Of a stretch of 64,000 bases of DNA, positions 1-64,000 are shown piece by piece (within the stretch, counting starts at the first letter, position 1; every line of letters begins with the position of its first letter). This DNA comes from Bacillota bacterium. GTDB lineage: Bacteria; Bacillota; Clostridia; Peptostreptococcales; Anaerovoracaceae. The translations under genes and the position numbers were made by a program. The notes under the pieces are model-generated. The model was not told where the DNA came from. It saw only the letters and a list, made by a program, of their open reading frames with translations, and searched no databases. Location of the stretch: NCBI GenBank assembly GCA_017941085.1, contig JAGAXF010000002.1, positions 1 to 64,000 of the forward strand, given 5' to 3'.

Positions 1-63
1 GAGGAATATTCATACCCTGCCATGTTGGAAATGCTTAACGAAATACTTGAGGCGCCTTATTAA
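1..63 (+). CDS. 3' end of an unidentified ORF, probably the last gene of an IS21-like element
   Basis: Frame 1 is open from the window edge to a TAA at 61-63 and encodes about 20 C-terminal residues, ending in MLNEILEAPY. A perfect inverted repeat (TTGAGGCGCC ... GGCGCCTCAA) straddles the stop codon, as expected for the end of a transcription unit. The sequence just downstream looks like the terminal repeats of an insertion sequence. By position this would be the C-terminus of an IstB-like helper or a transposase. Too little protein is visible to identify the family, so the assignment rests on context only. Confidence 0.4.
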   Translation, partial: EEYSYPAMLEMLNEILEAPY

Positions 64-139
64 GGCGCCTCAAAGAGGGTGACATTTTCCCTGAATAATT
101 AACTCTATCTATGGGTGACATTTTCCCTGGTTATTGACA
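64..139. mobile_element. Right end of a probable IS21-family insertion sequence
   Basis: The 17-bp motif GGGTGACATTTTCCCTG occurs twice in direct orientation (77-93 and 113-129). The second copy is followed by GTTATTGACA, so the terminus read inward starts TGTCAATAACC. Multiple internal terminal repeats and a TGT...ACA end are typical of IS21-like elements. The other end lies outside the window. The IS sits only a few bases from the left attachment repeat of the mobilizable element. Confidence 0.5.
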
Positions 140-146
140 CAAAAAT

Positions 147-179
147 TAATAAATTCCCATTCTTTCCCTATACTGTTAT
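147..179 (+). repeat. attL: left 33-bp attachment repeat
   Basis: All 33 bases are identical to 26596-26628. This copy is a displaced duplicate of the 3' end of the MerR-type gene and lies next to an IS end rather than a gene, so it is the copy carried in with the element. The only other similarity nearby is a short A-rich stretch to its left. Confidence 0.85.
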
Positions 180-235
180 CCAAGCTATTTAATTATGACT
201 AGATTTCTAAAATGAGATATCAGACTAGATTAGAT

Positions 236-454
236 TTATAGTTTTTGATCTTCCTCACTAGGAATATATTCGACTATATCTTCGATTCTACAGTTTAGAA
301 TGCGACAAAGATCATTTAAGGTTTTTGTGGAGACATCCTTATCATGTTTTAAGCGAAATAAAGTACTGGATGAAACATGATGGTTTAGCGTTAGTGTATA
401 CCAGTTTTCATCAGATTCCTTTATTGTTTTCCAAAATGGCGCATAGCTTATCAT
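236..454 (-). CDS. Small XRE/Cro-type helix-turn-helix regulator
   Basis: This is a 72-residue protein that consists almost entirely of a Cro/C1-type DNA-binding domain. The recognition region is around residues 28-50 (VSSSTLFRLKHD, then STKTLNDLCRILNC), and the domain closes with the usual IEDIVEYIP. It is divergent from the lipoprotein gene at 571, and the intergenic region holds a palindrome over that gene's -10 element, so the likely role is repression of the divergent promoter and possibly its own. It is the first gene inside the left attachment repeat. The family call is firm; the target is inferred. Confidence 0.8.
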   Translation of the reverse strand: MISYAPFWKTIKESDENWYTLTLNHHVSSSTLFRLKHDKDVSTKTLNDLCRILNCRIEDIVEYIPSEEDQKL

Positions 455-502
455 TACTTTCTTCGTTGTCTCCCAATGAAATACTACACGCTATTCTATA
501 TG

Positions 503-536
503 TTGAATATCTTCGTAATATCGAATATAATACGAA
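503..536 (+). promoter_or_regulatory. Promoter of the lipoprotein gene with overlapping palindromic operator
   Basis: TTGAAT (503-508) and TATAAT (526-531) are separated by exactly 17 bp. An inverted repeat TTCGTA (512-517) / TACGAA (531-536) spans the spacer and the -10 box, where a repressor would block RNA polymerase. The divergent small XRE protein is the obvious candidate to bind it. Confidence 0.65.
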
Positions 537-570
537 TGTTATGTTATTTAGAAAGGAGTTATGTTATTAA

Positions 571-1896
571 ATGAAAAAGACGATTATCTCAAAATTAATC
601 ATACTTTGTCTAATGCTCACTCTAGTTGCAACACTTGCGGCCTGTGGAAATAAAAGTGATTCCACGCCAGAACCAAGTGAAACAGAGGAAGAAGTGGAAG
701 AGACAGCTGAAGAAGCTACAGAGACCGAGGAGACTGTACCCGAAATTAATGTTCCAGAAGAAGTATTGGGAAAGCAAACTGAATCCCAATATGTCAATGA
801 ATATTTCGACTTAAGTTATAGCGTCCCAGAAAACTGGTACATTCTTTCTAAGGAGGAGATTGCATCAATTATGGGATTAGCCATTTCTAATTTTGATGAC
901 GAATCCTTTGTTGAGATGTTCAAAGATAGTGGTTATGTAACTGATTTTTATGCTATGGATACCGTTTCATCAATTGAGGGCGCAAACGCTTTCAATAACG
1001 TCAACATCACAGTTCAAGATATCGGCAAACTCTATGGCACGCTATATAACGAAAAACAGTTGGCTGAAGCCTCTGCTGATACAGTTAAGGCAAGTTTAGA
1101 ATCTCAAGGGCTAACCGATATTAACACAGAAATCTCTGAAATGGAGTTTATTGGTAAGCCCTGTGTAACGCTTGCTATAACCAGTAAGAATGGTGATATG
1201 AACATGTATCAAAAACAGGTATACCTAAAGAATGGTTCTGCTATAGCAGCAATCACCGCTACAACCCTTGGAGAAGACAAGACTAATAAAGTTCTTGCAA
1301 CGTTTAAAGACAGTGCATCAGCGTCAGCCACTGCTGAGGAGGCTGCTCCTGCAGCTACAACGGAAACCAACGCAGACGCAAGTGCTATAAATGACGCAAC
1401 TCTTGCCTCCGGTCAGATTTCCATCGACGGAGATGTATTTACCCTCGGCAAGGGCTTTAACGAGATTCCTGCGGAATGGACTTTGAAGCCAGATGATGCG
1501 GAGAAGTACAAAGACTATACTTTGAACCCACGCACAACTTCCGGAAGCGCTATGGGAGTATATAAAGAGAAATGGGGTTATGAATTCAATAGTTTCCACG
1601 TAATGCTTTCCCTTGTGAACGCATTCGAAGCTTCTATCCCTTACCTAGAAGGCGCAATTGATTATCTGGATATTCCGGGCATCAGCCGCTCTGAGACTGT
1701 ACCAGATATCATCTTCCCAGGTGGACTGACATTGGAAAGTACAGAAGAAGACTTCATAGCTGCCTACGGTGAACCGTCCAATGAATACGAGGACGCCTCC
1801 ACCCAGTTTAAGAAACTATCCTTTAGAGACGGTGATGTAAAACTTGATATTATCTGGTCAAAGGGAACAATCGACGAAATCACGATGATGAACTAA
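571..1896 (+). CDS. Secreted lipoprotein of unknown function
   Basis: The protein has 441 residues. The N-terminus is a lipoprotein signal (basic MKK, hydrophobic core, lipobox LAAC with Cys near residue 25), followed by a Glu/Thr-rich spacer to about residue 60. A folded region at about 70-250 contains a PsbP/DUF1795-like start (YFDLSYSVPENWYILS), then an Ala/Thr linker and a second domain from about 270 to the end. The start is set by AGAAAGGAG 10 bases upstream. It has its own promoter and is the only plus-strand cargo gene at the left of the element. A chromosomal lipoprotein at 28843-30015 has a similar general plan. No specific function can be assigned; it could bind a toxin at the cell surface, but that is speculation. 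Confidence 0.75.
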   Translation: MKKTIISKLIILCLMLTLVATLAACGNKSDSTPEPSETEEEVEETAEEATETEETVPEINVPEEVLGKQTESQYVNEYFDLSYSVPENWYILSKEEIASIMGLAISNFDDESFVEMFKDSGYVTDFYAMDTVSSIEGANAFNNVNITVQDIGKLYGTLYNEKQLAEASADTVKASLESQGLTDINTEISEMEFIGKPCVTLAITSKNGDMNMYQKQVYLKNGSAIAAITATTLGEDKTNKVLATFKDSASASATAEEAAPAATTETNADASAINDATLASGQISIDGDVFTLGKGFNEIPAEWTLKPDDAEKYKDYTLNPRTTSGSAMGVYKEKWGYEFNSFHVMLSLVNAFEASIPYLEGAIDYLDIPGISRSETVPDIIFPGGLTLESTEEDFIAAYGEPSNEYEDASTQFKKLSFRDGDVKLDIIWSKGTIDEITMMN

Positions 1897-1914
1897 TTCT
1901 GGCAACACACTTAG

Positions 1915-1954
1915 CAAATAAAAAAACAGAAGGGCGGAGGAGCAATCCTCCGCC
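1915..1954 (-). terminator. Intrinsic terminator of the left immunity-gene run
   Basis: A perfect 9-bp stem GGCGGAGGA (1933-1941) / TCCTCCGCC (1946-1954) with a 4-base loop is followed, reading on the minus strand, by a T-rich tract (1915-1926). It lies between two convergent units and ends the minus-strand series that starts far to the right. Confidence 0.8.
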
Positions 1955-1994
1955 TATTGTATTGCTTCTCTTATTAGTAACAGCAAGCCGCATG

Positions 1995-2471
1995 TCACTC
2001 GCTATCTTCCTGAAGTAGCCCTCTGCGCTTCAATTGATAGGTTAATTGGAAATACCTATCAAAAGCAACCGGGATTTCCACAACCTTTTTGCCGTTCTTC
2101 CTGATTACGCAACCTCCATAAAAAGTGCCTGCCGGATAATATGACTTTGTCTTCGAAGCGGTGATACCGTCCCATGAGTAATGCCTCTCTAACCCCAATA
2201 TTGTATGCACCGTGATTCCAGTATCATTAACTTCTACTCTCTTGTTCCTGTAGACGAGTGCGAGATAAATGCTAGGTAGAGAAGCCAAGGCCACAAGCGC
2301 TATGCGGTCAAGGATAGGATCTCCCGCGAATTGCTTCGGCAGGAACGCAATAAGCATTGCAAATAAAGGAAAGATGAGGAATCCGCATGCCAAGTACAGG
2401 TATGCTCTCGATGCCTTTACCGTCAGTGTATATCTATTCTTCTCCTTAATGCTATTGGTCTTTTTCTTCAT
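1995..2471 (-). CDS. Two-TM protein with a PH-like domain, possible immunity protein
   Basis: The protein has 158 residues. Two hydrophobic segments (about 24-46 and 54-72) form a short hairpin in the membrane, followed by a roughly 80-residue cytoplasmic domain with the motif RHYSWDGITASK. The paralog at 20027-20533 has the same layout and a matching KTYSWDEITKAR. The plan resembles the bacterial PH-like membrane proteins (DUF6560-like) often found in polymorphic-toxin immunity clusters. It is the most downstream gene of the left immunity run. Membrane topology is clear; the immunity role is inferred from its neighbours. Confidence 0.65.
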   Translation of the reverse strand: MKKKTNSIKEKNRYTLTVKASRAYLYLACGFLIFPLFAMLIAFLPKQFAGDPILDRIALVALASLPSIYLALVYRNKRVEVNDTGITVHTILGLERHYSWDGITASKTKSYYPAGTFYGGCVIRKNGKKVVEIPVAFDRYFQLTYQLKRRGLLQEDSE

Positions 2472-2524
2472 ATCGGATTCTTTATTATGTGATATACATA
2501 AACTGCTCCATATAATAATCCAAC

Positions 2525-3406
2525 TTATGATAATGGATCAATATGCTCGGACGCCGCCAGGGCCTGTATCTCTTCTTCTGAAAGCCCCTTTAAGAAAACA
2601 TGGGTTTCATCGAATTCCGGGCATTCCATTATTCTTGCCTTTTCTATGAATTCATCAAAAGCCATTCTGCCAACTGCCTGTCTCTTTTCAATAGATACAA
2701 GCGTCACAACAAACAAAGAGCATTCCAATGGGCCTCCTGTTTTCGGGTTTGTTGCCATAATTGGATTCATTGCTTGCTTCGGAAAAATGGTGTCAGTAGT
2801 AGCTGTAACGGAATAGCTTCCGAAAAACTCATCCTCGTTCAATTGGTAAACAACTGGCACAGCATAATAAGCATCTTTGCTTTGTAATTCATGGAGATAA
2901 TCAGCATATCCTTCTTCATCATTGGTTATACCATAGTTCGCTAACTTATCATATTTGACGGAGATTGGAAACATAGCACCAAAGATAGTCATAACCCCAT
3001 CTTGCTTCAGCTCGCTCATATACTTTAGATTTAATCCCTTCTGCAGTCGGCAAAGCTCGTCTAAGTCCTCTTCATGATAAGTCTCGCCATCATGTACAAA
3101 GGATTTTGCTTTCCACACATGAAGGATGTTCCGAATTACCTCGTAAAACATATCCATATCATACTTAGTCGATATAAAATTTACTCTCAGTTCTATCTCA
3201 TCTTTGACATTGTTGGACCAAGAAAACTCTATTCCTCGGCCAATACGATTTGGATTATATAGAACGTTATATCCCTCTACTAGTTCTCCGGTATTACGCC
3301 AGCTGCCATCTAAACTGCCGTAGGCGTATTTCCCCATCGTTAAATCACTTATTTGCAATGGTTTCTTAAATAGCTGTCCATTTTTGATTATTACTTCGAT
3401 ACTCAT
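2525..3406 (-). CDS. DUF4299-like protein, probable immunity protein
   Basis: This is a soluble 293-residue protein without a signal peptide. The N-terminal half contains GIEFSWSNNVKDEIELRVN and a following region with an FYEVIRNI helix, as I recall for DUF4299 proteins of Firmicutes. The C-terminal half includes the repeated aromatic/acidic pattern DEFFGSYSVTA. DUF4299 proteins are usually found in clusters of small genes near LXG/WXG-type toxins. The start is supported by AGAGG about 6 bases upstream. The family name is given from memory of the pattern, and the molecular function of the family is unknown. Confidence 0.6.
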   Translation of the reverse strand: MSIEVIIKNGQLFKKPLQISDLTMGKYAYGSLDGSWRNTGELVEGYNVLYNPNRIGRGIEFSWSNNVKDEIELRVNFISTKYDMDMFYEVIRNILHVWKAKSFVHDGETYHEEDLDELCRLQKGLNLKYMSELKQDGVMTIFGAMFPISVKYDKLANYGITNDEEGYADYLHELQSKDAYYAVPVVYQLNEDEFFGSYSVTATTDTIFPKQAMNPIMATNPKTGGPLECSLFVVTLVSIEKRQAVGRMAFDEFIEKARIMECPEFDETHVFLKGLSEEEIQALAASEHIDPLS

Positions 3407-3438
3407 GAATTACCTCTTTTTTATTTAACCATTTAATC

Positions 3439-3816
3439 TTATGTGGCAATTATATACATAGCCACAGCACATACAATGCACACAATAATACCACAGCCTA
3501 TAAGACCCACGATTCTTCTTTTCTCTAAAAAATCCTCTGGAAATTCAGGAACAACCCTTTTGAAAAATGATGATAGTATGAAATCTAGTCCAACTGCAAT
3601 AGAACCGGCGCCAATAACTCCAACCACTATTGGGATTGCCGCAAGCGGATTCTTCGCATTTTTCGCAGTAGCCATCTGTCCAATACGATATCCCGTATAT
3701 ATCCATGCCCCGACACAAATCAAAACCAAAACAAGACTTGAAAGAAGGGCAACAAAAAACCAGCCGGGGTGCTTCTTTCTGAATTCATTTAATTCTTCTC
3801 TGTTTGCAATTTTCAT
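3439..3816 (-). CDS. Small three-TM membrane protein
   Basis: The protein has 125 residues with a short charged N-terminus (MKIANREELNEFRKKHPGW) and three hydrophobic segments at about 19-41, 60-82 and 103-124. It has no enzyme motif. It is embedded in the minus-strand series of putative immunity genes with short spacing to its neighbours. Multi-TM immunity proteins typically protect against membrane-acting or secreted toxins, but that is only a contextual guess here. I do not recognise the family. Confidence 0.6.
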   Translation of the reverse strand: MKIANREELNEFRKKHPGWFFVALLSSLVLVLICVGAWIYTGYRIGQMATAKNAKNPLAAIPIVVGVIGAGSIAVGLDFILSSFFKRVVPEFPEDFLEKRRIVGLIGCGIIVCIVCAVAMYIIAT

Positions 3817-3858
3817 GTACCTCCACCATTCTGTGTTTATATTATAGCATTTGTCGAA

Positions 3859-4299
3859 CTACTCTTTTTTGGAAATCGTGCGGTTTTTCAAAAAAGGAAG
3901 CGCCGTTATACTGCCGATGAAACATCCGAATGTATTCAATATCAAGTCGTCAATTTCTGAAACGCCGGTTCCAAGAATGAATTGCATCGTCTCAATAAAA
4001 AGGGATAGACCAAAGCCCATCAGCACAGTTATAAGAATAGGCTTTCTTTTGCAAGCAGCTTGATAGAATCCGAACGGTACAAACCAGAACATGTTTCCGA
4101 CAAAGAGATAAATGAAGCGAGAAATGCCGACTTGTAGGACTGTTTTGTAATCGGTAAACAACGTAAGATTTATTTTACCGTCAAATAATTGATAAGCAGG
4201 ATTCCACGGCCTTACGACAGTGATTAGGAGCAAAACTGCTACATACAAGACGAACATGATTTTGAATAGTTTTCTTTTATCTCTCAAAATTGTGTTCAT
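3859..4299 (-). CDS. VanZ-like membrane protein
   Basis: The protein has 146 residues from the ATG at 4299, which has GGAG 8 bases upstream. An in-frame ATG seven codons earlier lacks a good site. Four TM segments are apparent, with the VanZ-family features NMFWFVPFGFYQ in the middle and GFGLSLFIETMQFILGTGVSEIDDLILNTFG toward the end (motif spans roughly residues 95-130). VanZ confers low-level teicoplanin resistance in enterococci, but most family members have no known function. Its place among toxin-immunity-like genes suggests envelope protection. The family call is good; its role here is unknown. Confidence 0.75.
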   Translation of the reverse strand: MNTILRDKRKLFKIMFVLYVAVLLLITVVRPWNPAYQLFDGKINLTLFTDYKTVLQVGISRFIYLFVGNMFWFVPFGFYQAACKRKPILITVLMGFGLSLFIETMQFILGTGVSEIDDLILNTFGCFIGSITALPFLKNRTISKKE

Positions 4300-4312
4300 A
4301 GCAATCACTCCA

Positions 4313-4462
4313 TCATGCAACCGACAACAGCCATACCGATATAGCCCAAAGTCCGGCTCCTATAATTAAGCAAATTATTGAAATCTTGAGGCCGAAGTAT
4401 GATTTAGGATAATCCGGGATTTTCTCAAAATGCTTTTCTAACAAGTTGCCCACCCCAATCAT
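4313..4462 (-). CDS. Small single-TM protein
   Basis: A 49-residue reading frame starts at an ATG with AAGGA 7 bases upstream, and its stop TGA overlaps the first in-frame ATG of the next gene. The N-terminal 22 residues are charged (LLEKHFEKIPDYPKS). The rest is one hydrophobic segment (about 25-47, ISIICLIIGAGLWAISVWLL). Its good start site, tight coupling to the VanZ-like gene and clear TM make it a plausible real gene. No family is recognised. Confidence 0.55.
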   Translation of the reverse strand: MIGVGNLLEKHFEKIPDYPKSYFGLKISIICLIIGAGLWAISVWLLSVA

Positions 4463-4488
4463 CTACATCTTCCTTAAACGCTACACGT

Positions 4489-5292
4489 TTAATCCTTATA
4501 GCTCGGGATATTAATAAGCTCTTTTTTCTTACTATAGCCCCAATAGGCAATCAGGAAAAACGCAAGACTCACGATGCACATCGCTATACCCCAAGCCGGT
4601 TCTTGTGGCAATAAGATTAACAAGGGCAAAGCAACAAATAAATATATTATTCCCAAGATTACCCCCGCTATAATATGCTTTTTAGCACTTATGTACAACG
4701 CACTCTTATCATAAAAGCCATCAAAGCTTCCTGATTCTCTTTCCTTGCGGAAATATAGTTTCTTAATCGATTTTTTTGTAATCCCCGATATTTTACAAAC
4801 ATATTCTGCGCCATTTCCTTGCATATATGATATACAAGCCTCAATGTTTTCATCCTTTAGATATTCAATATGATATATGTATTTTCCTGGCTCACACGGA
4901 ATAAAATGGTAAAATGTTTGACCATATAAATTGAGAGTTATCTCTGTAAGAGCTTTTTGATCTTCTGCCATCTTATTCAGCCAGCTTTCTTCTTTACGGA
5001 ACTGCAACAGCTTAAACGCATATTCTATTATATTTCTTTCATCTACAGGCTCTTTCTCTATAATCCTTTTCCAAATAAACCATAAACTAAAAACATACCC
5101 AACCAACAATATAGCCATGAATATTGTTGCGCCATCCATTTCCGCAATGATGGTTCCAACTAAAATCAAAGCCATCACAAATACGCCGACGTAAGCCATG
5201 GCAACGAATCTTTTCTTTTTATCCTTGATTCGATATAAGGCAATTTCTATTAAGCCTAGAATCACTGCTGCAATGAATATATATTTCTCCAT
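4489..5292 (-). CDS. Membrane protein with central DUF2812-like region
   Basis: The protein has 267 residues. TM segments at about 2-20, 31-50 and 57-76 are followed by a cytoplasmic middle region containing FYHFIPCEPGKYIYHIEYL, which recalls DUF2812 (a C-P-G-x-Y-x-Y pattern seen in membrane proteins regulated with PadR-like repressors). Two more TM segments near 207-230 and 233-252 and a lysine-rich tail end the protein. It lies within the immunity-gene run. The DUF2812 link is tentative because only the motif and the general layout match. Confidence 0.5.
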   Translation of the reverse strand: MEKYIFIAAVILGLIEIALYRIKDKKKRFVAMAYVGVFVMALILVGTIIAEMDGATIFMAILLVGYVFSLWFIWKRIIEKEPVDERNIIEYAFKLLQFRKEESWLNKMAEDQKALTEITLNLYGQTFYHFIPCEPGKYIYHIEYLKDENIEACISYMQGNGAEYVCKISGITKKSIKKLYFRKERESGSFDGFYDKSALYISAKKHIIAGVILGIIYLFVALPLLILLPQEPAWGIAMCIVSLAFFLIAYWGYSKKKELINIPSYKD

Positions 5293-5344
5293 AATCTCTT
5301 TATCTCACTTCTAGCTCATCAGCCAGTGTGATAAATATATTACT

Positions 5345-5923
5345 CTACTCGTTAATATTGAAAATATCTTCTATGACATCCTGTATCATTATGAAGCGCT
5401 TATTTGCTTCGTCTTTTTCTGTCTCTATTGCATATCCGCCAACATCATGAGTGTCAGAATTCGTCTTAACTTGTATGTTATACCACGGATGGTCATATGG
5501 TTGAGTGGTATAAGGTAATTGCTCGGGCAGACTCATAAAGTCGTTTTGATTAATTGCATTAACCAGCCTATCCCAATCATTCTGAGTAATTTCGGTTTCA
5601 GTTAAGTCATACCAGTTTTCAGGGGGCAGTTCATCAGCAAGAAGATCATAATCGAAAGTATCTAAGACTCTAATATTGTAATACTTTACATTTAGATCCG
5701 AAGTTATAACTAGCATATTTATAACAGGAAAATCTCCAACATATTCTATATATTTGACCTCATTAACGTCTACCACCTTTTGCTTGCATCCAGGCAAAGT
5801 GAATATAATCAAAATGATAGAAGTGAAAACAAGTATATTTTTAAGTAGTTTCATAATTGATTTCTTCACCGCTGATTCCCCATTTCTTTTGACTCCTTTA
5901 CTTAGTTGTAAAGTCCTATTCAT
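5345..5923 (-). CDS. Lipoprotein of unknown function
   Basis: The protein has 192 residues with a long basic N-region, a hydrophobic core and a lipobox LPGC (Cys near residue 46). AGAGG lies 6 bases before the 5923 ATG, so the long form is kept even though internal GTG or ATG starts at residues 19 or 24 would give a more typical signal peptide. The mature part is acidic and aromatic (PENWYDLTETEITQNDWDRL). Surface-exposed lipoproteins are found as immunity factors in some toxin systems; that is the most that context allows. No recognised domain. Confidence 0.6.
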   Translation of the reverse strand: MNRTLQLSKGVKRNGESAVKKSIMKLLKNILVFTSIILIIFTLPGCKQKVVDVNEVKYIEYVGDFPVINMLVITSDLNVKYYNIRVLDTFDYDLLADELPPENWYDLTETEITQNDWDRLVNAINQNDFMSLPEQLPYTTQPYDHPWYNIQVKTNSDTHDVGGYAIETEKDEANKRFIMIQDVIEDIFNINE

Positions 5924-6016
5924 TATTATCCTCTGTTTTACAGTACTTTGTAAACATTTCTTTTACTGTCATGTTCTTATCCTCCAACTTACAAACATGA
6001 ATTTATCATTGAGACT

Positions 6017-6346
6017 TTAGTATTTCTTTGCTTGTTCCATCCAGTAAGTTCTAATCATTTCTACAATTTTCACACAATCGCTTTGAGCAGTTTCTTCATG
6101 ATATTCTTTAAAATCGCTAAAAGTATGTCCGCATGGTACCAAGTCATTATCTTCAAAACCTCCACTCACTCCAACAAGCCACTTGGACAACAAACCAGTT
6201 TTGAATCTAAAAATGTAATAGTGCAAGCCGTGAAGATCAAACTCGCCTGACAATTCAATCCTATATGGTTTTTTACCAAGTTCAGCTGGATTTGCCAGCC
6301 AATCCAGCATATTTTCCTGAGCTGCCTGAATCTGTTTTTGGTTCAT
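6017..6346 (-). CDS. Small soluble protein, possible immunity protein
   Basis: The protein has 109 residues, no signal peptide or TM. Visible features are an N-terminal helix (QIQAAQENMLDWLANPAELG), a central beta-rich region with aromatic residues (LHYYIFRFKTGLLSKWLVGVS) and a C-terminal helix (VKIVEMIRTYWMEQAKKY). The size and fold pattern fit a small single-domain immunity protein. It is followed on the minus strand by an intact upstream lipoprotein gene and preceded by a decayed DUF2185 gene. I do not recognise the family. Confidence 0.55.
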   Translation of the reverse strand: MNQKQIQAAQENMLDWLANPAELGKKPYRIELSGEFDLHGLHYYIFRFKTGLLSKWLVGVSGGFEDNDLVPCGHTFSDFKEYHEETAQSDCVKIVEMIRTYWMEQAKKY

Positions 6347-6382
6347 AGTAATATCTCTGCTTTCATTCGTACAAAGTACGAT

Positions 6383-6520
6383 TTATCGGTATTCCTTCCC
6401 AGTATTTGAATCTATAAAGACTTTCCTTTGTGAATCATATTCTAAATCTGTGCCAACCGGCATATCATATATAGCCAATACCGCCGGTTCTATTTCAACG
6501 AGCATGTCAAAATCAGCAGC
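6383..6520 (-). pseudogene. Truncated remnant of a DUF2185/Imm33 immunity gene
   Basis: The minus strand encodes DFDMLVEIEPAVLAIYDMP, ending in IDSNTGKEYR and a TAA at 6383-6385. This matches the C-terminal 45 residues of the intact DUF2185 gene at 7014-7373 (DFDTLVEIEPAVLAIYDMP...IDSNTGQRIP). The 5' two thirds are missing; homology stops at about 6520, three bases before the stop codon of the neighbouring membrane-protein gene. No start codon or ribosome binding site remains. Confidence 0.8.
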
Positions 6521-6523
6521 AAT

Positions 6524-7000
6524 TTACGGTTGCTCTCCTCGGTAGTTGATAGTCGCCAGATGGCTATTTGGCAGGTATGTTACTTTCACATACTCACCTT
6601 TCCTTAAGCCAGTTGATAATGCCAAAAGATGATGTATCTCTTCGCCAGTTTCTGCATCAAGAATTGCAAATTCTCTATCTTGAACTCTATCAACCGCACC
6701 ACCCAGTTCATCGTGAAGGATGACTCCTTCAGCAGTGAGATACTCGCCATTAACCATGTTAGGAATGTCCAGTATCAGAGACGGCAACTTCGAAGACACC
6801 GCAAGCCAGAGTACCACCGTAGCTCCGATGCAGCCAGCCTTGATCCATTTCCAGTAACGTTTTGCCCATTCTCGATCTCTAACTTCTTCGAGTTTGAACC
6901 ATGAGCCTTTGTTGCGAACAAGGGCAACAGTCAAAAGAACGCACATGACCGTGCTGACAGAGAGCTTGATTACCTGAATAATGATAATTCCCGGATTCAT
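6524..7000 (-). CDS. Two-TM membrane protein with extracytoplasmic or cytoplasmic beta domain
   Basis: The protein has 158 residues with TM segments at about 5-27 and 53-72, joined by a basic loop (KLEEVRDREWAKRYWKWIK). The C-terminal 80 residues are beta-rich (EYLTAEGVILHDELGGAV...EYVKVTYLPNSHLATI). It starts immediately after the DUF2185 gene and ends abutting the DUF2185 remnant, so it lies between two copies of the same immunity family. No known domain recognised; the immunity role is inferred from the surroundings. Confidence 0.6.
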   Translation of the reverse strand: MNPGIIIIQVIKLSVSTVMCVLLTVALVRNKGSWFKLEEVRDREWAKRYWKWIKAGCIGATVVLWLAVSSKLPSLILDIPNMVNGEYLTAEGVILHDELGGAVDRVQDREFAILDAETGEEIHHLLALSTGLRKGEYVKVTYLPNSHLATINYRGEQP

Positions 7001-7013
7001 AGATCGCCCTCCA

Positions 7014-7373
7014 CTACGGAATCCTCTGCCCGGTGTTGCTATCTATGAAGTATCTGCCGGTTTCATCATGACAGAATTCTAAATCCGTACCTACCGGCAT
7101 ATCATATATAGCCAATACCGCTGGTTCTATTTCAACGAGCGTGTCAAAATCGACAACAAGATTGTTCTCCAGTATGTTGATATACTCTTCGGTATCTGTA
7201 TCACCCAAAGCTCTCCATCCATTATCAGCCGGATTAACTGACTCTTCTCTAAAAATCCACTTTAACTTGGATGCGCCTTCATACAGAGATCTCGTAATGA
7301 TGCATCCACCTAAGCTATGTGTTTTCAGCAGTTCTTTCTCATCTGTTTTTTTAACCCTAACAAATAATCCCAT
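7014..7373 (-). CDS. DUF2185 (Imm33-type) immunity protein
   Basis: This is a 119-residue soluble protein. The pattern GGCIITRSLYEGASKLKWIFREESVNPADNGW...GDTDTEEYI (about residues 22-68) is characteristic of DUF2185, a family classed with the polymorphic-toxin immunity proteins (Imm33/Imm-like), where it is predicted to neutralize a cognate toxin by binding. The protein starts MGLFVRVKK, similar to the MGLFDKFKKK start of the DUF4241 and SUFU proteins further along the array. A truncated copy lies at 6383-6520. No toxin gene accompanies it. Confidence 0.75.
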   Translation of the reverse strand: MGLFVRVKKTDEKELLKTHSLGGCIITRSLYEGASKLKWIFREESVNPADNGWRALGDTDTEEYINILENNLVVDFDTLVEIEPAVLAIYDMPVGTDLEFCHDETGRYFIDSNTGQRIP

Positions 7374-7398
7374 ATTTAATTACCTCACATACTCCGAT

Positions 7399-7635
7399 TT
7401 ATCCATTTGGCATTTGCTCGTTAATTTCATCGAGCAAGTGTATTGTCTTAAAAACTTTATCGCAGTTTTTGCATTGCCAATCGCAATCACTCTTTTTTGC
7501 CTTTTTATGAAGCAACTCCAGTTTACTTCCGCATATAGGGCATTCCACAAACTCTTGATTCCATAGCTTCTTTAGAAATGAAATGGCCTCATTTCTTTTG
7601 CTAAAACCAAGTTCTTTTAGTAGCACTCTATTCAT
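7399..7635 (-). CDS. Small zinc-ribbon protein
   Basis: The protein has 78 residues. Two CxxC pairs (CPICGSK and CKNCDKV, about residues 32-35 and 56-59) form a zinc ribbon, preceded by a helical segment (SKRNEAISFLKKLWNQEF). It has no nuclease motif. It is the first gene of the left run now, but only because the nested element separates it from the DUF4241 gene that was upstream before that insertion. Function unknown. Confidence 0.6.
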   Translation of the reverse strand: MNRVLLKELGFSKRNEAISFLKKLWNQEFVECPICGSKLELLHKKAKKSDCDWQCKNCDKVFKTIHLLDEINEQMPNG

Positions 7636-7810
7636 ATATTCTTCTACTACAAATCCCGATTTGACTCCAATGCTTCCCTTGCTTTCCCTTATTGTTCATA
7701 GGATGTTATTAAAGACCGGTGAAACCCTTGAAAACAAAGGATTTATCATAGTCTATCCACCGTCAAGATTCATATTATGTTATTAACAAAAGACGGACTC
7801 ATAAGCACTA

Positions 7811-7832
7811 ATAAGGGCAATAACAAGGGAAA
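7811..7832 (+). repeat. Left attachment repeat of the nested element
   Basis: 21 of 22 bases match 18146-18167; the shared parts are ATAAGGGCAA and AACAAGGGAAA with one variable base between. The short motif CTCATAAG also precedes both copies, with different spacing. Confidence 0.7.
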
Positions 7833-7897
7833 GCGTTTCATGTAACATGATATAACAAAACACGGCAGCCGGATAGATGTGATATGAGTTGATAGTA

Positions 7898-7930
7898 CGA
7901 TGCCTCGCAGATTTGTTCTGCGAGGCATCG
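7898..7930 (-). terminator. Strong hairpin after the MBG surface-protein gene
   Basis: A 14-bp perfect stem, CGATGCCTCGCAGA / TCTGCGAGGCATCG, with a 5-base loop lies 28 bp downstream of the stop codon of the surface-protein gene. There is no clear T-run on the minus strand, so it may act as a terminator or as a 3' stabilizer. It is the only strong hairpin in the gene-free stretch 7636-7957, which otherwise holds the left attachment repeat and a second, inverted copy of an AAGGGAAAG-type motif near 7670-7695. Confidence 0.6.
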
Positions 7931-7957
7931 ATTAATTAATGCATTATTGCGCAGGAA

Positions 7958-10900
7958 TTATCTTCTGCGTCCCATAGTATTCCTTCTACGAATGGTGACC
8001 ACATTAAAGAGAACCAGTACTGATGCGCACAGGATCGTGAACCACAGGAGCATATTGCTGGTATCTCCGGTCTTCGGAGCACCGGTGCTGCTTACCGTGT
8101 TGGCTTTCTTTGTTGTGCTGTTCGTGGTGGTGCTGTTGCCGCTCGCCTTCTTAGCCACGACGGTGAACTTCGCGCTTGCCTTGTTGCCGTCATCAAAGAG
8201 TGCCGTAAGGGTATGCTCACCTACAGAAAGCGTCTCTAGGTAGGACGGTTTCAGCTTTACGATGACGCTGCCGGCTTCCGCCGTATAGTTGGATGCGGCG
8301 ACATCTTTTCCATCCACCTGAATGCCTGTGAAGTGGGAGAATGTCTCGCTGTCATTCTTGGAGCGCTTGAAGGTGAAGTCTGCGGTTGCCGTGCTTCCCT
8401 TTGTCCACTGTGTGCCGTTGCCCTTTGTATTGCTGTACGTCACCTCTTCCTCCGGCTCCAGCTTCGGAATGCTCTCTGTCTTCGTCTGCTCTGTGAAGGC
8501 CGGATTATTGAATGTCGCTGTGTAGGTCGTCTCTCCTTCTTCGGTTTCTGTCGCATCCTTCGTGACCTTCGATGTTGTCTCTACTGTCTCTGTTTCAACA
8601 TGACTTGCATCATTTTTGCAAATGCGTTTTGCTGTTACAGAGCTGTTGTCCGCAGCCCACTCATAGGTCGGCTCATCCCAGTCATGGTCAAGAGCGTCGA
8701 TCACGAGCTCTGCCTCCGTGACAGTCTCCTTGCCTTCAGCATCTTTATAGAGGGTGCCTTCCTCGTCTTTCCAGTGCTGTTTCTTGCCAGTCTCCGTGCA
8801 GGTCGCCGGTACTTCTTTAACCTCTGTAATCAGATGCGTGATGCTTGCTGTTGTTTCTTCCGGTATGCTTACTTCATAGTTGTCAGATCCGGTTCCGGAA
8901 ATCTGTTTTGCACTGCTGTCGACGGTGACCTTCTTGTCTTCGCCGGCATTCGCGTCAGTGAAGTTCCCTGTAAGACCTGTGATCTCTATGCTATCGCCGC
9001 TGACCAAATCTTCCGGCTTAACAGATGCAGATACTGTCGCATCTGTCTTTCCGTCATATGTTTTATCATCAGCTGAAACGTTTGCTGCAACAGGCTTTTT
9101 CGAGATAGTGACTGTTGCACTGCCTTCATAGTCGTTATAATTATTATTTCCACTGACCTTGAAGTACACATTGTAGGTTCCTACATCCTTATACTTCGGG
9201 CTCTCATCCTTATCATATGTGCCCTTCTCTGTGCCATATTTGACTGTTGTACCATCAGATGGATCCGTCACAGCTACTGTGATACCATATTCATTTCCAT
9301 CATATGTTTTGCTTACAGGCTCTGCAGAAACTGTCATCGCCTTGGCAACGATTTTCCAGTCCGCTGTGGCCGAATCCGTATAGTTGCCCTTACCTGTGAC
9401 GGTTACAGTATAATCATTCTTGTTTGTGCCTGTATTGCCGCTGACATCATAGTCATCTGCCGTAAGTGTTTTTCCGTCCAGAGATACCCCTGTTAGCGAT
9501 ACAGACTGTTCTGAACCGTTATAAGTGAGCTCTGTTTTATCGAGAGTTACAGCTGCACCGCTAATGGATTTAGGCGAAATAGTGAATGTCGTTGTCTTTT
9601 CGCTCGGCAGCGTGTAGTTGCTGTTGCTCAGCGAATCCGCCGTAGCGGTATAGTTATCGCCTGCATTTGTCTGTTCTCCTGACACGGTAACTGTGCAAGT
9701 GTCACTTCCCACCAGCCCTGTCGCTGTGGCAGTCGGTTTTTGCGCCTCACCGTTATAAGTCAGCTCGGTATTGCTCCATTCCAGACCAACTTCTTTTGCT
9801 GTGATGCTTGCCTTTGTGGTGGTCTGCTGACCTTCGTCCGCAAGAACGTAATTGTCCTTACTATCGCCACCAAGTGTGAGAGAGCTGATTGTCACAGTCT
9901 TGCCTTCGCCCACATTTGCATTATCAAATGTTCCTGTGGCCGATATGGTCAGAGTGTCGCTATCCAACTTCCCGCCAAATGTTGCCTCTGTAGTTTCCAG
10001 CGTCGCGTCAGTGTTTCCATTGTAGATCTTGTCATTCGCCGTGATACCGGAAACTGTAACTTCCTTAGGCATAATGGAAGCTGTAGCCTCTTCTTGCTGA
10101 CCGGAGGAAGCTAAGACATAGTTAGCTGCATCATCTCCGGCAAGAGTTAAGTTACTTAGATAAACTTTTTTATCGTTTCCTGCATCCTTACTAGCGAATG
10201 AAGCATTTGCAGAAACAGTTACCTTATCTCCTGAAACAAGTCCGTTTACAGTTGCACTACTTGTATCTGCTGTAGCATCGGTAGTTCCATCATATTCTTT
10301 ATCATTTGCTTTAATACCAGATACTGTAACTTCTTTTTTAGCTATGGTTACAGTAACCTCTTTGGTCGCTTCAAGATAATCATCGGTTTCCGCAGCTGTG
10401 GCGATAACATAGGCCTTTCCATCTGCAGGAGTCTTTTTGATCGTCAATTTACCGTCGGAGTCAACACCGATGTAATCCTCACTTCCAGCCTTGACGGCGT
10501 AGCTGATCTCGCCGTTGCCATTCGTCGTAGCGCTGACGGTCTTATTCGTATCTCCATAGGTAGCTGCTATGTCAGACGCTGTGATGGTCTGCGTATCTTT
10601 CGCCGTGATCGCCAGAGCGCCGTTTGTATAGCTGATGTTGTAGTTATCGCCCGCACTCGCACCAGAAGGAACGATGTCATAGGTTCCAGCCGTGGTGTTA
10701 TCCGGAGTGACTTCTCTGCCGTTCTTCTGATAGACCAATGTCGGAGCAGTCGTTAATGTATCTGTGCCTACAAGCCCGGTAACGGAGTAATGAGTATCCT
10801 GAACCGGCGCGGACAGGTCAGGAACAGTTCCGTTCACATAGATGCTCTGATCCTTCGCCGTGACGGTAGCTTCCGCCTTGCTGATCGTAACTGTAACTTC

Positions 10901-11305
10901 CTTGGTCGTTTCCGCATAGTCATCGGTCCCCGCCGCAGTTACAATGACATAGGCTTTGCCGTCTGACGGAACCTTATTGATTGTCAGTTTTCCATCAGAG
11001 GCTACATCGATGTATTCCCCGCTGCCGTCCTTTACAGCGTAACTGATTGCGCCACCGCCTGTGGACGGTGTAGTTACGCTGGCACTGACACTCTTATCCG
11101 TGTCGCCGTAGGTGGCGGTCACGTCAGACGCTGTAATGGTCTGCGCGGCTTTGATTTTCAGCGTAATGGTCATCGTTCCGCTTGTATTCGTCGGAGTGAT
11201 CTCCGTCGTGTTACCTGCCGCGCTGGCGGTCAGGCTTATGCCGGGGAGCATCCCCAGCAGCATTGCCAAAGTAAGGACAATGCTCAAAAATCTCTTTGTC
11301 TTCAT
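7958..11305 (-). CDS. Large secreted MBG/YDG-repeat surface protein with PKTGD anchor
   Basis: The protein has 1115 residues from the ATG at 11305 (AGAGG 7 bases upstream). A signal peptide (about 1-30, ending TASAA) is followed by a string of beta repeats. Several MBG-type repeats carry TYGDT and YDG-type repeats carry YDGTTDAT, YNGNTDAT, YDGNEYG and YDGKTDAT (about 50-740). Then come a region with Cys/His motifs (VPATCTETG, ALDHDWDEPTYEW) and a C-terminal beta domain. The last 40 residues are a sortase-type signal: PKTGD, a hydrophobic segment and an Arg-rich tail. Such proteins are wall-anchored adhesins or stalk proteins. It is the last gene of a three-gene secreted operon. No sortase lies in the window. 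Confidence 0.85.
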   Translation of the reverse strand: MKTKRFLSIVLTLAMLLGMLPGISLTASAAGNTTEITPTNTSGTMTITLKIKAAQTITASDVTATYGDTDKSVSASVTTPSTGGGAISYAVKDGSGEYIDVASDGKLTINKVPSDGKAYVIVTAAGTDDYAETTKEVTVTISKAEATVTAKDQSIYVNGTVPDLSAPVQDTHYSVTGLVGTDTLTTAPTLVYQKNGREVTPDNTTAGTYDIVPSGASAGDNYNISYTNGALAITAKDTQTITASDIAATYGDTNKTVSATTNGNGEISYAVKAGSEDYIGVDSDGKLTIKKTPADGKAYVIATAAETDDYLEATKEVTVTIAKKEVTVSGIKANDKEYDGTTDATADTSSATVNGLVSGDKVTVSANASFASKDAGNDKKVYLSNLTLAGDDAANYVLASSGQQEEATASIMPKEVTVSGITANDKIYNGNTDATLETTEATFGGKLDSDTLTISATGTFDNANVGEGKTVTISSLTLGGDSKDNYVLADEGQQTTTKASITAKEVGLEWSNTELTYNGEAQKPTATATGLVGSDTCTVTVSGEQTNAGDNYTATADSLSNSNYTLPSEKTTTFTISPKSISGAAVTLDKTELTYNGSEQSVSLTGVSLDGKTLTADDYDVSGNTGTNKNDYTVTVTGKGNYTDSATADWKIVAKAMTVSAEPVSKTYDGNEYGITVAVTDPSDGTTVKYGTEKGTYDKDESPKYKDVGTYNVYFKVSGNNNYNDYEGSATVTISKKPVAANVSADDKTYDGKTDATVSASVKPEDLVSGDSIEITGLTGNFTDANAGEDKKVTVDSSAKQISGTGSDNYEVSIPEETTASITHLITEVKEVPATCTETGKKQHWKDEEGTLYKDAEGKETVTEAELVIDALDHDWDEPTYEWAADNSSVTAKRICKNDASHVETETVETTSKVTKDATETEEGETTYTATFNNPAFTEQTKTESIPKLEPEEEVTYSNTKGNGTQWTKGSTATADFTFKRSKNDSETFSHFTGIQVDGKDVAASNYTAEAGSVIVKLKPSYLETLSVGEHTLTALFDDGNKASAKFTVVAKKASGNSTTTNSTTKKANTVSSTGAPKTGDTSNMLLWFTILCASVLVLFNVVTIRRRNTMGRRR

Positions 11306-11324
11306 ATCCACACCTCTTTGTTGG

Positions 11325-11753
11325 TTAATTCACTTCAAGTGTCAGTTGGATCTCCGCTCCATTGAGCGGTTTGTTATCCTCTATGGTATAGCATTCGTAA
11401 TGGAGCGTCGCGGGGTAGTCGCCCGCATCCACTGCCTTTGTGAGCGTGATGCGGGTGAATGCCTCGCCGGGGGAGAGCGCCTTGCCCGTCCAGAGGGTTT
11501 CGCCGTCCTCCAGCGTCAGGGTGAGAACAAAGGTGCAGGTGTTCTCTGCCGGGTTTTTGAGGTTCACTGACTGCTCGGTCTTGCCCGCCCTAAAGCTCAG
11601 TTTCTCATAGCCCGGTATGGCGACGTTTGTGCCGCTACCGGGATTCGCCTCCGCGAACCGCTCCACCCTGTCGCCGCCCGCGTCGCAGGAAGTCAGCAGG
11701 AGCGTGAGGGCAAGGACGAGAAAGGCCGCAAGGATATTCGGTTTTCGATTCAT
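11325..11753 (-). CDS. Small secreted lipoprotein of the surface-protein operon
   Basis: The protein has 142 residues with a lipoprotein signal (hydrophobic core and LTSC, Cys near residue 23). The mature part is a single predicted beta-sandwich (VNLKNPAENTCTFVLTLTLEDGETLW and DAGDYPATLHYECY), resembling the small Ig-like fold used by surface-associated proteins. It lies 20 bp upstream of the MBG protein gene and 20 bp downstream of the Big_2 gene, so the three are probably co-transcribed and may form one surface complex. No specific family recognised. Confidence 0.65.
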   Translation of the reverse strand: MNRKPNILAAFLVLALTLLLTSCDAGGDRVERFAEANPGSGTNVAIPGYEKLSFRAGKTEQSVNLKNPAENTCTFVLTLTLEDGETLWTGKALSPGEAFTRITLTKAVDAGDYPATLHYECYTIEDNKPLNGAEIQLTLEVN

Positions 11754-11772
11754 AGGCTTACGACTTTCTTAC

Positions 11773-12801
11773 TCACTTCGTATGGGCTGCAAATACAAAC
11801 TTATCTCCAGATGTACCTGTTCCACTTACTATATAGAGTCCATCAGTATTATCTGTTACTTTAAAGCTTGTCCAGTTTGGCTTAGTACCATTACTTCCAC
11901 GACTAAACTTATAGTATAAAGTACCATTTGTATCAGCCTCAACCAAAGTGATTACTCCACTACTAGTAGCAAAAGATGTGTTAGGTTTAATATTAACATA
12001 CCATGTAGCGCCAGTATAAATTGTTTCTCCTACACGGATTATATCTCCAGCTTGTAGTGAAGTATGATGAACCTTTCCTGATATAGTGCATGTAGTCGTT
12101 TTATCTCCTGCGGTTGCCGTAATAGTAGCCGAACCATATCCTTTTGTCCCCATTATTGTATATTCTCCAGTTTCAGCATCGATACTTACATAATCTGGAT
12201 CACTACTTGTCCATGTTACAGTTTGGTCTGTTGCATTACTAGGAGAGACAGTTGCTTTAAGCGTACCCGTAGAATTAACATAAAGGGCTTCTGTTGGTGC
12301 GTTGTTAATTGTAATATCAGATACAGGAATGGACGCATCGACAAGGGATGCAGTAAAAGTAACGGTATCCTGATATGCTCCTGCGGGCTTATCGCTATAA
12401 TCTTCTACAACAATACCCATTGCCTTAGTTGTTCCACCGCTTGCATTTAATTCATCAGCAGAAAACTCCCATGTTGCGGTTTGACTTCCACCGGATGCTG
12501 TAGTAAGCGTATACCCGACAGAATCATCACCAGACTTTAAAGCCCAATTATTTGCAGAACTTGCGGTCACAGAGAGTTTCTTTGTCGCCGAAAATGTATC
12601 ACCGCTTTTTACCCGCGCGGCAAGTCCGTCTGTAGCATTCCAACCTGCCTGTTGAACATCCAACGTAGCAGGAATAGTAAGAACATAATCCGTGCTATTG
12701 TCCGCCGCATACGCCGTCAGGCTCATTCCCGGCACAAGTCCGAGAATCATCGCCAGCGTGAGCAAAAAGCTCAGCAGCTTTCTTCCTGTTTTCGATTTCA
12801 T
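11773..12801 (-). CDS. Secreted protein with Big_2 (Ig-like) domain
   Basis: The protein has 342 residues. The signal peptide is similar to that of the MBG protein (LLSFLLTLAMILGLVPG, cut near TAYAA). Residues about 35-155 form a beta domain beginning DYVLTIPATLDVQQAGWN. Residues about 160-245 are a bacterial Ig-like Big_2 domain (ATVSPSNATDQTVTWTSSD, SATITATAGDKT), and a C-terminal beta domain follows. It has no sorting signal. The start has CAAGGAGGCAATTTG in front. It is the first gene of the secreted operon and is preceded by a promoter and a 170-nt structured leader. Confidence 0.8.
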   Translation of the reverse strand: MKSKTGRKLLSFLLTLAMILGLVPGMSLTAYAADNSTDYVLTIPATLDVQQAGWNATDGLAARVKSGDTFSATKKLSVTASSANNWALKSGDDSVGYTLTTASGGSQTATWEFSADELNASGGTTKAMGIVVEDYSDKPAGAYQDTVTFTASLVDASIPVSDITINNAPTEALYVNSTGTLKATVSPSNATDQTVTWTSSDPDYVSIDAETGEYTIMGTKGYGSATITATAGDKTTTCTISGKVHHTSLQAGDIIRVGETIYTGATWYVNIKPNTSFATSSGVITLVEADTNGTLYYKFSRGSNGTKPNWTSFKVTDNTDGLYIVSGTGTSGDKFVFAAHTK

Positions 12802-12851
12802 TCAAATTGCCTCCTTGTGATTATTCTTGTATGCCAAAAACCGCCGAACCT

Positions 12852-12972
12852 GACAGGGTATAGTAACCCCGTCAAATCCGACGGTCATCCATCTCAAATG
12901 TAATATGCAGTTTCAAGCGCCTCGCAAGACGCAAAATGGGCGCAACTATGCCCTGTCTGTCTGTCTGTCTGT
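12852..12972 (-). ncRNA. Structured 5' leader RNA with mutually exclusive helices and a CTGT microsatellite
   Basis: In the leader of the secreted operon, GACAGGGCATAGT (12945-12957 on the minus strand) can pair with ACTATACCCTGTC (12852-12864) at 12 of 13 positions. This encloses two hairpins: GCGCC/GGCGC (12917-12943) and CCGTC/GACGG (12869-12884). GACGGGGT can alternatively pair with ACCCTGTC just after it, which would break both the long helix and the small hairpin. Five CTGT units (12953-12972) cover the first transcribed bases. I cannot match it to a known riboswitch class. The pairing is seen in sequence; regulation is inferred. Confidence 0.5.
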
Positions 12973-12975
12973 GAA

Positions 12976-13004
12976 ATTTTGCCGAAGCTATACATGTTTG
13001 TCAA
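12976..13004 (-). promoter_or_regulatory. Promoter of the secreted three-gene operon
   Basis: On the minus strand, TTGACA (12999-13004) and CAAAAT (12976-12981) are separated by exactly 17 bp. Transcription would begin near 12969, inside the CTGT repeat and just before the structured leader. Confidence 0.65.
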
Positions 13005-13098
13005 GTCCTTTCTGCAATCATTTTCGTGTTTTTCTTGACTTTTACGTCTTAGTCAGATAACATGATATCAAAGAAATGGGTTTTGTGTCCGGTAAGCT

Positions 13099-13623
13099 CT
13101 ATGAGCCGAGGGAGTTGCTCGTTTCTTTTTTTATGTCCAAAATATCATAGAGGTACATCTTCCCATCGGCGGCGTGGCGTATCAGCATTGATGCATGAAA
13201 TACATTGTAGCGCTCCACCTCACCGTCTTCACCATATACCGGAAGTGCAAATCTGGAATCGTAACGATACCATCCGAACTTCGCATCACGCACATGTCTT
13301 TTATCGTTATTCTCTCTGAAATGCTTCCCGACTGCGATCTCCAAAAGCTCCGGAATTCCTTGCGCTGCATTTGCCTTTGCCTTGGCAGCAGTGCCTTTCA
13401 GTTTATATGTGTATCTTGATCCGGTATACTCATCCGGAAGATCGTTGCCTATAAAAACGACATCCTCTGTCTCTGCAATCGTATAGAACTCACCGACATA
13501 CTCCTTCAGATAGGCTTTGACATCATCCCAGTTGATTGCACGCTTTCCCTTAAAGCGGATGTCATTGATCATGACGATCTTGTTCCCATCGGCATCTTTG
13601 ATTACGGTTACATTTCTTTCCAT
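13099..13623 (-). CDS. LPD3-like (large polyvalent protein-associated) domain protein
   Basis: The protein has 174 residues. Residues about 25-165 include KAYLKEYVGEFYTI, VFIGNDLPDEYTGSRYT, KAKANAAQGIPELLEIA and KFGWYRYDSRFALPV, ending YLYDILDIKKE. This pattern recalls the LPD3-type domain described in large polyvalent proteins of mobile elements, proposed to have a BECR-like RNase fold. Here it stands alone rather than at the end of a giant protein. It is located between the relaxase and the secreted operon of the nested element. The family call is from memory of the motif set, and any nuclease activity is unproven. Confidence 0.5.
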   Translation of the reverse strand: MERNVTVIKDADGNKIVMINDIRFKGKRAINWDDVKAYLKEYVGEFYTIAETEDVVFIGNDLPDEYTGSRYTYKLKGTAAKAKANAAQGIPELLEIAVGKHFRENNDKRHVRDAKFGWYRYDSRFALPVYGEDGEVERYNVFHASMLIRHAADGKMYLYDILDIKKETSNSLGS

Positions 13624-13755
13624 AGGTGTCTTCTATATTTTTTCATCAAACAAGAGCGGAGTACGCCTTCTCCGCTACTTCGTATCATTTTTAGGCACTT
13701 ATATTATATCAGATTTGCGAGAATTATCAATTGCATTCAAACAAAAATCATTGCC

Positions 13756-15207
13756 TTACCGCTCCAAATCCCGCGTTGATCTTCGGGGTGCTTTCTTTTG
13801 TCGGGGCTGTTCTTGCGCTTCCTTTTTAAGCCTTGTCAGTTGTTCCCGAACACTTTTCTTCTCCGGTGCTTTTGGAAGTTTTCGATGTGGTTGCTTTCCC
13901 TCTTTGATGGCAGCCACTTCTTCTTTCCAGTCTTTCAGTTCCTGTTCATATTTCACGACCAGATCCCTTGACCGCTCCAGCGTCCTCATAAAGTTTTGCA
14001 CATCCAGATATCCGGCTTTTCTTACTATTTTGTCGATTGCCTTCTCGTGCTTATCGATCAGCTTTTCTGTTCGCACTATCTGATCATCCAGTTGCTTTCG
14101 TTCTCCGGCCTTGAAGATGCCGGTGGCTTTCTGCCGCTTCATACTCAGATCTGTAAGCGTTGACCTCAACTTATCGGCAGCATCTCTTTCCTTGGTCAGT
14201 GCTTTATAAACCCTGACCATGCCGTTATAGACATCGATATCGATCTTAGGCAACGGTTTAGGAGGCAGCTTTATGCTGTAGATCAGACCTTGCAGTTTCT
14301 CCTTTGCCTTATGAACTATATTTTTGAACAGTCCCGGCAGCCATCCTTCTTTTTTCACGGATTCACTTGCAGCCTTTTGGATATCCTCATGTTTGACCTC
14401 GATGATCTTTTCCTCCGGAACACCGGAGACAAGAGCAACATCCGCAGTCTGATTCCATTCCTGTCTGGCAGCATTGTCCGCCTTGATTTCCGCGGCCTTT
14501 GGATTGTTCTTCCCGATCTTTTTCGTCGGAAGGTATACGCTATCCCCATCGAATACTTTCAGATGATTCTCCGGCTCCTTGATATGGAGATTGATGAGAT
14601 CAGTGTAGAACTCTTTGGCCTCAGCCAGGAATTCTTTCCCCTTGAAACGCGGATCCTTGATCCCGAAAAGATGCTGCTCATAGACTTCACCTTTCTTTAT
14701 AACAGAGCATCCTTTTCGGATGTTTCCTTCGCTGTCTGTGATCTCTTTTTTCGTTCTTACCTTCTTTCCGGTCTCGTCATAAAACATATTTCTCGCTGCG
14801 ATCTTGACCTCCGGTTCCGGCAAACGCTTCCTCTCGGAGAAGATGAGATGGATGTGATAATTGGTCTTGGTTTTGTTGTGGTGAAGTGCCGATATGCACT
14901 CGACTCCGTATTCCTTTTTGAACGCATCCGTGAATTCTTTCAAGACAATTTCGGGATCGTATTCGGTATAGTTTTCCGGAAGAGCGATGATGAGTTCTCT
15001 TGCCTCGATGCATCTTCCTTCAGTTCCGCTTTTTCGGAATTCCCTCTGGTTTTCTTCGGCAAGTTTCTTCCAGTATTCATCATCGACAGGCTCGGCAGTA
15101 TCGTAATACGCATACAGGAATTCCTGCTTTTCTGTGTTTGTGATATAGCCGATCCTGCCTTGAACATCCCTGAGCTTCGTCTCCTGTATGAACGTATGCC
15201 GCGCCAT
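13756..15207 (-). CDS. MobA/MobL-type relaxase of the nested element
   Basis: The protein has 483 residues. The N-terminal relaxase domain (about 1-240) contains the metal-binding histidines in SALHHNKTKTNYHIHLIF (H109, H110, H118, H120) and the preceding LIIALPENY motif of MobA/MobL proteins. This enzyme nicks the origin of transfer and stays attached to the 5' end of the transferred strand. The C-terminal half is highly charged and predicted coiled coil (about 325-460). No coupling protein or transfer ATPase accompanies it, so transfer would depend on a helper conjugation system. The palindromic region just upstream (15208-15617) is the likely oriT. A good ribosome site (AAGGAGGGATCAG) precedes the ATG. 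Confidence 0.85.
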   Translation of the reverse strand: MARHTFIQETKLRDVQGRIGYITNTEKQEFLYAYYDTAEPVDDEYWKKLAEENQREFRKSGTEGRCIEARELIIALPENYTEYDPEIVLKEFTDAFKKEYGVECISALHHNKTKTNYHIHLIFSERKRLPEPEVKIAARNMFYDETGKKVRTKKEITDSEGNIRKGCSVIKKGEVYEQHLFGIKDPRFKGKEFLAEAKEFYTDLINLHIKEPENHLKVFDGDSVYLPTKKIGKNNPKAAEIKADNAARQEWNQTADVALVSGVPEEKIIEVKHEDIQKAASESVKKEGWLPGLFKNIVHKAKEKLQGLIYSIKLPPKPLPKIDIDVYNGMVRVYKALTKERDAADKLRSTLTDLSMKRQKATGIFKAGERKQLDDQIVRTEKLIDKHEKAIDKIVRKAGYLDVQNFMRTLERSRDLVVKYEQELKDWKEEVAAIKEGKQPHRKLPKAPEKKSVREQLTRLKKEAQEQPRQKKAPRRSTRDLER

Positions 15208-15617
15208 CTGATCCCTCCTTTCTGTCTTCGTTTTTCAAGGTGCTGCGATAGGTTCTGTGTAAGGGAAAGCCCTCGTTTTCCCTTATGGTTCTTCTGTGTG
15301 TGGCTCTAAAGGGGAGCGGTTACACACATACGCCCGTATCCGGGCTATGTAAGCGGCGTCCGATCAGATAAGGATTCCGAAGTGCTAAGCGAGGGATTCT
15401 TTTCTGCATGGATGCCGCGCATGATATTTCTGCAAAAGCCGGGGAGGGCTTTGTAGAAATATCATTGATACCGGAAAAGCCGGAAGCATCTGCTTCATGG
15501 CGGCGTTTGACGGTATCTGCCCTCCGCAGGAGCGAAATACACAGAGCATAAAACGAAGTTTTGTGCGATGGGTGTATTTCGCTCTCAAACGGCGAGGCCT
15601 TTTACGATCTTCATTTC
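15208..15617. promoter_or_regulatory. Palindrome-rich non-coding region, probable oriT of the nested element
   Basis: This gene-free region upstream of the relaxase contains at least five inverted repeats. TAAGGGAAA/TTTCCCTTA is at 15260-15285, and an 11-bp arm ATGATATTTCT/AGAAATATCAT with an extended GC-rich inner stem is at 15421-15465. GATACCG/CGGTATC (15467-15517) encloses GAAGCA/TGCTTC, and a perfect 13-bp arm GAGCGAAATACAC/GTGTATTTCGCTC is at 15530-15584. Such density is expected for an origin of transfer, possibly with a single-strand origin. The nick site cannot be named from sequence alone. Confidence 0.6.
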
Positions 15618-15833
15618 CTACACCACACTTTTCACATCGGCTTCTGACATCAGGTTCCTGCCCTGATTGACTTTCAGGAATTCTTCCAGCGTATCTCTTC
15701 GGATGATCGTCTTTCGTCCGACCTTCAGCACTGGGAGCTTTCCCCAGTCAATGAGACGCCTGATCGTATTCCTGCCGATCCCGGAGTACGTTGCCGATTC
15801 ATCGATCGTAAGCCCCATTTTGATCTCAGTCAT
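15618..15833 (-). CDS. AlpA/Xis-type excisionase
   Basis: The protein has 71 residues from the ATG at 15833, which has AAGGAGGTGA directly upstream; an in-frame TTG six codons earlier would overlap that site. The protein is a single winged helix-turn-helix of the excisionase/MerR-like type: MGLTIDESATYSGIGRNTIRRLIDWGKLPVLKVGRKTIIRR spans about residues 6-46, with the typical GR...I.R wing. It would direct the integrase toward excision. It is divergent from the XRE regulator gene and has a consensus promoter. Confidence 0.85.
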   Translation of the reverse strand: MTEIKMGLTIDESATYSGIGRNTIRRLIDWGKLPVLKVGRKTIIRRDTLEEFLKVNQGRNLMSEADVKSVV

Positions 15834-15881
15834 AGATTCACCTCCTTTCAAATAGACTCAATTTGCACCTGTTTCGTGTTT

Positions 15882-15910
15882 ATTATAGTCTCACTGCTAT
15901 TGCTTGTCAA
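15882..15910 (-). promoter_or_regulatory. Consensus promoter of the excisionase gene
   Basis: On the minus strand, TTGACA (15905-15910) and TATAAT (15882-15887) are exactly 17 bp apart, both perfect consensus. It faces away from the XRE promoter, so the 180-bp intergenic region is a divergent control switch for the element. Confidence 0.8.
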
Positions 15911-15963
15911 CTCGTTATAGGTCGTTTTGTGGAATGATCCTGTAATTAAAGACTTATTTTAGG

Positions 15964-15992
15964 TTGAAATTTGTTTCCAACTATGCTATATT
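15964..15992 (+). promoter_or_regulatory. Promoter of the XRE regulator gene
   Basis: TTGAAA (15964-15969) and TATATT (15987-15992) are separated by 17 bp and lie 23 bp before the ATG, with CGGAGGT as ribosome site. The arrangement with the divergent excisionase promoter resembles a phage lysogeny switch. Confidence 0.7.
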
Positions 15993-16014
15993 AAACTCAA
16001 CGGAGGTAGAAACC

Positions 16015-16698
16015 ATGAAAGAAAAGACCGTTTTTACACCTAAGCAGATAGGAGAAAGACTCAGGGAAAGAAGGAAGGAACTGAAGCTCACTCTCCCCAA
16101 AATGGCAGAGAGAATGGGCGTCAATAAGTCCACCATCATACGCTATGAATCCTATGGTGTGGATCCGAAAAAGAACTATCTCATCGTTTCTTTGGCAGAG
16201 GCGCTCCAGACAACACCGGAGTACATAACCGGATTATCGGACGATAAAGAATATGACACCCACACCGTATGTCAGAAGATGCTGGACGAACATGTAAGAG
16301 ATTATCTTTCGGTACTGACATCATCCTCTCTCGGAGAGCCGAGGCAGGAACTCATTACGACTTTCCTTGGAGAACTGATTGATCTCCACGCAGTTTTAGC
16401 AAGACACTTTGCCATAGCAATGGATGAAGCCGACCGGATTGCAGAGGACGAAGGATTAAAAGAATCCATAAAAAGGTACGCCATTGAATCCGGAGACATC
16501 ACGGAAAAAGCCTACCATAACGAAATGGCCGCACCGATTGAGGACATGAAAAAACTTTTGGATCTCATCCTAAAGCTATACGACAAGAACGAAAGAAATG
16601 TCATCGGCAAGATATACGGCATCAAAGCCGAGGCAAGACAAAGACTCGCTGCAAAAGACAGCACATACATAAATCCAGACACACTGGAAGACGATTAA
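16015..16698 (+). CDS. XRE-family regulator of the nested element
   Basis: The protein has 227 residues from the ATG at 16015 (GGAGGT 7 bases upstream). The N-terminal Cro/C1-type DNA-binding domain (about 8-72) includes IGERLRERRKELKLTLPKMAERMGVNKSTIIRYE, of which the recognition helix is MGVNKSTIIRYES. The C-terminal 140 residues are helical and acidic, probably for dimerization or signal sensing; no peptidase motif is seen. It lies between the divergent excisionase and the integrase and probably represses excision. Confidence 0.8.
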   Translation: MKEKTVFTPKQIGERLRERRKELKLTLPKMAERMGVNKSTIIRYESYGVDPKKNYLIVSLAEALQTTPEYITGLSDDKEYDTHTVCQKMLDEHVRDYLSVLTSSSLGEPRQELITTFLGELIDLHAVLARHFAIAMDEADRIAEDEGLKESIKRYAIESGDITEKAYHNEMAAPIEDMKKLLDLILKLYDKNERNVIGKIYGIKAEARQRLAAKDSTYINPDTLEDD

Positions 16699-16817
16699 AC
16701 ACCGTGGCACCTTGAAAAAGACATATCTGACCGATCCAAAAATCGGTTACAATATGTAATATCAACCCTATATCACAGACCCGGTTGCCACGGACAAAGA
16801 AAGGAGAATTATTTACC

Positions 16818-18119
16818 ATGGCAAAAGGATCTGTAAGAAAGAAAGGCAAGAAGTGGTACTATCGCTTCTACGTGGAAAATGAGAGCGGAAAGCTTATGCA
16901 GCGTGAGTTTGTCGGAACCGAAAGCAAAGCGGAAACCGAAGCTATGCTCCGCAAAGCAATGGAGGACTACGAGGCTCAGAAGTTCGTAGCAAAGCCGGAA
17001 AATCTCACCTTGGGAGACATGCTTGACCTCTGGGTAGAGGAAGAATTAAAACCCGGCACTCTCTCCAACGGCACCGTGATGGCCTATCAGGGAACGGTCA
17101 GAAGGATCAAGGCCTACCCCATTGGAGAAAGAAAGCTAAAGAGCATCAAGCCGGAGCATCTGCAGCAGTTCTTCGACCACCTGAGTTTCGGAGGAAAGAA
17201 TCCGGACGGCACCACGCAGCAGCCGATTTCGCGAGGATATATGAGGCTCTTTACGGCGGTGATGCAAAACGCATTCCGTTTCGCAGTATTTCCCAAGAGA
17301 CTCATCGGATTCAATCCTATGCAGTATGTACTATTAAGGGGACAGAAGGACGAAGTGAATCTCTTCTCCGGAAATGAGGAAGACGCCATCACCGTCCCGA
17401 CACTCTCCCATGAGACCTATAAGGAACTCATGAGCTATCTGCAGAAGAAAAAGAATCCGGCGATCCTCCCGATCCAGATCGCCTACTACACCGGGCTCCG
17501 CATCGGAGAGGTTTGCGGCCTTACCTGGCAGGACATCAATCTCGAAGATCAGTATCTCACCGTAAGACGCAGCGTCCGCTACAACTACGAGAGAAAGAAG
17601 CACGAGATCGGCACCACGAAGCGAAAGAAAGTCCGCACGGTAGACTTCTGCGACACGCTGGCGTCCATCTTGAAAGAAGCCAAGATGGAGCAGATGAAAA
17701 ACCGCATGAAATACGGCGTGCTCTATCGCGGGAATTACTACAAGGAAGTCTCGGAAAAAGACCGCATCTACTATGAGCTGTATACGCTCTCCGGAGAAGA
17801 TGACATTCCGGATGACTACAAAGAAATCGACTTCGTTTGTCTCCGGGATGACGGCGCGATCGAGCTTCCGAACACGGTGGCTCTCGTCTGCAGAACGGCA
17901 AAGAAAAAGATACCCGGACTTGAAGACTTCCACTTCCACATGCTGAGACACACCTACACCAGCAACATGCTGAGCGGCGGTGCAGCACCAAAGGATGTGC
18001 AGGAGCTTCTCGGGCACTCGGATGTCAGTACCACGATGAACATCTACGCTCACTCTTCCAGAGAGGCAAAGCGCAACAGTGCAAAGCTTCTCGACAAAGC
18101 AGTCGGCGCGGATGCCTGA
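16818..18119 (+). CDS. int: Tyrosine recombinase/integrase of the nested element
   Basis: The protein has 433 residues from ATG 16818 (AAGGAGAA upstream). It has an N-terminal arm-binding domain (about 1-60, SVRKKGKKWYYRF), a SAM-like core-binding domain (about 70-180) and a C-terminal catalytic domain. Catalytic residues are visible: Arg in YYTGLRIGEVCGL, His-x-x-Arg in HMLRHTYTSN, His in LLGHSDVSTT and the Tyr nucleophile in MNIYAHSS. The length and domain order fit Tn916/ICE-type integrases. It ends 27 bp before the right attachment repeat, the expected position. Confidence 0.9.
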   Translation: MAKGSVRKKGKKWYYRFYVENESGKLMQREFVGTESKAETEAMLRKAMEDYEAQKFVAKPENLTLGDMLDLWVEEELKPGTLSNGTVMAYQGTVRRIKAYPIGERKLKSIKPEHLQQFFDHLSFGGKNPDGTTQQPISRGYMRLFTAVMQNAFRFAVFPKRLIGFNPMQYVLLRGQKDEVNLFSGNEEDAITVPTLSHETYKELMSYLQKKKNPAILPIQIAYYTGLRIGEVCGLTWQDINLEDQYLTVRRSVRYNYERKKHEIGTTKRKKVRTVDFCDTLASILKEAKMEQMKNRMKYGVLYRGNYYKEVSEKDRIYYELYTLSGEDDIPDDYKEIDFVCLRDDGAIELPNTVALVCRTAKKKIPGLEDFHFHMLRHTYTSNMLSGGAAPKDVQELLGHSDVSTTMNIYAHSSREAKRNSAKLLDKAVGADA

Positions 18120-18145
18120 AACAAAAGTTTCCCTTGTAAATGCTC

Positions 18146-18167
18146 ATAAGGGCAAAAACAAGGGAAA
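18146..18167 (+). repeat. Right attachment repeat of the nested element
   Basis: It matches 7811-7832 with one mismatch. It is immediately preceded by an inverted repeat arm, TTTCCCTTGT (18128-18137), that pairs with the ACAAGGGAAA inside the repeat, as expected for inverted core-type integrase sites. From here to 18257 nothing else is seen. Confidence 0.7.
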
Positions 18168-18257
18168 ACCGTAAAATCTGCTGATGCGATACCGCAGAAA
18201 CGCAGTAAAAACAAGGGTTAAAAGAGGGATAGACTGATAAACTGCCGATTTGTCACT

Positions 18258-19322
18258 CTATACTCCAAATAAATCCGGATTGATTAAAGGGATTATCAAT
18301 TCGCATCTTTCATCATTATTATCATAGCCCCAATAGAATTGATAAAATCCATCACCAAATCCACTTGCGACCATAACTAAACGATGATGCGTGTCCGGGT
18401 TTTCCCATTCAATAAAATCTCCACCTTCTCTTTGATATTGCGGAAGTCTCTCTTCGCTTTCCTTAAACAACTGAGCGAAATAATCATCGTAGTGATTCTT
18501 ATGTTCATTTTCTTGATGCCATTTTTGAAGAAACGCATCATACTCATTAGCGACTTGAACGTCACAGATAGAAAGCATCCCCGCTTCCACCGGAAAACCA
18601 CACGCAACACCATCACTAGCTTTGAAGGCTGCACTTTCCTCTGTCGGTTTCGCAAGCTGATATCTTGTCGCTTTATTCTCTGTGATTTTCAATCTGACTG
18701 CAGCCATGCGTATTCCAAGTTCTTCACTTCTGCATATTGCAACTTCAATCGGATAGCTTCCTGCTTGGATTGTATCTTCTAAAATAGGCGAAAACCTTGG
18801 CATATAAGCAAGAGGATCTCCAATCATGATTTCTCCTGTTGGGCAATCAATAGTTCCTACTGTTAGGAAATATCTTGTCTCAGATTTCTGAAACTGTCTG
18901 TTAATCACATCGGCATCTTTTTCATCCGAAGAAATGTATTTGAGGTTTTCTTCAAAAGCGATTTGAAGACTACTCTTTCCAATTAGGCCTTCTAACTCTT
19001 CAAGTGCCAAAGCTTTGATAAGTATCTCATTCTCATTTTCATCAAGTTTAAATTGATCCAGTTTTGATAAAGCCTCAAAGTAGTCTACATCGCCAATCAC
19101 GCCATCTTTCGTGGTACTCACAAGCATAAGCTTATAGTCTGTTATTTCTTTTCCATCCACCGCCAAACGCGGATCCTTCAACAAAATAGTCTCTGTATCT
19201 TCAGCTAGCGCAAATGCACCAAAAGGATTTCCGTCATCTTTAGCATAAAATTGCGGATTAGCTTTATAAGCATTCTCCCAACCATTTGTTTCTTTTTTCT
19301 TAAACTTGTCAAATAATCCCAT
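18258..19322 (-). CDS. DUF4241 protein, probable immunity protein
   Basis: The protein has 354 residues. The C-terminal region about 165-350 contains DUF4241-type features: GEIMIGDPLAYM, AGSYPIEVAICRSEELGIRMAAVRL and VACGFPVEAGMLSICD. The first ten residues, MGLFDKFKKK, are identical to those of the SUFU protein next to it and encoded by nearly identical bases. DUF4241 proteins are frequent in immunity-gene arrays of Firmicutes and Bacteroides; the biochemical function is not established. Before insertion of the nested element it was directly upstream of the zinc-ribbon gene at 7635. Confidence 0.75.
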   Translation of the reverse strand: MGLFDKFKKKETNGWENAYKANPQFYAKDDGNPFGAFALAEDTETILLKDPRLAVDGKEITDYKLMLVSTTKDGVIGDVDYFEALSKLDQFKLDENENEILIKALALEELEGLIGKSSLQIAFEENLKYISSDEKDADVINRQFQKSETRYFLTVGTIDCPTGEIMIGDPLAYMPRFSPILEDTIQAGSYPIEVAICRSEELGIRMAAVRLKITENKATRYQLAKPTEESAAFKASDGVACGFPVEAGMLSICDVQVANEYDAFLQKWHQENEHKNHYDDYFAQLFKESEERLPQYQREGGDFIEWENPDTHHRLVMVASGFGDGFYQFYWGYDNNDERCELIIPLINPDLFGV

Positions 19323-19337
19323 ATTTACTCTTTTCTA

Positions 19338-20018
19338 TCAAACAATAGATTCGCGATGATAATCCGTAATATCCGAACCGAGTTTTTCATATATCTCCAT
19401 GACAGATCCAACTGTTGAAAGTGTCTTTAGTTCGGCATCAGTCATTCCAATAAGTTCTACAAATTCAACTTTACCATTTAGAGTATCAATTGTTTCTACG
19501 GTAGGATCTTTAATTGTGATAAAGCCGGTTAAATTAGACTTTTGCTTTGCATCGATTCCTGTTGTCTGGCCAGTATAAATGAATTCAAATGGTTGGAAAA
19601 TCTCGTTTTTAGTAAATGTTATTCTTGCAACCATCTGTAAGATTCCACAGATATTTCTAATCTCTGCTTCCTCGTCTTCGTAATCATCCTTCTTTAATTT
19701 GAATGTTAATTCATAGCCATAACCACTGATTTCTTTAACATCACTTTCTTTTTCATAGATTTCTGTTTGGCCAAAAGAAACAAAGTGCCAGTAATTCCCT
19801 CCATCATATACACTAATGCCGTCTAAAGGATCGTTACCGCCAAATATCCATCGAATAATTGTTCCATAGTGTTTTGGATTTGTCTGGCCTGGATAAACCC
19901 TTAGGAATTCTTGTTCAATTGCCTCCCAACCAATCGCTTCAACTTCTTTTTCTTCAGGTTTACCAGTTGCTTCTTCTTGAGTTGTACCTTTTTTCTTAAA
20001 CTTATCAAATAATCCCAT
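19338..20018 (-). CDS. Suppressor-of-fused (SUFU) domain immunity protein
   Basis: The protein has 226 residues. The SUFU domain (about 35-215) is recognised by PLDGISVYDGGNYWHFVSFG, TEIYEKE and SGYGYELTFKLK. Bacterial SUFU domains are a widespread immunity family for polymorphic toxins and were predicted to neutralize toxins of several nuclease folds. It starts with MGLFDKFKKK and a Glu/Thr-rich linker, like the adjacent DUF4241 protein. The gene is 9 bp from the PH-like gene upstream and 15 bp from DUF4241 downstream, indicating one transcript. No cognate toxin gene is present. Confidence 0.85.
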   Translation of the reverse strand: MGLFDKFKKKGTTQEEATGKPEEKEVEAIGWEAIEQEFLRVYPGQTNPKHYGTIIRWIFGGNDPLDGISVYDGGNYWHFVSFGQTEIYEKESDVKEISGYGYELTFKLKKDDYEDEEAEIRNICGILQMVARITFTKNEIFQPFEFIYTGQTTGIDAKQKSNLTGFITIKDPTVETIDTLNGKVEFVELIGMTDAELKTLSTVGSVMEIYEKLGSDITDYHRESIV

Positions 20019-20026
20019 AATACTCT

Positions 20027-20533
20027 TTACCTCTTATTCTTAAATAAAGCTCCTGACAGACCGCCTGGCTGAGATATTGCTGCTCTTCGTTTTGCTTTTT
20101 CAACAATGTCACTCTTTTCAAGCAGTTGTTTCTTTATCAAAAGATCAAGCAACTGTGTGTAGCCATCATAGGAAAAAATTGCACTTCCAACTTTCTGTCC
20201 ATTCGCATAGATTTTGCACCGGTACTGACTGTCATATAACAATCTGGCCTTGGTGATTTCATCCCAAGAGTAGGTTTTGCTTATACCAAAGACGTTCCTT
20301 GAGACAACTCCATGGCTATCAAAATCCATCTTCACATTCTTGTAAATGATTGTTGGAATCAAGCCAACAGCAATAGGCAGTCCACAACATGTCATAAGAG
20401 CTTCAAGAGTGTCATCATGACTTGATGCATATGATGTAACAATAATCAATACGAAAAAAGATATCGCTAAAATATAGAATATTAATGCTATTTTCATATA
20501 GCCTTTTCCAGGCTTTACAATAAGTTTATCCAT
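20027..20533 (-). CDS. Two-TM protein with PH-like domain, paralog of 1995-2471
   Basis: The protein has 168 residues with TM segments at about 13-34 and 45-65 and a C-terminal domain with GVVSRNVFGISKTYSWDEITKA. The same layout and the YSWDxIT motif occur in the protein at 1995-2471, so the two are paralogs at opposite ends of the array. The family resembles DUF6560/bacterial PH-like membrane proteins that recur in immunity clusters. The tail (KRRAAISQPGGLSGALFKNKR) is basic. Role inferred from context. Confidence 0.6.
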   Translation of the reverse strand: MDKLIVKPGKGYMKIALIFYILAISFFVLIIVTSYASSHDDTLEALMTCCGLPIAVGLIPTIIYKNVKMDFDSHGVVSRNVFGISKTYSWDEITKARLLYDSQYRCKIYANGQKVGSAIFSYDGYTQLLDLLIKKQLLEKSDIVEKAKRRAAISQPGGLSGALFKNKR

Positions 20534-20541
20534 TCAGAAAT

Positions 20542-20733
20542 TCACCCTTTTATTTCCAGTATCCTTTGCGATCTGACTCTATGCGCTTCTTTTTCAGTAG
20601 CCCTATCTGTAACCTTTTCTATAACCCTATCATTCGCCCTAACAATCCTTTCTTCCGGTCCGATAAACTTAATCATAATATCTGTAGGGTTAACGGTGAA
20701 CTCAGGCATCGGAAGGTTGTCTTCTTTAAGCAC
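20542..20733 (-). pseudogene. C-terminal fragment of an AlbA_2-type ATP-binding regulator
   Basis: The minus strand encodes LKEDNLPMPEFTVNPTDIMI, followed by KFIGPEERIV and a Lys/Arg-rich end. In complete AlbA_2/HATPase regulators, an equivalent segment (x-x-x-L-P-x-P-x-F ... MIKF) follows the ATPase domain. The frame continues upstream without a proper start, and the remaining roughly 400 residues are missing. A complete gene of the same broad family begins just upstream. It is therefore a decayed relative rather than an independent small gene. Confidence 0.55.
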
Positions 20734-20745
20734 GTTACAGATTTT

Positions 20746-22236
20746 TTACATGTTTTTCATCTTATATCTTCTGTTCGTCGTATTTCCAATTGCCTCTACT
20801 TCATCCATTGAAGAAATAATAGCTCTAGCTCTAGACTCACTCAACGAAAGCATTTCTGCAATTTCTGATGTTTTACACTCCCCATTTTTCTTAAGGTAGG
20901 CCTTAATACGTTCTTCATTTTCTTCCGTCTTACTTCGCTTGTTTTCTTCGCTTGTTTTCTTCGCTTGTTTTCTTCGCTTGTTTTCTTCGCTTGTTTTCTT
21001 CGCTTGTTTTCCGAAAACCAGCGTCAGCCTCGTCCTATCAGGATTATCCTCTTCTTCCAGTAATGGTTCTGCCCAGCCTTCATCACTCCAAACATTAAAT
21101 ATGTTGGGGACACCACTTCCGGATCGCTCACCAATATCTAGCAGATTAAACATCTTAAGAATAGTCTTATTTCTTGGATCAGAAACACCGCCTTTTTTCA
21201 TCTGAATCTTTCCTGTCCTAATATATCCAGGATTCTCAAGTATGAGTTCAGTCGGAGTTTTTCGTATTACAACACCACGAACTCCAAAGTAATCTGCATT
21301 AGATAAGCAGTTAACCAATGCCTCACGTACGGCTTTGTGGATAGGAGTATCATCAACTCTCATGATGCCTTCCTGCTTAAATGGAACTTTAAGTCCTATT
21401 GCAATTTTGCTGTAAACCCTGAGGAAGAAATCAAACACATTGCCGGACCAAGTTCCGGAGGTTGACCACAGTCTATCTGTCCATCTTATGCTCGGATCTA
21501 ATTTCTCTTGGTAGTCTAAAAAATACTCAGGGAACTCTCTTACAATATCAAAGTCGTTTCCGAACATCAGAAGACCCGCAGTAGTGGGATGAAGCTCACC
21601 ATCTTCTTTGCTCACTCCTGCCGCACCTATACTACGCAAGTATTCTTCATCGGTAAGTCTTGAAAAAGGATGTTTATCTGATGCATTTTGATGCATGTTG
21701 CGATAACCTTGAACAGTATCCTGATTAAGGTCAGAGAGAGGCATCCAATCTACAATCTTCATATCGGATGTGTCTTCGGTTTGATCTCTAAGCATCGCAA
21801 GCACTTGGGCCTTAGTACAACGGTAGTCACCTTCAAAGTTTCTTTTGTATGTGTATTTGAACATATCGTTCTTGATGTACACAGGTCTATCCTGTCTATT
21901 AGCCCTTGGGACTTCTATCACAATTATTGTATCTCCATCAACATTGTGGATTGCAACATCTGAATCTTTAAGAAGATTAAGGCTCACCATATCCTCGTTA
22001 TTTACAAGATCCCAAAATTCTTTTATAAGCTTCTCAGGATGTTTTAGGCCAGTCGTCGCCCACGTGCCATCTTCGTTTTCTTCTACACCAAGAATGATCA
22101 CTCCTCCATCTGTGTTTGCGAAGGATGAGTAACTTTCCCAAAGAGATTTGGGAAGACCTCCATTGGCCTTCTTAACCTCTCGTCTATTATCTTCTTTATA
22201 TTTATCAAACTTTGTTAAGTCAAAATTCTTTGACAT
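20746..22236 (-). CDS. AlbA_2 (Schlafen-type) ATP-binding regulator with repeat-containing linker
   Basis: The protein has 496 residues from ATG 22236 (GGAGG 8 bases upstream). The N-terminal AlbA_2/Schlafen-like domain (about 10-130) includes ESYSSFANTDGGVIILGVEE. The middle HATPase_c_4-type region (about 250-390) contains KAVREALVNCLSNADYF and GERSGSGVPNIF. Residues about 410-440 are the repetitive linker KQAKKTSEENKR, encoded by six 13-bp repeats. The last 60 residues are a winged helix (KTSEIAEMLSLSESRARAII). Proteins of this kind are found near mobile elements and defense genes, but their biochemical role is poorly defined. Confidence 0.8.
   Translation of the reverse strand: MSKNFDLTKFDKYKEDNRREVKKANGGLPKSLWESYSSFANTDGGVIILGVEENEDGTWATTGLKHPEKLIKEFWDLVNNEDMVSLNLLKDSDVAIHNVDGDTIIVIEVPRANRQDRPVYIKNDMFKYTYKRNFEGDYRCTKAQVLAMLRDQTEDTSDMKIVDWMPLSDLNQDTVQGYRNMHQNASDKHPFSRLTDEEYLRSIGAAGVSKEDGELHPTTAGLLMFGNDFDIVREFPEYFLDYQEKLDPSIRWTDRLWSTSGTWSGNVFDFFLRVYSKIAIGLKVPFKQEGIMRVDDTPIHKAVREALVNCLSNADYFGVRGVVIRKTPTELILENPGYIRTGKIQMKKGGVSDPRNKTILKMFNLLDIGERSGSGVPNIFNVWSDEGWAEPLLEEEDNPDRTRLTLVFGKQAKKTSEENKRRKQAKKTSEENKRSKTEENEERIKAYLKKNGECKTSEIAEMLSLSESRARAIISSMDEVEAIGNTTNRRYKMKNM
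20933..21010 (-). repeat. Six perfect 13-bp tandem repeats inside the AlbA_2 gene
   Basis: The unit CTTCGCTTGTTTT is repeated six times without any mismatch. Because 13 is not a multiple of three, the repeat is read in all three frames, and three units give the 13-residue protein repeat. Gain or loss of one unit would shift the frame before the C-terminal winged helix. Confidence 0.95.
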
Positions 22237-22266
22237 CAATGAACCTCCATTCTATATTGGGCAAGA

Positions 22267-22926
22267 TTACTTTTTCTCTTCATCCCAAGGAATATCTATT
22301 TCCACTCTCGAATGATTGTCATCAAAGATAGTAGCAACATCATCTTCGTCAAAACCTGCAAATGCCGGGAATTTCATTTTCCAGGCTCTATATGTATCTA
22401 TGTCGATTTTTCCATTCATTAAATCTTCCCTTGCGTCATACCATGCCATAACTCTGTTCTCAAGATCAAGGGCTGCCCCTGGCGCCGGGATTTCATTCTC
22501 AATTAATTCCTTAAGTTCTTGCTGCTTCTTCTTGGACAGTTTAGGTAGTTTATCATCCGGCGCAAAGGGATCGTCACCTACCAACTCTCTTAATCTATCT
22601 GTGTTAAACCTAAGAACTATTTCACCATCCATAAGCTCCGGTCTAAGAGCATAAAGCTCCTCCATCTCAAACAGTATATGCAGAACCTGATTCGTCGCAC
22701 TTATCCAAGGCATCTTTAGAGCAAAGACACTTACCTTTAGAGCATCTGCAATGTCACTTAGGATTTCGAGAGATGGCGTCCTGTTATCGAGTTCATAGTT
22801 CCGAACTGTAGATTCATTAAGTCCTACCATCTCGGCAAGCTCCTTTTGAGTGAGCCCAGCTGCCTTTCTAAAAAACCTTATTCTTTTACCTAGACCAAAT
22901 TCTAAGAGTAGCTCTCTAGTATCCAT
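22267..22926 (-). CDS. XRE-family repressor of the mobilization region
   Basis: The protein has 219 residues from ATG 22926 (GGAGG 7 bases upstream). The Cro/C1-type helix-turn-helix (about 12-66) contains AGLTQKELAEMVGLNESTVRNYELDNRTPSLEIL; the recognition part is VGLNESTVRNYE. The C-terminal region is helical and acidic. It is divergent from the mobC-relaxase-integrase unit, and three copies of a 14-bp operator-like sequence are found in the shared intergenic region. It probably keeps mobilization silent and regulates itself. The start chosen removes a weaker upstream in-frame extension. Confidence 0.8.
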   Translation of the reverse strand: MDTRELLLEFGLGKRIRFFRKAAGLTQKELAEMVGLNESTVRNYELDNRTPSLEILSDIADALKVSVFALKMPWISATNQVLHILFEMEELYALRPELMDGEIVLRFNTDRLRELVGDDPFAPDDKLPKLSKKKQQELKELIENEIPAPGAALDLENRVMAWYDAREDLMNGKIDIDTYRAWKMKFPAFAGFDEDDVATIFDDNHSRVEIDIPWDEEKK

Positions 22927-22970
22927 TTCAATCCTCCATTTCCTTTGTAAAAACAGTATATCACAAAACA

Positions 22971-23058
22971 GTTCAAAAATGAAATCTTTTTTGCTCAAAA
23001 GTATTGACAGTGCATTTCTGAACTGATATAATCCATATTACAGTGCATTGTCGAACTG
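22971..23058 (+). promoter_or_regulatory. Perfect consensus promoter with three operator-like sites
   Basis: TTGACA (23004-23009) and TATAAT (23027-23032) with 17 bp between them drive mobC. The operator-like motif GCATTtcTGAACTG occurs in the spacer (23012-23025), downstream as GCATTGTCGAACTG (23045-23058) and inverted as CAGTTCAAAAATG (22971-22983) near the divergent repressor gene. A protein bound to the middle site would sit between the -35 and -10 boxes. Confidence 0.75.
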
Positions 23059-23097
23059 TTTTCGAGGGGATATCTCCTTTACAAAACCCACGAACAA

Positions 23098-23200
23098 ATG
23101 TATAGCCAAAAAAGTACTGTCTTATACTGTAGCGAGCATAGAGGATGTATAGCCAAGGCATCCTCCCAGAGCATAGCTCTGAAGGGGCTTTGCCCCTTAA
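23098..23200. promoter_or_regulatory. Probable oriT of the outer element
   Basis: Upstream of mobC are a 12-bp direct repeat ATGTATAGCCAA (23098-23109 and 23145-23156) and the inverted repeats GAGGATG/CATCCTC (23141-23165), AGAGC/GCTCT (23168-23180) and AAGGGGC/GCCCCTT (23182-23198). The last is followed by TTAAACCCC. Repeats next to mobC and a relaxase gene are typical of an origin of transfer. Confidence 0.6.
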
Positions 23201-23291
23201 ACCCCACCTATTTGGCAATACATAAAGGCAATACAGGAATAATGGAAAAAATATATAGATGTTAGATAGAAAGTGATAAGGAAGGAACAAA

Positions 23292-23651
23292 ATGAGGACA
23301 AGAAATGTAGGAATTAACATCCGAGTTTCGGAAAAAGAAAAAGAAAAAATAGCAAGAAACGCCAAAAAAACCAAGCTAAGCATTTCGGAATATCTTAGAA
23401 AACTTGCAGTCGGACATAAGCCAAAGGAACTTCCGTCAGAAGAAATTCAAACTGAGCTTATCAAGATGAAGGAAATAATTATGCTCTTGGATTATCAAAC
23501 CAAGATGTTTTCCGGAGATGAACTTAAGGCTGCGGTCATAAAAACAGTAGATGATATTGGAGCAAGTCTCTTTAATGTTCAAAGGCTTATGCTTCATCAA
23601 AAACCTGCTAAGAATAATACAACCAAGGAGACTTTAGATGGCGACAACTAA
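23292..23651 (+). CDS. mobC: Mobilization protein MobC
   Basis: The protein has 119 residues with a ribbon-helix-helix N-terminus (about 5-40: GINIRVSEKEKEKIARNAKKTKLSISEYLRKLAVG; key strand NIRVS, helix SISEYLRKLA) as in MobC accessory proteins. These bind oriT and help the relaxase nick DNA. A C-terminal helical part carries a LLDYQTKMF motif. AGGAACAAA precedes the ATG. The gene overlaps the relaxase start by 14 bp, indicating translational coupling. Confidence 0.85.
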   Translation: MRTRNVGINIRVSEKEKEKIARNAKKTKLSISEYLRKLAVGHKPKELPSEEIQTELIKMKEIIMLLDYQTKMFSGDELKAAVIKTVDDIGASLFNVQRLMLHQKPAKNNTTKETLDGDN

Positions 23652-25017
23652 AATATGGACAGTTAAAGATAGTCTAAAAAGATTAACAGACTATGCATCT
23701 AACCCAGAGAAAACTGAGTACTCCGACCTAAGAAACTCCATCGAGTATGCTGTGAGATCCGAAAAAACTGCAACTTTTTCTAATGATATTCAGGAAAAAT
23801 TCTTCTTTGTTTCGGGTATAAATTGTAATCCTGAAACAGCTTCTAACGAAATGAATGAAGTAAAAGAGTTATTTGGGAAGACCGGAGGCAATCTTGCCTA
23901 TCACTGCTACCAAAGCTTTAAGCCCGGAGAAGTAACTCCAGAGTTATGTCACCAGTTAGGAGTGGAACTTGCCAGAAGAATGTGGGGAGATAAATATCAG
24001 GTACTTGTTGCTACTCAGCTTGACAAGAACCATCTTCACAATCATATAATCGTGAATTCTGTCTCCTTTGTTGACGGAAAGAAGTATAACTGTAACAAAA
24101 ATGCTTATTGGAAACTAAGAGAAACCTCAGACAAAATCTGCTTAGAAAACAATCTTTCGGTAATAGAATCACCAAAGGCTCCTACTCCAAGAGCAATATA
24201 CTTTGCTGAAAAAGCCGGTGAACCTACCAAGTACAACTTAATGAGAGAAGCGATTGACGATGCCATCTCTATGTCTACCAATTACGCTATGTTTCAAGCA
24301 GTGTTGAACCGAAAGGGATATCAAATTCTTAATCCTAACCGGAAGTATCCCGTCATAAAATCCATTAACGCCAAAAGAGGAACACGGTTTTTTCGCCTGG
24401 GAGAGGATTACACTCCTGAAAGAATAATGGATAGAATTAGAGAAAATGATAGCAGAGTCAAAGGTATTTACTATAGTTATATGTATCCCGAGCCTAAGTG
24501 GAAAAAGAAAATATATGTTCCGGTAAGCACTACTAGAAGAAAAACGAAAAAAATTGGAGGCCTATACGGCCTATATCTTCACTATTGCTACCTATTAGGA
24601 GTCTTACCTAAAAGGAATAACTATAGGCCTCTCTCCCCTGAACTTAGAGAAGATCTAAGAAAAGCAGAGAAGTATTCTGAACAAGTAAGATTAATGTGTA
24701 GAGAAAATATTAAAACTACTGAAGATGCAAACATATTCATAGACAAAACATCCGTGAAGATTAAAGACCTTACTGATGAAAGAAGAAAAATATATAACAA
24801 ACTTAGAAGATGTAAAGATCCCGAAGAGATAAAAAACCTAAAACAAAATCGGGATGCTATAACAAAAGAACTCGTTGCACTTAGAAAAGATAATAATAAC
24901 GCCAAGGATTTACTGGAAAGAAGTCTCGATGTAAAACGCAACGTCGAGATTGAAAGAAGGTTCCAGCATCCTGAAAGATATCGCGAAAGAGTAAGAGAAA
25001 GAGGGTTGGCGCGATAA
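23638..25017 (+). CDS. MOBP-type relaxase (relaxase/mobilization nuclease)
   Basis: The protein has 459 residues. The N-terminal domain has the relaxase motifs: a probable catalytic Tyr19 in RLTDYASNPEKT, a motif with FVSGINCNPETA, and the three-His metal site in DKNHLHNHIIVNS (H132, H134, H136). The C-terminal half is basic and contains a coiled-coil segment (about 370-430). It nicks oriT and pilots the strand during transfer. It overlaps mobC by 14 bp. No coupling protein or VirB-like genes exist in the element, so transfer depends on a helper. Confidence 0.9.
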   Translation: MATTKIWTVKDSLKRLTDYASNPEKTEYSDLRNSIEYAVRSEKTATFSNDIQEKFFFVSGINCNPETASNEMNEVKELFGKTGGNLAYHCYQSFKPGEVTPELCHQLGVELARRMWGDKYQVLVATQLDKNHLHNHIIVNSVSFVDGKKYNCNKNAYWKLRETSDKICLENNLSVIESPKAPTPRAIYFAEKAGEPTKYNLMREAIDDAISMSTNYAMFQAVLNRKGYQILNPNRKYPVIKSINAKRGTRFFRLGEDYTPERIMDRIRENDSRVKGIYYSYMYPEPKWKKKIYVPVSTTRRKTKKIGGLYGLYLHYCYLLGVLPKRNNYRPLSPELREDLRKAEKYSEQVRLMCRENIKTTEDANIFIDKTSVKIKDLTDERRKIYNKLRRCKDPEEIKNLKQNRDAITKELVALRKDNNNAKDLLERSLDVKRNVEIERRFQHPERYRERVRERGLAR

Positions 25018-25071
25018 GCTACTGGATAAAAATCCTTGGACATAACTCCACAAATGAAAGGATGTGCCAAA

Positions 25072-26349
25072 GTGGCAAAAGATAAAGACATAAAACTTAA
25101 TACTGCCTCTTTGGCTTCCTTCTCACCGGAGGAAATGTTGTCCTATCTCCAAGAGAATGGTAAGATAGATTTGGGCGATGTGTCCAACGAGATGCAAAAC
25201 ACAAGGAGGAAGCAGTTATTAGCAAAGCACAATTACAAGATATATCGAGGTAAAGATGGTCGTTGGCGGACTTACATAAAGGATGATTCCCTTTCCAGCG
25301 GAAGAAAACTTCTCGTCAAAACTTCGAAATGGGAGCTTGAAGATGCTGTTTGCGATTACTATCTTTCAAAAGAAGAAGAATACGTAAACTCATCAATCAA
25401 TATGGAGGAACTTTATCCGGAATGGATAGAGTATAAAAGGCTTAGAGTCTCCCCTCGCACAGTAGATTCCTACGGCTATGCTTGGGACAAATACTATAAA
25501 GGTGAAGAGATTACTAAAATGCCAATCCGAAATATAGATAAGCTCACATTGGATGATTGGATACACAAGAAGATTCACGACTATGATATGACGGCTCACT
25601 CTTATACAAACTTTAGAGCAGTAGTAAATCAGATGCTCCAATATGCTGTAGACCGTGGAATCATTGATCACAGTGTATCAGATGATGTAAGAGTTGATAG
25701 AAGAAGAGTTCTGAAACCCGAGGTAAAGAAGCCGGACCGCACTCAAGTATATAGTCCGGAAGAACAAAAGAAACTTTTCAAGGTCGCATGGGATTACTTT
25801 AATAACGATAAACATTTAGTTCAAAAGCTCGTGCCCCTTGCGGTAATGTTCATGTTTTTAACCGGGCTTAGAGTTGGTGAAGTCTCCGCAATCCGCTACG
25901 AGGATGTTAGAGGAAATAGACTTAATGTCAGTCGTTTCTTCAGAACCAAATGTAACGAAATAGTTGACCACACAAAGGGAAACTTCGGAGCAAGAAATGT
26001 GATTCTTGTACCTCAGGCAATCGAACTTATCGAGACAGCAAAGAAGTACCAGAATGATCACAATATGCCGTCAGATGGATATATCTTTTCAATCAATGAC
26101 TTGCCGGCAAAATACGAGGCTATTCAGAAGGCCTTTGTGAAATACTGTAAAGCTGCTAAAATCCCGGTTAAGAGTTCTCACAAAGCACGCAAAACATATA
26201 TCTCTACTTTGATTGACAGCCAGGTAAACATCAATACCATCTGTCAGCAAGTAGGTCATAAGGATCCGCGAACTACATATAGAAGCTATTGCTATGATCG
26301 TAGTTCAAGCGACGAAATTTATGATGCAATATGTGATGCACTGGGCTGA
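25072..26349 (+). CDS. int: Tyrosine recombinase/integrase of the outer element
   Basis: The protein has 425 residues if translation begins at GTG 25072 (AAAGGA 9 bases upstream); earlier in-frame starts at 25036 (TTG) or 25054 (ATG) lack ribosome sites. The N-terminal arm-binding region (about 50-110), core-binding domain (about 125-215) and catalytic domain are evident. Catalytic Arg is in LTGLRVGEVSAI, the second Arg in SSHKARKTYI (a K-x-x-R-type box), and His is in QVGHKDPRTT. The nucleophile is one of the tyrosines of TYRSYCYDR. It is 247 bp from attR, the standard place for the recombinase of such an element. Confidence 0.9.
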   Translation: MAKDKDIKLNTASLASFSPEEMLSYLQENGKIDLGDVSNEMQNTRRKQLLAKHNYKIYRGKDGRWRTYIKDDSLSSGRKLLVKTSKWELEDAVCDYYLSKEEEYVNSSINMEELYPEWIEYKRLRVSPRTVDSYGYAWDKYYKGEEITKMPIRNIDKLTLDDWIHKKIHDYDMTAHSYTNFRAVVNQMLQYAVDRGIIDHSVSDDVRVDRRRVLKPEVKKPDRTQVYSPEEQKKLFKVAWDYFNNDKHLVQKLVPLAVMFMFLTGLRVGEVSAIRYEDVRGNRLNVSRFFRTKCNEIVDHTKGNFGARNVILVPQAIELIETAKKYQNDHNMPSDGYIFSINDLPAKYEAIQKAFVKYCKAAKIPVKSSHKARKTYISTLIDSQVNINTICQQVGHKDPRTTYRSYCYDRSSSDEIYDAICDALG

Positions 26350-26372
26350 TGGGCGCATCTATTCGCACTTTA

Positions 26373-26410
26373 GTGTATTCAAGGTGTATTCAAACTAAGA
26401 GCTTATTCAA
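26373..26410 (+). repeat. Clustered TATTCAA repeats between integrase and attR
   Basis: GTGTATTCAA occurs at 26373-26382 and 26384-26393, with a third related TTATTCAA at 26403-26410. Short direct repeats at 10-20 bp intervals next to the integrase could be arm-type binding sites. The remainder of the gene-free stretch to 26595 holds a tRNA-like fragment and a perfect palindrome. Confidence 0.35.
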
Positions 26411-26490
26411 TGTGACATCGCGTTTCTCTTCAAGCAAAAAACCGCTGTATTACAACGGCTTTGAAGCTTGAACCAAAATCCGAAACCGTT

Positions 26491-26541
26491 CGGCTGCGAA
26501 CGGTTGTCACCCAGACGCTCTCCCAGCTGAGCTAATGGATC
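26491..26541 (-). pseudogene. 5' half of a tRNA-Val(GAC)-like gene, truncated
   Basis: On the minus strand the sequence reads ATCCATTAGCTCAGCTGGG, then AGAGC and TCTGG with a loop GTGACAA. This gives an acceptor 5' strand, a complete D-arm and an anticodon arm 5' side with anticodon GAC. After position 26502 it diverges into a perfect palindrome AACCGTTCG/CGAACGGTT instead of the variable and T-arms. No TTCRA T-loop with a matching stem and no acceptor 3' strand follow, so it cannot fold as a tRNA. Confidence 0.55.
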
Positions 26542-26595
26542 ATAAAAAGATCATTGGCATTATATCACGACGGCTTAAACACAATCAAGAAAAAA

Positions 26596-26628
26596 TAATA
26601 AATTCCCATTCTTTCCCTATACTGTTAT
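26596..26628 (+). repeat. attR: right 33-bp attachment repeat
   Basis: It is identical to 147-179. The last 12 bases contain the stop codon and final codons of the MerR-type gene, so integration here leaves that gene intact. This copy marks the junction with the chromosome. Confidence 0.85.
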
Positions 26629-27372
26629 ATAAATCTCTATTGCTTTTGCTGCAAACTCAGCGGTGCCCTCTCCTCCTGCAGCGTTGATATTGTTTGTAAA
26701 ATCTCCACCGCCTACATACATCATTCCAAGGCTTCCCAGCACCTCCTTGGTACAGGTATATAAATTGTCTGTGATATACTCTTGCAGTTTTTTCACTAGG
26801 CCTTGAGCCTCCTTTGATGCAGGATCCCCATCTCTCATTTCTCCAAAGTTCTTAAATATGCCCATAATATCATCTTCTATTCTTGATGTATCGTCCTTGG
26901 TCCAATTCTTGGATTTTTCTTCATACTCCTTCCACTGAGGAGTGCTTGCCCATGATGCCTTTGCTTGCTCAGCGTATTCGTCAATCTTTGTTGTATCAAA
27001 AGCGGTAAAATCTGTTTTATTCTTGTTTTCCATGTGTTTTACTCCCATCTTTTTCATTCCACGTGCCATGAGAATCAGATTCTCTAGATGTTCCTTTTTC
27101 ATTTCCAGAATTTTGATTTGCTGCGTCAGGGCTTTGTTCCGATCAAAGTCAGGACTGTCTAAGATTCCCTTGATGTCCTTTAACGGAAACTCCAATTCCC
27201 GAAAGAGCAAAATCAACTGCAGCTGCGAAAGCGACTCATCATCGTATAGCCTATATCCAGTTTCACTATATTTGGCTGGAGAAAAGAGACCAATCTTGTC
27301 GTAATACTGGAGCGTCCTAATGCTTACTCCCGTCAGCTTACTTACTTCGTGTACTGTTCTTAACTCGCTCAT
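26617..27372 (-). CDS. MerR-family regulator with TipAS ligand-binding domain
   Basis: The protein has 251 residues from the ATG at 27372. The N-terminal MerR DNA-binding domain (about 1-70) has TVHEVSKLTGVSIRTLQYYDKIGLFSP, and a coiled-coil dimerization helix follows. The C-terminal domain (about 130-250) resembles TipAS, which binds thiopeptide antibiotics and other drugs (KEYEEKSKNWTKDD... TCTKEVLGSLGMMYVGG). Such regulators activate their own promoter by untwisting a long spacer, and a fitting promoter lies upstream. The 3' end of the gene is the integration site of the outer element. An upstream in-frame ATG/GTG is possible. Confidence 0.85.
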   Translation of the reverse strand: MSELRTVHEVSKLTGVSIRTLQYYDKIGLFSPAKYSETGYRLYDDESLSQLQLILLFRELEFPLKDIKGILDSPDFDRNKALTQQIKILEMKKEHLENLILMARGMKKMGVKHMENKNKTDFTAFDTTKIDEYAEQAKASWASTPQWKEYEEKSKNWTKDDTSRIEDDIMGIFKNFGEMRDGDPASKEAQGLVKKLQEYITDNLYTCTKEVLGSLGMMYVGGGDFTNNINAAGGEGTAEFAAKAIEIYITV

Positions 27373-27398
27373 CACGTGCACCATCCTTTCTACACCTT

Positions 27399-27429
27399 AC
27401 TATAAACTATGACGCAGCGTAAGAGTCAA
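27399..27429 (-). promoter_or_regulatory. MerR-type promoter with 19-bp spacer
   Basis: On the minus strand, TTGACT (27424-27429) and TATAGT (27399-27404) are separated by 19 bp. The spacer has the palindromic centre ACGCTGCGT. The over-long spacer and central dyad are the signature of promoters activated by MerR-family proteins, so the gene is probably autoregulated. Confidence 0.7.
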
Positions 27430-27436
27430 GCAAAAA

Positions 27437-27470
27437 ATTAAGACCGAGCTCACATTTACTCGGTCTTAAT
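27437..27470 (-). terminator. Intrinsic terminator of the pcp-MGMT-small protein operon
   Basis: A 12-bp perfect stem ATTAAGACCGAG / CTCGGTCTTAAT with a 10-base loop is followed on the minus strand by TTTTT. It separates the three-gene unit from the MerR gene. Confidence 0.85.
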
Positions 27471-27504
27471 GTACTTCAGTACGTATTCGTCATCCCCTAC
27501 TTAT

Positions 27505-27777
27505 TTAATCATCTTCTCTTTCGCTATATCTATACCATTCATTGACTGCTGCCTGAGCGTCCTCAGCAATATGTTTATTCTTTATCCTATCGCGGTCACT
27601 CAAGATAGACATCATCTCATCAGCAACCTCTTCCAAAGGCAGCACCTCATTGTGGACTTTGATGTAACCAATCATTCTCCTGGATGTGAAGTCGGTTCTA
27701 AGTTCAGTTGCAATTATTCTGGAAAAGCTCTCGGGATACCCCTTACGAATCATCAAGTTAAAGAGTTCTTCGTTCAT
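27505..27777 (-). CDS. Conserved-type small protein downstream of MGMT
   Basis: The protein has 90 residues from ATG 27777, with GAGGGG 4 bases upstream and only one base from the stop codon of the MGMT-like gene. The protein is soluble and mostly helical (MNEELFNLMIRKGYPESFSR, VADEMMSILSDRDRI), with a centre that reads TSRRMIGYIKVHNEVLPLEE. Translational coupling to the DNA repair-like gene suggests co-expression. The family is not recognised. Confidence 0.65.
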   Translation of the reverse strand: MNEELFNLMIRKGYPESFSRIIATELRTDFTSRRMIGYIKVHNEVLPLEEVADEMMSILSDRDRIKNKHIAEDAQAAVNEWYRYSEREDD

Positions 27778-27778
27778 A

Positions 27779-28096
27779 CTACCCCTCATTTCTCCAAAGG
27801 AACTTCTCCATGTCCACTTTTTCTCCAATGAACTCTATGCCCTCGTTTTCCAGTAACTCTCGTTGCCTATTGCTGCCACCAAAAGCGAATGCACTGGAAA
27901 CCTCTCCTTGCTTATTAACAACACGATAACAAGGAATGTTATCAGGGTCGGGATTAACATGGAGTGCATATCCCACGACACGCGACATCCTGGGATTCCC
28001 CAGAAGCATTGCAATCTGACCGTAAGTCGCAACCTTGCCGCGGGGAATCATACATACAATTTCGTATATTTGCTGAAAAGTGTTTTTTGTTTTCAT
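27779..28096 (-). CDS. MGMT/ATL-family protein with variant PCYRV motif
   Basis: The protein has 105 residues, the size of a stand-alone alkyltransferase-like domain without the N-terminal AGT domain. It contains the helix-turn-helix part (GKVATYGQIAMLLGNPRMSRVVGYAL) and the active-site segment IPCYRVV (Cys56) where O6-alkylguanine transferases have PCHRV and ATL proteins PWHRV. The alkyl-accepting Cys is thus kept but the His of its activating network is Tyr. It either repairs or flags alkylated guanines. It is in an operon with pcp and a small protein. Confidence 0.8.
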   Translation of the reverse strand: MKTKNTFQQIYEIVCMIPRGKVATYGQIAMLLGNPRMSRVVGYALHVNPDPDNIPCYRVVNKQGEVSSAFAFGGSNRQRELLENEGIEFIGEKVDMEKFLWRNEG

Positions 28097-28141
28097 ATTA
28101 TCTTGGAATTAATTCCCTATGTTTCACTCCCATCATCTTCA

Positions 28142-28759
28142 CTATTCATGGTTAGCCACAATCACTTCCACAGCAGTTTTAAGTGCCGTAACTATGTCTT
28201 CCAAAGGCATGGATGGTTCATTGGGCTTGTCAACGGTTTGCTCCGGTATAAAGGGCACATGTATGAATCCACTAATTATATTACGCTCTCGAAATCTGGT
28301 CTCACAAAGATGCCGAATGCTATAAAACACATGATTGCAAACAAAAAGCCCTGCAGAGTTACTTACTTCAGCAGCAATTCCCTTTTCAATAATCGCATCT
28401 CTGATTGCTTTGATGGGCAAGGTGGAAAAATACGCGTTGGGACCATCGGCATAAATAGGCTCATCAATAGGTTGGTTCCCTTCATTATCCGGGAATCTGT
28501 AGTCATCCAGATTAATGGCGATACGCTCGATTCTAACTGCATTTGCTCCTCCGGCTTGTCCAACACAAATAACTGCATCAGGATTACACTCTTCAATTTT
28601 ACTTTTCACTACTTCCAACGCCTTACCGCGAACCGTTGGTATCTCAGCTTTGATTATTTCGGCACCGGAAACAACATCCAGAAGTAGTTTCACTGCTTCA
28701 TAGGAAGGATTAATTATTTCTCCACCAAAGGGATCAAACCCGGTAATAAGAATCTTCAT
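28142..28759 (-). CDS. pcp: Pyroglutamyl-peptidase I
   Basis: The protein has 205 residues, close to the usual 200-215. It removes N-terminal pyroglutamate from peptides in the cytoplasm. Family motifs are present: ITGFDPFGGE at the N-terminus, the catalytic Glu78 in AVRIERIAIN, Cys141 in NSAGLFVCNHVFY and His167 in FIHVPFIPEQ. It is the first gene of a short minus-strand operon with the MGMT-like gene and a small protein. Confidence 0.95.
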   Translation of the reverse strand: MKILITGFDPFGGEIINPSYEAVKLLLDVVSGAEIIKAEIPTVRGKALEVVKSKIEECNPDAVICVGQAGGANAVRIERIAINLDDYRFPDNEGNQPIDEPIYADGPNAYFSTLPIKAIRDAIIEKGIAAEVSNSAGLFVCNHVFYSIRHLCETRFRERNIISGFIHVPFIPEQTVDKPNEPSMPLEDIVTALKTAVEVIVANHE

Positions 28760-28842
28760 ATATGCTTACACCTCAAAGGAGTTTTTAATTGAAGTAGTTT
28801 CACTGGGAGTGTATTCAAGTTCAAACTTTGATGCCACATTCC

Positions 28843-30015
28843 TTATTCAACAAACAACGCATCCAACAATTCCTTGATAGACTTGAATCCCAGTTCCTTT
28901 AATTCATCGTCGAATAAAGAGACTGAAACTCCAACTTCCTCTGACTTTTGAACGCTTACATTATATTTATGAATGTCTAAATCATATTCATCATCACGAT
29001 ACTTTATTTCTAAAACATACACCTTAAACCCGTTGCCTAAAGTGTATTCCTCAATCATGTTTACTGATAGGTTTGAATACTTACCGTATATTGCCTCATC
29101 AAGTTTTCCGGCTTTGAGATAGTCATTAACCTCATAATCCGTATACCCTTCAACCCAGATGCTGTTGTAGCTTTCTTCTTTTTCTATAACCAAAAGATCC
29201 TTATCGCAATATTCTCCATCAAGGGTAAAGCCCTCCGGAATTGTCACGTCAATAATATGGTCATCCGTAATAAAGTCATAAATAGGGTACTTGTCTCCAG
29301 CCTTGTAATTGCTTGTATCAACCTTTCCGCTGGTTCCCTGTGAATCCGAATCGGAAAACTCGGAATCTAAATCACTGATTCCGGTATAAAGAGAGGTCTT
29401 CTTGAATTCGGAGTGGGTAAAGAAGATTGAGTCCGCCGCTTCGAAAAACTCATCTTCATTTTCATACCCTGTTCCTTCAAAGGAGAAGTAATATGTTTTA
29501 TCGGAATAATCTGTTGCCAGAGTATAAATTACAAGCCACAGATCTTCATCTTCATACCACTTTCCAAAATATCCAAGTTTATAATCATCACCCTCTTCTC
29601 CATACACATCTATGGCATATGTGTCCGGTTCTTCCGTCGAGGCGATTCCCGCAAGGATATCTTCCGGAGAATTATTTCCGGAGGAAATAGTCACTATGTT
29701 TCTCATGTCGCCGGACTGCCACTGAAGCATATTGGCATTTTTCTCTGCAGTAAGATCCGAGGTGATAAACTTATGCCAATCCGAGGACAAAGTAATATAG
29801 CCGTATTCATCGCTACCCCATTCAGTTTTCTCTGTTTCAGGTATGGATTCCTTCGGTTCTTCAATCTCAGTTTCGGTCTGACTTTCCGCGTTTGCTGAGG
29901 AGTCAGCTTCCTCATCCTTTGCTTTGCCGGAACAGCCTGATAGCACCAGCAAAGCTACCATCATCATCATTACAACGAATACACTAACACTCTTTCTCTT
30001 AAACTTCATCTGCAT
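28843..30015 (-). CDS. Secreted lipoprotein of unknown function
   Basis: The protein has 390 residues from ATG 30015 (GGAG upstream). A signal peptide with a Met-rich core ends in the lipobox LSGC (Cys about residue 28), followed by a Glu/Ser/Thr-rich linker to about 60. The first mature domain begins WGSDEYGYITLSSDWHKF and resembles the PsbP/DUF1795-like lipoproteins; a second domain starts about residue 245 (VDTSNYKAGDKYPIYDF). The overall plan is like the lipoprotein at 571-1896. No function is known. Confidence 0.7.
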   Translation of the reverse strand: MQMKFKRKSVSVFVVMMMMVALLVLSGCSGKAKDEEADSSANAESQTETEIEEPKESIPETEKTEWGSDEYGYITLSSDWHKFITSDLTAEKNANMLQWQSGDMRNIVTISSGNNSPEDILAGIASTEEPDTYAIDVYGEEGDDYKLGYFGKWYEDEDLWLVIYTLATDYSDKTYYFSFEGTGYENEDEFFEAADSIFFTHSEFKKTSLYTGISDLDSEFSDSDSQGTSGKVDTSNYKAGDKYPIYDFITDDHIIDVTIPEGFTLDGEYCDKDLLVIEKEESYNSIWVEGYTDYEVNDYLKAGKLDEAIYGKYSNLSVNMIEEYTLGNGFKVYVLEIKYRDDEYDLDIHKYNVSVQKSEEVGVSVSLFDDELKELGFKSIKELLDALFVE

Positions 30016-30108
30016 TAACTCTCCAAATAACAAAAAACAATAACTAATTATATTTTACTAGTAACTTTCTAAGGTTCATGGCTTCTGCCTACATTAGCTA
30101 CAGAAAAC

Positions 30109-30642
30109 CTATTGTTCCGCCTTGGCTTTGTTCAAAACGTTTCTTATGTTGTAGAAATACATCTTGTCGTTTTCATAGGCGTATACCTTGCCATTGGCAA
30201 AGGTGTATTCTACGTAGATTCCTGAAACCTGCTCCTCGTACTCAATGGTCATTACCGTTGGTGCCAGGTACAAGGTGCTGCCGTGTCCCAGGTCAATAAG
30301 GGCACTCTCATCAAAGTCATGGGGAAGGGGTTCGCAAACTCTTCCCATACCTGCTTGGCTGATTATGGTAAAGATGGTGCTGGCGTTTTCTTTGCTGACG
30401 TGGAATTCCTCCTCATCGTAAAGAGCATTAATAGTATCAAAGCGCTCACCTTTTATGAATTCGTCTCGCAGGTCCTTCATGTACTTGTTGTAATCGAAAT
30501 TGAGTTTCACTGCCCAGACAAAGGGAGCAGATGCTATTGCTGCAATAATAAGAGCAATAGCAATTAGAGGTATAACGGAACGATCTTTTCGAGCTTTTGC
30601 GTCTTGGGAAATCTTAGATGTCGGCAGTTTTTTTGTCGGCAT
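30109..30642 (-). CDS. Single-TM membrane-anchored protein
   Basis: The protein has 177 residues from ATG 30642, with GAGGAGAA 4 bases upstream. A basic N-terminus is followed by one TM segment (about 25-47, IPLIAIALIIAAIASAPFVW) and an extracytoplasmic domain of about 125 residues with KYMKDLRDEFIKGERFDTI and the beta-rich IYVEYTFANGKVYAYEND. It has no catalytic motif. The neighbours are a lipoprotein and a peptidase E-like gene, which do not suggest a pathway. Family unknown. Confidence 0.65.
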   Translation of the reverse strand: MPTKKLPTSKISQDAKARKDRSVIPLIAIALIIAAIASAPFVWAVKLNFDYNKYMKDLRDEFIKGERFDTINALYDEEEFHVSKENASTIFTIISQAGMGRVCEPLPHDFDESALIDLGHGSTLYLAPTVMTIEYEEQVSGIYVEYTFANGKVYAYENDKMYFYNIRNVLNKAKAEQ

Positions 30643-30809
30643 AAATTCTCCTCTCCATCGTTCTAGTTTGGAATTACTTCTCGGCACAAAATCAGCGTCC
30701 CAAGTAAATATAGATTAGTCATATTAAAATTATACACTATTGGTCCAAAAACCACAAAAGCCACTCAATAAGAGCGGCCCTTGCGGTGCGATGTTTTATT
30801 TTTTAAGAA

Positions 30810-30852
30810 AGAACGTTCAAAAGGAGTAAGTTTCTGTCTCTTTTGATGTTCT
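30810..30852 (-). terminator. Hairpin downstream of the peptidase E-like gene
   Basis: AGAAC-TTCAAAAG and CTTTTGA-GTTCT arms form a long imperfect stem with an 11-base loop, followed on the minus strand by a T-rich stretch (TTCTT). It is the only structure seen in the gene-free region 30643-30909. Confidence 0.5.
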
Positions 30853-30909
30853 TATTGTAACCCTCAAATGTGAAGATTCTGTAATGAACTCCTAAGGTTA
30901 TTGTGCAAT

Positions 30910-31611
30910 TTACAGATAAATCAGATTAATTTCCTTTTTAACCAATTCACCGTTTAAGTAGATTAGATAAAAGGCCCTGGCCTTTGGATGGGAGGCAACG
31001 AACTCCGTATGTTCTCCTATTTGGATAAGGGCCACATTATCTTCCAGGCCGTATCCCGGAATTTCCTTTTCCATCAATCTTATATCAAAGTTTGCTCTTC
31101 CGTCATCATTGTAGTGAGGGCAAACCGCCGTATGGTGAAAATCCAGCATATTATCTGCCCAAATGTATTGCCAGTCCGTCTCTCCACCATTGTAATGGCT
31201 GTTGCTGTATCCACAGCAGAACCAGCAAAGAGCGCCGGATCCATTTCCGGCAAGAACGGCTCCATCGCTCTTGTATACATTCTTAAGCTTAACGTCCAGT
31301 CCAGACTTCTTCCAGACGTTCATCATATATACGGCATTTCCTCCGCCTACATATATAAAGTCTGCGGAGTCAAGAAGCGAATCAATTTGAGCCTCTGTGT
31401 ATTCTTTTTTGATTAAGGTCAAAGTACTGACCTTTGCACCTAGTGCCTCAAACGCCTCTGTAAATTCTGCTATATACTTGTTGTCATCTCGATGGGCGGT
31501 TGGTATAAAGAGAACATTGGGGTTCTCCTTCTTGGTTAGATCGAGAGCATAGCGATTGATCAACTCTGTAGACTTAAAACTTCCACCGCCAATAGCTACT
31601 ATTCTGCCCAT
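30910..31611 (-). CDS. Peptidase E-like (S51) protein with altered nucleophile motif
   Basis: The protein has 233 residues from ATG 31611 (AGAGG about 11 bases upstream). The Rossmann-like start MGRIVAIGGGSF, PNVLFIPTAHRDD, FIYVGGGNAVYMMNVW and the C-terminal DFHHTAVCPHYND match cytoplasmic S51 peptidases that cleave Asp-X dipeptides or related substrates. The nucleophile region reads AGNGSGALCWF, where family members have AGISAGxICWF. The position of the catalytic Ser is Gly124 and a Ser is one residue later. Activity is therefore uncertain. Confidence 0.8.
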   Translation of the reverse strand: MGRIVAIGGGSFKSTELINRYALDLTKKENPNVLFIPTAHRDDNKYIAEFTEAFEALGAKVSTLTLIKKEYTEAQIDSLLDSADFIYVGGGNAVYMMNVWKKSGLDVKLKNVYKSDGAVLAGNGSGALCWFCCGYSNSHYNGGETDWQYIWADNMLDFHHTAVCPHYNDDGRANFDIRLMEKEIPGYGLEDNVALIQIGEHTEFVASHPKARAFYLIYLNGELVKKEINLIYL

Positions 31612-31804
31612 AAATAAAAAATACCTCTTTTGGTGGCTAGCTCTTTGCCCTATGCAAACAGCCCCACCATTGGGTGTCCCCCTCTCAGTATTTGACATTA
31701 TACTCCGGGGCTGTTACCGATATGGGATAAAAACGGGAAAAAACCACTATTTTTAAGGTCCAAAAGAATGATTTTTACCTAACCAAAAGTATGATTTTTT
31801 TCTG

Positions 31805-31833
31805 TTGACAAGGGTTTTTCTTTGATGTATTAT
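31805..31833 (+). promoter_or_regulatory. Promoter of argG
   Basis: TTGACA (31805-31810) and TATTAT (31828-31833) are 17 bp apart, 37 bp before the ATG. An imperfect dyad ATTCA...TGAAT lies just downstream, but the half-sites are in the wrong relative order for a single ARG box, so ArgR control is not claimed. Confidence 0.7.
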
Positions 31834-31870
31834 TATTCACGTATTTGAATATTATTACAGGAAGGAGGAA

Positions 31871-33166
31871 ATGGCTATGCATAAGGAAGACATTAAAAAA
31901 GTAGTTCTTGCATATTCCGGTGGCCTGGATACTTCAGTTATTATTCCATGGCTCAAAGAAAACTACAATAATTGCGAAGTCATCGCTGTCTCTGGTGACG
32001 TGGGACAGGGAGACGAATTGGACGGATTGGAGGAGAAAGCCATTAGAACCGGCGCATCCAAATATCTTGCTTTGGATCTCCAAGAAGATTATGTTAACAA
32101 TTATATTGTGCCCACCATGAAGGCCGGGGCAATATATGAAGATTATTTACTGGGGACCAGTACGGCAAGACCCTGCATAGCCAAGGGCCTCGTGGAGGTT
32201 GCTCTAAAGGAAAATGCCGACGCCATCGTTCATGGCTGCACCGGCAAGGGAAACGATCAGGTTCGTTTTGAGCTGGCTATAAAGCACTTTGCTCCCGATA
32301 TGAAAATAATTGCCCCTTGGCGTGAGTGGGCCCTAAAATCCAGAGAGGATGAAATCGACTACGCTGAGGCTCACAATATTCCTCTTAAAATTAGTAGAGA
32401 AACCAATTACTCCAAGGATAAAAACCTTTGGCATCTTTCTCACGAGGGTCTGGATCTGGAGGATACCTCAACGGAACCTCAGTACAACAAAGATGGATTC
32501 CTGGAAATGTCCGTATCTCCCATGAAGGCACCGGATGAACCAACGGATATTACTATCGATTTTGTAAAGGGTGTTCCGGTTTCCTTAAACGGAGAGAAAA
32601 TGTCCGTTAAGGATTTAATCTACGCCCTTAATGAAATCGGCGGTAAAAACGGTATCGGTATTTTGGACATTGTGGAAAATCGTCTGGTGGGAATGAAGAG
32701 CCGTGGCGTTTATGAGACTCCCGGCGGAACCATCCTATACAAGGCTCACAAGTCACTGGAGAGCATTACCCTGGACAAGATGACTGCCCATGAAAAAGAA
32801 AAGCTGTCGGTAACCTATGCGGAGCTGGTATATAACGGACAGTGGTTTACTCCTTTAAGAGAAGCCTTGGACGCCTTTGTGGATAAGACCCAGGAAACAG
32901 TTACGGGCACCGTTAAGCTTAAGCTGTACAAGGGAAATATTATTAACGCTGGAACCACCAGTCCTTATTCTCTCTTTGATGCGGATTTGGCATCCTTCGG
33001 AGAAAGCGACTACAATCAAAAAGACGCAGAGGGATTCATCAACCTCTACGGCTTACCAATTCAGGTTAAGGCGGTTTTGGACGGCAAGCACCGTGCCATT
33101 AAGGATAAAATCAAGGACAGCATAGAAGATCCATTAAACCTGGATTATCGTGCATGGCATGATTAA
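31871..33166 (+). CDS. argG: Argininosuccinate synthase
   Basis: The protein has 431 residues. It joins citrulline and aspartate using ATP, the penultimate step of arginine synthesis. The PP-loop motif [10 protein letters not shown] (about 14-23) and the conserved segments [30 protein letters not shown] and [17 protein letters not shown] are present. GGAGGAAA precedes the ATG. argH is not adjacent. The stop codon overlaps that of the convergent cadA gene by 4 bp, and no terminator separates the two. Confidence 0.97.
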
Positions 33167-35076
33167 TTCACCAGAGCTCTTATTGCATTGAGAACTGCAA
33201 TAACCATAACTCCCACATCAGCAAAGATGGCAAGCCACATGTTGGCTATACCAAGAGCTCCAAGAATCAAGCATATTATTTTTACGCCAATGGCGAACCA
33301 AATATTTTCTTTCACAATGCGAAGGCACTTACGAGAAATCTTAATTGCCTTCGCAATTTTTTTCGGATCGTCGTCCATGAGAACAATGTCTGCAGCTTCT
33401 ATGGCAGCATCGGAGCCCATGCCCCCCATGGCTATTCCTATGTCTGCTCTGGAAAGTACCGGGGCATCGTTGACGCCGTCTCCCACAAAGGCCAAGCTGC
33501 CATTACCGCTGGTTTCTGTCAGCAATCTTTCAACTATATCCACTTTGTCTCCGGGAAGAAGTTCACTATATACTTCCTGGATTCCCAGAATATCTCCAAC
33601 CTGCCGGGCCACCTTTTGCTGGTCTCCCGTAAGCATAACTATTCTATTTATCCCCGACTCTCTTAACTTTGCAATTGCCTCCGGCGAAGTTTCCTTTATA
33701 ACGTCGGAAATAATTATTTCACCTGAATACCTTCCATCAATAGCAACAAAGACTCGGGTACCTATGGTTTCTTCCGCATCTTTTCTTTCCTTTGGTTCTT
33801 CACCTGTTTCCTGAACCATTAGCTTGTGGTTTCCTACTGCCACCCTTCTTCCTTCTACTGTGGCAACCACCCCTTTTCCTGCTATGTCTTCTATATCCGT
33901 CACTTCACCCTTTGGATTATTGCAGGCTTCCATTAGACTCTTTGCAATGGGATGAGGCGATGCACTTTCGGCCAAGGCAGCCATGTGAAGAAGATACTCC
34001 TTGGCGGATTCAGGTGAACCTTGGCTTTCGGCAAGGCTGTCACCGGGATAGATTCCTACCACCTTAAACACCCCTTCCGTTAGAGTTCCCGTCTTGTCGC
34101 AAACCAGAGTTTTGGTTTTTGAAAGCAATTCCAAATAATTGGAGCCTTTAACTAAAACTCCTGCTCGGCTGGCTCCTCCAATTCCGGCAAAGAAGCTTAA
34201 AGGAATACTTATTACCAAGGCGCAGGGACAGCTGATAACCAGGAATATAAGGGCTCTATATAACCAGGAGAACCATGCGCTGTCTCTTCCCAGAGCAAGG
34301 AGCACCAAAGGCGGCACCACCGCCATAACCACGGCGCAGGCCACAACCACGGGAGTATAAATTCTGGCGAACCTGCTTATAAAGTCTTCTGACTTTGATT
34401 TTCTTGAGCTGGCATTCTCCACCAAATCGAGAATCTGGGATACTGTGGATTCACCAAACTCCTTAGTGGTTTTTATCTCCAGAACTCCCGACATATTAAT
34501 GCAGCCGCTGATTACTTCTTCTCCCTGAGAAACGGTGCGTGGCACGCTTTCCCCGGTAAGGGCCACTGTGTCCAAACTGGACCTTCCCTTAACAACCACT
34601 CCATCGATGGGTATCTTTTCTCCCGGCTGGCAAAGAATGATGGTTCCCACCTCCACCTCATCGGGATCAACTTGTACTATGTTTCCTTCATCATCATATA
34701 CGTTGGCATAGTCAGGCCTAATATCCATAAGCTGACTGATGTTTTTTCTGCTTCTGTCAATGGCGTAGCTTTGGAACCATTCGCCGATTTGGTAGAAGAG
34801 CATTACTGCCACAGCCTCAACATAGTCCCCAGTATCTATTAATGCAATTGCAATGGCTCCCAAGGTGGCGATAACCATCAGTAGGCATTCATCAAGGGGC
34901 TGCTTGTTTTTAATTCCCTTTCCGGCTTTAATAATAATGTCATAGCCTACAATAAGGTAGGGAATCATGTATAAGAAAAACCGCAACATACCGGTGGCAG
35001 GAACAAAATGCAGCGCCACCATCAGTGCTGCGGATATAAGTATTCTGATTAAGTTTTTCTTTTGCTTCTTGTTCAT
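33163..35076 (-). CDS. cadA: Heavy-metal P1B-type ATPase (CadA/ZntA type)
   Basis: The protein has 637 residues. It exports Zn2+, Cd2+ or Pb2+. Eight TM segments are expected; the metal-site motif CPC is at 283-285, the phosphatase loop TGES at 174-177, and the phosphorylated Asp327 in DKTGT. The HP motif is in ASPHPIAKS and the hinge in GDGVNDAP. It lacks the usual N-terminal metal-binding domain, which is encoded as a separate small protein immediately upstream. The operon is divergent from an ArsR-type metal sensor with a palindromic operator. Confidence 0.95.
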
Positions 35077-35295
35077 TTAAAGAAATATTTCGCAGTCGTC
35101 TTCTACCTTCTTGCAGTTTTCCAATACCCTGGGCATAACCTCTTTATGGTCATAGCCCTCTTCAAACTCCACTTCCATCTTAAGGGCCATAAAATTTACC
35201 ACTGCATCCTTTACCCCTTCTGTCTTCTTTGCTGCCTGCTCCATTTTGTTTGCGCAGTTGGCACAATCCACATCGATTTTATATTTCTTTTTCAT
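35077..35295 (-). CDS. HMA-domain metal-binding protein
   Basis: The protein has 72 residues from ATG 35295 (GAAGGA 4 bases upstream). It is one heavy-metal-associated domain with the metal site DCANCANKM (a C-x-x-C variant) followed by VKDAVVNFMALKMEVEF. Its stop codon is directly next to the cadA start, so the pair is translated together. It functionally replaces the missing N-terminal domain of the exporter, or acts as a metal chaperone for it. Confidence 0.9.
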   Translation of the reverse strand: MKKKYKIDVDCANCANKMEQAAKKTEGVKDAVVNFMALKMEVEFEEGYDHKEVMPRVLENCKKVEDDCEIFL

Positions 35296-35427
35296 AATGT
35301 CCTTCTTTCGATTAAACAATTGCTTAATTGATAAATCTATTATACCCCTAATTCATCCAATGTCAAACATATAATTATATAAGCTTTTCCTTTCCTTACA
35401 CCTTGACCGGAGCAACAAGTCTTATTA

Positions 35428-35443
35428 AAATATGTTCATATTT
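35428..35443 (+). promoter_or_regulatory. Operator palindrome of the metal sensor
   Basis: AAATATG-TT-CATATTT is a perfect 7-2-7 palindrome 14 bp before the ArsR start codon, resembling ArsR/SmtB operators (ATATGAAC...TTCATAT type). It is in the divergent region that also has to control the HMA-cadA operon. Confidence 0.65.
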
Positions 35444-35457
35444 ATTAGGAGGAAATC

Positions 35458-35823
35458 ATGTCCAAGAATATTAAATTGCCCCACGATCATGGGCATTTGA
35501 GTGAAGATTTTTTTTGTCATATACCACCTAGGGAGGACGTGGCCCTGGTGGCAGAGGCGCTAAAGCAGCTGGGGGATCCCACCAGGCTTAGGATTTTTTG
35601 GATTCTCTGTCACTGCGAAGAATGCGTAACAGACATTGCAGCCATGATGGAAATGTCCAGCCCCGCAGTATCGCACCATTTGAGACTTCTTAAGGACAGT
35701 AAGCTCATTGTTGCCAGAAGAGCCGGTAAAGAGATGTACTATACCGCATCAGACAGCGACCTTGCCCAAGAGCTTCATCATATAATAGAAAAAATCGGAC
35801 ACATTACGTGTCCGGTTAGATAA
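35458..35823 (+). CDS. ArsR/SmtB-family metal-sensing repressor
   Basis: The protein has 121 residues with AGGAGGAAA before the ATG. The winged helix-turn-helix (about 35-100) includes LKQLGDPTRLRIFWIL and MSSPAVSHHLRLLKD. Possible metal ligands are C-H-C in LCHCEECVTD (the alpha-3 type site of CadC-like sensors) and His residues in ELHHIIEKIGH near the C-terminus (alpha-5 type site). It is divergent from HMA-cadA and probably releases DNA on binding Zn or Cd. Confidence 0.9.
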   Translation: MSKNIKLPHDHGHLSEDFFCHIPPREDVALVAEALKQLGDPTRLRIFWILCHCEECVTDIAAMMEMSSPAVSHHLRLLKDSKLIVARRAGKEMYYTASDSDLAQELHHIIEKIGHITCPVR

Positions 35824-35847
35824 TTTTATTATTTACTTGCCTTCCGT

Positions 35848-35906
35848 TAGCTAGCCCTGTAGATAGTCCTGTAGATAGTCATATAGCTAGCCCTGTAGCC
35901 AGTCCA
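35848..35906. repeat. Imperfect short repeats in a convergent intergenic region
   Basis: TAGCTAGCCCTGTAG occurs twice and GTCCTGTAGATAGT-like units occur in between. The region separates the arsR gene from the convergent TPM-domain gene. There is no clear terminator hairpin. Confidence 0.4.
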
Positions 35907-35911
35907 ACAGA

Positions 35912-36838
35912 TTAGAACTTGCCCGGGCGCCCACCTCCGTGGAAATTTCCTCCCGGAGAAAGATGGATGGTGCTACCTCTAAAGTGTCCGCCATGGTCAT
36001 CCTCATCATCCCCTCGGCTAATAGGAACTCTGCTGATGGTTTTATAAAGATAGCGATCTCGGTTTTCCGTTAGATTAAGGCTATCCCGCCTTACATATTC
36101 TCTGGCCTGAGTTTTGTATCTTACTGATTTAAGTTGAGCCTTACTCCTGCCATTAATAAGCCAAGAAGAAATAACACCGATTACTCCTGCAATACCCGCG
36201 TTCACTCCGTAGGGTATTTCTTTTTCGTCGCTTTGAGAAGGGGCTGCTGAGGATTCCTCTCCTTCCCCCGGAATGTATTCATCTATAATATTTCCGGCTC
36301 TGGCCTCTCTTACGCAGTAGGCACAGTGGTCTCCAAATTTCTTAAAGGCGTTGGCGTAGTTTCCTCCGCTAAGATCCGGAAGGATTTCCTCTTCTATTTC
36401 ATCCAGGCTGTAATCCGTTATGGCGGTGATGCCGTAACCGGAGGTAATCATGGTCCAGTCTCTATATTCGGTACTTACTAATATAAGCGCTCCGTCCCTT
36501 TCGCTGCCTCCACCATAGCCTCGGGTGTCGTAGAATATGTCTGCATAATCTACTACATCCTCGCCCTCCAGGCTATAAACCGTTACAACCACAATATCAA
36601 AGTCCTGTTCTTCTCTAAAGCTTTGGAGCCCTGCTTCTATTTCCGCTTCTTCTTGATCTGTTAATATGTCCGCCTCATCTATAACCAAAGGTATATTCTC
36701 TCTATCAGCAAAGACAAAGGCCGGTAGCATGGTTACTACCATTGCCAAGATCAAAATCACCACTACAATTATGGCTATAATTCTTACTGCCAGGGGTCTC
36801 TTTCCATTTTTGGATCGGAATAAATTACCAAACTTCAT
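35912..36838 (-). CDS. TPM-domain membrane protein (YdjH-like)
   Basis: The protein has 308 residues. TM or signal segment at about 17-44 is followed by a TPM domain (about 48-175) with VIDEADILTDQEEAEIEAGL and GAYILVSTEYRDW-type sequence (here ALILVSTEYRDW). A second TM is at about 205-225 and the tail is basic, Gly/His-rich (HGGHFRGSTIHLSPGGNFHGG). It forms a contiguous unit with the zinc-ribbon and SPFH proteins upstream. The same trio exists in B. subtilis as ydjH, ydjG and ydjI, where it recruits PspA to stressed membrane. No pspA is in this window. Confidence 0.8.
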   Translation of the reverse strand: MKFGNLFRSKNGKRPLAVRIIAIIVVVILILAMVVTMLPAFVFADRENIPLVIDEADILTDQEEAEIEAGLQSFREEQDFDIVVVTVYSLEGEDVVDYADIFYDTRGYGGGSERDGALILVSTEYRDWTMITSGYGITAITDYSLDEIEEEILPDLSGGNYANAFKKFGDHCAYCVREARAGNIIDEYIPGEGEESSAAPSQSDEKEIPYGVNAGIAGVIGVISSWLINGRSKAQLKSVRYKTQAREYVRRDSLNLTENRDRYLYKTISRVPISRGDDEDDHGGHFRGSTIHLSPGGNFHGGGRPGKF

Positions 36839-36853
36839 ATCTATTCCTCCCCT

Positions 36854-37939
36854 CTACATTATATTTATGAGGGTAAGGGCCCCCATAACTGCAGCAGCAA
36901 CCCCTAGAGCGGTGATTACAAAGGATCTGGTATATGCCCCTTGATCCACCGGTAGGTCTCCAACGAATTTACCTGTCTGTCCATTCATGGCAAAGGTATA
37001 TTGTTCCCCTTGCCAACTGGTATTAAGAAGCCACACAGGATAAAGGGCATAGCTGGCTCTGGCTTCCTTTAGTCTTACACTTTCGGATTCCGGAACCACG
37101 GAGCTATAGCCCTGAACGGTTTTTTCAAATTCTTCTTCTGTTGTTTTTCTGATTCTGGAATTTGCTCTTTCGATGCTTTGCTCCGCCGTTACATCATATC
37201 TATCTGCCAGAAAACCTGCCAGATAAGCGGTCCTAAAATCCACCGCCTCAGAAAAATCAAAGGGCTCTATGGATTCCATCAAATCATCTGCCATCTTTGA
37301 TGATCCGTCGATGGCCACATGATCAAAGTCCAGGTACCCGGCACGTGATACGGAGTAGAATGTTGTTTCCGTATACTGATAGTCTCTGTCGCTCCATACT
37401 CTTACATTGGAGGCCTTGTATCTGGCGTGGGCTTCTGCCTTGGCATCAAAGAGCCAGAAGGGAACGTATATGCCCTTGATTTCATCTATATGGTTTTCGT
37501 CGGTGAATACCTTGGGAAGAAATCTCTTTCTCCTGAGATGATTCTTTAGCGCGGCCTTCGCTTCCTCTTTGTTTTTCTTAAAGGGAATAACAAAATCCGG
37601 GCGAAGGTCTCCGGAGAATTGAGAAGGGACTACAACGGCGTTGTTGCAATAGGGGCAAGAGGTTGCCCCCATATTCTTATCTCCTATGATTTCCCCACCG
37701 CAGGATTTGCATACAAAGAGCTGCACCTGGCTGGCTTCGTCATCGGACCAAGTGTCGCCGGGTTCAGGGTTCCAGGTCATATCATCCTGTCCATCCTGCT
37801 TAATGTCTTCGTCATATCCCTTAAGGGTTTCCAAATCAAATTCAGTATCGCAGAAGGGACATTTAAGTTGTTGCACCGTGCTGTTCCACTCAATGGAGCC
37901 ACCACAGCAGGGGCATTTATATTCCTGAAGTGCAGGCAT
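36854..37939 (-). CDS. TFIIB-type zinc-ribbon membrane protein (YdjG-like)
   Basis: The protein has 361 residues. Two zinc ribbons are at the N-terminus: CPCCGG...CPFCDTEF (about 9-34) and CKSCGG...CPYCNNAV (about 77-100). A large beta-rich domain (about 115-335, with YVPFWLFDAKAEAHARY and the mirrored YPVWLLNTSWQGEQYTF) and a C-terminal TM (about 338-360) follow. It is the middle gene of the SPFH-zinc ribbon-TPM set, 15 bp from TPM and 38 bp from SPFH. The B. subtilis counterpart anchors the complex at the membrane. Confidence 0.85.
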   Translation of the reverse strand: MPALQEYKCPCCGGSIEWNSTVQQLKCPFCDTEFDLETLKGYDEDIKQDGQDDMTWNPEPGDTWSDDEASQVQLFVCKSCGGEIIGDKNMGATSCPYCNNAVVVPSQFSGDLRPDFVIPFKKNKEEAKAALKNHLRRKRFLPKVFTDENHIDEIKGIYVPFWLFDAKAEAHARYKASNVRVWSDRDYQYTETTFYSVSRAGYLDFDHVAIDGSSKMADDLMESIEPFDFSEAVDFRTAYLAGFLADRYDVTAEQSIERANSRIRKTTEEEFEKTVQGYSSVVPESESVRLKEARASYALYPVWLLNTSWQGEQYTFAMNGQTGKFVGDLPVDQGAYTRSFVITALGVAAAVMGALTLINIM

Positions 37940-37977
37940 ATTAATTCACCATGTTCTTCTATTCAATATCTACCCTA

Positions 37978-39207
37978 CTACTGTCCGTATTTGGTTCCGC
38001 ACATTGGGCAGAACTTTGGCAGCTTGGTAGGATCTGTTGGAACATATCCGCACTTTGCACAAGGTGCAATTTCTGCCTTTGGTGCTCCGCATTCTGTGCA
38101 GAAAAGACCGGTGTTTGCAGTGCCGCATTTACTGCAGTTCCAGGAAAGAGCTGCTGCGCCCTCAGGAACTGCCGCTCCTGCTCCGGCTGCAGCTTGAGAT
38201 GCCTGGTTCTGCTGAGCCTGGGCATACATACTGGCTGCGCTTCCGCCACCTGCATTCATGGCCATTCCCATTCCCATAAATCCTGCCATGGCTCCGTTAG
38301 GATTGTTGGCAGCATCCTTCATTGCCTGAGCCTGAGCCTGGGCCATAACACCTGCTCCCATTGCCGGATCCGTATAGGCTGCTGCTGTCTGAGCGGCTTT
38401 AATTCTGTCGGAATCCTCTTGAGACAGGGTGATTGGGTTAAGGGCAATGGATACCAAGGCCAATCCTCTGGCCTGTCCCCACTGTTGACTAAGCTGCTCC
38501 TGAAGAGCGCTTGTGATTTCTGTATAGTGGCCGGGAAGCTCGCTGGGTCTTATTCCCAGGGAAGAAATCTTTCCAAGAGCAGGAGCCAGAGCATTTACAA
38601 ACTCTGCCTTTAGCTGGGTATCGATATCCTCCTTGGTGAATTCGCTTTCCACGTTTCCGCATACATTTGTGTAGAACAGAAGAGGATCTGTTATTCTGTA
38701 GGAGTAAACTCCGGAGCATCTTAGATCCACATCTGTATCCAGATTTACATTTGCGTCAACCACTCTGAAGGGAATTGGATTTGGTGTTCCGAACTTGTTG
38801 TCCAGAAGCTCCTTAGTGTTGAAGTAATAGACTCTCTGGTCGTGGCCTGTGTCGCCCCCTAGGGAGAATCTTTTTCCGATTAATTTAAAAGTTGTCTGAA
38901 TTGCTTCATCCAGGGTTCCGGAGAAGATGCTTGGTTCTGTTGATGTGTCGTAGGTAAATTGTCCGGGTTCAGCACAAACCTCAACGATTTTTCCGTCTTC
39001 TACGATCATCATACATTGTCCGTCTGCAACTGCTATTCCGGATCCGTTTGTAATGATATTGTCGTTTCCTCTGTTTCCTCCGCTGGTACGCTTATGACCT
39101 TTGGTTACCAGCACGTCGCTGGGTATTGCATCACAGTAAATGTATTCTTTCCACTGATCCGCAATGACTCCTGTTGTAGCTTCTGCAATTGCTCTGATAA
39201 GACCCAT
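37978..39207 (-). CDS. SPFH-domain protein with C-terminal zinc ribbons (YdjI-like)
   Basis: The protein has 409 residues. The SPFH/band-7-like domain (about 20-265) includes SDVLVTKGHKRTSG, PIPFRVVDANVNLDTDVDLRCSGVYSYRI and ALVSIALNPITLS. An Ala/Gly/Met/Gln-rich linker (about 285-355) leads to two zinc ribbons (CSKCGTANTGLFCTECGA and CAKCGYV...CPMCGTKYG). The protein is the first gene of the ydjIGH-like set and is closely downstream of asnS. It probably forms a cytoplasmic ring or scaffold in membrane-stress response. Confidence 0.85.
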   Translation of the reverse strand: MGLIRAIAEATTGVIADQWKEYIYCDAIPSDVLVTKGHKRTSGGNRGNDNIITNGSGIAVADGQCMMIVEDGKIVEVCAEPGQFTYDTSTEPSIFSGTLDEAIQTTFKLIGKRFSLGGDTGHDQRVYYFNTKELLDNKFGTPNPIPFRVVDANVNLDTDVDLRCSGVYSYRITDPLLFYTNVCGNVESEFTKEDIDTQLKAEFVNALAPALGKISSLGIRPSELPGHYTEITSALQEQLSQQWGQARGLALVSIALNPITLSQEDSDRIKAAQTAAAYTDPAMGAGVMAQAQAQAMKDAANNPNGAMAGFMGMGMAMNAGGGSAASMYAQAQQNQASQAAAGAGAAVPEGAAALSWNCSKCGTANTGLFCTECGAPKAEIAPCAKCGYVPTDPTKLPKFCPMCGTKYGQ

Positions 39208-39243
39208 TCTGATCTCCTTTCTAATTTGCGCTGCTGCGCCAAA

Positions 39244-40659
39244 CTAAAACTCCGCTGTTCCCGGTGTTCTTGGGAAGGGCAGTACGTCTCTGATATTGCC
39301 CATTCCCGTTAAGTACATGATCATTCTTTCGAATCCCAGTCCGTAACCTGCGTGCTTAACTCCTCCGTATTTTCTTAGGTCCAGATACCATTCGTATCCT
39401 TCCATCTCGAGACCCATTTCCTTCATTCTTGCTTCCAGAATATCCAGGCGTTCTTCTCTTTGGCTTCCGCCGATTATTTCTCCTACTCCCGGAACCAAAA
39501 GGTCGCAGGCGGCAACAGTTTTATTGTCGTCGTTTACACGCATGTAGAAGGCTTTGATGTCCTTGGGATAATCCGTTACAAAAATTGGCTTCTTAAAGAC
39601 TTCCTCTGTCAGATATCTTTCGTGTTCTGTCTGAAGGTCAATGCCCCATTCTACCGGGTACTGGAATTCCTTGCCGGACTTCTTTAGAAGCTCCACCGCC
39701 TCAGTATAGGTTACTCTACCAAAGTCGTTGCTTACTATGTTGTCCAGTCTTTCCAGCAATCCCTTGTCTATGAAGTTATTGAAGAATTCCATTTCTTCCG
39801 GCGCCTTTTCCAACACATAGTTGATGATGTGCTTAACCATGGCTTCTGCAACTTCCATATCCTTTTCAAGATCTGCAAAGGCCATCTCCGGCTCAATCAT
39901 CCAGAATTCACTGGCATGACGAGAGGTGTTGGAATTCTCCGCCCTAAAGGTAGGACCAAAGGTATAGATGTCTCTAAAGGCCAGAGCAAAGGCCTCTCCC
40001 TCCAGCTGTCCGCTTACGGTAAGGCTGGTCTTTTTGCCGAAGAAGTCCTGATTGTAATCTATGGCTCCGGTTTCCGCTGGTTTTCCATCGGCATCTACTC
40101 TTGGGATATTATCCAAATCAAGAGTAGTAACCTGGAACATTTCTCCTGCACCCTCTGCATCGCTTCCTGTAATAATTGGAGTATGCACATAGACAAAGTC
40201 CCTATCCTGGAAGAACTGATGTATGGCGTAGGCCACCAGGGATCTTACCCTAAAGACGGCAGAGAAGGTATTGCTTCTGGGCCTCAGATGGGCAATCTCT
40301 CTAAGAAATTCCATGGAGTGGCGCTTCTTCTGAAGGGGATAGTCGGGATCCGTATCCGCCAGAAGGCTTATTTCCTTTGCTTTGATTTCAAAGGGCTGCT
40401 TGGCCTCCGGCGTAAGGAGGAATTCTCCGGTTACGGAAACTGCAGCCGATACGTTTACCTTGGCTATTTCTCCATAATTGGAGAGACTCTCTGCCTCATA
40501 AACAATCTGCACCGGCTTAAAGAAGCTTCCATCGTTTAATTCTATAAAACCAAAGTGATTATTATTTCGATTGGTCCTTACCCATCCGTTTACGGTAATA
40601 ACCTTGCCTGCATATTCCTCACTGTTTCTGTGCAGCTCTCTTAGTTTAACATCTTGCAT
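39244..40659 (-). CDS. asnS: Asparaginyl-tRNA synthetase
   Basis: The protein has 471 residues from ATG 40659, with AGGAG 9 bases upstream; three codons earlier an ATG lacks spacing. The N-terminal OB fold (about 10-110, [20 protein letters not shown]) and the class II catalytic core are clear: motif 2 in [21 protein letters not shown] and motif 3 in [15 protein letters not shown]. It charges tRNA-Asn directly. The gene is 54 bp downstream of pta and upstream of the SPFH gene. Confidence 0.97.
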
Positions 40660-40712
40660 AATAATCACTCCTTTAACTTTTTGTTTTTATTTCCATGCTT
40701 AGGCTTTTCTCC

Positions 40713-41717
40713 TTAAGCAAAAGCGGCAGTAATAATTGCCATTTTATAAATTTCATCTGCATCGCATCCACGGGACAGATCGTTTATAGGTGCGTTAAGA
40801 CCCTGAAGGATTGGTCCGTAGGCTGCATAGCCACCCAGTCTCTGAGCAATCTTGTATCCAATGTTTCCGGCTTCGATTCCCGGGAAGATGAATACGTTTG
40901 CCTGGCCTGCAACCGGGGATCCCTGGCATTTTGTCTTGGCTACTTCCGGAGATACTGCTGCGTCAAACTGAAGTTCTCCGTCGATGGCCAGATCCGGTGC
41001 CATTTCCTGGGCTTTGATGGTGGCGTCGCGGGATAGCTGGACTGTTGCGCCCTTGCCGGAGCCCTTGGTGGAGAAACTGAGAACCGCTACCTTTGGATCT
41101 ATTTCGAAAATCTTTGCTGTATTGGCTGTTTCAACCACAACCTCTGCCAATTTTTCTGCTGCTGTATAGGTTACGTTTCCGTCCTTGTCCACGTCATCCT
41201 GATAATCTATGTTGATGGCGCAGTCACCCATGGCAATTCTTTCGTCACCACGGATGAGAATAAAGCTGGAGCTTACCAGATGTGCGCCGGGCTTGGTCTT
41301 AATCAGCTGGAGGGCCGGTCTTACTGTATCTGCGGTGGAGTATGTTGCTCCTCCCAGCAGGCAGTCTGCCTTACCCATCTTAACCAGCATTGTACCGAAA
41401 TAGTTTCCGGCGGAAAGCATTTCTTTTGCTTCGGCCTCTGTCACTTTGCCCTTTCTCAGTTCCACAAAGGACTTAACCATCTCATCCATTCCATCGTAGT
41501 TTTCGGGATTAAGGATGGTGCACTGGGAAAGGTCGTAGCCACCTTCCTTTGATGCGGCTGCAAATTCTTCTTCAGAACCAATTAGTATTACCCCAAGAAC
41601 TCCTTCTTTGCTTAGCTTTTCCGCTGCATCCATTACTCTTGGATCCGGTCCGTCAGGAAGAACGATGGTTTTTGGGTTTGCCTGCAATTTGGCTGTTAGC
41701 TTATCGAAAATAGACAC
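40713..41717 (-). CDS. pta: Phosphate acetyltransferase
   Basis: The protein has 334 residues, the short form without the DRTGG domain. It converts acetyl-CoA and phosphate to acetyl phosphate, the step before ATP formation by acetate kinase in fermenters. The PTA_PTB motifs are present: TIVLPDGPDPRVMDAA, LLGGATYSTADTVRPAL, VAVLSFSTKGSGKG and FPGIEAGNIGYKIAQRLGG. ackA is not adjacent. The transcript begins with a leader containing a terminator-like hairpin. Confidence 0.95.
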   Translation of the reverse strand: MSIFDKLTAKLQANPKTIVLPDGPDPRVMDAAEKLSKEGVLGVILIGSEEEFAAASKEGGYDLSQCTILNPENYDGMDEMVKSFVELRKGKVTEAEAKEMLSAGNYFGTMLVKMGKADCLLGGATYSTADTVRPALQLIKTKPGAHLVSSSFILIRGDERIAMGDCAINIDYQDDVDKDGNVTYTAAEKLAEVVVETANTAKIFEIDPKVAVLSFSTKGSGKGATVQLSRDATIKAQEMAPDLAIDGELQFDAAVSPEVAKTKCQGSPVAGQANVFIFPGIEAGNIGYKIAQRLGGYAAYGPILQGLNAPINDLSRGCDADEIYKMAIITAAFA

Positions 41718-41734
41718 TTTGATACCTCCAATTT

Positions 41735-41780
41735 ATAAAAAATATAGGCCCAAATCCCTATAATCTCCCAGAATTTGGGC
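41735..41780 (-). terminator. Terminator-like hairpin in the pta leader
   Basis: On the minus strand, GCCCAAAT (41773-41780) and ATTTGGGC (41748-41755) form an 8-bp stem with a 17-base loop, followed by a T-rich tract (41735-41745). A promoter-like TTGTAT-N18-TAAAAT lies just upstream around 41805-41840, and pta begins 20 bp after the tract. There is no minus-strand gene upstream that it could end, so it may be an attenuator. Confidence 0.5.
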
Positions 41781-41891
41781 TAAGTTGTCAACAGGAATAT
41801 TTTATCACATTCTCCCCTATATATACAAGGAAGAGAACTTCATATAATCAATTATTTGCTGTTACATTTGGGGGCCTGTGATATAATTTTT

Positions 41892-41922
41892 TTAAGTTTA
41901 TTTAAGGTATGGTCTGTATAAT
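41892..41922 (+). promoter_or_regulatory. Two TTAAG boxes and -10 element of the response regulator operon
   Basis: TTAAGT (41892-41897), 4 bp, TTAAGG (41902-41907), 9 bp, TATAAT (41917-41922). There is no separate -35 element; the boxes occupy its place, as at promoters activated by OmpR/PhoB-type regulators. The same arrangement with identical spacing is found before the VTC gene. Confidence 0.7.
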
Positions 41923-41946
41923 AACAAAAGCAAACAGGAGATTATT

Positions 41947-42618
41947 ATGCGTATACTTTTGGCAGAAGATGAAAAAATGCTATCAGAAGCTATTGTGGCC
42001 ATTCTAACCCACAACAATTTTTCCGTTGATGCGGTTTATGACGGAGAGGATGCCATAGACTACCTCCTTACGGGAGAATATGACGGAGCGATTTTAGATA
42101 TTATGATGCCAAAGAAGGATGGCATCACAGTTCTAAAGGAATTAAGAGCCGCCGGGTTTTCCACCCCGGTACTCATGTTGACGGCCAAGAGCCAACTGGA
42201 GGACAAGATAGAAGGATTGGACAGCGGTGCCGACGACTACCTTACCAAGCCCTTTGCCAAGGAGGAGCTGGTGGCCAGGGTTAGAGCCATTACCAGGAGA
42301 CAACCGGAGTTTAAGGACACCAACCTTTCCTTTGGTGACATGTCCTTAAGGAGGGGTGACCTTTCCCTGGTGGGACCAAAGGGAGAAGTTCGACTGGCAA
42401 ACAAGGAGTTTCAAATACTGGAGCTTCTCATGGTTAATCCCGGCCAGGTTATTTCCACAGAGAGATTTATGGAAAAGGTTTGGGGTTATGACAGCGACGC
42501 AGAAATAAACGTGGTCTGGGTAAATATCTCAGGTCTTAGAAAAAAGATTTCCGACATCGGAGCCGATGTTCAAATAAAAGCGGCAAGGGGCGTAGGTTAT
42601 TTGCTGGAAAAGAAATAA
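41947..42618 (+). CDS. OmpR-family response regulator
   Basis: The protein has 223 residues. The receiver domain has acidic residues in AEDEKML, the phosphorylated Asp51 in ILDIMMP and Lys101 in LTKPFA. The OmpR-type winged helix follows (about 125-220: LSLVGPKGEVRLANKEFQILELLM, VWGYDSDAEINVVWVNISGLRKK). CAGGAG precedes the ATG. The partner kinase is directly downstream. Its promoter carries TTAAG direct repeats like those before the VTC operon, so the protein probably activates itself and that operon. Confidence 0.95.
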   Translation: MRILLAEDEKMLSEAIVAILTHNNFSVDAVYDGEDAIDYLLTGEYDGAILDIMMPKKDGITVLKELRAAGFSTPVLMLTAKSQLEDKIEGLDSGADDYLTKPFAKEELVARVRAITRRQPEFKDTNLSFGDMSLRRGDLSLVGPKGEVRLANKEFQILELLMVNPGQVISTERFMEKVWGYDSDAEINVVWVNISGLRKKISDIGADVQIKAARGVGYLLEKK

Positions 42619-42669
42619 TGCTTATGGCCTGCCTTGCCTGAAAACAAAGGATTAAACTATTTATCAAAG

Positions 42670-43959
42670 ATGATTAAGAAGCTGAGACGAAGGGTAGTTG
42701 CCTTAACCATGATTGCGGTTTTCGTGGTTTTGCTTCTGCTCATGGGAATTGTAAATTTGGCAAACTATATTATCACGGACAAATCCGTAGATAATTTATT
42801 GGACCTGCTGGAGGAAAACGGCGGGAATTTTCCCATGTTCGGAAAGCACGACGGGGGCCCACCTATGGATCACAAGGATGACATGGATGACTTTGATGGA
42901 AATATGAAGCCCGGCATGTCCAAGGAAACTCCCTACGAAACCAGATACTTCTCTGTAACCTTGGATCAAGATCAGAATCTGGTATATATGGATACCACCA
43001 GGGTGGCAGCCGTTTCCACGGATCAGGCCCTAGAGCTGGCCAAGTCCGTATCCGGCAAAAGTAAGGACTCTGCCTATACAAGCCAATCCAAGATAATTTA
43101 CAAATATCGCAAGGTGGATTTGGAAGACGGAAATACCATGTATATTTTCCTTAATGCTTCCAAGGAATTTCATTCAGCGGAAAACGTCCTTCTTATAAGC
43201 ACCCTGGTGTCTTTGGTGGGATTTATTGCCATAGGGATTCTTGTTATAGCTCTATCTCCCATGATGATAAAGCCTATTGCGGAAAGCTACGACAAACAGA
43301 AGAAATTCATAACCAATGCCGGCCATGAATTAAAGACACCCCTTGCAGTAATTAGATCCTGCAATGAGGTGGCGGAGCTGGAGGGAGGAGAATCCAAGTG
43401 GACCTCTGCAATTACTGAGCAGGTGGACCGTATGAGTGATTTAATAGGAAGCCTGGTTTCTCTGGCAAAGATGGATGAGGCCCAGGAGGTTTCGGATCAG
43501 CTTCCCAAGGAAAGCCTTAACCTGTCCACTCTTTTGGAGGAAACCCTGGAGCCCTTTAAACTGGTGGCTCAACAAAAGGACCTAGGCTTTGATTATGAAA
43601 TTGCTTCCCCAAATATCAACATTCAGGGAAATAAAAATGCTCTAGTTGAGCTTATTAATATACTTGCGGACAATGCCATAAAGTATTGTTCAGATAAGGG
43701 AAATATTCTATTCACACTCAGTCAAAAAGGTAGTAAAATCATTCTTACAGAAAAGAATCCTGCAGATGATTTGGAACCGGGAAATCAAAACATACTCTTT
43801 GATAGATTCTATCAGGGAGACCTTTCCCACAACAAGGACTCCGGCGGTGGATTTGGAATTGGACTCTCCATGGCCCAGTCTATTGTTATTGCCCACGGTG
43901 GCACCATCACTGCAGAAAGTCCAACAGGAAAAGAAATTATTTTTACCGCCACATTTTGA
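42670..43959 (+). CDS. Membrane histidine kinase
   Basis: The protein has 429 residues from ATG 42670; a TTG at 42634 would add 12 residues and neither start has a strong ribosome site. TM1 (about 8-35) and TM2 (about 172-198) flank a sensor region rich in Asp, Gly, Met and His (PMFGKHDGGPPMDHKDDMDD), which could bind a cation or cationic peptide. HisKA has the phosphorylated His in NAGHELKTPLAV (His219), and HATPase motifs are NALVELINILADNAIKYCSD and GGGFGIGLSM. It pairs with the upstream response regulator. The stop codon overlaps the MATE start. Confidence 0.9.
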   Translation: MIKKLRRRVVALTMIAVFVVLLLLMGIVNLANYIITDKSVDNLLDLLEENGGNFPMFGKHDGGPPMDHKDDMDDFDGNMKPGMSKETPYETRYFSVTLDQDQNLVYMDTTRVAAVSTDQALELAKSVSGKSKDSAYTSQSKIIYKYRKVDLEDGNTMYIFLNASKEFHSAENVLLISTLVSLVGFIAIGILVIALSPMMIKPIAESYDKQKKFITNAGHELKTPLAVIRSCNEVAELEGGESKWTSAITEQVDRMSDLIGSLVSLAKMDEAQEVSDQLPKESLNLSTLLEETLEPFKLVAQQKDLGFDYEIASPNINIQGNKNALVELINILADNAIKYCSDKGNILFTLSQKGSKIILTEKNPADDLEPGNQNILFDRFYQGDLSHNKDSGGGFGIGLSMAQSIVIAHGGTITAESPTGKEIIFTATF

Positions 43960-45320
43960 TGAGATTAAAGAATACTGAAATTGACATGTTAAACGGACCG
44001 CTTTTCGGGAAGATTATGCGGTTCGGTATTCCTCTTATTTTAACCAATGTGCTTCAGCTCCTTTTTAATGCCGCCGACATTGCGGTGGCCGGTCGATTTG
44101 CCGGAGAGGAAAGTCTGGCCGCAGTGGGAGCCACCGGAAGCCTGGTATTTTTGGTTATAAATATTCTCATAGGAATATCTGTAGGTGTAAATGTAGTTGT
44201 TGCCAGATATTATGGAATGGGCAGTAAGTCCGACTCCCTTTCCAGAGCCGTGCATACAGCTATTTTTGTTGCAATTTTTGGAGGTATAATCTTTGCAATC
44301 ATAGGATTCTCCATTTCCGGACTTATGCTTAAGGCTATTTCCGTCCCCAACAACATTTATCCCCTTTCCCTTCTTTATATGCGGATATTCTTCCTGGGAC
44401 TTCCCTTTAATATGCTCTATAACTACGGCACCGCCATATTGAGAGCCAGAGGAGATACCACCAGACCCTTTTTCTATCTCTTAATCAGCGGAACCACCAA
44501 CGTAATTCTCAACCTTATCTTTGTAATAGTATTTCACCTGGGAGTTGCGGGGGTAGCCATTGCCACAGATTTAAGCAATATGCTCAGCGCATTTTTGATT
44601 TTGAGATTCCTGATGAAGTCGGAGGACGAACTTCACGTGGACCTTAGGAAAATAAAAATGGATTGGGCCATGTTTAGATCCATGGCAAGAATCGGCGTTC
44701 CTGCCGGTCTTCAAAGCAGCATGTTCAGCATCTCCAATGCGGTAATCCAAAGCGCCATCAATTCCTATGGTCCTATGGTAATGGCCGCCAGCAGTGCAGC
44801 CTCCAGCATTGAGAACTTTGTTTACATAGGAATGAATGCCTTCCATCAGGCTGCGCAAACCTTCATTAGCCAAAACATCGCCGCGGAGAAAAAGGAGCGA
44901 GTGGGAAAGATTCTCAAGGTATGTCTCCTTTGTACCACCTTGGTTGGAGGAGTTCTATGCATTATTGAACTTCTCTTTGCTCCCTTCTTTATGAGTCTAT
45001 ACAATACAAATGCGGAAGTAATATCCATCGGGGTTTCCAGAATGTATGTCATAGTTATCCCCTACCTTATCTTTGGTTATGGAGACGTACTGGTGGGAGC
45101 CATCAGAGGTCACGGCATTTCCCTTCCGCCGGTTATTATTAATCTACTGGCCACCTGCGTATTAAGGATTCTCTGGATATACTTCCTGGATGTGCCCAGG
45201 GTAGATGTCCTATATGTATTTATGTCCTATCCTATTACTTGGACAGCTCTTCTTATTGCTTTGGTGGTCTATTGGTTCCACATTAGAAGGTCCAAGGAGT
45301 ACGGAATTCCAAAGAAATAG
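43959..45320 (+). CDS. MATE-family efflux transporter
   Basis: The protein has 453 residues with 12 predicted TM segments. Family features are MLNGPLFGKIMRFGIPLILTN at the start, NAADIAVAGRFAGEESLAAVGA in TM1-2, and RARGDTTRPF and GVPAGLQSSMFSISN in the second half. MATE proteins expel drugs or metabolites in exchange for Na+ or H+. Start at ATG 43959, whose A is the last base of the kinase stop codon. Co-transcription with the two-component system suggests that its substrate is related to the signal. Confidence 0.92.
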   Translation: MRLKNTEIDMLNGPLFGKIMRFGIPLILTNVLQLLFNAADIAVAGRFAGEESLAAVGATGSLVFLVINILIGISVGVNVVVARYYGMGSKSDSLSRAVHTAIFVAIFGGIIFAIIGFSISGLMLKAISVPNNIYPLSLLYMRIFFLGLPFNMLYNYGTAILRARGDTTRPFFYLLISGTTNVILNLIFVIVFHLGVAGVAIATDLSNMLSAFLILRFLMKSEDELHVDLRKIKMDWAMFRSMARIGVPAGLQSSMFSISNAVIQSAINSYGPMVMAASSAASSIENFVYIGMNAFHQAAQTFISQNIAAEKKERVGKILKVCLLCTTLVGGVLCIIELLFAPFFMSLYNTNAEVISIGVSRMYVIVIPYLIFGYGDVLVGAIRGHGISLPPVIINLLATCVLRILWIYFLDVPRVDVLYVFMSYPITWTALLIALVVYWFHIRRSKEYGIPKK

Positions 45321-45343
45321 CCCCTATTAATTATCCGAAAAAT

Positions 45344-45397
45344 TTAAGTTAATTTTAAGTCCGACTTTAAGTTCCCTTAAGGTTCGGGCTTTATTAT
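45344..45397 (+). promoter_or_regulatory. Four TTAAG boxes and -10 element of the VTC operon
   Basis: TTAAGT at 45344, 45355 and 45367 and TTAAGG at 45377 form four direct repeats with 10-12 bp periodicity. TATTAT (45392-45397) follows 9 bp after the last. The proximal two boxes and the -10 have exactly the spacing seen before the response regulator gene. Between -10 and the start codon there is a small hairpin, CCTGCA/TGCAGG (45421-45443). Confidence 0.75.
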
Positions 45398-45464
45398 TAT
45401 GCCATAAGATAAATAAAGGACCTGCAGCAAAGCGCCTTGCAGGGAAAAGAAAAGAGTGAGAAAA

Positions 45465-46334
45465 ATGTCAGAGATAAATGTTTTCGCAAGACACGAAATT
45501 AAATATTTAATAGATTATAACCAACGGAAGCTTATGGAAGAAGCCATGAAGGAATATATGACGCCGGATCCCCACGGTCAAAGTACCATATGTAATATCT
45601 ACTATGATACCCCCGACTACAGATTGATCCGACACTCCCTGGAGAGGCCAATATACAAGGAAAAGATCAGACTTAGAAGTTACGGCAAGGTTTCCTCCTC
45701 AGATGATGTATTCCTGGAACTGAAGAAAAAATATCACGGCATCGTGTATAAGAGGAGGATAGAAATCTCCGAGTCCATAGCAACCGCATATATGTCCGGC
45801 AAAGCTACGGAGGGCACCAGCCTTTGGTTATCAGATGAGAGGGATAGACAAATCGCCAAAGAAATTGATTACTTTAAATCCTTCTACGATAGCCTGGCAC
45901 CCAGAGTTTATCTCTGCTACGACAGATGTGCCTACTTCTCAAAGACAGATCCCAATCTAAGGCTTACCTTTGATCGTCACATAAGATGGAGAAATACAGA
46001 TATGAGCCTTACTGCCGATCCCGGCGGATTGGATCTTCTGGAAAGAGGATACTCCCTAATGGAAATCAAAACTGCCCAGGGGCTTCCCATGTGGATGGTG
46101 GAAATTCTCAATAAGGGAAATATGAAAAAAGCCAGCTTCTCCAAATATGGAAAAGCCTATGAAAGTATTTTGGAATTTGAAAAGAACCAGTTAAAAGATA
46201 ATGGAAAGGAACTATACAATGGATACTTTATTTCAGAGCATAATGACAGGAACATTAACAGTTCAAAGTTTTATGATAAGCTTGGCGGTGGCCTTGGTGC
46301 TGGGAGCAATAATGGCCCTGGCCCTATCCTTTAA
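45465..46334 (+). CDS. VTC-domain protein, probable polyphosphate polymerase
   Basis: The protein has 289 residues from ATG 45465. The VTC domain has the basic and acidic tunnel residues of polyphosphate polymerases: RHEIKYLID, KIRLRSYG, LELKKKYHGIVYKRR, CYDRCAYF and LMEIKT. Such enzymes make polyphosphate from nucleoside triphosphate at the inner face of the membrane. The last 38 residues (from about 46219) overlap the start of the DUF4956 gene in another frame and look unlike a conserved domain. Partner: DUF4956 membrane protein. Confidence 0.88.
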   Translation: MSEINVFARHEIKYLIDYNQRKLMEEAMKEYMTPDPHGQSTICNIYYDTPDYRLIRHSLERPIYKEKIRLRSYGKVSSSDDVFLELKKKYHGIVYKRRIEISESIATAYMSGKATEGTSLWLSDERDRQIAKEIDYFKSFYDSLAPRVYLCYDRCAYFSKTDPNLRLTFDRHIRWRNTDMSLTADPGGLDLLERGYSLMEIKTAQGLPMWMVEILNKGNMKKASFSKYGKAYESILEFEKNQLKDNGKELYNGYFISEHNDRNINSSKFYDKLGGGLGAGSNNGPGPIL

Positions 46335-46896
46335 GGCAAGACATTCTACAGGATTCCTGATTTCCATAGCCACCCTTCCTGCAATAGTAGCAGTTATAAT
46401 CATGATGGTTAACGGAAGTCTGGGAGCTTCGGTAGCCGTAGCCGGCGCCTTCTCCCTGGTAAGGTTCCGTTCCAATCCGGGAACCGCCAGAGAAATCAGC
46501 GCAGTATTCCTGGCCATGGCTGTGGGCCTGGCTTGCGGAATCGGATATCCGGGATTCGCTACCCTCTTTGCCATCATCATAATGATTGCGCTTCTAGTCT
46601 ACGACAAGATTCCCGCCCTTAACGGAAGAAACGGTAGTCTTGCCAGAACCTTAAGGGTTACGGTTCCGGAGGATCTGGACTATACAGGAGTCTTTGATGA
46701 TATCTTTAATGCATATACATCGGATATCAGATTAACGGGTATTAAAACCACAAATCTGGGTTCCTTAAACAAGCTAACCTACGACGTTACTCTTAAGGAA
46801 GCCGGTTCCGAAAAGAAAATGATCGACGAGATCAGAACCAGAAATGGTAATTTGGAAATCAGCGTGTCCCTTCCTTCTATGGAAAGCGCACTGTAA
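46219..46896 (+). CDS. DUF4956 membrane protein, partner of the VTC protein
   Basis: The protein has 225 residues from ATG 46219, with AAAGGA 8 bases upstream; an earlier in-frame ATG lies within that site. Four TM segments are at about 15-38, 45-65, 70-110 (with SLVRFRSNPGTAREIS) and 112-130, then a cytoplasmic domain follows. DUF4956 proteins are regularly adjacent to VTC-domain polymerases and may export or channel polyphosphate, but this has not been shown to my knowledge. It overlaps the VTC gene by 116 bp. Confidence 0.85.
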   Translation: MDTLFQSIMTGTLTVQSFMISLAVALVLGAIMALALSFKARHSTGFLISIATLPAIVAVIIMMVNGSLGASVAVAGAFSLVRFRSNPGTAREISAVFLAMAVGLACGIGYPGFATLFAIIIMIALLVYDKIPALNGRNGSLARTLRVTVPEDLDYTGVFDDIFNAYTSDIRLTGIKTTNLGSLNKLTYDVTLKEAGSEKKMIDEIRTRNGNLEISVSLPSMESAL

Positions 46897-46902
46897 AATA
46901 AT

Positions 46903-46932
46903 AAGAAGGGACTGAATAATCAGTCCCTTCTT
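46903..46932. terminator. Bidirectional terminator between DUF4956 and the giant adhesin
   Basis: A 13-bp perfect stem AAGAAGGGACTGA / TCAGTCCCTTCTT with a 4-base loop lies between the two convergent stop codons. Confidence 0.9.
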
Positions 46933-46943
46933 TGATGGTTATG

Positions 46944-49900
46944 CTATCTGATTCTTATTCTTCTTCCCTCTACCAGCCTGATTGCTATGGCTGCAGCCAG
47001 CATAAGAAGCATCCATGGAAGTACATTGTTGTCATCACCAGTCTTTGGCCCTGTTGGGTTAGGTGGTGTAACCGTAACAGTATTGGATTTAACAACTCTA
47101 TCCGGGTTGTTATTTACCATGTATTCCGCAGTGTTTGGCACCTTTGCCTTACCAAGCTTTCTATAAGAACTTAAATCTGCGTTCTTAACAACCTTGGCAT
47201 CGAACATAATCTGTACTTCTTTTGATTTGTTTCCAATAACCTGGTCCCTAGTCAATACTACCGTTAATGTCTTACCCTTGGTTGTAACTTGTGTTTTCAC
47301 CTCTTCGGGGGTTAAAGTGGTATCTCCAATCTTAACGGTTATCTTGTCCACATTAGTAAACTCCAGAACACTTTCCAAGGTATCGGTTACAGTCATGGCA
47401 TAGGCATCCGATGGAATGTATGTATCTATTGTATAGTGGAACACCTCTTCCACTGTCTTTAGATCCACATGTTCCTTATCGTTTACCAACTTCTTGATAC
47501 CGGGGGTATCCGGAATAGGAGGAACGACGGATGGCGTATTTGTTACCTCTACCTCAGGACTATTGTTGAAGGAATACTCTGCAGTGTTTGGCACCTTTGC
47601 TGCTCCTTCTACGATATACGATGTGAGGTCCGCACCTTCTTTAACCATGGCATCGAAGCTTATGTCTACATATGCTCCGCGATACTCTGCCATTTCCTCC
47701 GGACCGAATTCTACAGTTATGGTTTGATCTTCTATGGTTGCCGCCTGGGAATCAACATCTTTATCTCCAACCAGGATAACAACGTTGGGCTCATCCGCAA
47801 ACCTGAGAACCGGTTCCAGAGTATCCGTTAGCTTGAAGGTTTCGATATCATTTCCTTCGGAATCCTTCAGAGGTATCAGTACGCGTATCTTGTATCTAAA
47901 TGCCTCATCCAGATTTTCAACAGTAAACTCATCAGCGTCATTTACTGTCTTCTTGCTGTCCGGAGGAGTTATGGTTACAGGCTCTGACTCCAGTTCGTAT
48001 CCCGTTCCATTAGGTGCCTCAACTACAGCCTTGGCCTTATTGGGCACAGCGGTTATCTCCTTGATGTATGGAGCAAAGTCTGCTGTGGGATTAAACTTGG
48101 CCTTAAACTCCAGCATGACCTTTTTGCCTGTATTGGCGGCAATAGTTTCTTTATCCAGGGTTAGAACAATGGTATGCTCATCCGGTCTTTCTACCATTCC
48201 CTCTGAAGCTATTTCTTCATCTCCTATAGTCACCACACAGTCTTCATCAGCAAAGAGCAACACTTTTTCCATGTTGTCCACAAGCTTAAAGCTTGTTACC
48301 TCTTCACCTGTTCCTGTAACAGGGCTTGGGATTAAGCCGTAGAGCTTAAAGGTAAATACCTCATCCAGATTATCTACTCCTATGCTCTCTACATCATTAA
48401 CTGTTTTATTTACCGGAGGTGGAACTATTGTTACGGTGTTGGATTCCTTTTCATCTTTATCATTGATTATGTATGCTGCTTTGTTCGGCACCTTAAATCC
48501 ATCATCTATATATGGAGAGAGATCCGCACCGTCCTTTATGACTGCATTAAATACTACTCTCACAGAACCCAGCTCATACTTCTTTACCTGAGCTTCATCA
48601 AAGAAAACCTCCAGTACATCTCCATTCCTGGAAACTATCGCGTCTGCTGTTTCTCCATTTACAGTAACAGTCGGTTCCTTGTCAGAGAACTCCAGAACGT
48701 CCTCCAGAGTGTCTTTAATTACGAAGCCTGTGGTTTTCTCTTCACCAACTTCATATGGAGGAATGAAGGTGTCGATGGTATAGGTGAATTCTTCAGTCCA
48801 ATCACTAAGGGTTGCATCATTCACCAAGGTCTCATCACTGTCTGAAACCTTCTTTGTAATATCCGGGATGTCTACCGTTACGGTGTTGGTGTCAATTTCC
48901 TCTCCATTGTTGATGACATACTTGCCTGTATTAGGAACGGAAACAACTCCCTTGCCTGAATCGCCGGCAACGTAATACTTAGACATGTCTGCCCCATCAA
49001 TAATCCTTGCCACGAATTCAAGCTCAAGGTATTTACCTACAACCGCTTTGAGCTCTTCACCGGAAATTTTCACCTGTATGGTGTCGTCATTTATGGAAAC
49101 ATATTTCTCTGTATCCAATGCAGCTTCTCCGGCTGTTAGCGAAACCTCTTCATCCTCACTAAATTTGAGAACCGGTTCCAGCTTGTCTCTCAGCACAAAG
49201 TCTGTGATTTCTTCGCCCTTCTCATCTACCGAAGGAACAAGAACTCTTACTGTATACTTTATTGGCTCGTATATGCTGGAAAGTAAATCTCTATTTACGC
49301 CATTAACCTTCTTGTCGCCGTCCGGTGGCGTTACGGTTACCGGTTCAGTAGTGTAGGATTCACTGGACTCATCGCTAAAGTCTATCTTGGCTGTGGCTTC
49401 ATTGGGGATTCTGAAGTCCTCCTCTATATACGGAGTAAGGTCTGCCTTTGGATTCACCTTTGCTCTAAAAGCAATCAAAATCTTTTTACCGGCATACTCT
49501 TCCAAATCAGAAGGGTTATCCATGGTGAAGGTAAGGGTTTGCTTATTTGTTTTTATGTACGTATCTGCGCTTACTGTCCTACCGTCAATTGTTACCGTTG
49601 GTTTTCCGGAGAATAGTAATGCGTCCACCAGGGTATCCTCCAAAACGTATCCCGTAACCTTGGTTTCCTCATTATCCGTTGCCGGCACTAACCCTGTGAT
49701 TCTAAAGGTAAAGGTTTGATCAATATCCCCTACGGAAATGGCGGTTCTGTTGTTTACCGTCTTGACTACCGGCGGTGGAACAACAGTTACAGTATTGGAT
49801 TCCACCTCAGAGTCGTTGTTGATTTTATAGGATGTCTTGTTGGGGATCCTATTGCCGTTATCTTTATACTTTGAAAGATCTGCATCTCTCACGATTCTAG

Positions 49901-52900
49901 CCGGGAATGTGATTTCAACACTACCTCTGAGGTTCTCCTGAATCTGTTCCTCTGTAAAGGTAATTGTCAAAACCTTTTTAGTTAAATCAAAGGTGGCGAT
50001 CTCTTCAATATTATCCACCGCAACTCCACCAATGGAAATCGCGGCTTTTTTAACATCGCCAAATTCCAGTTCGGGGACCAATCTGTCTATTACAGAGAAA
50101 GACACTATGGGGTCATTGTTTGCATCCACTTCCGGAATACGGGTGTTGATGGTATAAACAAAATTTTCATCCCAGGAATCCAAGGTGGCATCGTCCACCA
50201 AGGTTTCATCATTGTCTGTGACTTTCTTCTGGATTGGCGGTGGTGTTACATAGACAGGCTGTGTTCTTGATTCAGTAACTACATCTTCTCCGGCTTCGTT
50301 AGGTATATTGATTTCCAATACTGCCTCGTTTGGTATTTCAATTATTCCCAAAGCCGAAACATACGCATCCAGCTTGTCTAAAGTTGTGTCCTTCTTAAGC
50401 TTTGCCGTAAACTCGATCTCGATCTTTTTACCGGCATATTCTGCAGTATAAGGAAGAAGATCAAAGCTTAAACGGTTTCCGCTAAAGGCCACCTTGCTCT
50501 TGAGAGCCACATCTGCTCCATCTACAGTTACTGTATCTTTGCCGTCAATCTTGACCTTTACATCGTTCTTGTCAGCAAAGGTAAGAACCGGCTCCAGCTC
50601 GTCATAGAAGGTTGCGGCCTTCATTTCCTTCTCCTCGGTTTCTGTGGACACCGGAGGAGTAGGAATGTAGGTGGAGATGCTGTATGTAAACACCTGCTCA
50701 AGACTGGATAGGTCTACGCTTTCTTCTCCATTTACCTTCTTCTCAGACTTTGGAACATATACATTAACGTCCTTTGTTCTGTTGTTCTGAGTCGATCCGT
50801 TGTCAAAGGTCAGTACATATTCGGCCCTATTTGGAATAACGGCATATTCACCCTGAGGCAGCTTCTTCCAGTAATCTGTTAAATCCGCTCCCTCTTTAAT
50901 CACGGCCTTGAAAGTGAGGAGTACCGCCTTCTTTTTCCAGGATGCCTTCTCCACATCCGCCTCGCTGAAGCTGAGAGTAATGGTCTGACCATCCACCTTT
51001 ATTCTCTCTGATATTTCCTCTTGAGAAAGCTCCTCATCGCCAATTGTTACGCCGTAAGGATATTCTGCAGGATCCGCAAAGGTTAGAACCTTATTCAAGG
51101 TGTCCGAAATAACAAATGATTTAACATCGTTTTCTTCATTTGCAGGCATGAGGGATGTTACCTCATATTCAAACACCTCCGTTAAATCGCTGAGGTAATA
51201 ATCCGTCACATAGTTTACGGTCTTTCCGATGGTCGGCGGCGTTATGTGTACAACATTGGACTCATAAGTATACTGGTTGTTAATCTTGTATGAAGCTTCA
51301 TTCGGAACCTCCGCTGTGGATCCATCACGATATGGATTCAGCTGTTCCTCTGTGGTGCCAGGAACAATTCTCGCATCGAACCTCAGTAGGAATCTGTATC
51401 CGCCGGAAGTATACTGAGCAAAATCCTCGCCCAGGGCTTTTGCTACATCAAACACCAGTTTTTTACCTGTAATCTTTAATCCTTCTTCTCTTTGAGGTAC
51501 TGTCAGGTTATATACTGTGGTGCCATCCTCTTTTATCACCTTTGCTGTTACATTCTTTGCTTCCGGTTCATAGAATTCAAGTACCGGCTGAAGGGTATCT
51601 TCAATCGACATCTCTCTTACCGTTTCAGTTTCTTCTACTTCAGTTTCCGGATCATCGGCAAAGTTCGGAATTTCCACGTTTATAGCGTAGTTAACTACCT
51701 CGTTCTGAGTTCCAAGAGTTTCATAAATTTTGTTGTTTACTGTTTTCTCTATCTTTTCCCTTGGCGGTCTTACTACAACAGGCTCTGTATCTACTTCCGG
51801 ATTATTACCAAAGGCGTAGGTGGCAATGTTTGGTATTTCGTATCCGGTTTCCGTCAAATATCTGGATAGGTCTGCTCCTTCTTTGATTCTTGCATCGAAG
51901 GATACTATTAAATCCACTCCTGCAAGTGAGTATTCCACAGGGCCGTTAATGGCTGACGTGCCATATTTGCCTAACTCCCCATCTATTTTCTCTGCAGTGT
52001 ATGATGTGTAGGTATACGGTTCACCGTTTGAATTCAACGCCTCCACTTCTTTGCTTGTGACCTTGAGGGACAGCAGTGCGTCTCCATACTGGTTTATAAA
52101 TCTACCGGGTATCTGGAGAGACCAGGAGTTGTCCTTTGTATTAAAGACAGGATAGCCTCTATAGAAATTCCTATCGGAATATCTTGTAAGGAGGAAGTAG
52201 TCGTTGGGATCACTTAAGTCGAACTCTCTCTCGATGTCTAGGGTCTCTGTTTCAGGAGTACCCTCATCATCGGATACAGGTCTGTAATAAGTATCCTCTA
52301 TGAAGCTTTCCTCCGTCAGGCTTGGATAGGTTTCCATAAGGTCAGCCTTTTCTTGGTCGGAATAAACTCTGAAGTCCCTATCGGTTCCGGCCATTCTCCA
52401 TCCCCGCTCACCTTTTGTTTTATTAATAACGACCTGTCCCACCAGTTTGATCTTAAAGCTATCCGGAACGATTTCCAAAGCGTTCTGGAGATTGTCCTTT
52501 AGCGTGACGTTTGATACTCCTCCGGGAAGTTTCTGTTTTACTTCGTAGTGAATTATCTCTTCCAGGTTTTCCATTTCCTGGACAGTTTTAATTGACTGTC
52601 CTTCCTTTAGAACATAGTCCTCTCCTTGACTGTCTTTAAGGACTTCATTTCCTTCATCATCATAAGAGATGGTTACAACAATGAGATTTCCTGCTCTGTC
52701 ATGGACATAGGTCAAATCGGAGGAATTAACCACATAGAATTTCTGTGCTTCCTCTCCTATTACATTTCCTTCCCCATCTACAAGGGCTACCGTTTTTACC
52801 GGTGGTTCATCTTCCTCGGGATGATGAATATATACGGTATTGGAGAATTCCTCCTTGTGCCCGGGAATATAGTAGCCGGCATTATTGGGAACCTTGCCTG

Positions 52901-55900
52901 TTGCATAAACTCCAAGGTTGGCACCTTCTCTTATTTTTGCGTAGAACTCAATAGTTATGGTTTCTCCATTGAACTGCTCTACTCTATCATATGTCGGCGA
53001 ATCAGGGTTCTCCTCATCGTACCCAAGAGTAAAGAGAATGATGTTGTCTCTATTCTCGGGTGATGACGTCGTATTGCCATAGCCTTCATTGTAGGTCTTT
53101 AGAGAGTAGGTAAATCCATCGGGAAGCTCCTCCAGGCTATCAAAGGTAGTCTCTTCATATATTTTGCTTCCGTCTACAGAATCATATCCCTTGGTCCAGG
53201 CCTTCATCTTACCCTTGGGGCTGGCGCTTGGATCCCAGCGGAAGTAATAGTCTGAATCTTCCTCTCCGATTGTGATGGTCACCAGCTCGGTTTTAACAAA
53301 TTCAAGTTCATCAACCAACCTGTCATAGAAACCAAAGGTGTTTCTTTCGTCTTCGCCATTTGGCTTTGTACCTAGGGTTGGGACCCTCGTTGTAATGGTA
53401 TATTTAACTATTTCAGAAGGATCTTTAATGAAGGTAGTATCCTTGTTGGCCTCAACTTCTTCCTGGTTAGTTCCACCGGCCAGTTCATCTGAATCCTCCA
53501 GCTGCTTATAGAGAGGTGGATTTGGTTCAGCTATTCTTACGGTGGTGCCATCGCTCATACGTGCCCCGGGATCGCTCCAAAAATCACTGGTGCGGGGTTT
53601 TGTTCTAATTGAGAGGAAAGAGTTGTTTAAAGCATAGACATACTCTGGCTCCACATAACTGCCCTTTCCGTCGGCTCCATTTTTCACCTCTTCTTCATCC
53701 GGCGCAGTCATATAGATGTAGAGGTAAAGGGCCTCCTTACCTTCGCTGTCGTAATTCATTATGAATTTCTTTTTACCGCCTTCGTAGATGTAGTTTTCTT
53801 CCTTACACTTGTCGCTTGCTTCAGAGCAATCAAAGGCAATGGCTGTAATCTTGGTTTTATCAATACTGCTGTCATTTTCGTTATATGGACGCCAGTATTC
53901 TGTATTACCAAGATTGGCGTATACTGAAACCTCAGAGGTGTTTCCTTCGCTGTACTCATCCATCTTTTTCTGAAGGAGCTCTCTATCTGCCGTTGAATAA
54001 TAAACCTTTACGTTGACGCCCATGGCTTCTGCCGTAGAAACGTCTACATGGTCAAAGGTACCAAGCCAATGTCTTCCTGTTTTTCTGTACTTTTCACCAT
54101 TGGTTCCTGTGGCCAAGTATGAATCATCCACAAAGGCATATTCCAAAACGTCATAGATTAGAATGTCCTTTGCTGTGGCGCCCTGATCCACGGCATACCT
54201 TAATCTGTAGGAATAGGATTCATCCGGCTTTACTGCGGAATGAGTTCTATAGCTGGATTCACTTTCTCCCTTAACCTGCTTGGTATATCCCGTAAGGGAG
54301 GCGGAGGCAATCTGGAAGGTAGTGTCCACAGAGCTGTAGTAGGTGTCATTTCCTATGCTTTCTCCACCATCAGCATCATGCAGATTGGAAAGGATATCAA
54401 GAAACTCCTCTTTAAAGTTAACGGGATTACCGCTGGGGTCTGTTTTGGTTGCATCATCGGGATAACCGTCTCCGCTTCCCGGAACCTCCACGGCGGCATA
54501 GTTGGTTACGATTTTTCCATTATTTGCACCGTCCTCTGCATAGAAGGAAATGTCGTTCCAGTCAAAAATCAAGGTGAAACTGGCCTGAACAGTAGACCCA
54601 AGATTAAGGGTCTTGGTGGATGGGGTATATCTTTCTGCAAAATCAGGGTCCACTCCTTGCGGTCTTTTCACGCTTAAGACAAGCAGGGTCCTTCCCGAAT
54701 TGTGGAAGTTATCCATAAGTTTGTAGGAGAAGTCCGCATCTACATAGTTAGAAGCAGAGTCCTTTACCCGTACTCTCAAGGTGTCAAAGTCCAGTGTAGA
54801 GCCCGAGGGCAAAAGGTCGTAAAGAGTGACTTCCTTTTGTCCATGAATCACACCCTGTCCCTTAAGTTCGGACAATAGGGCCTGGGGATCATCGGTGATA
54901 TATGTGGCCTTTTGGTCGCTGGTCAAAGTATAGGACCTTCTGCTCATTAGCCTTTCTTTGTCGTCAGTATTCGGATAAGAGGAGGTTTTGGTAAAGGTGG
55001 TGTCCATCTCAAAGTCCCCCAGGAATTGGTTGGCCTCTGAGTGGAAAATAACCTTGTCATTAGGCAGGTTATACTCTTTCTGATCATGTTCTATAACCGC
55101 CTGCTCCAAATGCCCTGAGCCTGAAACAGTGTCTAATTCCTGTAGATATCTATACCTGCCCTCTGAATCCTGAATGGAATAGGATGATACGTTTATAACG
55201 TCAGCCTCATCCATGTCCCCCCTTAACAATGCCTGAACATGGGCTGTTGGCTTTAGCTTTACCTCCAGCATAACAGTAGGGGAAATATAGAAGTAGTTTT
55301 GCGTGTATTCCACCTTTATGCCATGTACATCCTTATTGACGGAGAGTACATCGGCTAGTTTTATTGTATTGGAACCCTCAAATGTGCCTACCTCTGTCCA
55401 GCTGCCGCCCTTATCAAAGCGAACGAAAACCTTAGCCTTAAGAGGCTCTGTAACGAAGGGGTTCTTCATGTTGGGGTTTTCAAGTATTCCACCGTTGCCC
55501 GAAAGCTCGATGGATTCTATGGCATAGTCCCCCGCCTCCAGCTGGCTGCCGTTTAGGAATAGCATGTCATCGTAAATTGTTACAGTATAATTTCTTTTGC
55601 CATATTCTTTCGGGTCTGCAGGGTAGATTATTCTAGGCGGATCGTTTAGTCCGGGAAGCTCCTCCATGGTTAAATCAAATCCATAAATCCTGTCGGAAGG
55701 TGCGATTTGATATTTATATAAATCCACCTCTTGCTCATCCATTAACATCCATTTGCCGGCTCTTATGGTAGACATAGGTCTGGAATCTCTGTTGCCATAG
55801 TATGGGTCTTCCTCTCTACCTATTACTCTGGAGCCTCCAATGTAGTTATATTTTCTTAGGGATGGACCAAATGGCTTATAATTAAACTCTATTCTTTCCG

Positions 55901-57608
55901 GTCTGTGATAGGTGTAATAGTCGTCCTCTTTCGGGTCACCATTATATGGCTCAACTCTAACATTAATGAGGTTGGTCATATAATCCGAGGCCCCTGTCTC
56001 AGAGCTCTTAAGGCTGTCGATATATGTTTTGGGATAGGCTACTACAATGTTGCTTCTAAAATTCATCCAGCCGTTGGATGACGTTCCAAATCCGCTTCCG
56101 GTTGCAGTTTTTTTGGTTCGGTCTTCGCCGATTCTATGGGTATTGGCATAGTCATAGGAACCAAAAAAGTTGCCAATAACTGTCATGGGATTACCGGGAT
56201 CCGCAAACTCAAACCTCACATCTCCGGTTTCCTCATCTATCCTGTTATCCGTATACCATTTTGGTGTATGCAGGGCTGATGTTCCCCACCCTCCAAAGGC
56301 AACTATCTTACCTTGGTTATTTCCGTTGTATCCGCTTCTGCTATATCCGGGAGTTTCTTCTGTAATCCAGATTTTAAAGGGTTGAGTTATTGTGCTGTTT
56401 TCCGCATTGCTTTCGTTACCGCTAAAGAAGGTAACTATTTCATACTGAATGTAATAGTAGTCATCTTGTGTTCCAGATAGTCCTGTATCGCTAAAATTCC
56501 CCCAGGTTGAATTCCACTTGGTGGAGGGAATTTCGAATTGACCTCCATTGCTAATTCCACTAAGTCTTTTTTCAACACTGTGAAAGCCAACAGTGGTATT
56601 AACCCGAGCTGTTATATTGTCTCTGTTTACGTTTATTCCATATCCATCAGCCAATACCTTAAAGTCCGCATTCAATTTGTGGGGTACGGTTTCGTCAATC
56701 TTTGATGGCAGGTATGGATAGTTTATTGTGCTGGTAAAGGTTATAGGGGCGTTACCCACAGTAGCCAGAGAATCATAGTTTTCGATAACCACTTTATCCC
56801 CATCCGGATCTTCTACGTATTTACCTAATGCATCATCATAGCGACCAAAATAGAACCAGAAGTTCTTTCCGGTTTTGCTGTCCTTCTTGCCTACGCCTAC
56901 TGTTGGGTCCGCCTGGGTCTGCCAGGGCTTAGTGTCGGATCTGGCAGTATATAGTTCTCTGGTTCCGTCCCGATCCCAGTCCCACTCCTGAAAAATCCAA
57001 CGATCCAGGGCAATCTGAATGTCCCCGGCCTTGATTGGGTTGGCGTCGCTGGTTCTACCTACCTGGAATTCTACCTGGGCTGAAACGTACTGAGTGTTTA
57101 TATCGGATACGGGTGTGTCCTTGATTTCTGTAATATGCCCCTGGGCATCCACCATAGTGGATTCGGTAGTATCCAGACCCTTGATCCAATATATATCAAA
57201 GTAAGGATCCGACGCTGTTGCCGTAGAGGGAGCCGCCAGCAAAGAATTGCCAGGAGCCGGAGCTCCAAGACTCATTGTATTTACCGGCTTCTCTTCATTC
57301 TCGCTTTTCTCTGTTGTTTCGGCATCCTTTGTTGCTGAATCAGAAATGCTTTCTTCCGCCTTCTTATCTTCTTGTTCCATAAGCACGGAAGAGTTTTCTT
57401 TTTCGTCAGCCGACTTCTCAATTTCATCTAACTGTTGATTGCCATCAGAATTCTCTTCTTTTTCTTCTTGTGACAATTCCTGGTTTTGATTCTCTCCTGT
57501 GGTTTCACCGGTTCCATCAAGAGCAATTCCATACTGAGGGAACGAAGTAAATACCATCAAAAAAATCAAAAACCACGTAACGGCTCTCTGTAAATGTTTA
57601 CTCAGCAT
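46944..57608 (-). CDS. Giant sortase-anchored adhesin with about twelve D2 isopeptide-type repeats
   Basis: The protein has 3554 residues. A signal peptide (about 1-29) is followed by a Glu/Lys/Ser-rich spacer to about 110 and a large N-terminal region (to about 1350) without obvious repeats. About twelve D2-type fimbrial isopeptide domains of 145-165 residues follow (gene positions about 47050-53550). Each begins with a K-x-V-N-type lysine and ends with a V/I-P-N-x-A/T strand, the likely Lys-Asn crosslink pair. Near the end is PKTGD (3521-3525), a hydrophobic segment and a basic tail. RBS AGAGG. It is wall-linked and probably mediates attachment. Sortase and ligand are not known from this window. 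Confidence 0.9.
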   Translation of the reverse strand: MLSKHLQRAVTWFLIFLMVFTSFPQYGIALDGTGETTGENQNQELSQEEKEENSDGNQQLDEIEKSADEKENSSVLMEQEDKKAEESISDSATKDAETTEKSENEEKPVNTMSLGAPAPGNSLLAAPSTATASDPYFDIYWIKGLDTTESTMVDAQGHITEIKDTPVSDINTQYVSAQVEFQVGRTSDANPIKAGDIQIALDRWIFQEWDWDRDGTRELYTARSDTKPWQTQADPTVGVGKKDSKTGKNFWFYFGRYDDALGKYVEDPDGDKVVIENYDSLATVGNAPITFTSTINYPYLPSKIDETVPHKLNADFKVLADGYGINVNRDNITARVNTTVGFHSVEKRLSGISNGGQFEIPSTKWNSTWGNFSDTGLSGTQDDYYYIQYEIVTFFSGNESNAENSTITQPFKIWITEETPGYSRSGYNGNNQGKIVAFGGWGTSALHTPKWYTDNRIDEETGDVRFEFADPGNPMTVIGNFFGSYDYANTHRIGEDRTKKTATGSGFGTSSNGWMNFRSNIVVAYPKTYIDSLKSSETGASDYMTNLINVRVEPYNGDPKEDDYYTYHRPERIEFNYKPFGPSLRKYNYIGGSRVIGREEDPYYGNRDSRPMSTIRAGKWMLMDEQEVDLYKYQIAPSDRIYGFDLTMEELPGLNDPPRIIYPADPKEYGKRNYTVTIYDDMLFLNGSQLEAGDYAIESIELSGNGGILENPNMKNPFVTEPLKAKVFVRFDKGGSWTEVGTFEGSNTIKLADVLSVNKDVHGIKVEYTQNYFYISPTVMLEVKLKPTAHVQALLRGDMDEADVINVSSYSIQDSEGRYRYLQELDTVSGSGHLEQAVIEHDQKEYNLPNDKVIFHSEANQFLGDFEMDTTFTKTSSYPNTDDKERLMSRRSYTLTSDQKATYITDDPQALLSELKGQGVIHGQKEVTLYDLLPSGSTLDFDTLRVRVKDSASNYVDADFSYKLMDNFHNSGRTLLVLSVKRPQGVDPDFAERYTPSTKTLNLGSTVQASFTLIFDWNDISFYAEDGANNGKIVTNYAAVEVPGSGDGYPDDATKTDPSGNPVNFKEEFLDILSNLHDADGGESIGNDTYYSSVDTTFQIASASLTGYTKQVKGESESSYRTHSAVKPDESYSYRLRYAVDQGATAKDILIYDVLEYAFVDDSYLATGTNGEKYRKTGRHWLGTFDHVDVSTAEAMGVNVKVYYSTADRELLQKKMDEYSEGNTSEVSVYANLGNTEYWRPYNENDSSIDKTKITAIAFDCSEASDKCKEENYIYEGGKKKFIMNYDSEGKEALYLYIYMTAPDEEEVKNGADGKGSYVEPEYVYALNNSFLSIRTKPRTSDFWSDPGARMSDGTTVRIAEPNPPLYKQLEDSDELAGGTNQEEVEANKDTTFIKDPSEIVKYTITTRVPTLGTKPNGEDERNTFGFYDRLVDELEFVKTELVTITIGEEDSDYYFRWDPSASPKGKMKAWTKGYDSVDGSKIYEETTFDSLEELPDGFTYSLKTYNEGYGNTTSSPENRDNIILFTLGYDEENPDSPTYDRVEQFNGETITIEFYAKIREGANLGVYATGKVPNNAGYYIPGHKEEFSNTVYIHHPEEDEPPVKTVALVDGEGNVIGEEAQKFYVVNSSDLTYVHDRAGNLIVVTISYDDEGNEVLKDSQGEDYVLKEGQSIKTVQEMENLEEIIHYEVKQKLPGGVSNVTLKDNLQNALEIVPDSFKIKLVGQVVINKTKGERGWRMAGTDRDFRVYSDQEKADLMETYPSLTEESFIEDTYYRPVSDDEGTPETETLDIEREFDLSDPNDYFLLTRYSDRNFYRGYPVFNTKDNSWSLQIPGRFINQYGDALLSLKVTSKEVEALNSNGEPYTYTSYTAEKIDGELGKYGTSAINGPVEYSLAGVDLIVSFDARIKEGADLSRYLTETGYEIPNIATYAFGNNPEVDTEPVVVRPPREKIEKTVNNKIYETLGTQNEVVNYAINVEIPNFADDPETEVEETETVREMSIEDTLQPVLEFYEPEAKNVTAKVIKEDGTTVYNLTVPQREEGLKITGKKLVFDVAKALGEDFAQYTSGGYRFLLRFDARIVPGTTEEQLNPYRDGSTAEVPNEASYKINNQYTYESNVVHITPPTIGKTVNYVTDYYLSDLTEVFEYEVTSLMPANEENDVKSFVISDTLNKVLTFADPAEYPYGVTIGDEELSQEEISERIKVDGQTITLSFSEADVEKASWKKKAVLLTFKAVIKEGADLTDYWKKLPQGEYAVIPNRAEYVLTFDNGSTQNNRTKDVNVYVPKSEKKVNGEESVDLSSLEQVFTYSISTYIPTPPVSTETEEKEMKAATFYDELEPVLTFADKNDVKVKIDGKDTVTVDGADVALKSKVAFSGNRLSFDLLPYTAEYAGKKIEIEFTAKLKKDTTLDKLDAYVSALGIIEIPNEAVLEINIPNEAGEDVVTESRTQPVYVTPPPIQKKVTDNDETLVDDATLDSWDENFVYTINTRIPEVDANNDPIVSFSVIDRLVPELEFGDVKKAAISIGGVAVDNIEEIATFDLTKKVLTITFTEEQIQENLRGSVEITFPARIVRDADLSKYKDNGNRIPNKTSYKINNDSEVESNTVTVVPPPVVKTVNNRTAISVGDIDQTFTFRITGLVPATDNEETKVTGYVLEDTLVDALLFSGKPTVTIDGRTVSADTYIKTNKQTLTFTMDNPSDLEEYAGKKILIAFRAKVNPKADLTPYIEEDFRIPNEATAKIDFSDESSESYTTEPVTVTPPDGDKKVNGVNRDLLSSIYEPIKYTVRVLVPSVDEKGEEITDFVLRDKLEPVLKFSEDEEVSLTAGEAALDTEKYVSINDDTIQVKISGEELKAVVGKYLELEFVARIIDGADMSKYYVAGDSGKGVVSVPNTGKYVINNGEEIDTNTVTVDIPDITKKVSDSDETLVNDATLSDWTEEFTYTIDTFIPPYEVGEEKTTGFVIKDTLEDVLEFSDKEPTVTVNGETADAIVSRNGDVLEVFFDEAQVKKYELGSVRVVFNAVIKDGADLSPYIDDGFKVPNKAAYIINDKDEKESNTVTIVPPPVNKTVNDVESIGVDNLDEVFTFKLYGLIPSPVTGTGEEVTSFKLVDNMEKVLLFADEDCVVTIGDEEIASEGMVERPDEHTIVLTLDKETIAANTGKKVMLEFKAKFNPTADFAPYIKEITAVPNKAKAVVEAPNGTGYELESEPVTITPPDSKKTVNDADEFTVENLDEAFRYKIRVLIPLKDSEGNDIETFKLTDTLEPVLRFADEPNVVILVGDKDVDSQAATIEDQTITVEFGPEEMAEYRGAYVDISFDAMVKEGADLTSYIVEGAAKVPNTAEYSFNNSPEVEVTNTPSVVPPIPDTPGIKKLVNDKEHVDLKTVEEVFHYTIDTYIPSDAYAMTVTDTLESVLEFTNVDKITVKIGDTTLTPEEVKTQVTTKGKTLTVVLTRDQVIGNKSKEVQIMFDAKVVKNADLSSYRKLGKAKVPNTAEYMVNNNPDRVVKSNTVTVTPPNPTGPKTGDDNNVLPWMLLMLAAAIAIRLVEGRRIRIR
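47430..50240 (-). repeat. Duplicated three-domain block in the giant adhesin
   Basis: The series of domain starts at about 50190 (DETLVDDATL), 49735 (KTVNNRTAI) and 49290 (KKVNGVNRD) is repeated at 48815 (DETLVNDATL), 48375 (KTVNDVESI) and 47930 (KTVNDADEF). The periodicity is about 1.36 kb. Each domain is more like the one three positions away than like its neighbours. This shows duplication of a triplet rather than of single domains. Confidence 0.7.
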
Positions 57609-57803
57609 AACCTTTACCTCTCCAGTAAAAAAATAAAATGCGTAGAACTATGCCAGCCTAAATGACCCCTTACATGGCATATTTAATTATTTGTATTAAT
57701 CTCAATCCATGTTTTGCTTACACAAAACCATTTTAACAATTATACTACTTTTTTCACACATTGTACACTTTTCAAGGTTTTAACAATGGCTTGATACAGA
57801 AAA

Positions 57804-57828
57804 AGCCCCGGCCATTTGTGCCGGAGCT
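57804..57828 (-). terminator. Intrinsic terminator of the EF-G-like gene
   Basis: AGC-CCGGC and GCCGG-GCT arms with a 7-base loop form a GC-rich stem, followed on the minus strand by TTTTTC. The rest of the gene-free stretch 57609-57883 shows only A/T-rich sequence, probably including the adhesin promoter. Confidence 0.8.
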
Positions 57829-57883
57829 TGTATTTGCCTATTTGCAATTAATTGTTTAACTAGCCACCTTATAGTTGCAGCCC

Positions 57884-59836
57884 TTAGTTCTCTTCTGCAG
57901 CGTGATCTGCAATGATCTTATCTGCTATCATCTTTGGCACTTCTTCATAGCGCTCAAAGCTCATTTCGAAGGCACCACGTCCCTGTGTCATGGAACGAAG
58001 AACCAATGCGTAGTCAAAGAGTTCTGCCTGGGGAGCTTCTGCCATTAGCTTCTGTCCGCCACCCATCTGCGGCTCCATACCCAGGATTCTGCCACGACGC
58101 TTGTTCATGTCACCCATTACAGCTCCGGTATAGTCATCGGGAACGATAATGTCCAGATGCATGATTGGTTCCATAAGGCATGGGTTGGCTTCTACGATAC
58201 CCTTCTTAAAGGCCAGGGATGCGGCGATCTTGAAGGATACTTCGTTGGAGTCTACATCATGGTAGGAACCATCGTAGAGAACTGCCTTAACGTTTACTAC
58301 CTTGCAGCCGGCGAGAGGACCTCTCTCCATACTTTCTAAAAGTCCCTTTTCTACTGCCGGTACGTAGTTCTTTGGAACGGATCCGCCGAAGAGTTCTTCG
58401 GAGAATTCGAATTCTTCCTGGGATGGGGAGAATCTAATCCAAACGTCACCGTACTGACCGGCACCACCGGATTGTTTCTTATGTTTACCCTGTACTTCAG
58501 ATTGACCCTTGATGGTTTCTCTGTAAGCAATCTTCTGGGGAACTGTCTTAACTGTTACACCAAAGCGATCCTTCAGCTTGGACATAATGATTCCCAGCTG
58601 GATATCTCCCTGTCCGCCGATAAGAGTCTGATGAGTTTCTGCATTTCTGTCTACGGCGATGGATGGATCTTCTTCCTTTAGTCTGGCAAGACCTGTTCCC
58701 ACCTTGTCTTCGTCGTTCTTATCTGCTGCCTCAATGGCAATGTAGTATGTGGGAGATGGAATATCCAAAGGTGCATATTGCACGATGGAATTCTTGTCAC
58801 AAAGAGTATCTCCTGACTGGGTATACTGCAGCTTTGCCACTGCAATAATATCTCCGGCTTCTGCTGAAGCCATTTCTATCTGCTCTTTTCCTCTGAGAAC
58901 AAAGGGTTTGCCCAGACGCTCTGCCTTTTCTGCCCTGGTGTTATAGAGCTCGACTCCGGAATTAAGAGTTCCTGTTACCACCTTCATAACGGAAATCTTT
59001 CCAACAAAGGGGTCAACGATGGTCTTGAAAACAAATGCGGAGCAGCTTCCGTCCTTTGTTGTTTTAATTTCGATGTCTTCACCGCTACCGTTCTTGGCGT
59101 GATAGCTTCCGTGCTGAAGTGGGTTTGGAACACAAGCCACCAGAAGGTCCAGAATTCCGGCAACGCTCTGGTTAAGCTGGAAGAGAGATGTGGCAACGGG
59201 AACGATGTTGCCCTGGGCAATACCCATGGCCAGGCCCTGCTTAATCTCAGCATCTGTAAAGGCTTCTCCTTCAAAGAACTTTTCCATCAGTTCTTCATCG
59301 GACTCTGCGATGGCTTCCATCAGTGAGTCATCAACTTCACCCAGGGGCCACTGCATTGCAACCAGCTTGTTTCCAAATTTGCTCTGAAGAAGTCCAAGGG
59401 TTGTATCGAAATCGAATTCATCCTTGTCTCTCTTATTTATGACTATGAATCTAGGTGTGCCTGTACGCTCACAAGCATTCCATGCGGCTTCTGTACCTAC
59501 CTGAATTCCGGATCCGGCGTCCACCATGATTACTGCTGCTTCTGCTGCACGCAGTGCAGAGTTTACTTCACCAACAAAGTCAAAATAACCCGGTGTATCG
59601 ATAAAGTTTATCTTTGTGTCCTTCCATTCAATAGGTACGATGGATGTGTTGATTGAATATCCTTTTTCAATCTCCATCTTGTCGTAGTCGGAAACTGTGT
59701 TTCCGTCCTCCACCTTACCCATCTTTTTTGTGACACCGGTCTCCAGGAGGGCAGCCTCCAGGAATGTTGTTTTACCTGTTCCGCCATGACCAAGTAAAGC
59801 AACGTTTCTGATAGTTTCGCTTGTGTAGCTCTTCAT
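57884..59836 (-). CDS. EF-G-like translational GTPase
   Basis: The protein has 650 residues, slightly shorter than housekeeping EF-G (about 690). The G1 motif is GHGGTGKTT (16-24) instead of GHxDxGKTT, the G3 motif is DTPGYFDF and the G4 motif NKRD. Domain II, III, IV and V features are present (e.g. RETIKGQSEVQGKHKKQSGG; domain IV GAGQYGDVWIRF). This matches the EF-G-like paralog common in Clostridia and Actinobacteria rather than FusA, and str-operon genes are absent. Its role, perhaps in ribosome rescue or recycling, is not established. Confidence 0.9.
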   Translation of the reverse strand: MKSYTSETIRNVALLGHGGTGKTTFLEAALLETGVTKKMGKVEDGNTVSDYDKMEIEKGYSINTSIVPIEWKDTKINFIDTPGYFDFVGEVNSALRAAEAAVIMVDAGSGIQVGTEAAWNACERTGTPRFIVINKRDKDEFDFDTTLGLLQSKFGNKLVAMQWPLGEVDDSLMEAIAESDEELMEKFFEGEAFTDAEIKQGLAMGIAQGNIVPVATSLFQLNQSVAGILDLLVACVPNPLQHGSYHAKNGSGEDIEIKTTKDGSCSAFVFKTIVDPFVGKISVMKVVTGTLNSGVELYNTRAEKAERLGKPFVLRGKEQIEMASAEAGDIIAVAKLQYTQSGDTLCDKNSIVQYAPLDIPSPTYYIAIEAADKNDEDKVGTGLARLKEEDPSIAVDRNAETHQTLIGGQGDIQLGIIMSKLKDRFGVTVKTVPQKIAYRETIKGQSEVQGKHKKQSGGAGQYGDVWIRFSPSQEEFEFSEELFGGSVPKNYVPAVEKGLLESMERGPLAGCKVVNVKAVLYDGSYHDVDSNEVSFKIAASLAFKKGIVEANPCLMEPIMHLDIIVPDDYTGAVMGDMNKRRGRILGMEPQMGGGQKLMAEAPQAELFDYALVLRSMTQGRGAFEMSFERYEEVPKMIADKIIADHAAEEN

Positions 59837-59894
59837 TTATAATCCTCCTAAAATATCTTTTCGATATATTTTTCCGCCTTCAGCGTACCTATCT

Positions 59895-59923
59895 ATTGTA
59901 TCAAAAAACCCACATATTCACAA
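59895..59923 (-). promoter_or_regulatory. Promoter of the EF-G-like gene
   Basis: On the minus strand, TTGTGA (59918-59923) and TACAAT (59895-59900) are 17 bp apart, about 60 bp before the start codon, which has AGGAGGATTATAA in front. The remaining part of the 240-bp divergent region up to epsC is A/T-rich. Confidence 0.55.
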
Positions 59924-60076
59924 CTACTATATGTAGCGAATATATAGCCTAAAAGCCCATAGTTCCTTCAAGAGAGAGTGTTCTCCCCAGAGGGATATAT
60001 TATATTTATCTATAGTTTTTATTCACAGTTGTCACTTTTTATTCTATAATACAAATCACGATGGGAGAAATGTGTA

Positions 60077-60970
60077 ATGGATATAAACAAAGAAAAGATA
60101 ACTACAATTGTAGATGCCATCTTTAGTGATTACGAAAGAGGCAGAGAAATAGACCGAATGGATTTTTTCGGTCAGCCGGATCAGGACGTGGTTAAGGATA
60201 TACTCCAAAGACTTCTTATGATTCTCTATCCCGGCTACTACAGAGATCCGGAATATACTCCGGAGCTGGCCAAGGTAATGCTGGAGAATTTAATCAATGA
60301 AGTTCTTAGCTCATTAAGTCGTCAGATTGAAATAGTATTGGTGAATGATCCTCGCTTTGCTGATGCGGACAAAAAGACCCGAAGAGAAGCGGCAGAAAAC
60401 CTTTGCCTGGAATTCTTTAACCAGATACCCAAGATTAGAGATTATCTGGATACAGACATTGACGCCACCTACGAGGGAGACCCGGCGGCCTACGACAAGA
60501 TAGAAATAGTTTTGGCCTATCCCGGACTCTACGCCACCACCATTCATAGGCTGGCCCACGAGTTGGAACTTTTAAAGATACCCTATATCCCAAGACTCAT
60601 GAGTGAATTCGCTCACAGCGAAACGGGAGTGGATATTCACCCGGGAGCAACCATCGGTAAGTATTTCTTTATCGACCACGCCACGGGAATTGTTATTGGG
60701 GAAACCTCGGAAATCGGAGAACACGTTAAGGTCTATCAAGGAGTAACCATAGGAGCCCTTTCCACCAAAGAGGGGCAGAACCTGAGAGGAAAAAAGCGCC
60801 ACCCTACCATTGAGGATCATGTAACCCTCTATGCCGGTGCCGCTATTCTGGGAGGAGATACTGTTATTGGACATCACAGTGTAATCGGCGGTTCCGCCTT
60901 TGTGACCAAGTCCGTACCTCCCTATTCACAAGTATTGGTAGATATTTCTTCTACGGTAGTCTCGCCATAA
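60077..60970 (+). CDS. epsC: Serine O-acetyltransferase (EpsC type)
   Basis: The protein has 297 residues. It acetylates serine with acetyl-CoA, the first committed step of cysteine synthesis. The helical N-terminal domain (about 1-160, PAAYDKIEIVLAYPGLYATTIHRLAHEL) and the left-handed hexapeptide beta-helix (about 175-285: DIHPGATIGKYFFIDHATGIVIGETSEIGEHVKVYQGVTIGA, with catalytic His in IDHATG) are clear. The EpsC-type longer N-terminus distinguishes it from CysE. It has no cysK next to it. The 3' end overlaps the convergent YgjP-like gene by 20 bp. Confidence 0.95.
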   Translation: MDINKEKITTIVDAIFSDYERGREIDRMDFFGQPDQDVVKDILQRLLMILYPGYYRDPEYTPELAKVMLENLINEVLSSLSRQIEIVLVNDPRFADADKKTRREAAENLCLEFFNQIPKIRDYLDTDIDATYEGDPAAYDKIEIVLAYPGLYATTIHRLAHELELLKIPYIPRLMSEFAHSETGVDIHPGATIGKYFFIDHATGIVIGETSEIGEHVKVYQGVTIGALSTKEGQNLRGKKRHPTIEDHVTLYAGAAILGGDTVIGHHSVIGGSAFVTKSVPPYSQVLVDISSTVVSP

Positions 60971-61607
60971 GGAGGCTACCGTTTTTCTTTAGCCAATTGT
61001 TTGCCTGCTTGTACTTAGGAATGACCCTTTCCACCTCACTCCAAAATTCCGGAGAATGATCCATGTGCAGTAAGTGACAAAGCTCATGCACAACTATGTA
61101 GTCTCTAACCTCTTCCGGGGCAAGCATCAGGAGACCGTTAAAGTTTAGATTGCCTTCCCTGCTGCAGCTACCCCATCTGGTTTTTTGATGTCTGATGGTT
61201 ATGCGATTTAGTCTGGGGCCATCCTCTTTACCTTTGGTTTCCGGAGTGAATATACCTAATAGTCCAAAAAAGGACATTTGCTCCGGTTCCTTTTTCTCTT
61301 CAGCAAAGACCTTTGGCCACCAGTAGTCCACTCTTTCCTTAAAATCTCTTTTGGCTTCTTCTGTCAGTCCCTTTAACTCCTGCTCTGTCAGAACTCCCAT
61401 GTCGTCTCTGTATCTTGTCAGGGAGGCTCTGCTCTTTGCCATGGCCTTAAGTTGCTCTTCTATCCAGGAGTCCTTGGATATAACAAACTCCTGAATCTCG
61501 GTTTTGCTCACCCACTTGGGTGCACGAACAATAACCTGACATTCAGGAGTAATTTCTATGGATATGGTTTTTCTCTTGCTTCTGATTATCCTATATGTAT
61601 ATGCCAT
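60951..61607 (-). CDS. YgjP-like (DUF45) zinc metallopeptidase
   Basis: The protein has 218 residues from ATG 61607 (GGAG 5 bases upstream). Family features are IRSKRKTISIEITPECQVIVRAPKW at the start, TRWGSCSREGNLNFN in the middle and the zinc site HELCHLLHMDHSPEFW (H-E-x-x-H ... H). Family members are associated with SprT/WLM-like peptidases, but the physiological substrate is unknown. The gene overlaps epsC on the opposite strand. Confidence 0.9.
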   Translation of the reverse strand: MAYTYRIIRSKRKTISIEITPECQVIVRAPKWVSKTEIQEFVISKDSWIEEQLKAMAKSRASLTRYRDDMGVLTEQELKGLTEEAKRDFKERVDYWWPKVFAEEKKEPEQMSFFGLLGIFTPETKGKEDGPRLNRITIRHQKTRWGSCSREGNLNFNGLLMLAPEEVRDYIVVHELCHLLHMDHSPEFWSEVERVIPKYKQANNWLKKNGSLLMARLP

Positions 61608-61675
61608 TTTATCTCCGTGATTGCCTCCACGGAAATTATAACTCACTTAAAAGCATCTTGCCATTTCTAAAGCTG

Positions 61676-63214
61676 TTATTCATTTTCCGGCAGGGATGTT
61701 TTGACGCTGACATAGGCCATCCTTTGATAGCAACGAAAGGCTTTGGTGAGCAAAGCTTCCTCCGGTTTTTTTGTTACTAGACTAACCAAAGGAACAATGA
61801 TAAGTCCCGCCACCATTGCTACTACGCCACAGTTAATGGGAGATTGAATAATGGCAGGAAGCGCTCCCTTGGCAAACATATTAACCAGCATAAGGCCTAC
61901 TCCGAAGGCAAAGCTTACATAGCAAGAAGCTTTAGTGGTTCCCTTCCAGTAGAGGGAATACATAAAGGGGGCCAGGAAGGCGCCGGCCAAGGCACCCCAG
62001 GAAATACCCATAAGTTGTGCTATAAAGGTTACGCTGGATTTGTATTGAACCAAAGCAATTACCGCTGATATTGCTATGAACACCACAATAAAGATTCTTA
62101 TAAAAATCAGTTTTTTCCTCTCGTCCATTTCTTTGATTATGTTGCCGTTTATAAAGTCGATGGTTAGAGTTGAGCTGCTGGCAATAACCAAAGAGGACAA
62201 GGTGGACATGGAGGCGGAGAGTACCAGAATTACCACCAGGGCAATTAGTCCGGGGCTCAGGTTGGAAAGCATGATGGGAACCACAGAGTCGTATCCGTTG
62301 GCAGCTATGTCTATTTGATCGCTGAAGAGTCTTCCGAAGCCTCCCAGGAAATAGCATCCTCCTGCCACCACCAAAGCAAAGATGGTGGATATGATAGTTC
62401 CCTTCTTAATGGAGCTTTCGTCTTTGATGGCATAGAATTTCTGTACCATCTGAGGAAGACCCCAGGTACCCAGAGATGTTAGAAGCACCACGAAGCCCAG
62501 GTTAAGGGGATCCGGTCCCAGGAAGGAATTGAAAACCCCGGTAACCTGAGAAACCTCAGGGTCAGAAATCTGGGAAAGGCCCTCCAAGGAGGCCATTAGT
62601 CCGCCTTTGGATTCCAGCACCGCCCAGATGATTACCACTATTCCCACCAGCATAATAAGACCTTGGATGAAATCGTTTATGGCGGTTGCCATATATCCAC
62701 CGGCAATTACGTAGATTCCCGTCAGCACCGCCATCAATACTATGCAAATGGAGTAATCAATATTAAAGGCCATGGCAAAAAGCCTGGAAAGTCCATTGTA
62801 TAGGGAAGCTGTATATGGAATTAAAAAGATAAAGATAATTGCCGATGATATTACCTTAAGGGGATTGCTGTTAAATCTGGAACCAAAGAATTCCGGCATG
62901 GTGGCGGAGTTTAGTTCTTGGGTCATAAGTCTTGTTCTGCGCCCCAAAATAACCCAGGCCATAAGGGAGCCTATAATTGCATTTCCGATACCTGCCCAGG
63001 TTGCGGCTATTCCGTATTTCCAACCAAACTGTCCGGCATACCCTACAAATACAACGGCACTGAAATAAGAGGTTCCATAGGCAAAGGCAGTTAGCCAGGG
63101 TCCTACGGAACGGCCCCCTAAAACAAATCCATTTACGTCAGTTACATTTTTTCTGCAGTAAAAACCGATGCCAATAAGGACGGCAAAGTAAATAACCAGA
63201 ATAATAACTTTCAT
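61676..63214 (-). CDS. Sodium:solute symporter (SSS family, PutP-like)
   Basis: The protein has 512 residues with about 13 TM segments. SSS-family features are GFVLGGRSVGPWLTAFAYGTSYFSAVVFVG near the N-terminus, NSATMPEFFGSRF, the GGYMATAINDFIQG loop and SASMSTLSSLVIASSS in TM8 with conserved Na+-binding Ser/Thr. The best resemblance is to Na+/proline symporters, but substrate specificity cannot be read with confidence. The gene is preceded by a 350-bp stretch with a candidate small RNA or attenuated leader. Confidence 0.9.
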   Translation of the reverse strand: MKVIILVIYFAVLIGIGFYCRKNVTDVNGFVLGGRSVGPWLTAFAYGTSYFSAVVFVGYAGQFGWKYGIAATWAGIGNAIIGSLMAWVILGRRTRLMTQELNSATMPEFFGSRFNSNPLKVISSAIIFIFLIPYTASLYNGLSRLFAMAFNIDYSICIVLMAVLTGIYVIAGGYMATAINDFIQGLIMLVGIVVIIWAVLESKGGLMASLEGLSQISDPEVSQVTGVFNSFLGPDPLNLGFVVLLTSLGTWGLPQMVQKFYAIKDESSIKKGTIISTIFALVVAGGCYFLGGFGRLFSDQIDIAANGYDSVVPIMLSNLSPGLIALVVILVLSASMSTLSSLVIASSSTLTIDFINGNIIKEMDERKKLIFIRIFIVVFIAISAVIALVQYKSSVTFIAQLMGISWGALAGAFLAPFMYSLYWKGTTKASCYVSFAFGVGLMLVNMFAKGALPAIIQSPINCGVVAMVAGLIIVPLVSLVTKKPEEALLTKAFRCYQRMAYVSVKTSLPENE

Positions 63215-63295
63215 TACACACCTTCTCTTCTGTCTCTATAGATAGGGAGACAAATTTATGAAAGACATTTTAACACAGGGAAAAACCACTTGCAA

Positions 63296-63404
63296 TAAAA
63301 ACGGAAACAGCCCCCTATGGGCTGTTTCCAGAGAAGCGTGTATGGTCATACGCCTAGTTGAAAGTCTTGCATGGAGTGTTTGCTATAGGCGTATGTTCTT
63401 TATT
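63296..63404 (-). ncRNA. Candidate structured small RNA or attenuated leader
   Basis: It has a promoter on the minus strand (TTGATA 63433-63438, 17 bp, TACAAT 63410-63415). A 10-bp perfect stem CATACGCCTA/TAGGCGTATG (63347-63395) encloses a 29-base loop. An 11-bp perfect terminator stem GGAAACAGCCC/GGGCTGTTTCC (63303-63329) follows, with GTTTTTATT after it. The predicted transcript is about 107 nt. The symporter gene begins about 82 nt later. No small ORF with a ribosome site is seen. Not matched to any known class. Confidence 0.55.
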
Positions 63405-63409
63405 GGTGA

Positions 63410-63438
63410 ATTGTAGCACGTAGCAATTTCTTTATCAA
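63410..63438 (-). promoter_or_regulatory. Promoter of the candidate small RNA/leader
   Basis: On the minus strand, TTGATA and TACAAT are separated by exactly 17 bp, upstream of the stem-loops at 63303-63395. It is the only good promoter between the terminator at 63497 and the symporter. Confidence 0.6.
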
Positions 63439-63496
63439 TGGATTTTAAAGAAATTGCCAGAATCGCGAGCATTTTTTGTTTTTTATAAACAAAAAG

Positions 63497-63520
63497 CCCT
63501 TGCGGGATTTGGGGCAAGGG
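63497..63520 (-). terminator. Terminator of the small multidrug export gene
   Basis: CCCTTGC / GCAAGGG with a 10-base loop, followed on the minus strand by CTTTTTGTTT. It separates the export-protein gene from the candidate RNA. Confidence 0.8.
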
Positions 63521-63562
63521 TTATATTTCTTTTTTTATAATATTTTATGTATATTTTCCTAA

Positions 63563-64000
63563 TTATATAAGACTGAAGCCAAGAACTCCTGCAGTCATCA
63601 TAATTATACCTGCCATAAGAACCCCCAGCATAACTGCAGCGGCGGTATGCTTTATACCCATGTCCAGTATGCTGGCCGCCAGGGTGCCTGTCCAGGCTCC
63701 GGTGCCCGGAAGGGGTATTCCCACAAAGAGAAGCAGCGCCAGGAAGGTACCCCTTCTGCTGGCTTTTTCCGTCAGCTTCTGTCCTGCCATTTCTCCCTTT
63801 TGGTAAATGAATTCAAAGACCTTACCTATTACCGGCTTATTTCTTCCCCACAGCAAAATCTTTCTGGCAAAGAAATAAATAAAAGGAACCGGAAGCATAT
63901 TCCCCAGAATGCAAACCAGATATGAAGTCACAATGGGTAATTCAAGATACTGAGAGTAAATCACTGCTCCTCTCAGCTCAATAATGGGTACCATTGACAT
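63563..64000 (-). CDS. Small multidrug export protein (5' end outside the window)
   Basis: 145 residues are visible; the gene runs off the window edge. Features of the Sm_multidrug_ex family (COG2426) are MVPIIELRGAVIY at the visible start, ILGNMLPVPFIYFFARK and the Gly/Pro-rich GIPLPGTGAWTGTLAASIL. In complete proteins, the ELRGA motif is preceded by 15-20 residues, so the Met at the edge is probably internal. Four TM segments are visible. A function in export is inferred from the family name only. Confidence 0.85.
   Translation of the reverse strand: MSMVPIIELRGAVIYSQYLELPIVTSYLVCILGNMLPVPFIYFFARKILLWGRNKPVIGKVFEFIYQKGEMAGQKLTEKASRRGTFLALLLFVGIPLPGTGAWTGTLAASILDMGIKHTAAAVMLGVLMAGIIMMTAGVLGFSLI

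Follow-up and report, generated by a model that had tools for sequence, protein, structure and literature searches.

We propose that a tandem 13-bp array lying inside an AlbA_2-type gene is likely a set of intragenic binding sites (iterons) for the winged helix encoded by the same gene, through which the gene probably controls itself. The array is found in a window of 64,000 nucleotides, the whole stretch of DNA analysed here. Repeats of this kind recur across reading frames family-wide, and the repeated word covaries with the residues of the winged helix predicted to contact DNA; from these sequence patterns we infer that the winged helix binds its own array.

The gene occupies 20746–22236 on the minus strand (ATG at 22236, stop at 20746–20748) and encodes a protein of 496 aa, which was characterised from its ORF by Pfam, AF2 (mean pLDDT 87.7) and Foldseek. 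Its assignment to AlbA_2 in the initial annotation was confirmed by an SLFN_AlbA_2 match in the ORF containing the array (PF04326, residues 15–139, 21820–22194, minus strand; E 4e-11, 43.8 bits against a cut-off of 25.3), together with a sequence match to PDB 2KYY. This is followed by a GHKL-like HATPase_c_4 domain, also termed 'RecG C-terminal' (PF13749, residues 331–398, 21043–21246, minus strand; E 8e-9, 35.8 bits against a cut-off of 26), which is further supported by Foldseek, whose matches to the AF2 model include catalytic domains of histidine kinases. A C-terminal winged helix spans about residues 438–493 (20758–20925, minus strand), where a FaeA-like Pfam match lies at the cut-off and the AF2 model contains helices and wing strands at 429–493. 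Within it, the predicted recognition helix comprises residues 467–475 (including S468, R469 and A472; 20812–20838, minus strand; AF2 and mutual information) and the predicted wing residues 484–489 (including T486; 20770–20787, minus strand), between AF2 strands 480–483 and 490–493. The best Foldseek match of the model is 3LMM, DIP2311 of Corynebacterium diphtheriae (E 2e-20). No RepA_N or other initiator domain was matched by Pfam in the window protein.

Immediately N-terminal to the winged helix, residues 409–434 are encoded by six perfect 13-bp units (20933–21010, minus strand; sense-strand unit AAAACAAGCGAAG). The initial annotation had described this repeat as perfect, and so it proved: TRF reports 20933–21011 with period 13, 6.1 copies, 100% matches and 0% indels, the longest lag-13 match run in the window is 66 bases compared to a maximum of 10 in 30 Markov-1 shuffles, and the unit (allowing at most one mismatch) has 6 matches in the window where 0.18 would be expected. 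Residues 413–433, between HATPase_c_4 and the winged helix, form a linker with pLDDT < 50 in the AF2 model. The candidate binding word of the array is CAAGCGAA, which recurs every 13 bp, each successive unit falling in the next reading frame; the candidate sites are thus arranged in tandem within the linker-coding part of the gene. In a simulation of AAAACAAGCGAAG unit number, only 0, 3, 6, 9 and 12 units left the winged helix in frame, in agreement with the earlier claim that slippage by a single unit changes the frame. Of the simulated protein forms proposed there as a check, that with 6 units retains the winged helix, while those with 5 units (460 aa) and 7 units (439 aa) lose it.

Relatives were collected by a scan of genome contigs, which yielded at least 503 confirmed candidates and at least 80 homologues with 43–63% identity, and others were added by further searches. 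All 74 members of the alignment carry both SLFN_AlbA_2 and HATPase_c_4. Most relatives have linker repeats at the equivalent position, although the words differ between genes and include GGCGATAAAA, CAAGCGATAAA, GTAGCGAT, GTGACGAT, ACTACCCAG, GTACCCA and TGTCGTAG. In 62/79 loci a gene-specific word is iterated in the linker DNA, usually with a period of 13–14 bp and in two or three frames, so that CAAGCGATAAA is translated as both SSDK and QAIN in L066, and ACTACCCAG as both TTQ and NYP in L095. Linker repeats are absent from some members (e.g. L099, L101, L103), and the Salmonella query protein has a linker without repeats. Averaged over the 79 loci, linker self-match at lags of 13, 14 and 27 is 0.46, 0.43 and 0.49 respectively; codon shuffling lowers these values to approximately 0.31, and the core gives 0.25. 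The same loci contain 2,023 pairs of identical 8-mers in different frames, compared to 43 after synonymous recoding, an excess for which selection on the protein alone does not account.

The spacing of the words follows the stop codons that they could create. Among 50 loci with CGAT words, none of 215 words lies in the stop-making phase, while the other two phases hold 111 and 104; neighbouring words are most often 13 bp (66 cases) or 14 bp (61 cases) apart. Since CGAT followed by AA yields a TAA stop in one phase, CGAT arrays alternate between 13 and 14 bp and use two frames only. The array in the window can be uniformly 13 bp and occupy three frames because its CGAAG word is stop-free in every frame, and it is only in the window and L034, both with stop-free words, that all three phases are occupied.

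The words track the winged helix rather than the rest of the protein. With core identity removed, similarity of the word correlates with identity of the winged helix (partial r 0.51, p 0.001), part of which reflects co-inheritance, since the loci share ancestry and the linker adjoins the winged helix. With the winged helix removed, the correlation between word and core is absent (partial r -0.005), and the word correlates with recognition helix plus wing after controlling for the core and for the remainder of the winged helix (partial r 0.55). The Bifidobacterium loci L063 and L078 illustrate this, having cores that are 94% identical, winged helices that are 43% identical and unrelated words.

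In order to resolve this by residue and base we used 49 loci whose helix is R-type and whose word has the form NNNN[C/T]GA[T/A]. Among about 55 residues, the highest mutual information with each variable base was found for residue 473 (base 0), 472 (base 1), 468 (bases 2 and 3) and 486 (base 7), all of which lie within the AF2-predicted recognition helix or wing, and the order of residues along helix and wing parallels the order of bases along the word. The corresponding two-by-two counts are 23/0/3/23 for residue 472 (acidic/other) against C/other, 34/2/0/11 for residue 468 (S or A/T) against G/other, and 44/0/0/5 for residue 486 (N/T) against base 7 (T/A), with p 4e-4 or better once relatives are collapsed into cluster-word units; the rules behind these tables were in part spotted by eye before tabulation. 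Four loci fetched after the pattern was first noticed (L118, L119, L120 and L133) agree with them, and in the window S468, A472 and T486 together with CAAGCGAA obey all three. The same changes can be followed between sister genes: from L033 to L037 (94% core identity) D472V is accompanied by C to T and N486T by T to A, from L052 to L107 (96% core identity) R472A by T to A, and from L059 to L074 (93%) S468T by G to C. Beyond the close relatives, in a distant subfamily retrieved with L007 as query, nearest neighbours by contact residues share words above chance (p = 0.0002), and one of its members, L155, has an R.RA helix, a T wing and the word CAAGCGAA. In a group of Lachnospiraceae (L038, L040, L041, L042 and L098), the words are TGGCGAT or CGGCGAT in some and GCGCTGAT in others, changing with residue 468 (S versus T). 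These five loci also have a downstream gene in common, which in L038 encodes an EF-G-like protein with an NYN/YacP domain.

The presence of the word in two or three frames, and its tracking of the winged-helix residues predicted to contact DNA, together argue for a role at the level of DNA for which slippage does not account. In its neutral form, slippage would be promoted by A-runs in a lysine-rich linker and selection would do nothing but purge frame-shifted products. The linkers are indeed A-rich and disordered (pLDDT < 50), tandem arrays occur in many loci, and cross-frame repeats would arise by this route without any DNA function. However, L048, L066 and L096 contain dispersed copies of their words in several different frames. 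In addition, it is the winged helix, not the core, that the word tracks, and the residue-base rules are valid both between sisters and between subfamilies. We thus consider neutral slippage improbable as the origin of the pattern.

A second possibility, put forward in the initial annotation, is that the array is a phase-variable contingency locus in which 13-bp slippage shifts the winged helix into or out of frame, switching the regulator ON and OFF. As in simple-sequence-repeat contingency loci, the ORF contains a tandem repeat of perfect copies whose unit is not a multiple of three, so that a change in unit number (to 5 or 7) shifts the frame and truncates the protein. We judged this question on relatives across species, with one genome per species. 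In 92 of 97 relatives with linkers of this kind the reading frame continues into a tail of > 55 aa, a count that is somewhat biased because the survey ranks by full-length matches and thereby favours intact frames, while free slippage would leave approximately one third in frame. Frame-shifted alleles exist but are rare, being confined to five loci (L109, L111, L121, L132 and L141), in two of which (L111 and L132) another frame encodes an intact winged helix; OFF states are thus not common among related alleles. Linker length is unchanged in each of seven pairs with ≥ 92% core nucleotide identity, and more distant relatives do differ in array length, but by in-frame amounts only (e.g. 27 bp in L068/L077). 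The alternation of 13 and 14 bp in most arrays also preserves the frame, and switching leaves unexplained why the unit sequence follows residues 468, 472 and 486. In the same-genus genome G008 the gene is reduced to a 52-aa remnant with two units. E. coli was considered as a population test and rejected, as its core is 67% identical and is found in only 8/5,426 genomes. ON/OFF switching as the purpose of the array is therefore unsupported by the relatives, and we regard it as an unlikely explanation, although the locus may switch occasionally.

If the array is instead a set of sites for the encoded protein, the recognition helix and wing would read CAAGCGAA within it, and the flexible linker would accept any site-encoded peptide provided that its total length remained in frame. 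Site and reader, lying side by side, would change together. The product would bind its own coding DNA and so limit its own expression, by road-block or repression; alternatively, binding may serve to mark copies of the same gene. A road-block could also act on downstream genes of the same strand, which here are SUFU and DUF4241 genes.

Little outside the linker presents itself as a target. Copies of the words in promoters or flanks were considered as targets and rejected, since the words hardly occur beyond the linker, whether in promoters or elsewhere. Across 4-kb flanks there are 58 overlapping 10-mer word matches compared to 16.4 expected, which are scattered and not at gene starts, and the window accounts for none of them. 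Elsewhere in the window's own genome we found two one-mismatch matches, the same number as for a reversed control pattern, and no further array. Promoter autoregulation of the classic type is therefore not visible, and no target other than the gene itself is evident. No conserved partner gene was found among the relatives, the largest shared neighbour occurring in 5 loci, and the HTH_3 (XRE-type, by Pfam) gene directly upstream on the same strand in the window (22267–22926, minus strand) is not a conserved partner. With the gene as the only evident target and no conserved neighbour, self-control is the most economical function.

Beside the gene lies a run of genes (18258–20533) with SUFU and DUF4241 domains and a weak DUF6560 match, which was labelled an immunity array in the initial annotation and whose members are putative immunity genes. 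The adjacent DUF4241 and SUFU genes (18258–20018) have a common N-terminal MGLFDKFKKK despite their different domains, and this shared leader is also seen as a nucleotide repeat (D4). On the other side of this run, a MobA/MobL relaxase, an excisionase-like ORF, an HTH regulator and a second phage-type integrase (13756–18119), adjoining the SUFU/DUF4241 genes, look like another small mobilizable element. An 84-nt direct repeat, 90% identical, is present at 6439–6522 and 7076–7159, 637 bp apart.

The AlbA_2 gene itself is probably carried by an integrative mobilizable element, as a 39-bp direct repeat (97% identical; 141–179 and 26590–26628) brackets a 26.4-kb segment containing a relaxase (23638–25017) and an integrase (25036–26349), and the two copies are probable attL and attR. 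In G008 a similar 39-bp site with 3 mismatches lies about 1.9 kb from the gene remnant. With a relaxase/integrase module next to the gene and possible att repeats on either side, the protein might be taken for an initiator or copy-control factor of the mobile element, with the array as its origin. Homologues occur in satellite phages, and the layout equals that of the RepA_N initiator gene of plasmid pSK41, in which four Rep boxes inside rep, in DNA encoding a dispensable linker, are read by the winged helix of the initiator (PMC5703833). However, the window protein is without RepA_N or any other initiator domain, and the relatives adjoin unrelated genes, some lying between or beside type I restriction genes, so that a replication origin seems a doubtful interpretation of the array. 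Plasmid and phage relatives all have < 60% identity, and neither relatives nor repeat words were found in viral contigs. Among the AlbA_2 genes inside type I restriction loci are those of L063, L069 and L078 (Bifidobacterium) and of L115, from Pseudoalteromonas plasmid pMEGA, where the gene lies between the S and R subunit genes.

It is very improbable that the word acts in mRNA, with the protein binding its own transcript. In favour of this reading, every word is in the transcribed sense, the superfamily to which AlbA_2 belongs binds nucleic acids and AlbA_2 families are often called RNA-binding, and an inverted copy occurs upstream of the array in the window (with one mismatch), L052, L057, L071, L107 and others. 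Against it, the words covary with the winged helix, which as a fold normally reads double-stranded DNA, and not with the AlbA_2-containing core, and the inverted copy, rejected as a general hairpin, has a mean rank of 30.6 of 78.

We thus still prefer to read the array as binding sites for the winged helix that the gene itself encodes, and among known systems the RepA_N initiators have the nearest layout, having in common tandem sites in their own linker-coding sequence. In pSK41 binding by the encoded winged helix is known, while here it is inferred from covariation, and in the pPR9 chimera reader and origin were swapped together (PMC5703833); several other plasmids also have origins inside their rep genes (PMC3155836). 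The window gene is not filed under RepA_N, as that domain is absent; its winged helix is C-terminal rather than N-terminal, its core consists of AlbA_2 and a GHKL-type ATPase, and the chromosomal neighbours of the family are varied, unlike those of RepA_N initiators. The array is more likely a variant of the intragenic-iteron idea, new in a different and widespread family.

Other comparisons are less close. EcoR124-type HsdS proteins contain spacer repeats of approximately 12 bp between protein domains, which act through the length of the protein spacer. The likeness lies in the inter-domain position of the repeats and in the type I restriction loci that some AlbA_2 relatives occupy, but the AlbA_2 family linkers differ in carrying the same DNA word in several frames. 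Contingency loci likewise differ from the window gene, whose relatives are almost all in frame and whose unit sequence follows the DNA-reading residues. By fold the best match is to COG2865-type or DIP2311-like proteins (3LMM), with SLFN_AlbA_2 and HATPase_c_4 in common. The literature searched contained no study of function or linker repeats for DIP2311-like proteins and no description of linker repeats or DNA sites for the family; as most subscription papers lay outside this search, novelty is provisional.

Extending the proposal from the window to the family, we think it reasonably probable that these AlbA_2/GHKL/winged-helix proteins, a large and widespread family, are self-addressed, each gene carrying a cross-frame array of its own sites, with reader and site diversifying as one cassette of private specificity per allele (serving incompatibility-like or insulated self-control) that is readable by a simple residue-base code. 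If this is true, a common family that is annotated publicly as 'RNA-binding domain-containing protein', and on whose function the literature searched contained no study, would gain a DNA target, and repetitive linker peptides such as KKAAIKSGD, SSDK/QAIN and TTQK/NYPE would be by-products of DNA sites. The family would then offer a natural library in which each winged helix is paired with its site, so that rules of recognition for this fold would be testable at scale, and would provide a clear case of coding DNA with a second job, its words being written in two or three frames.
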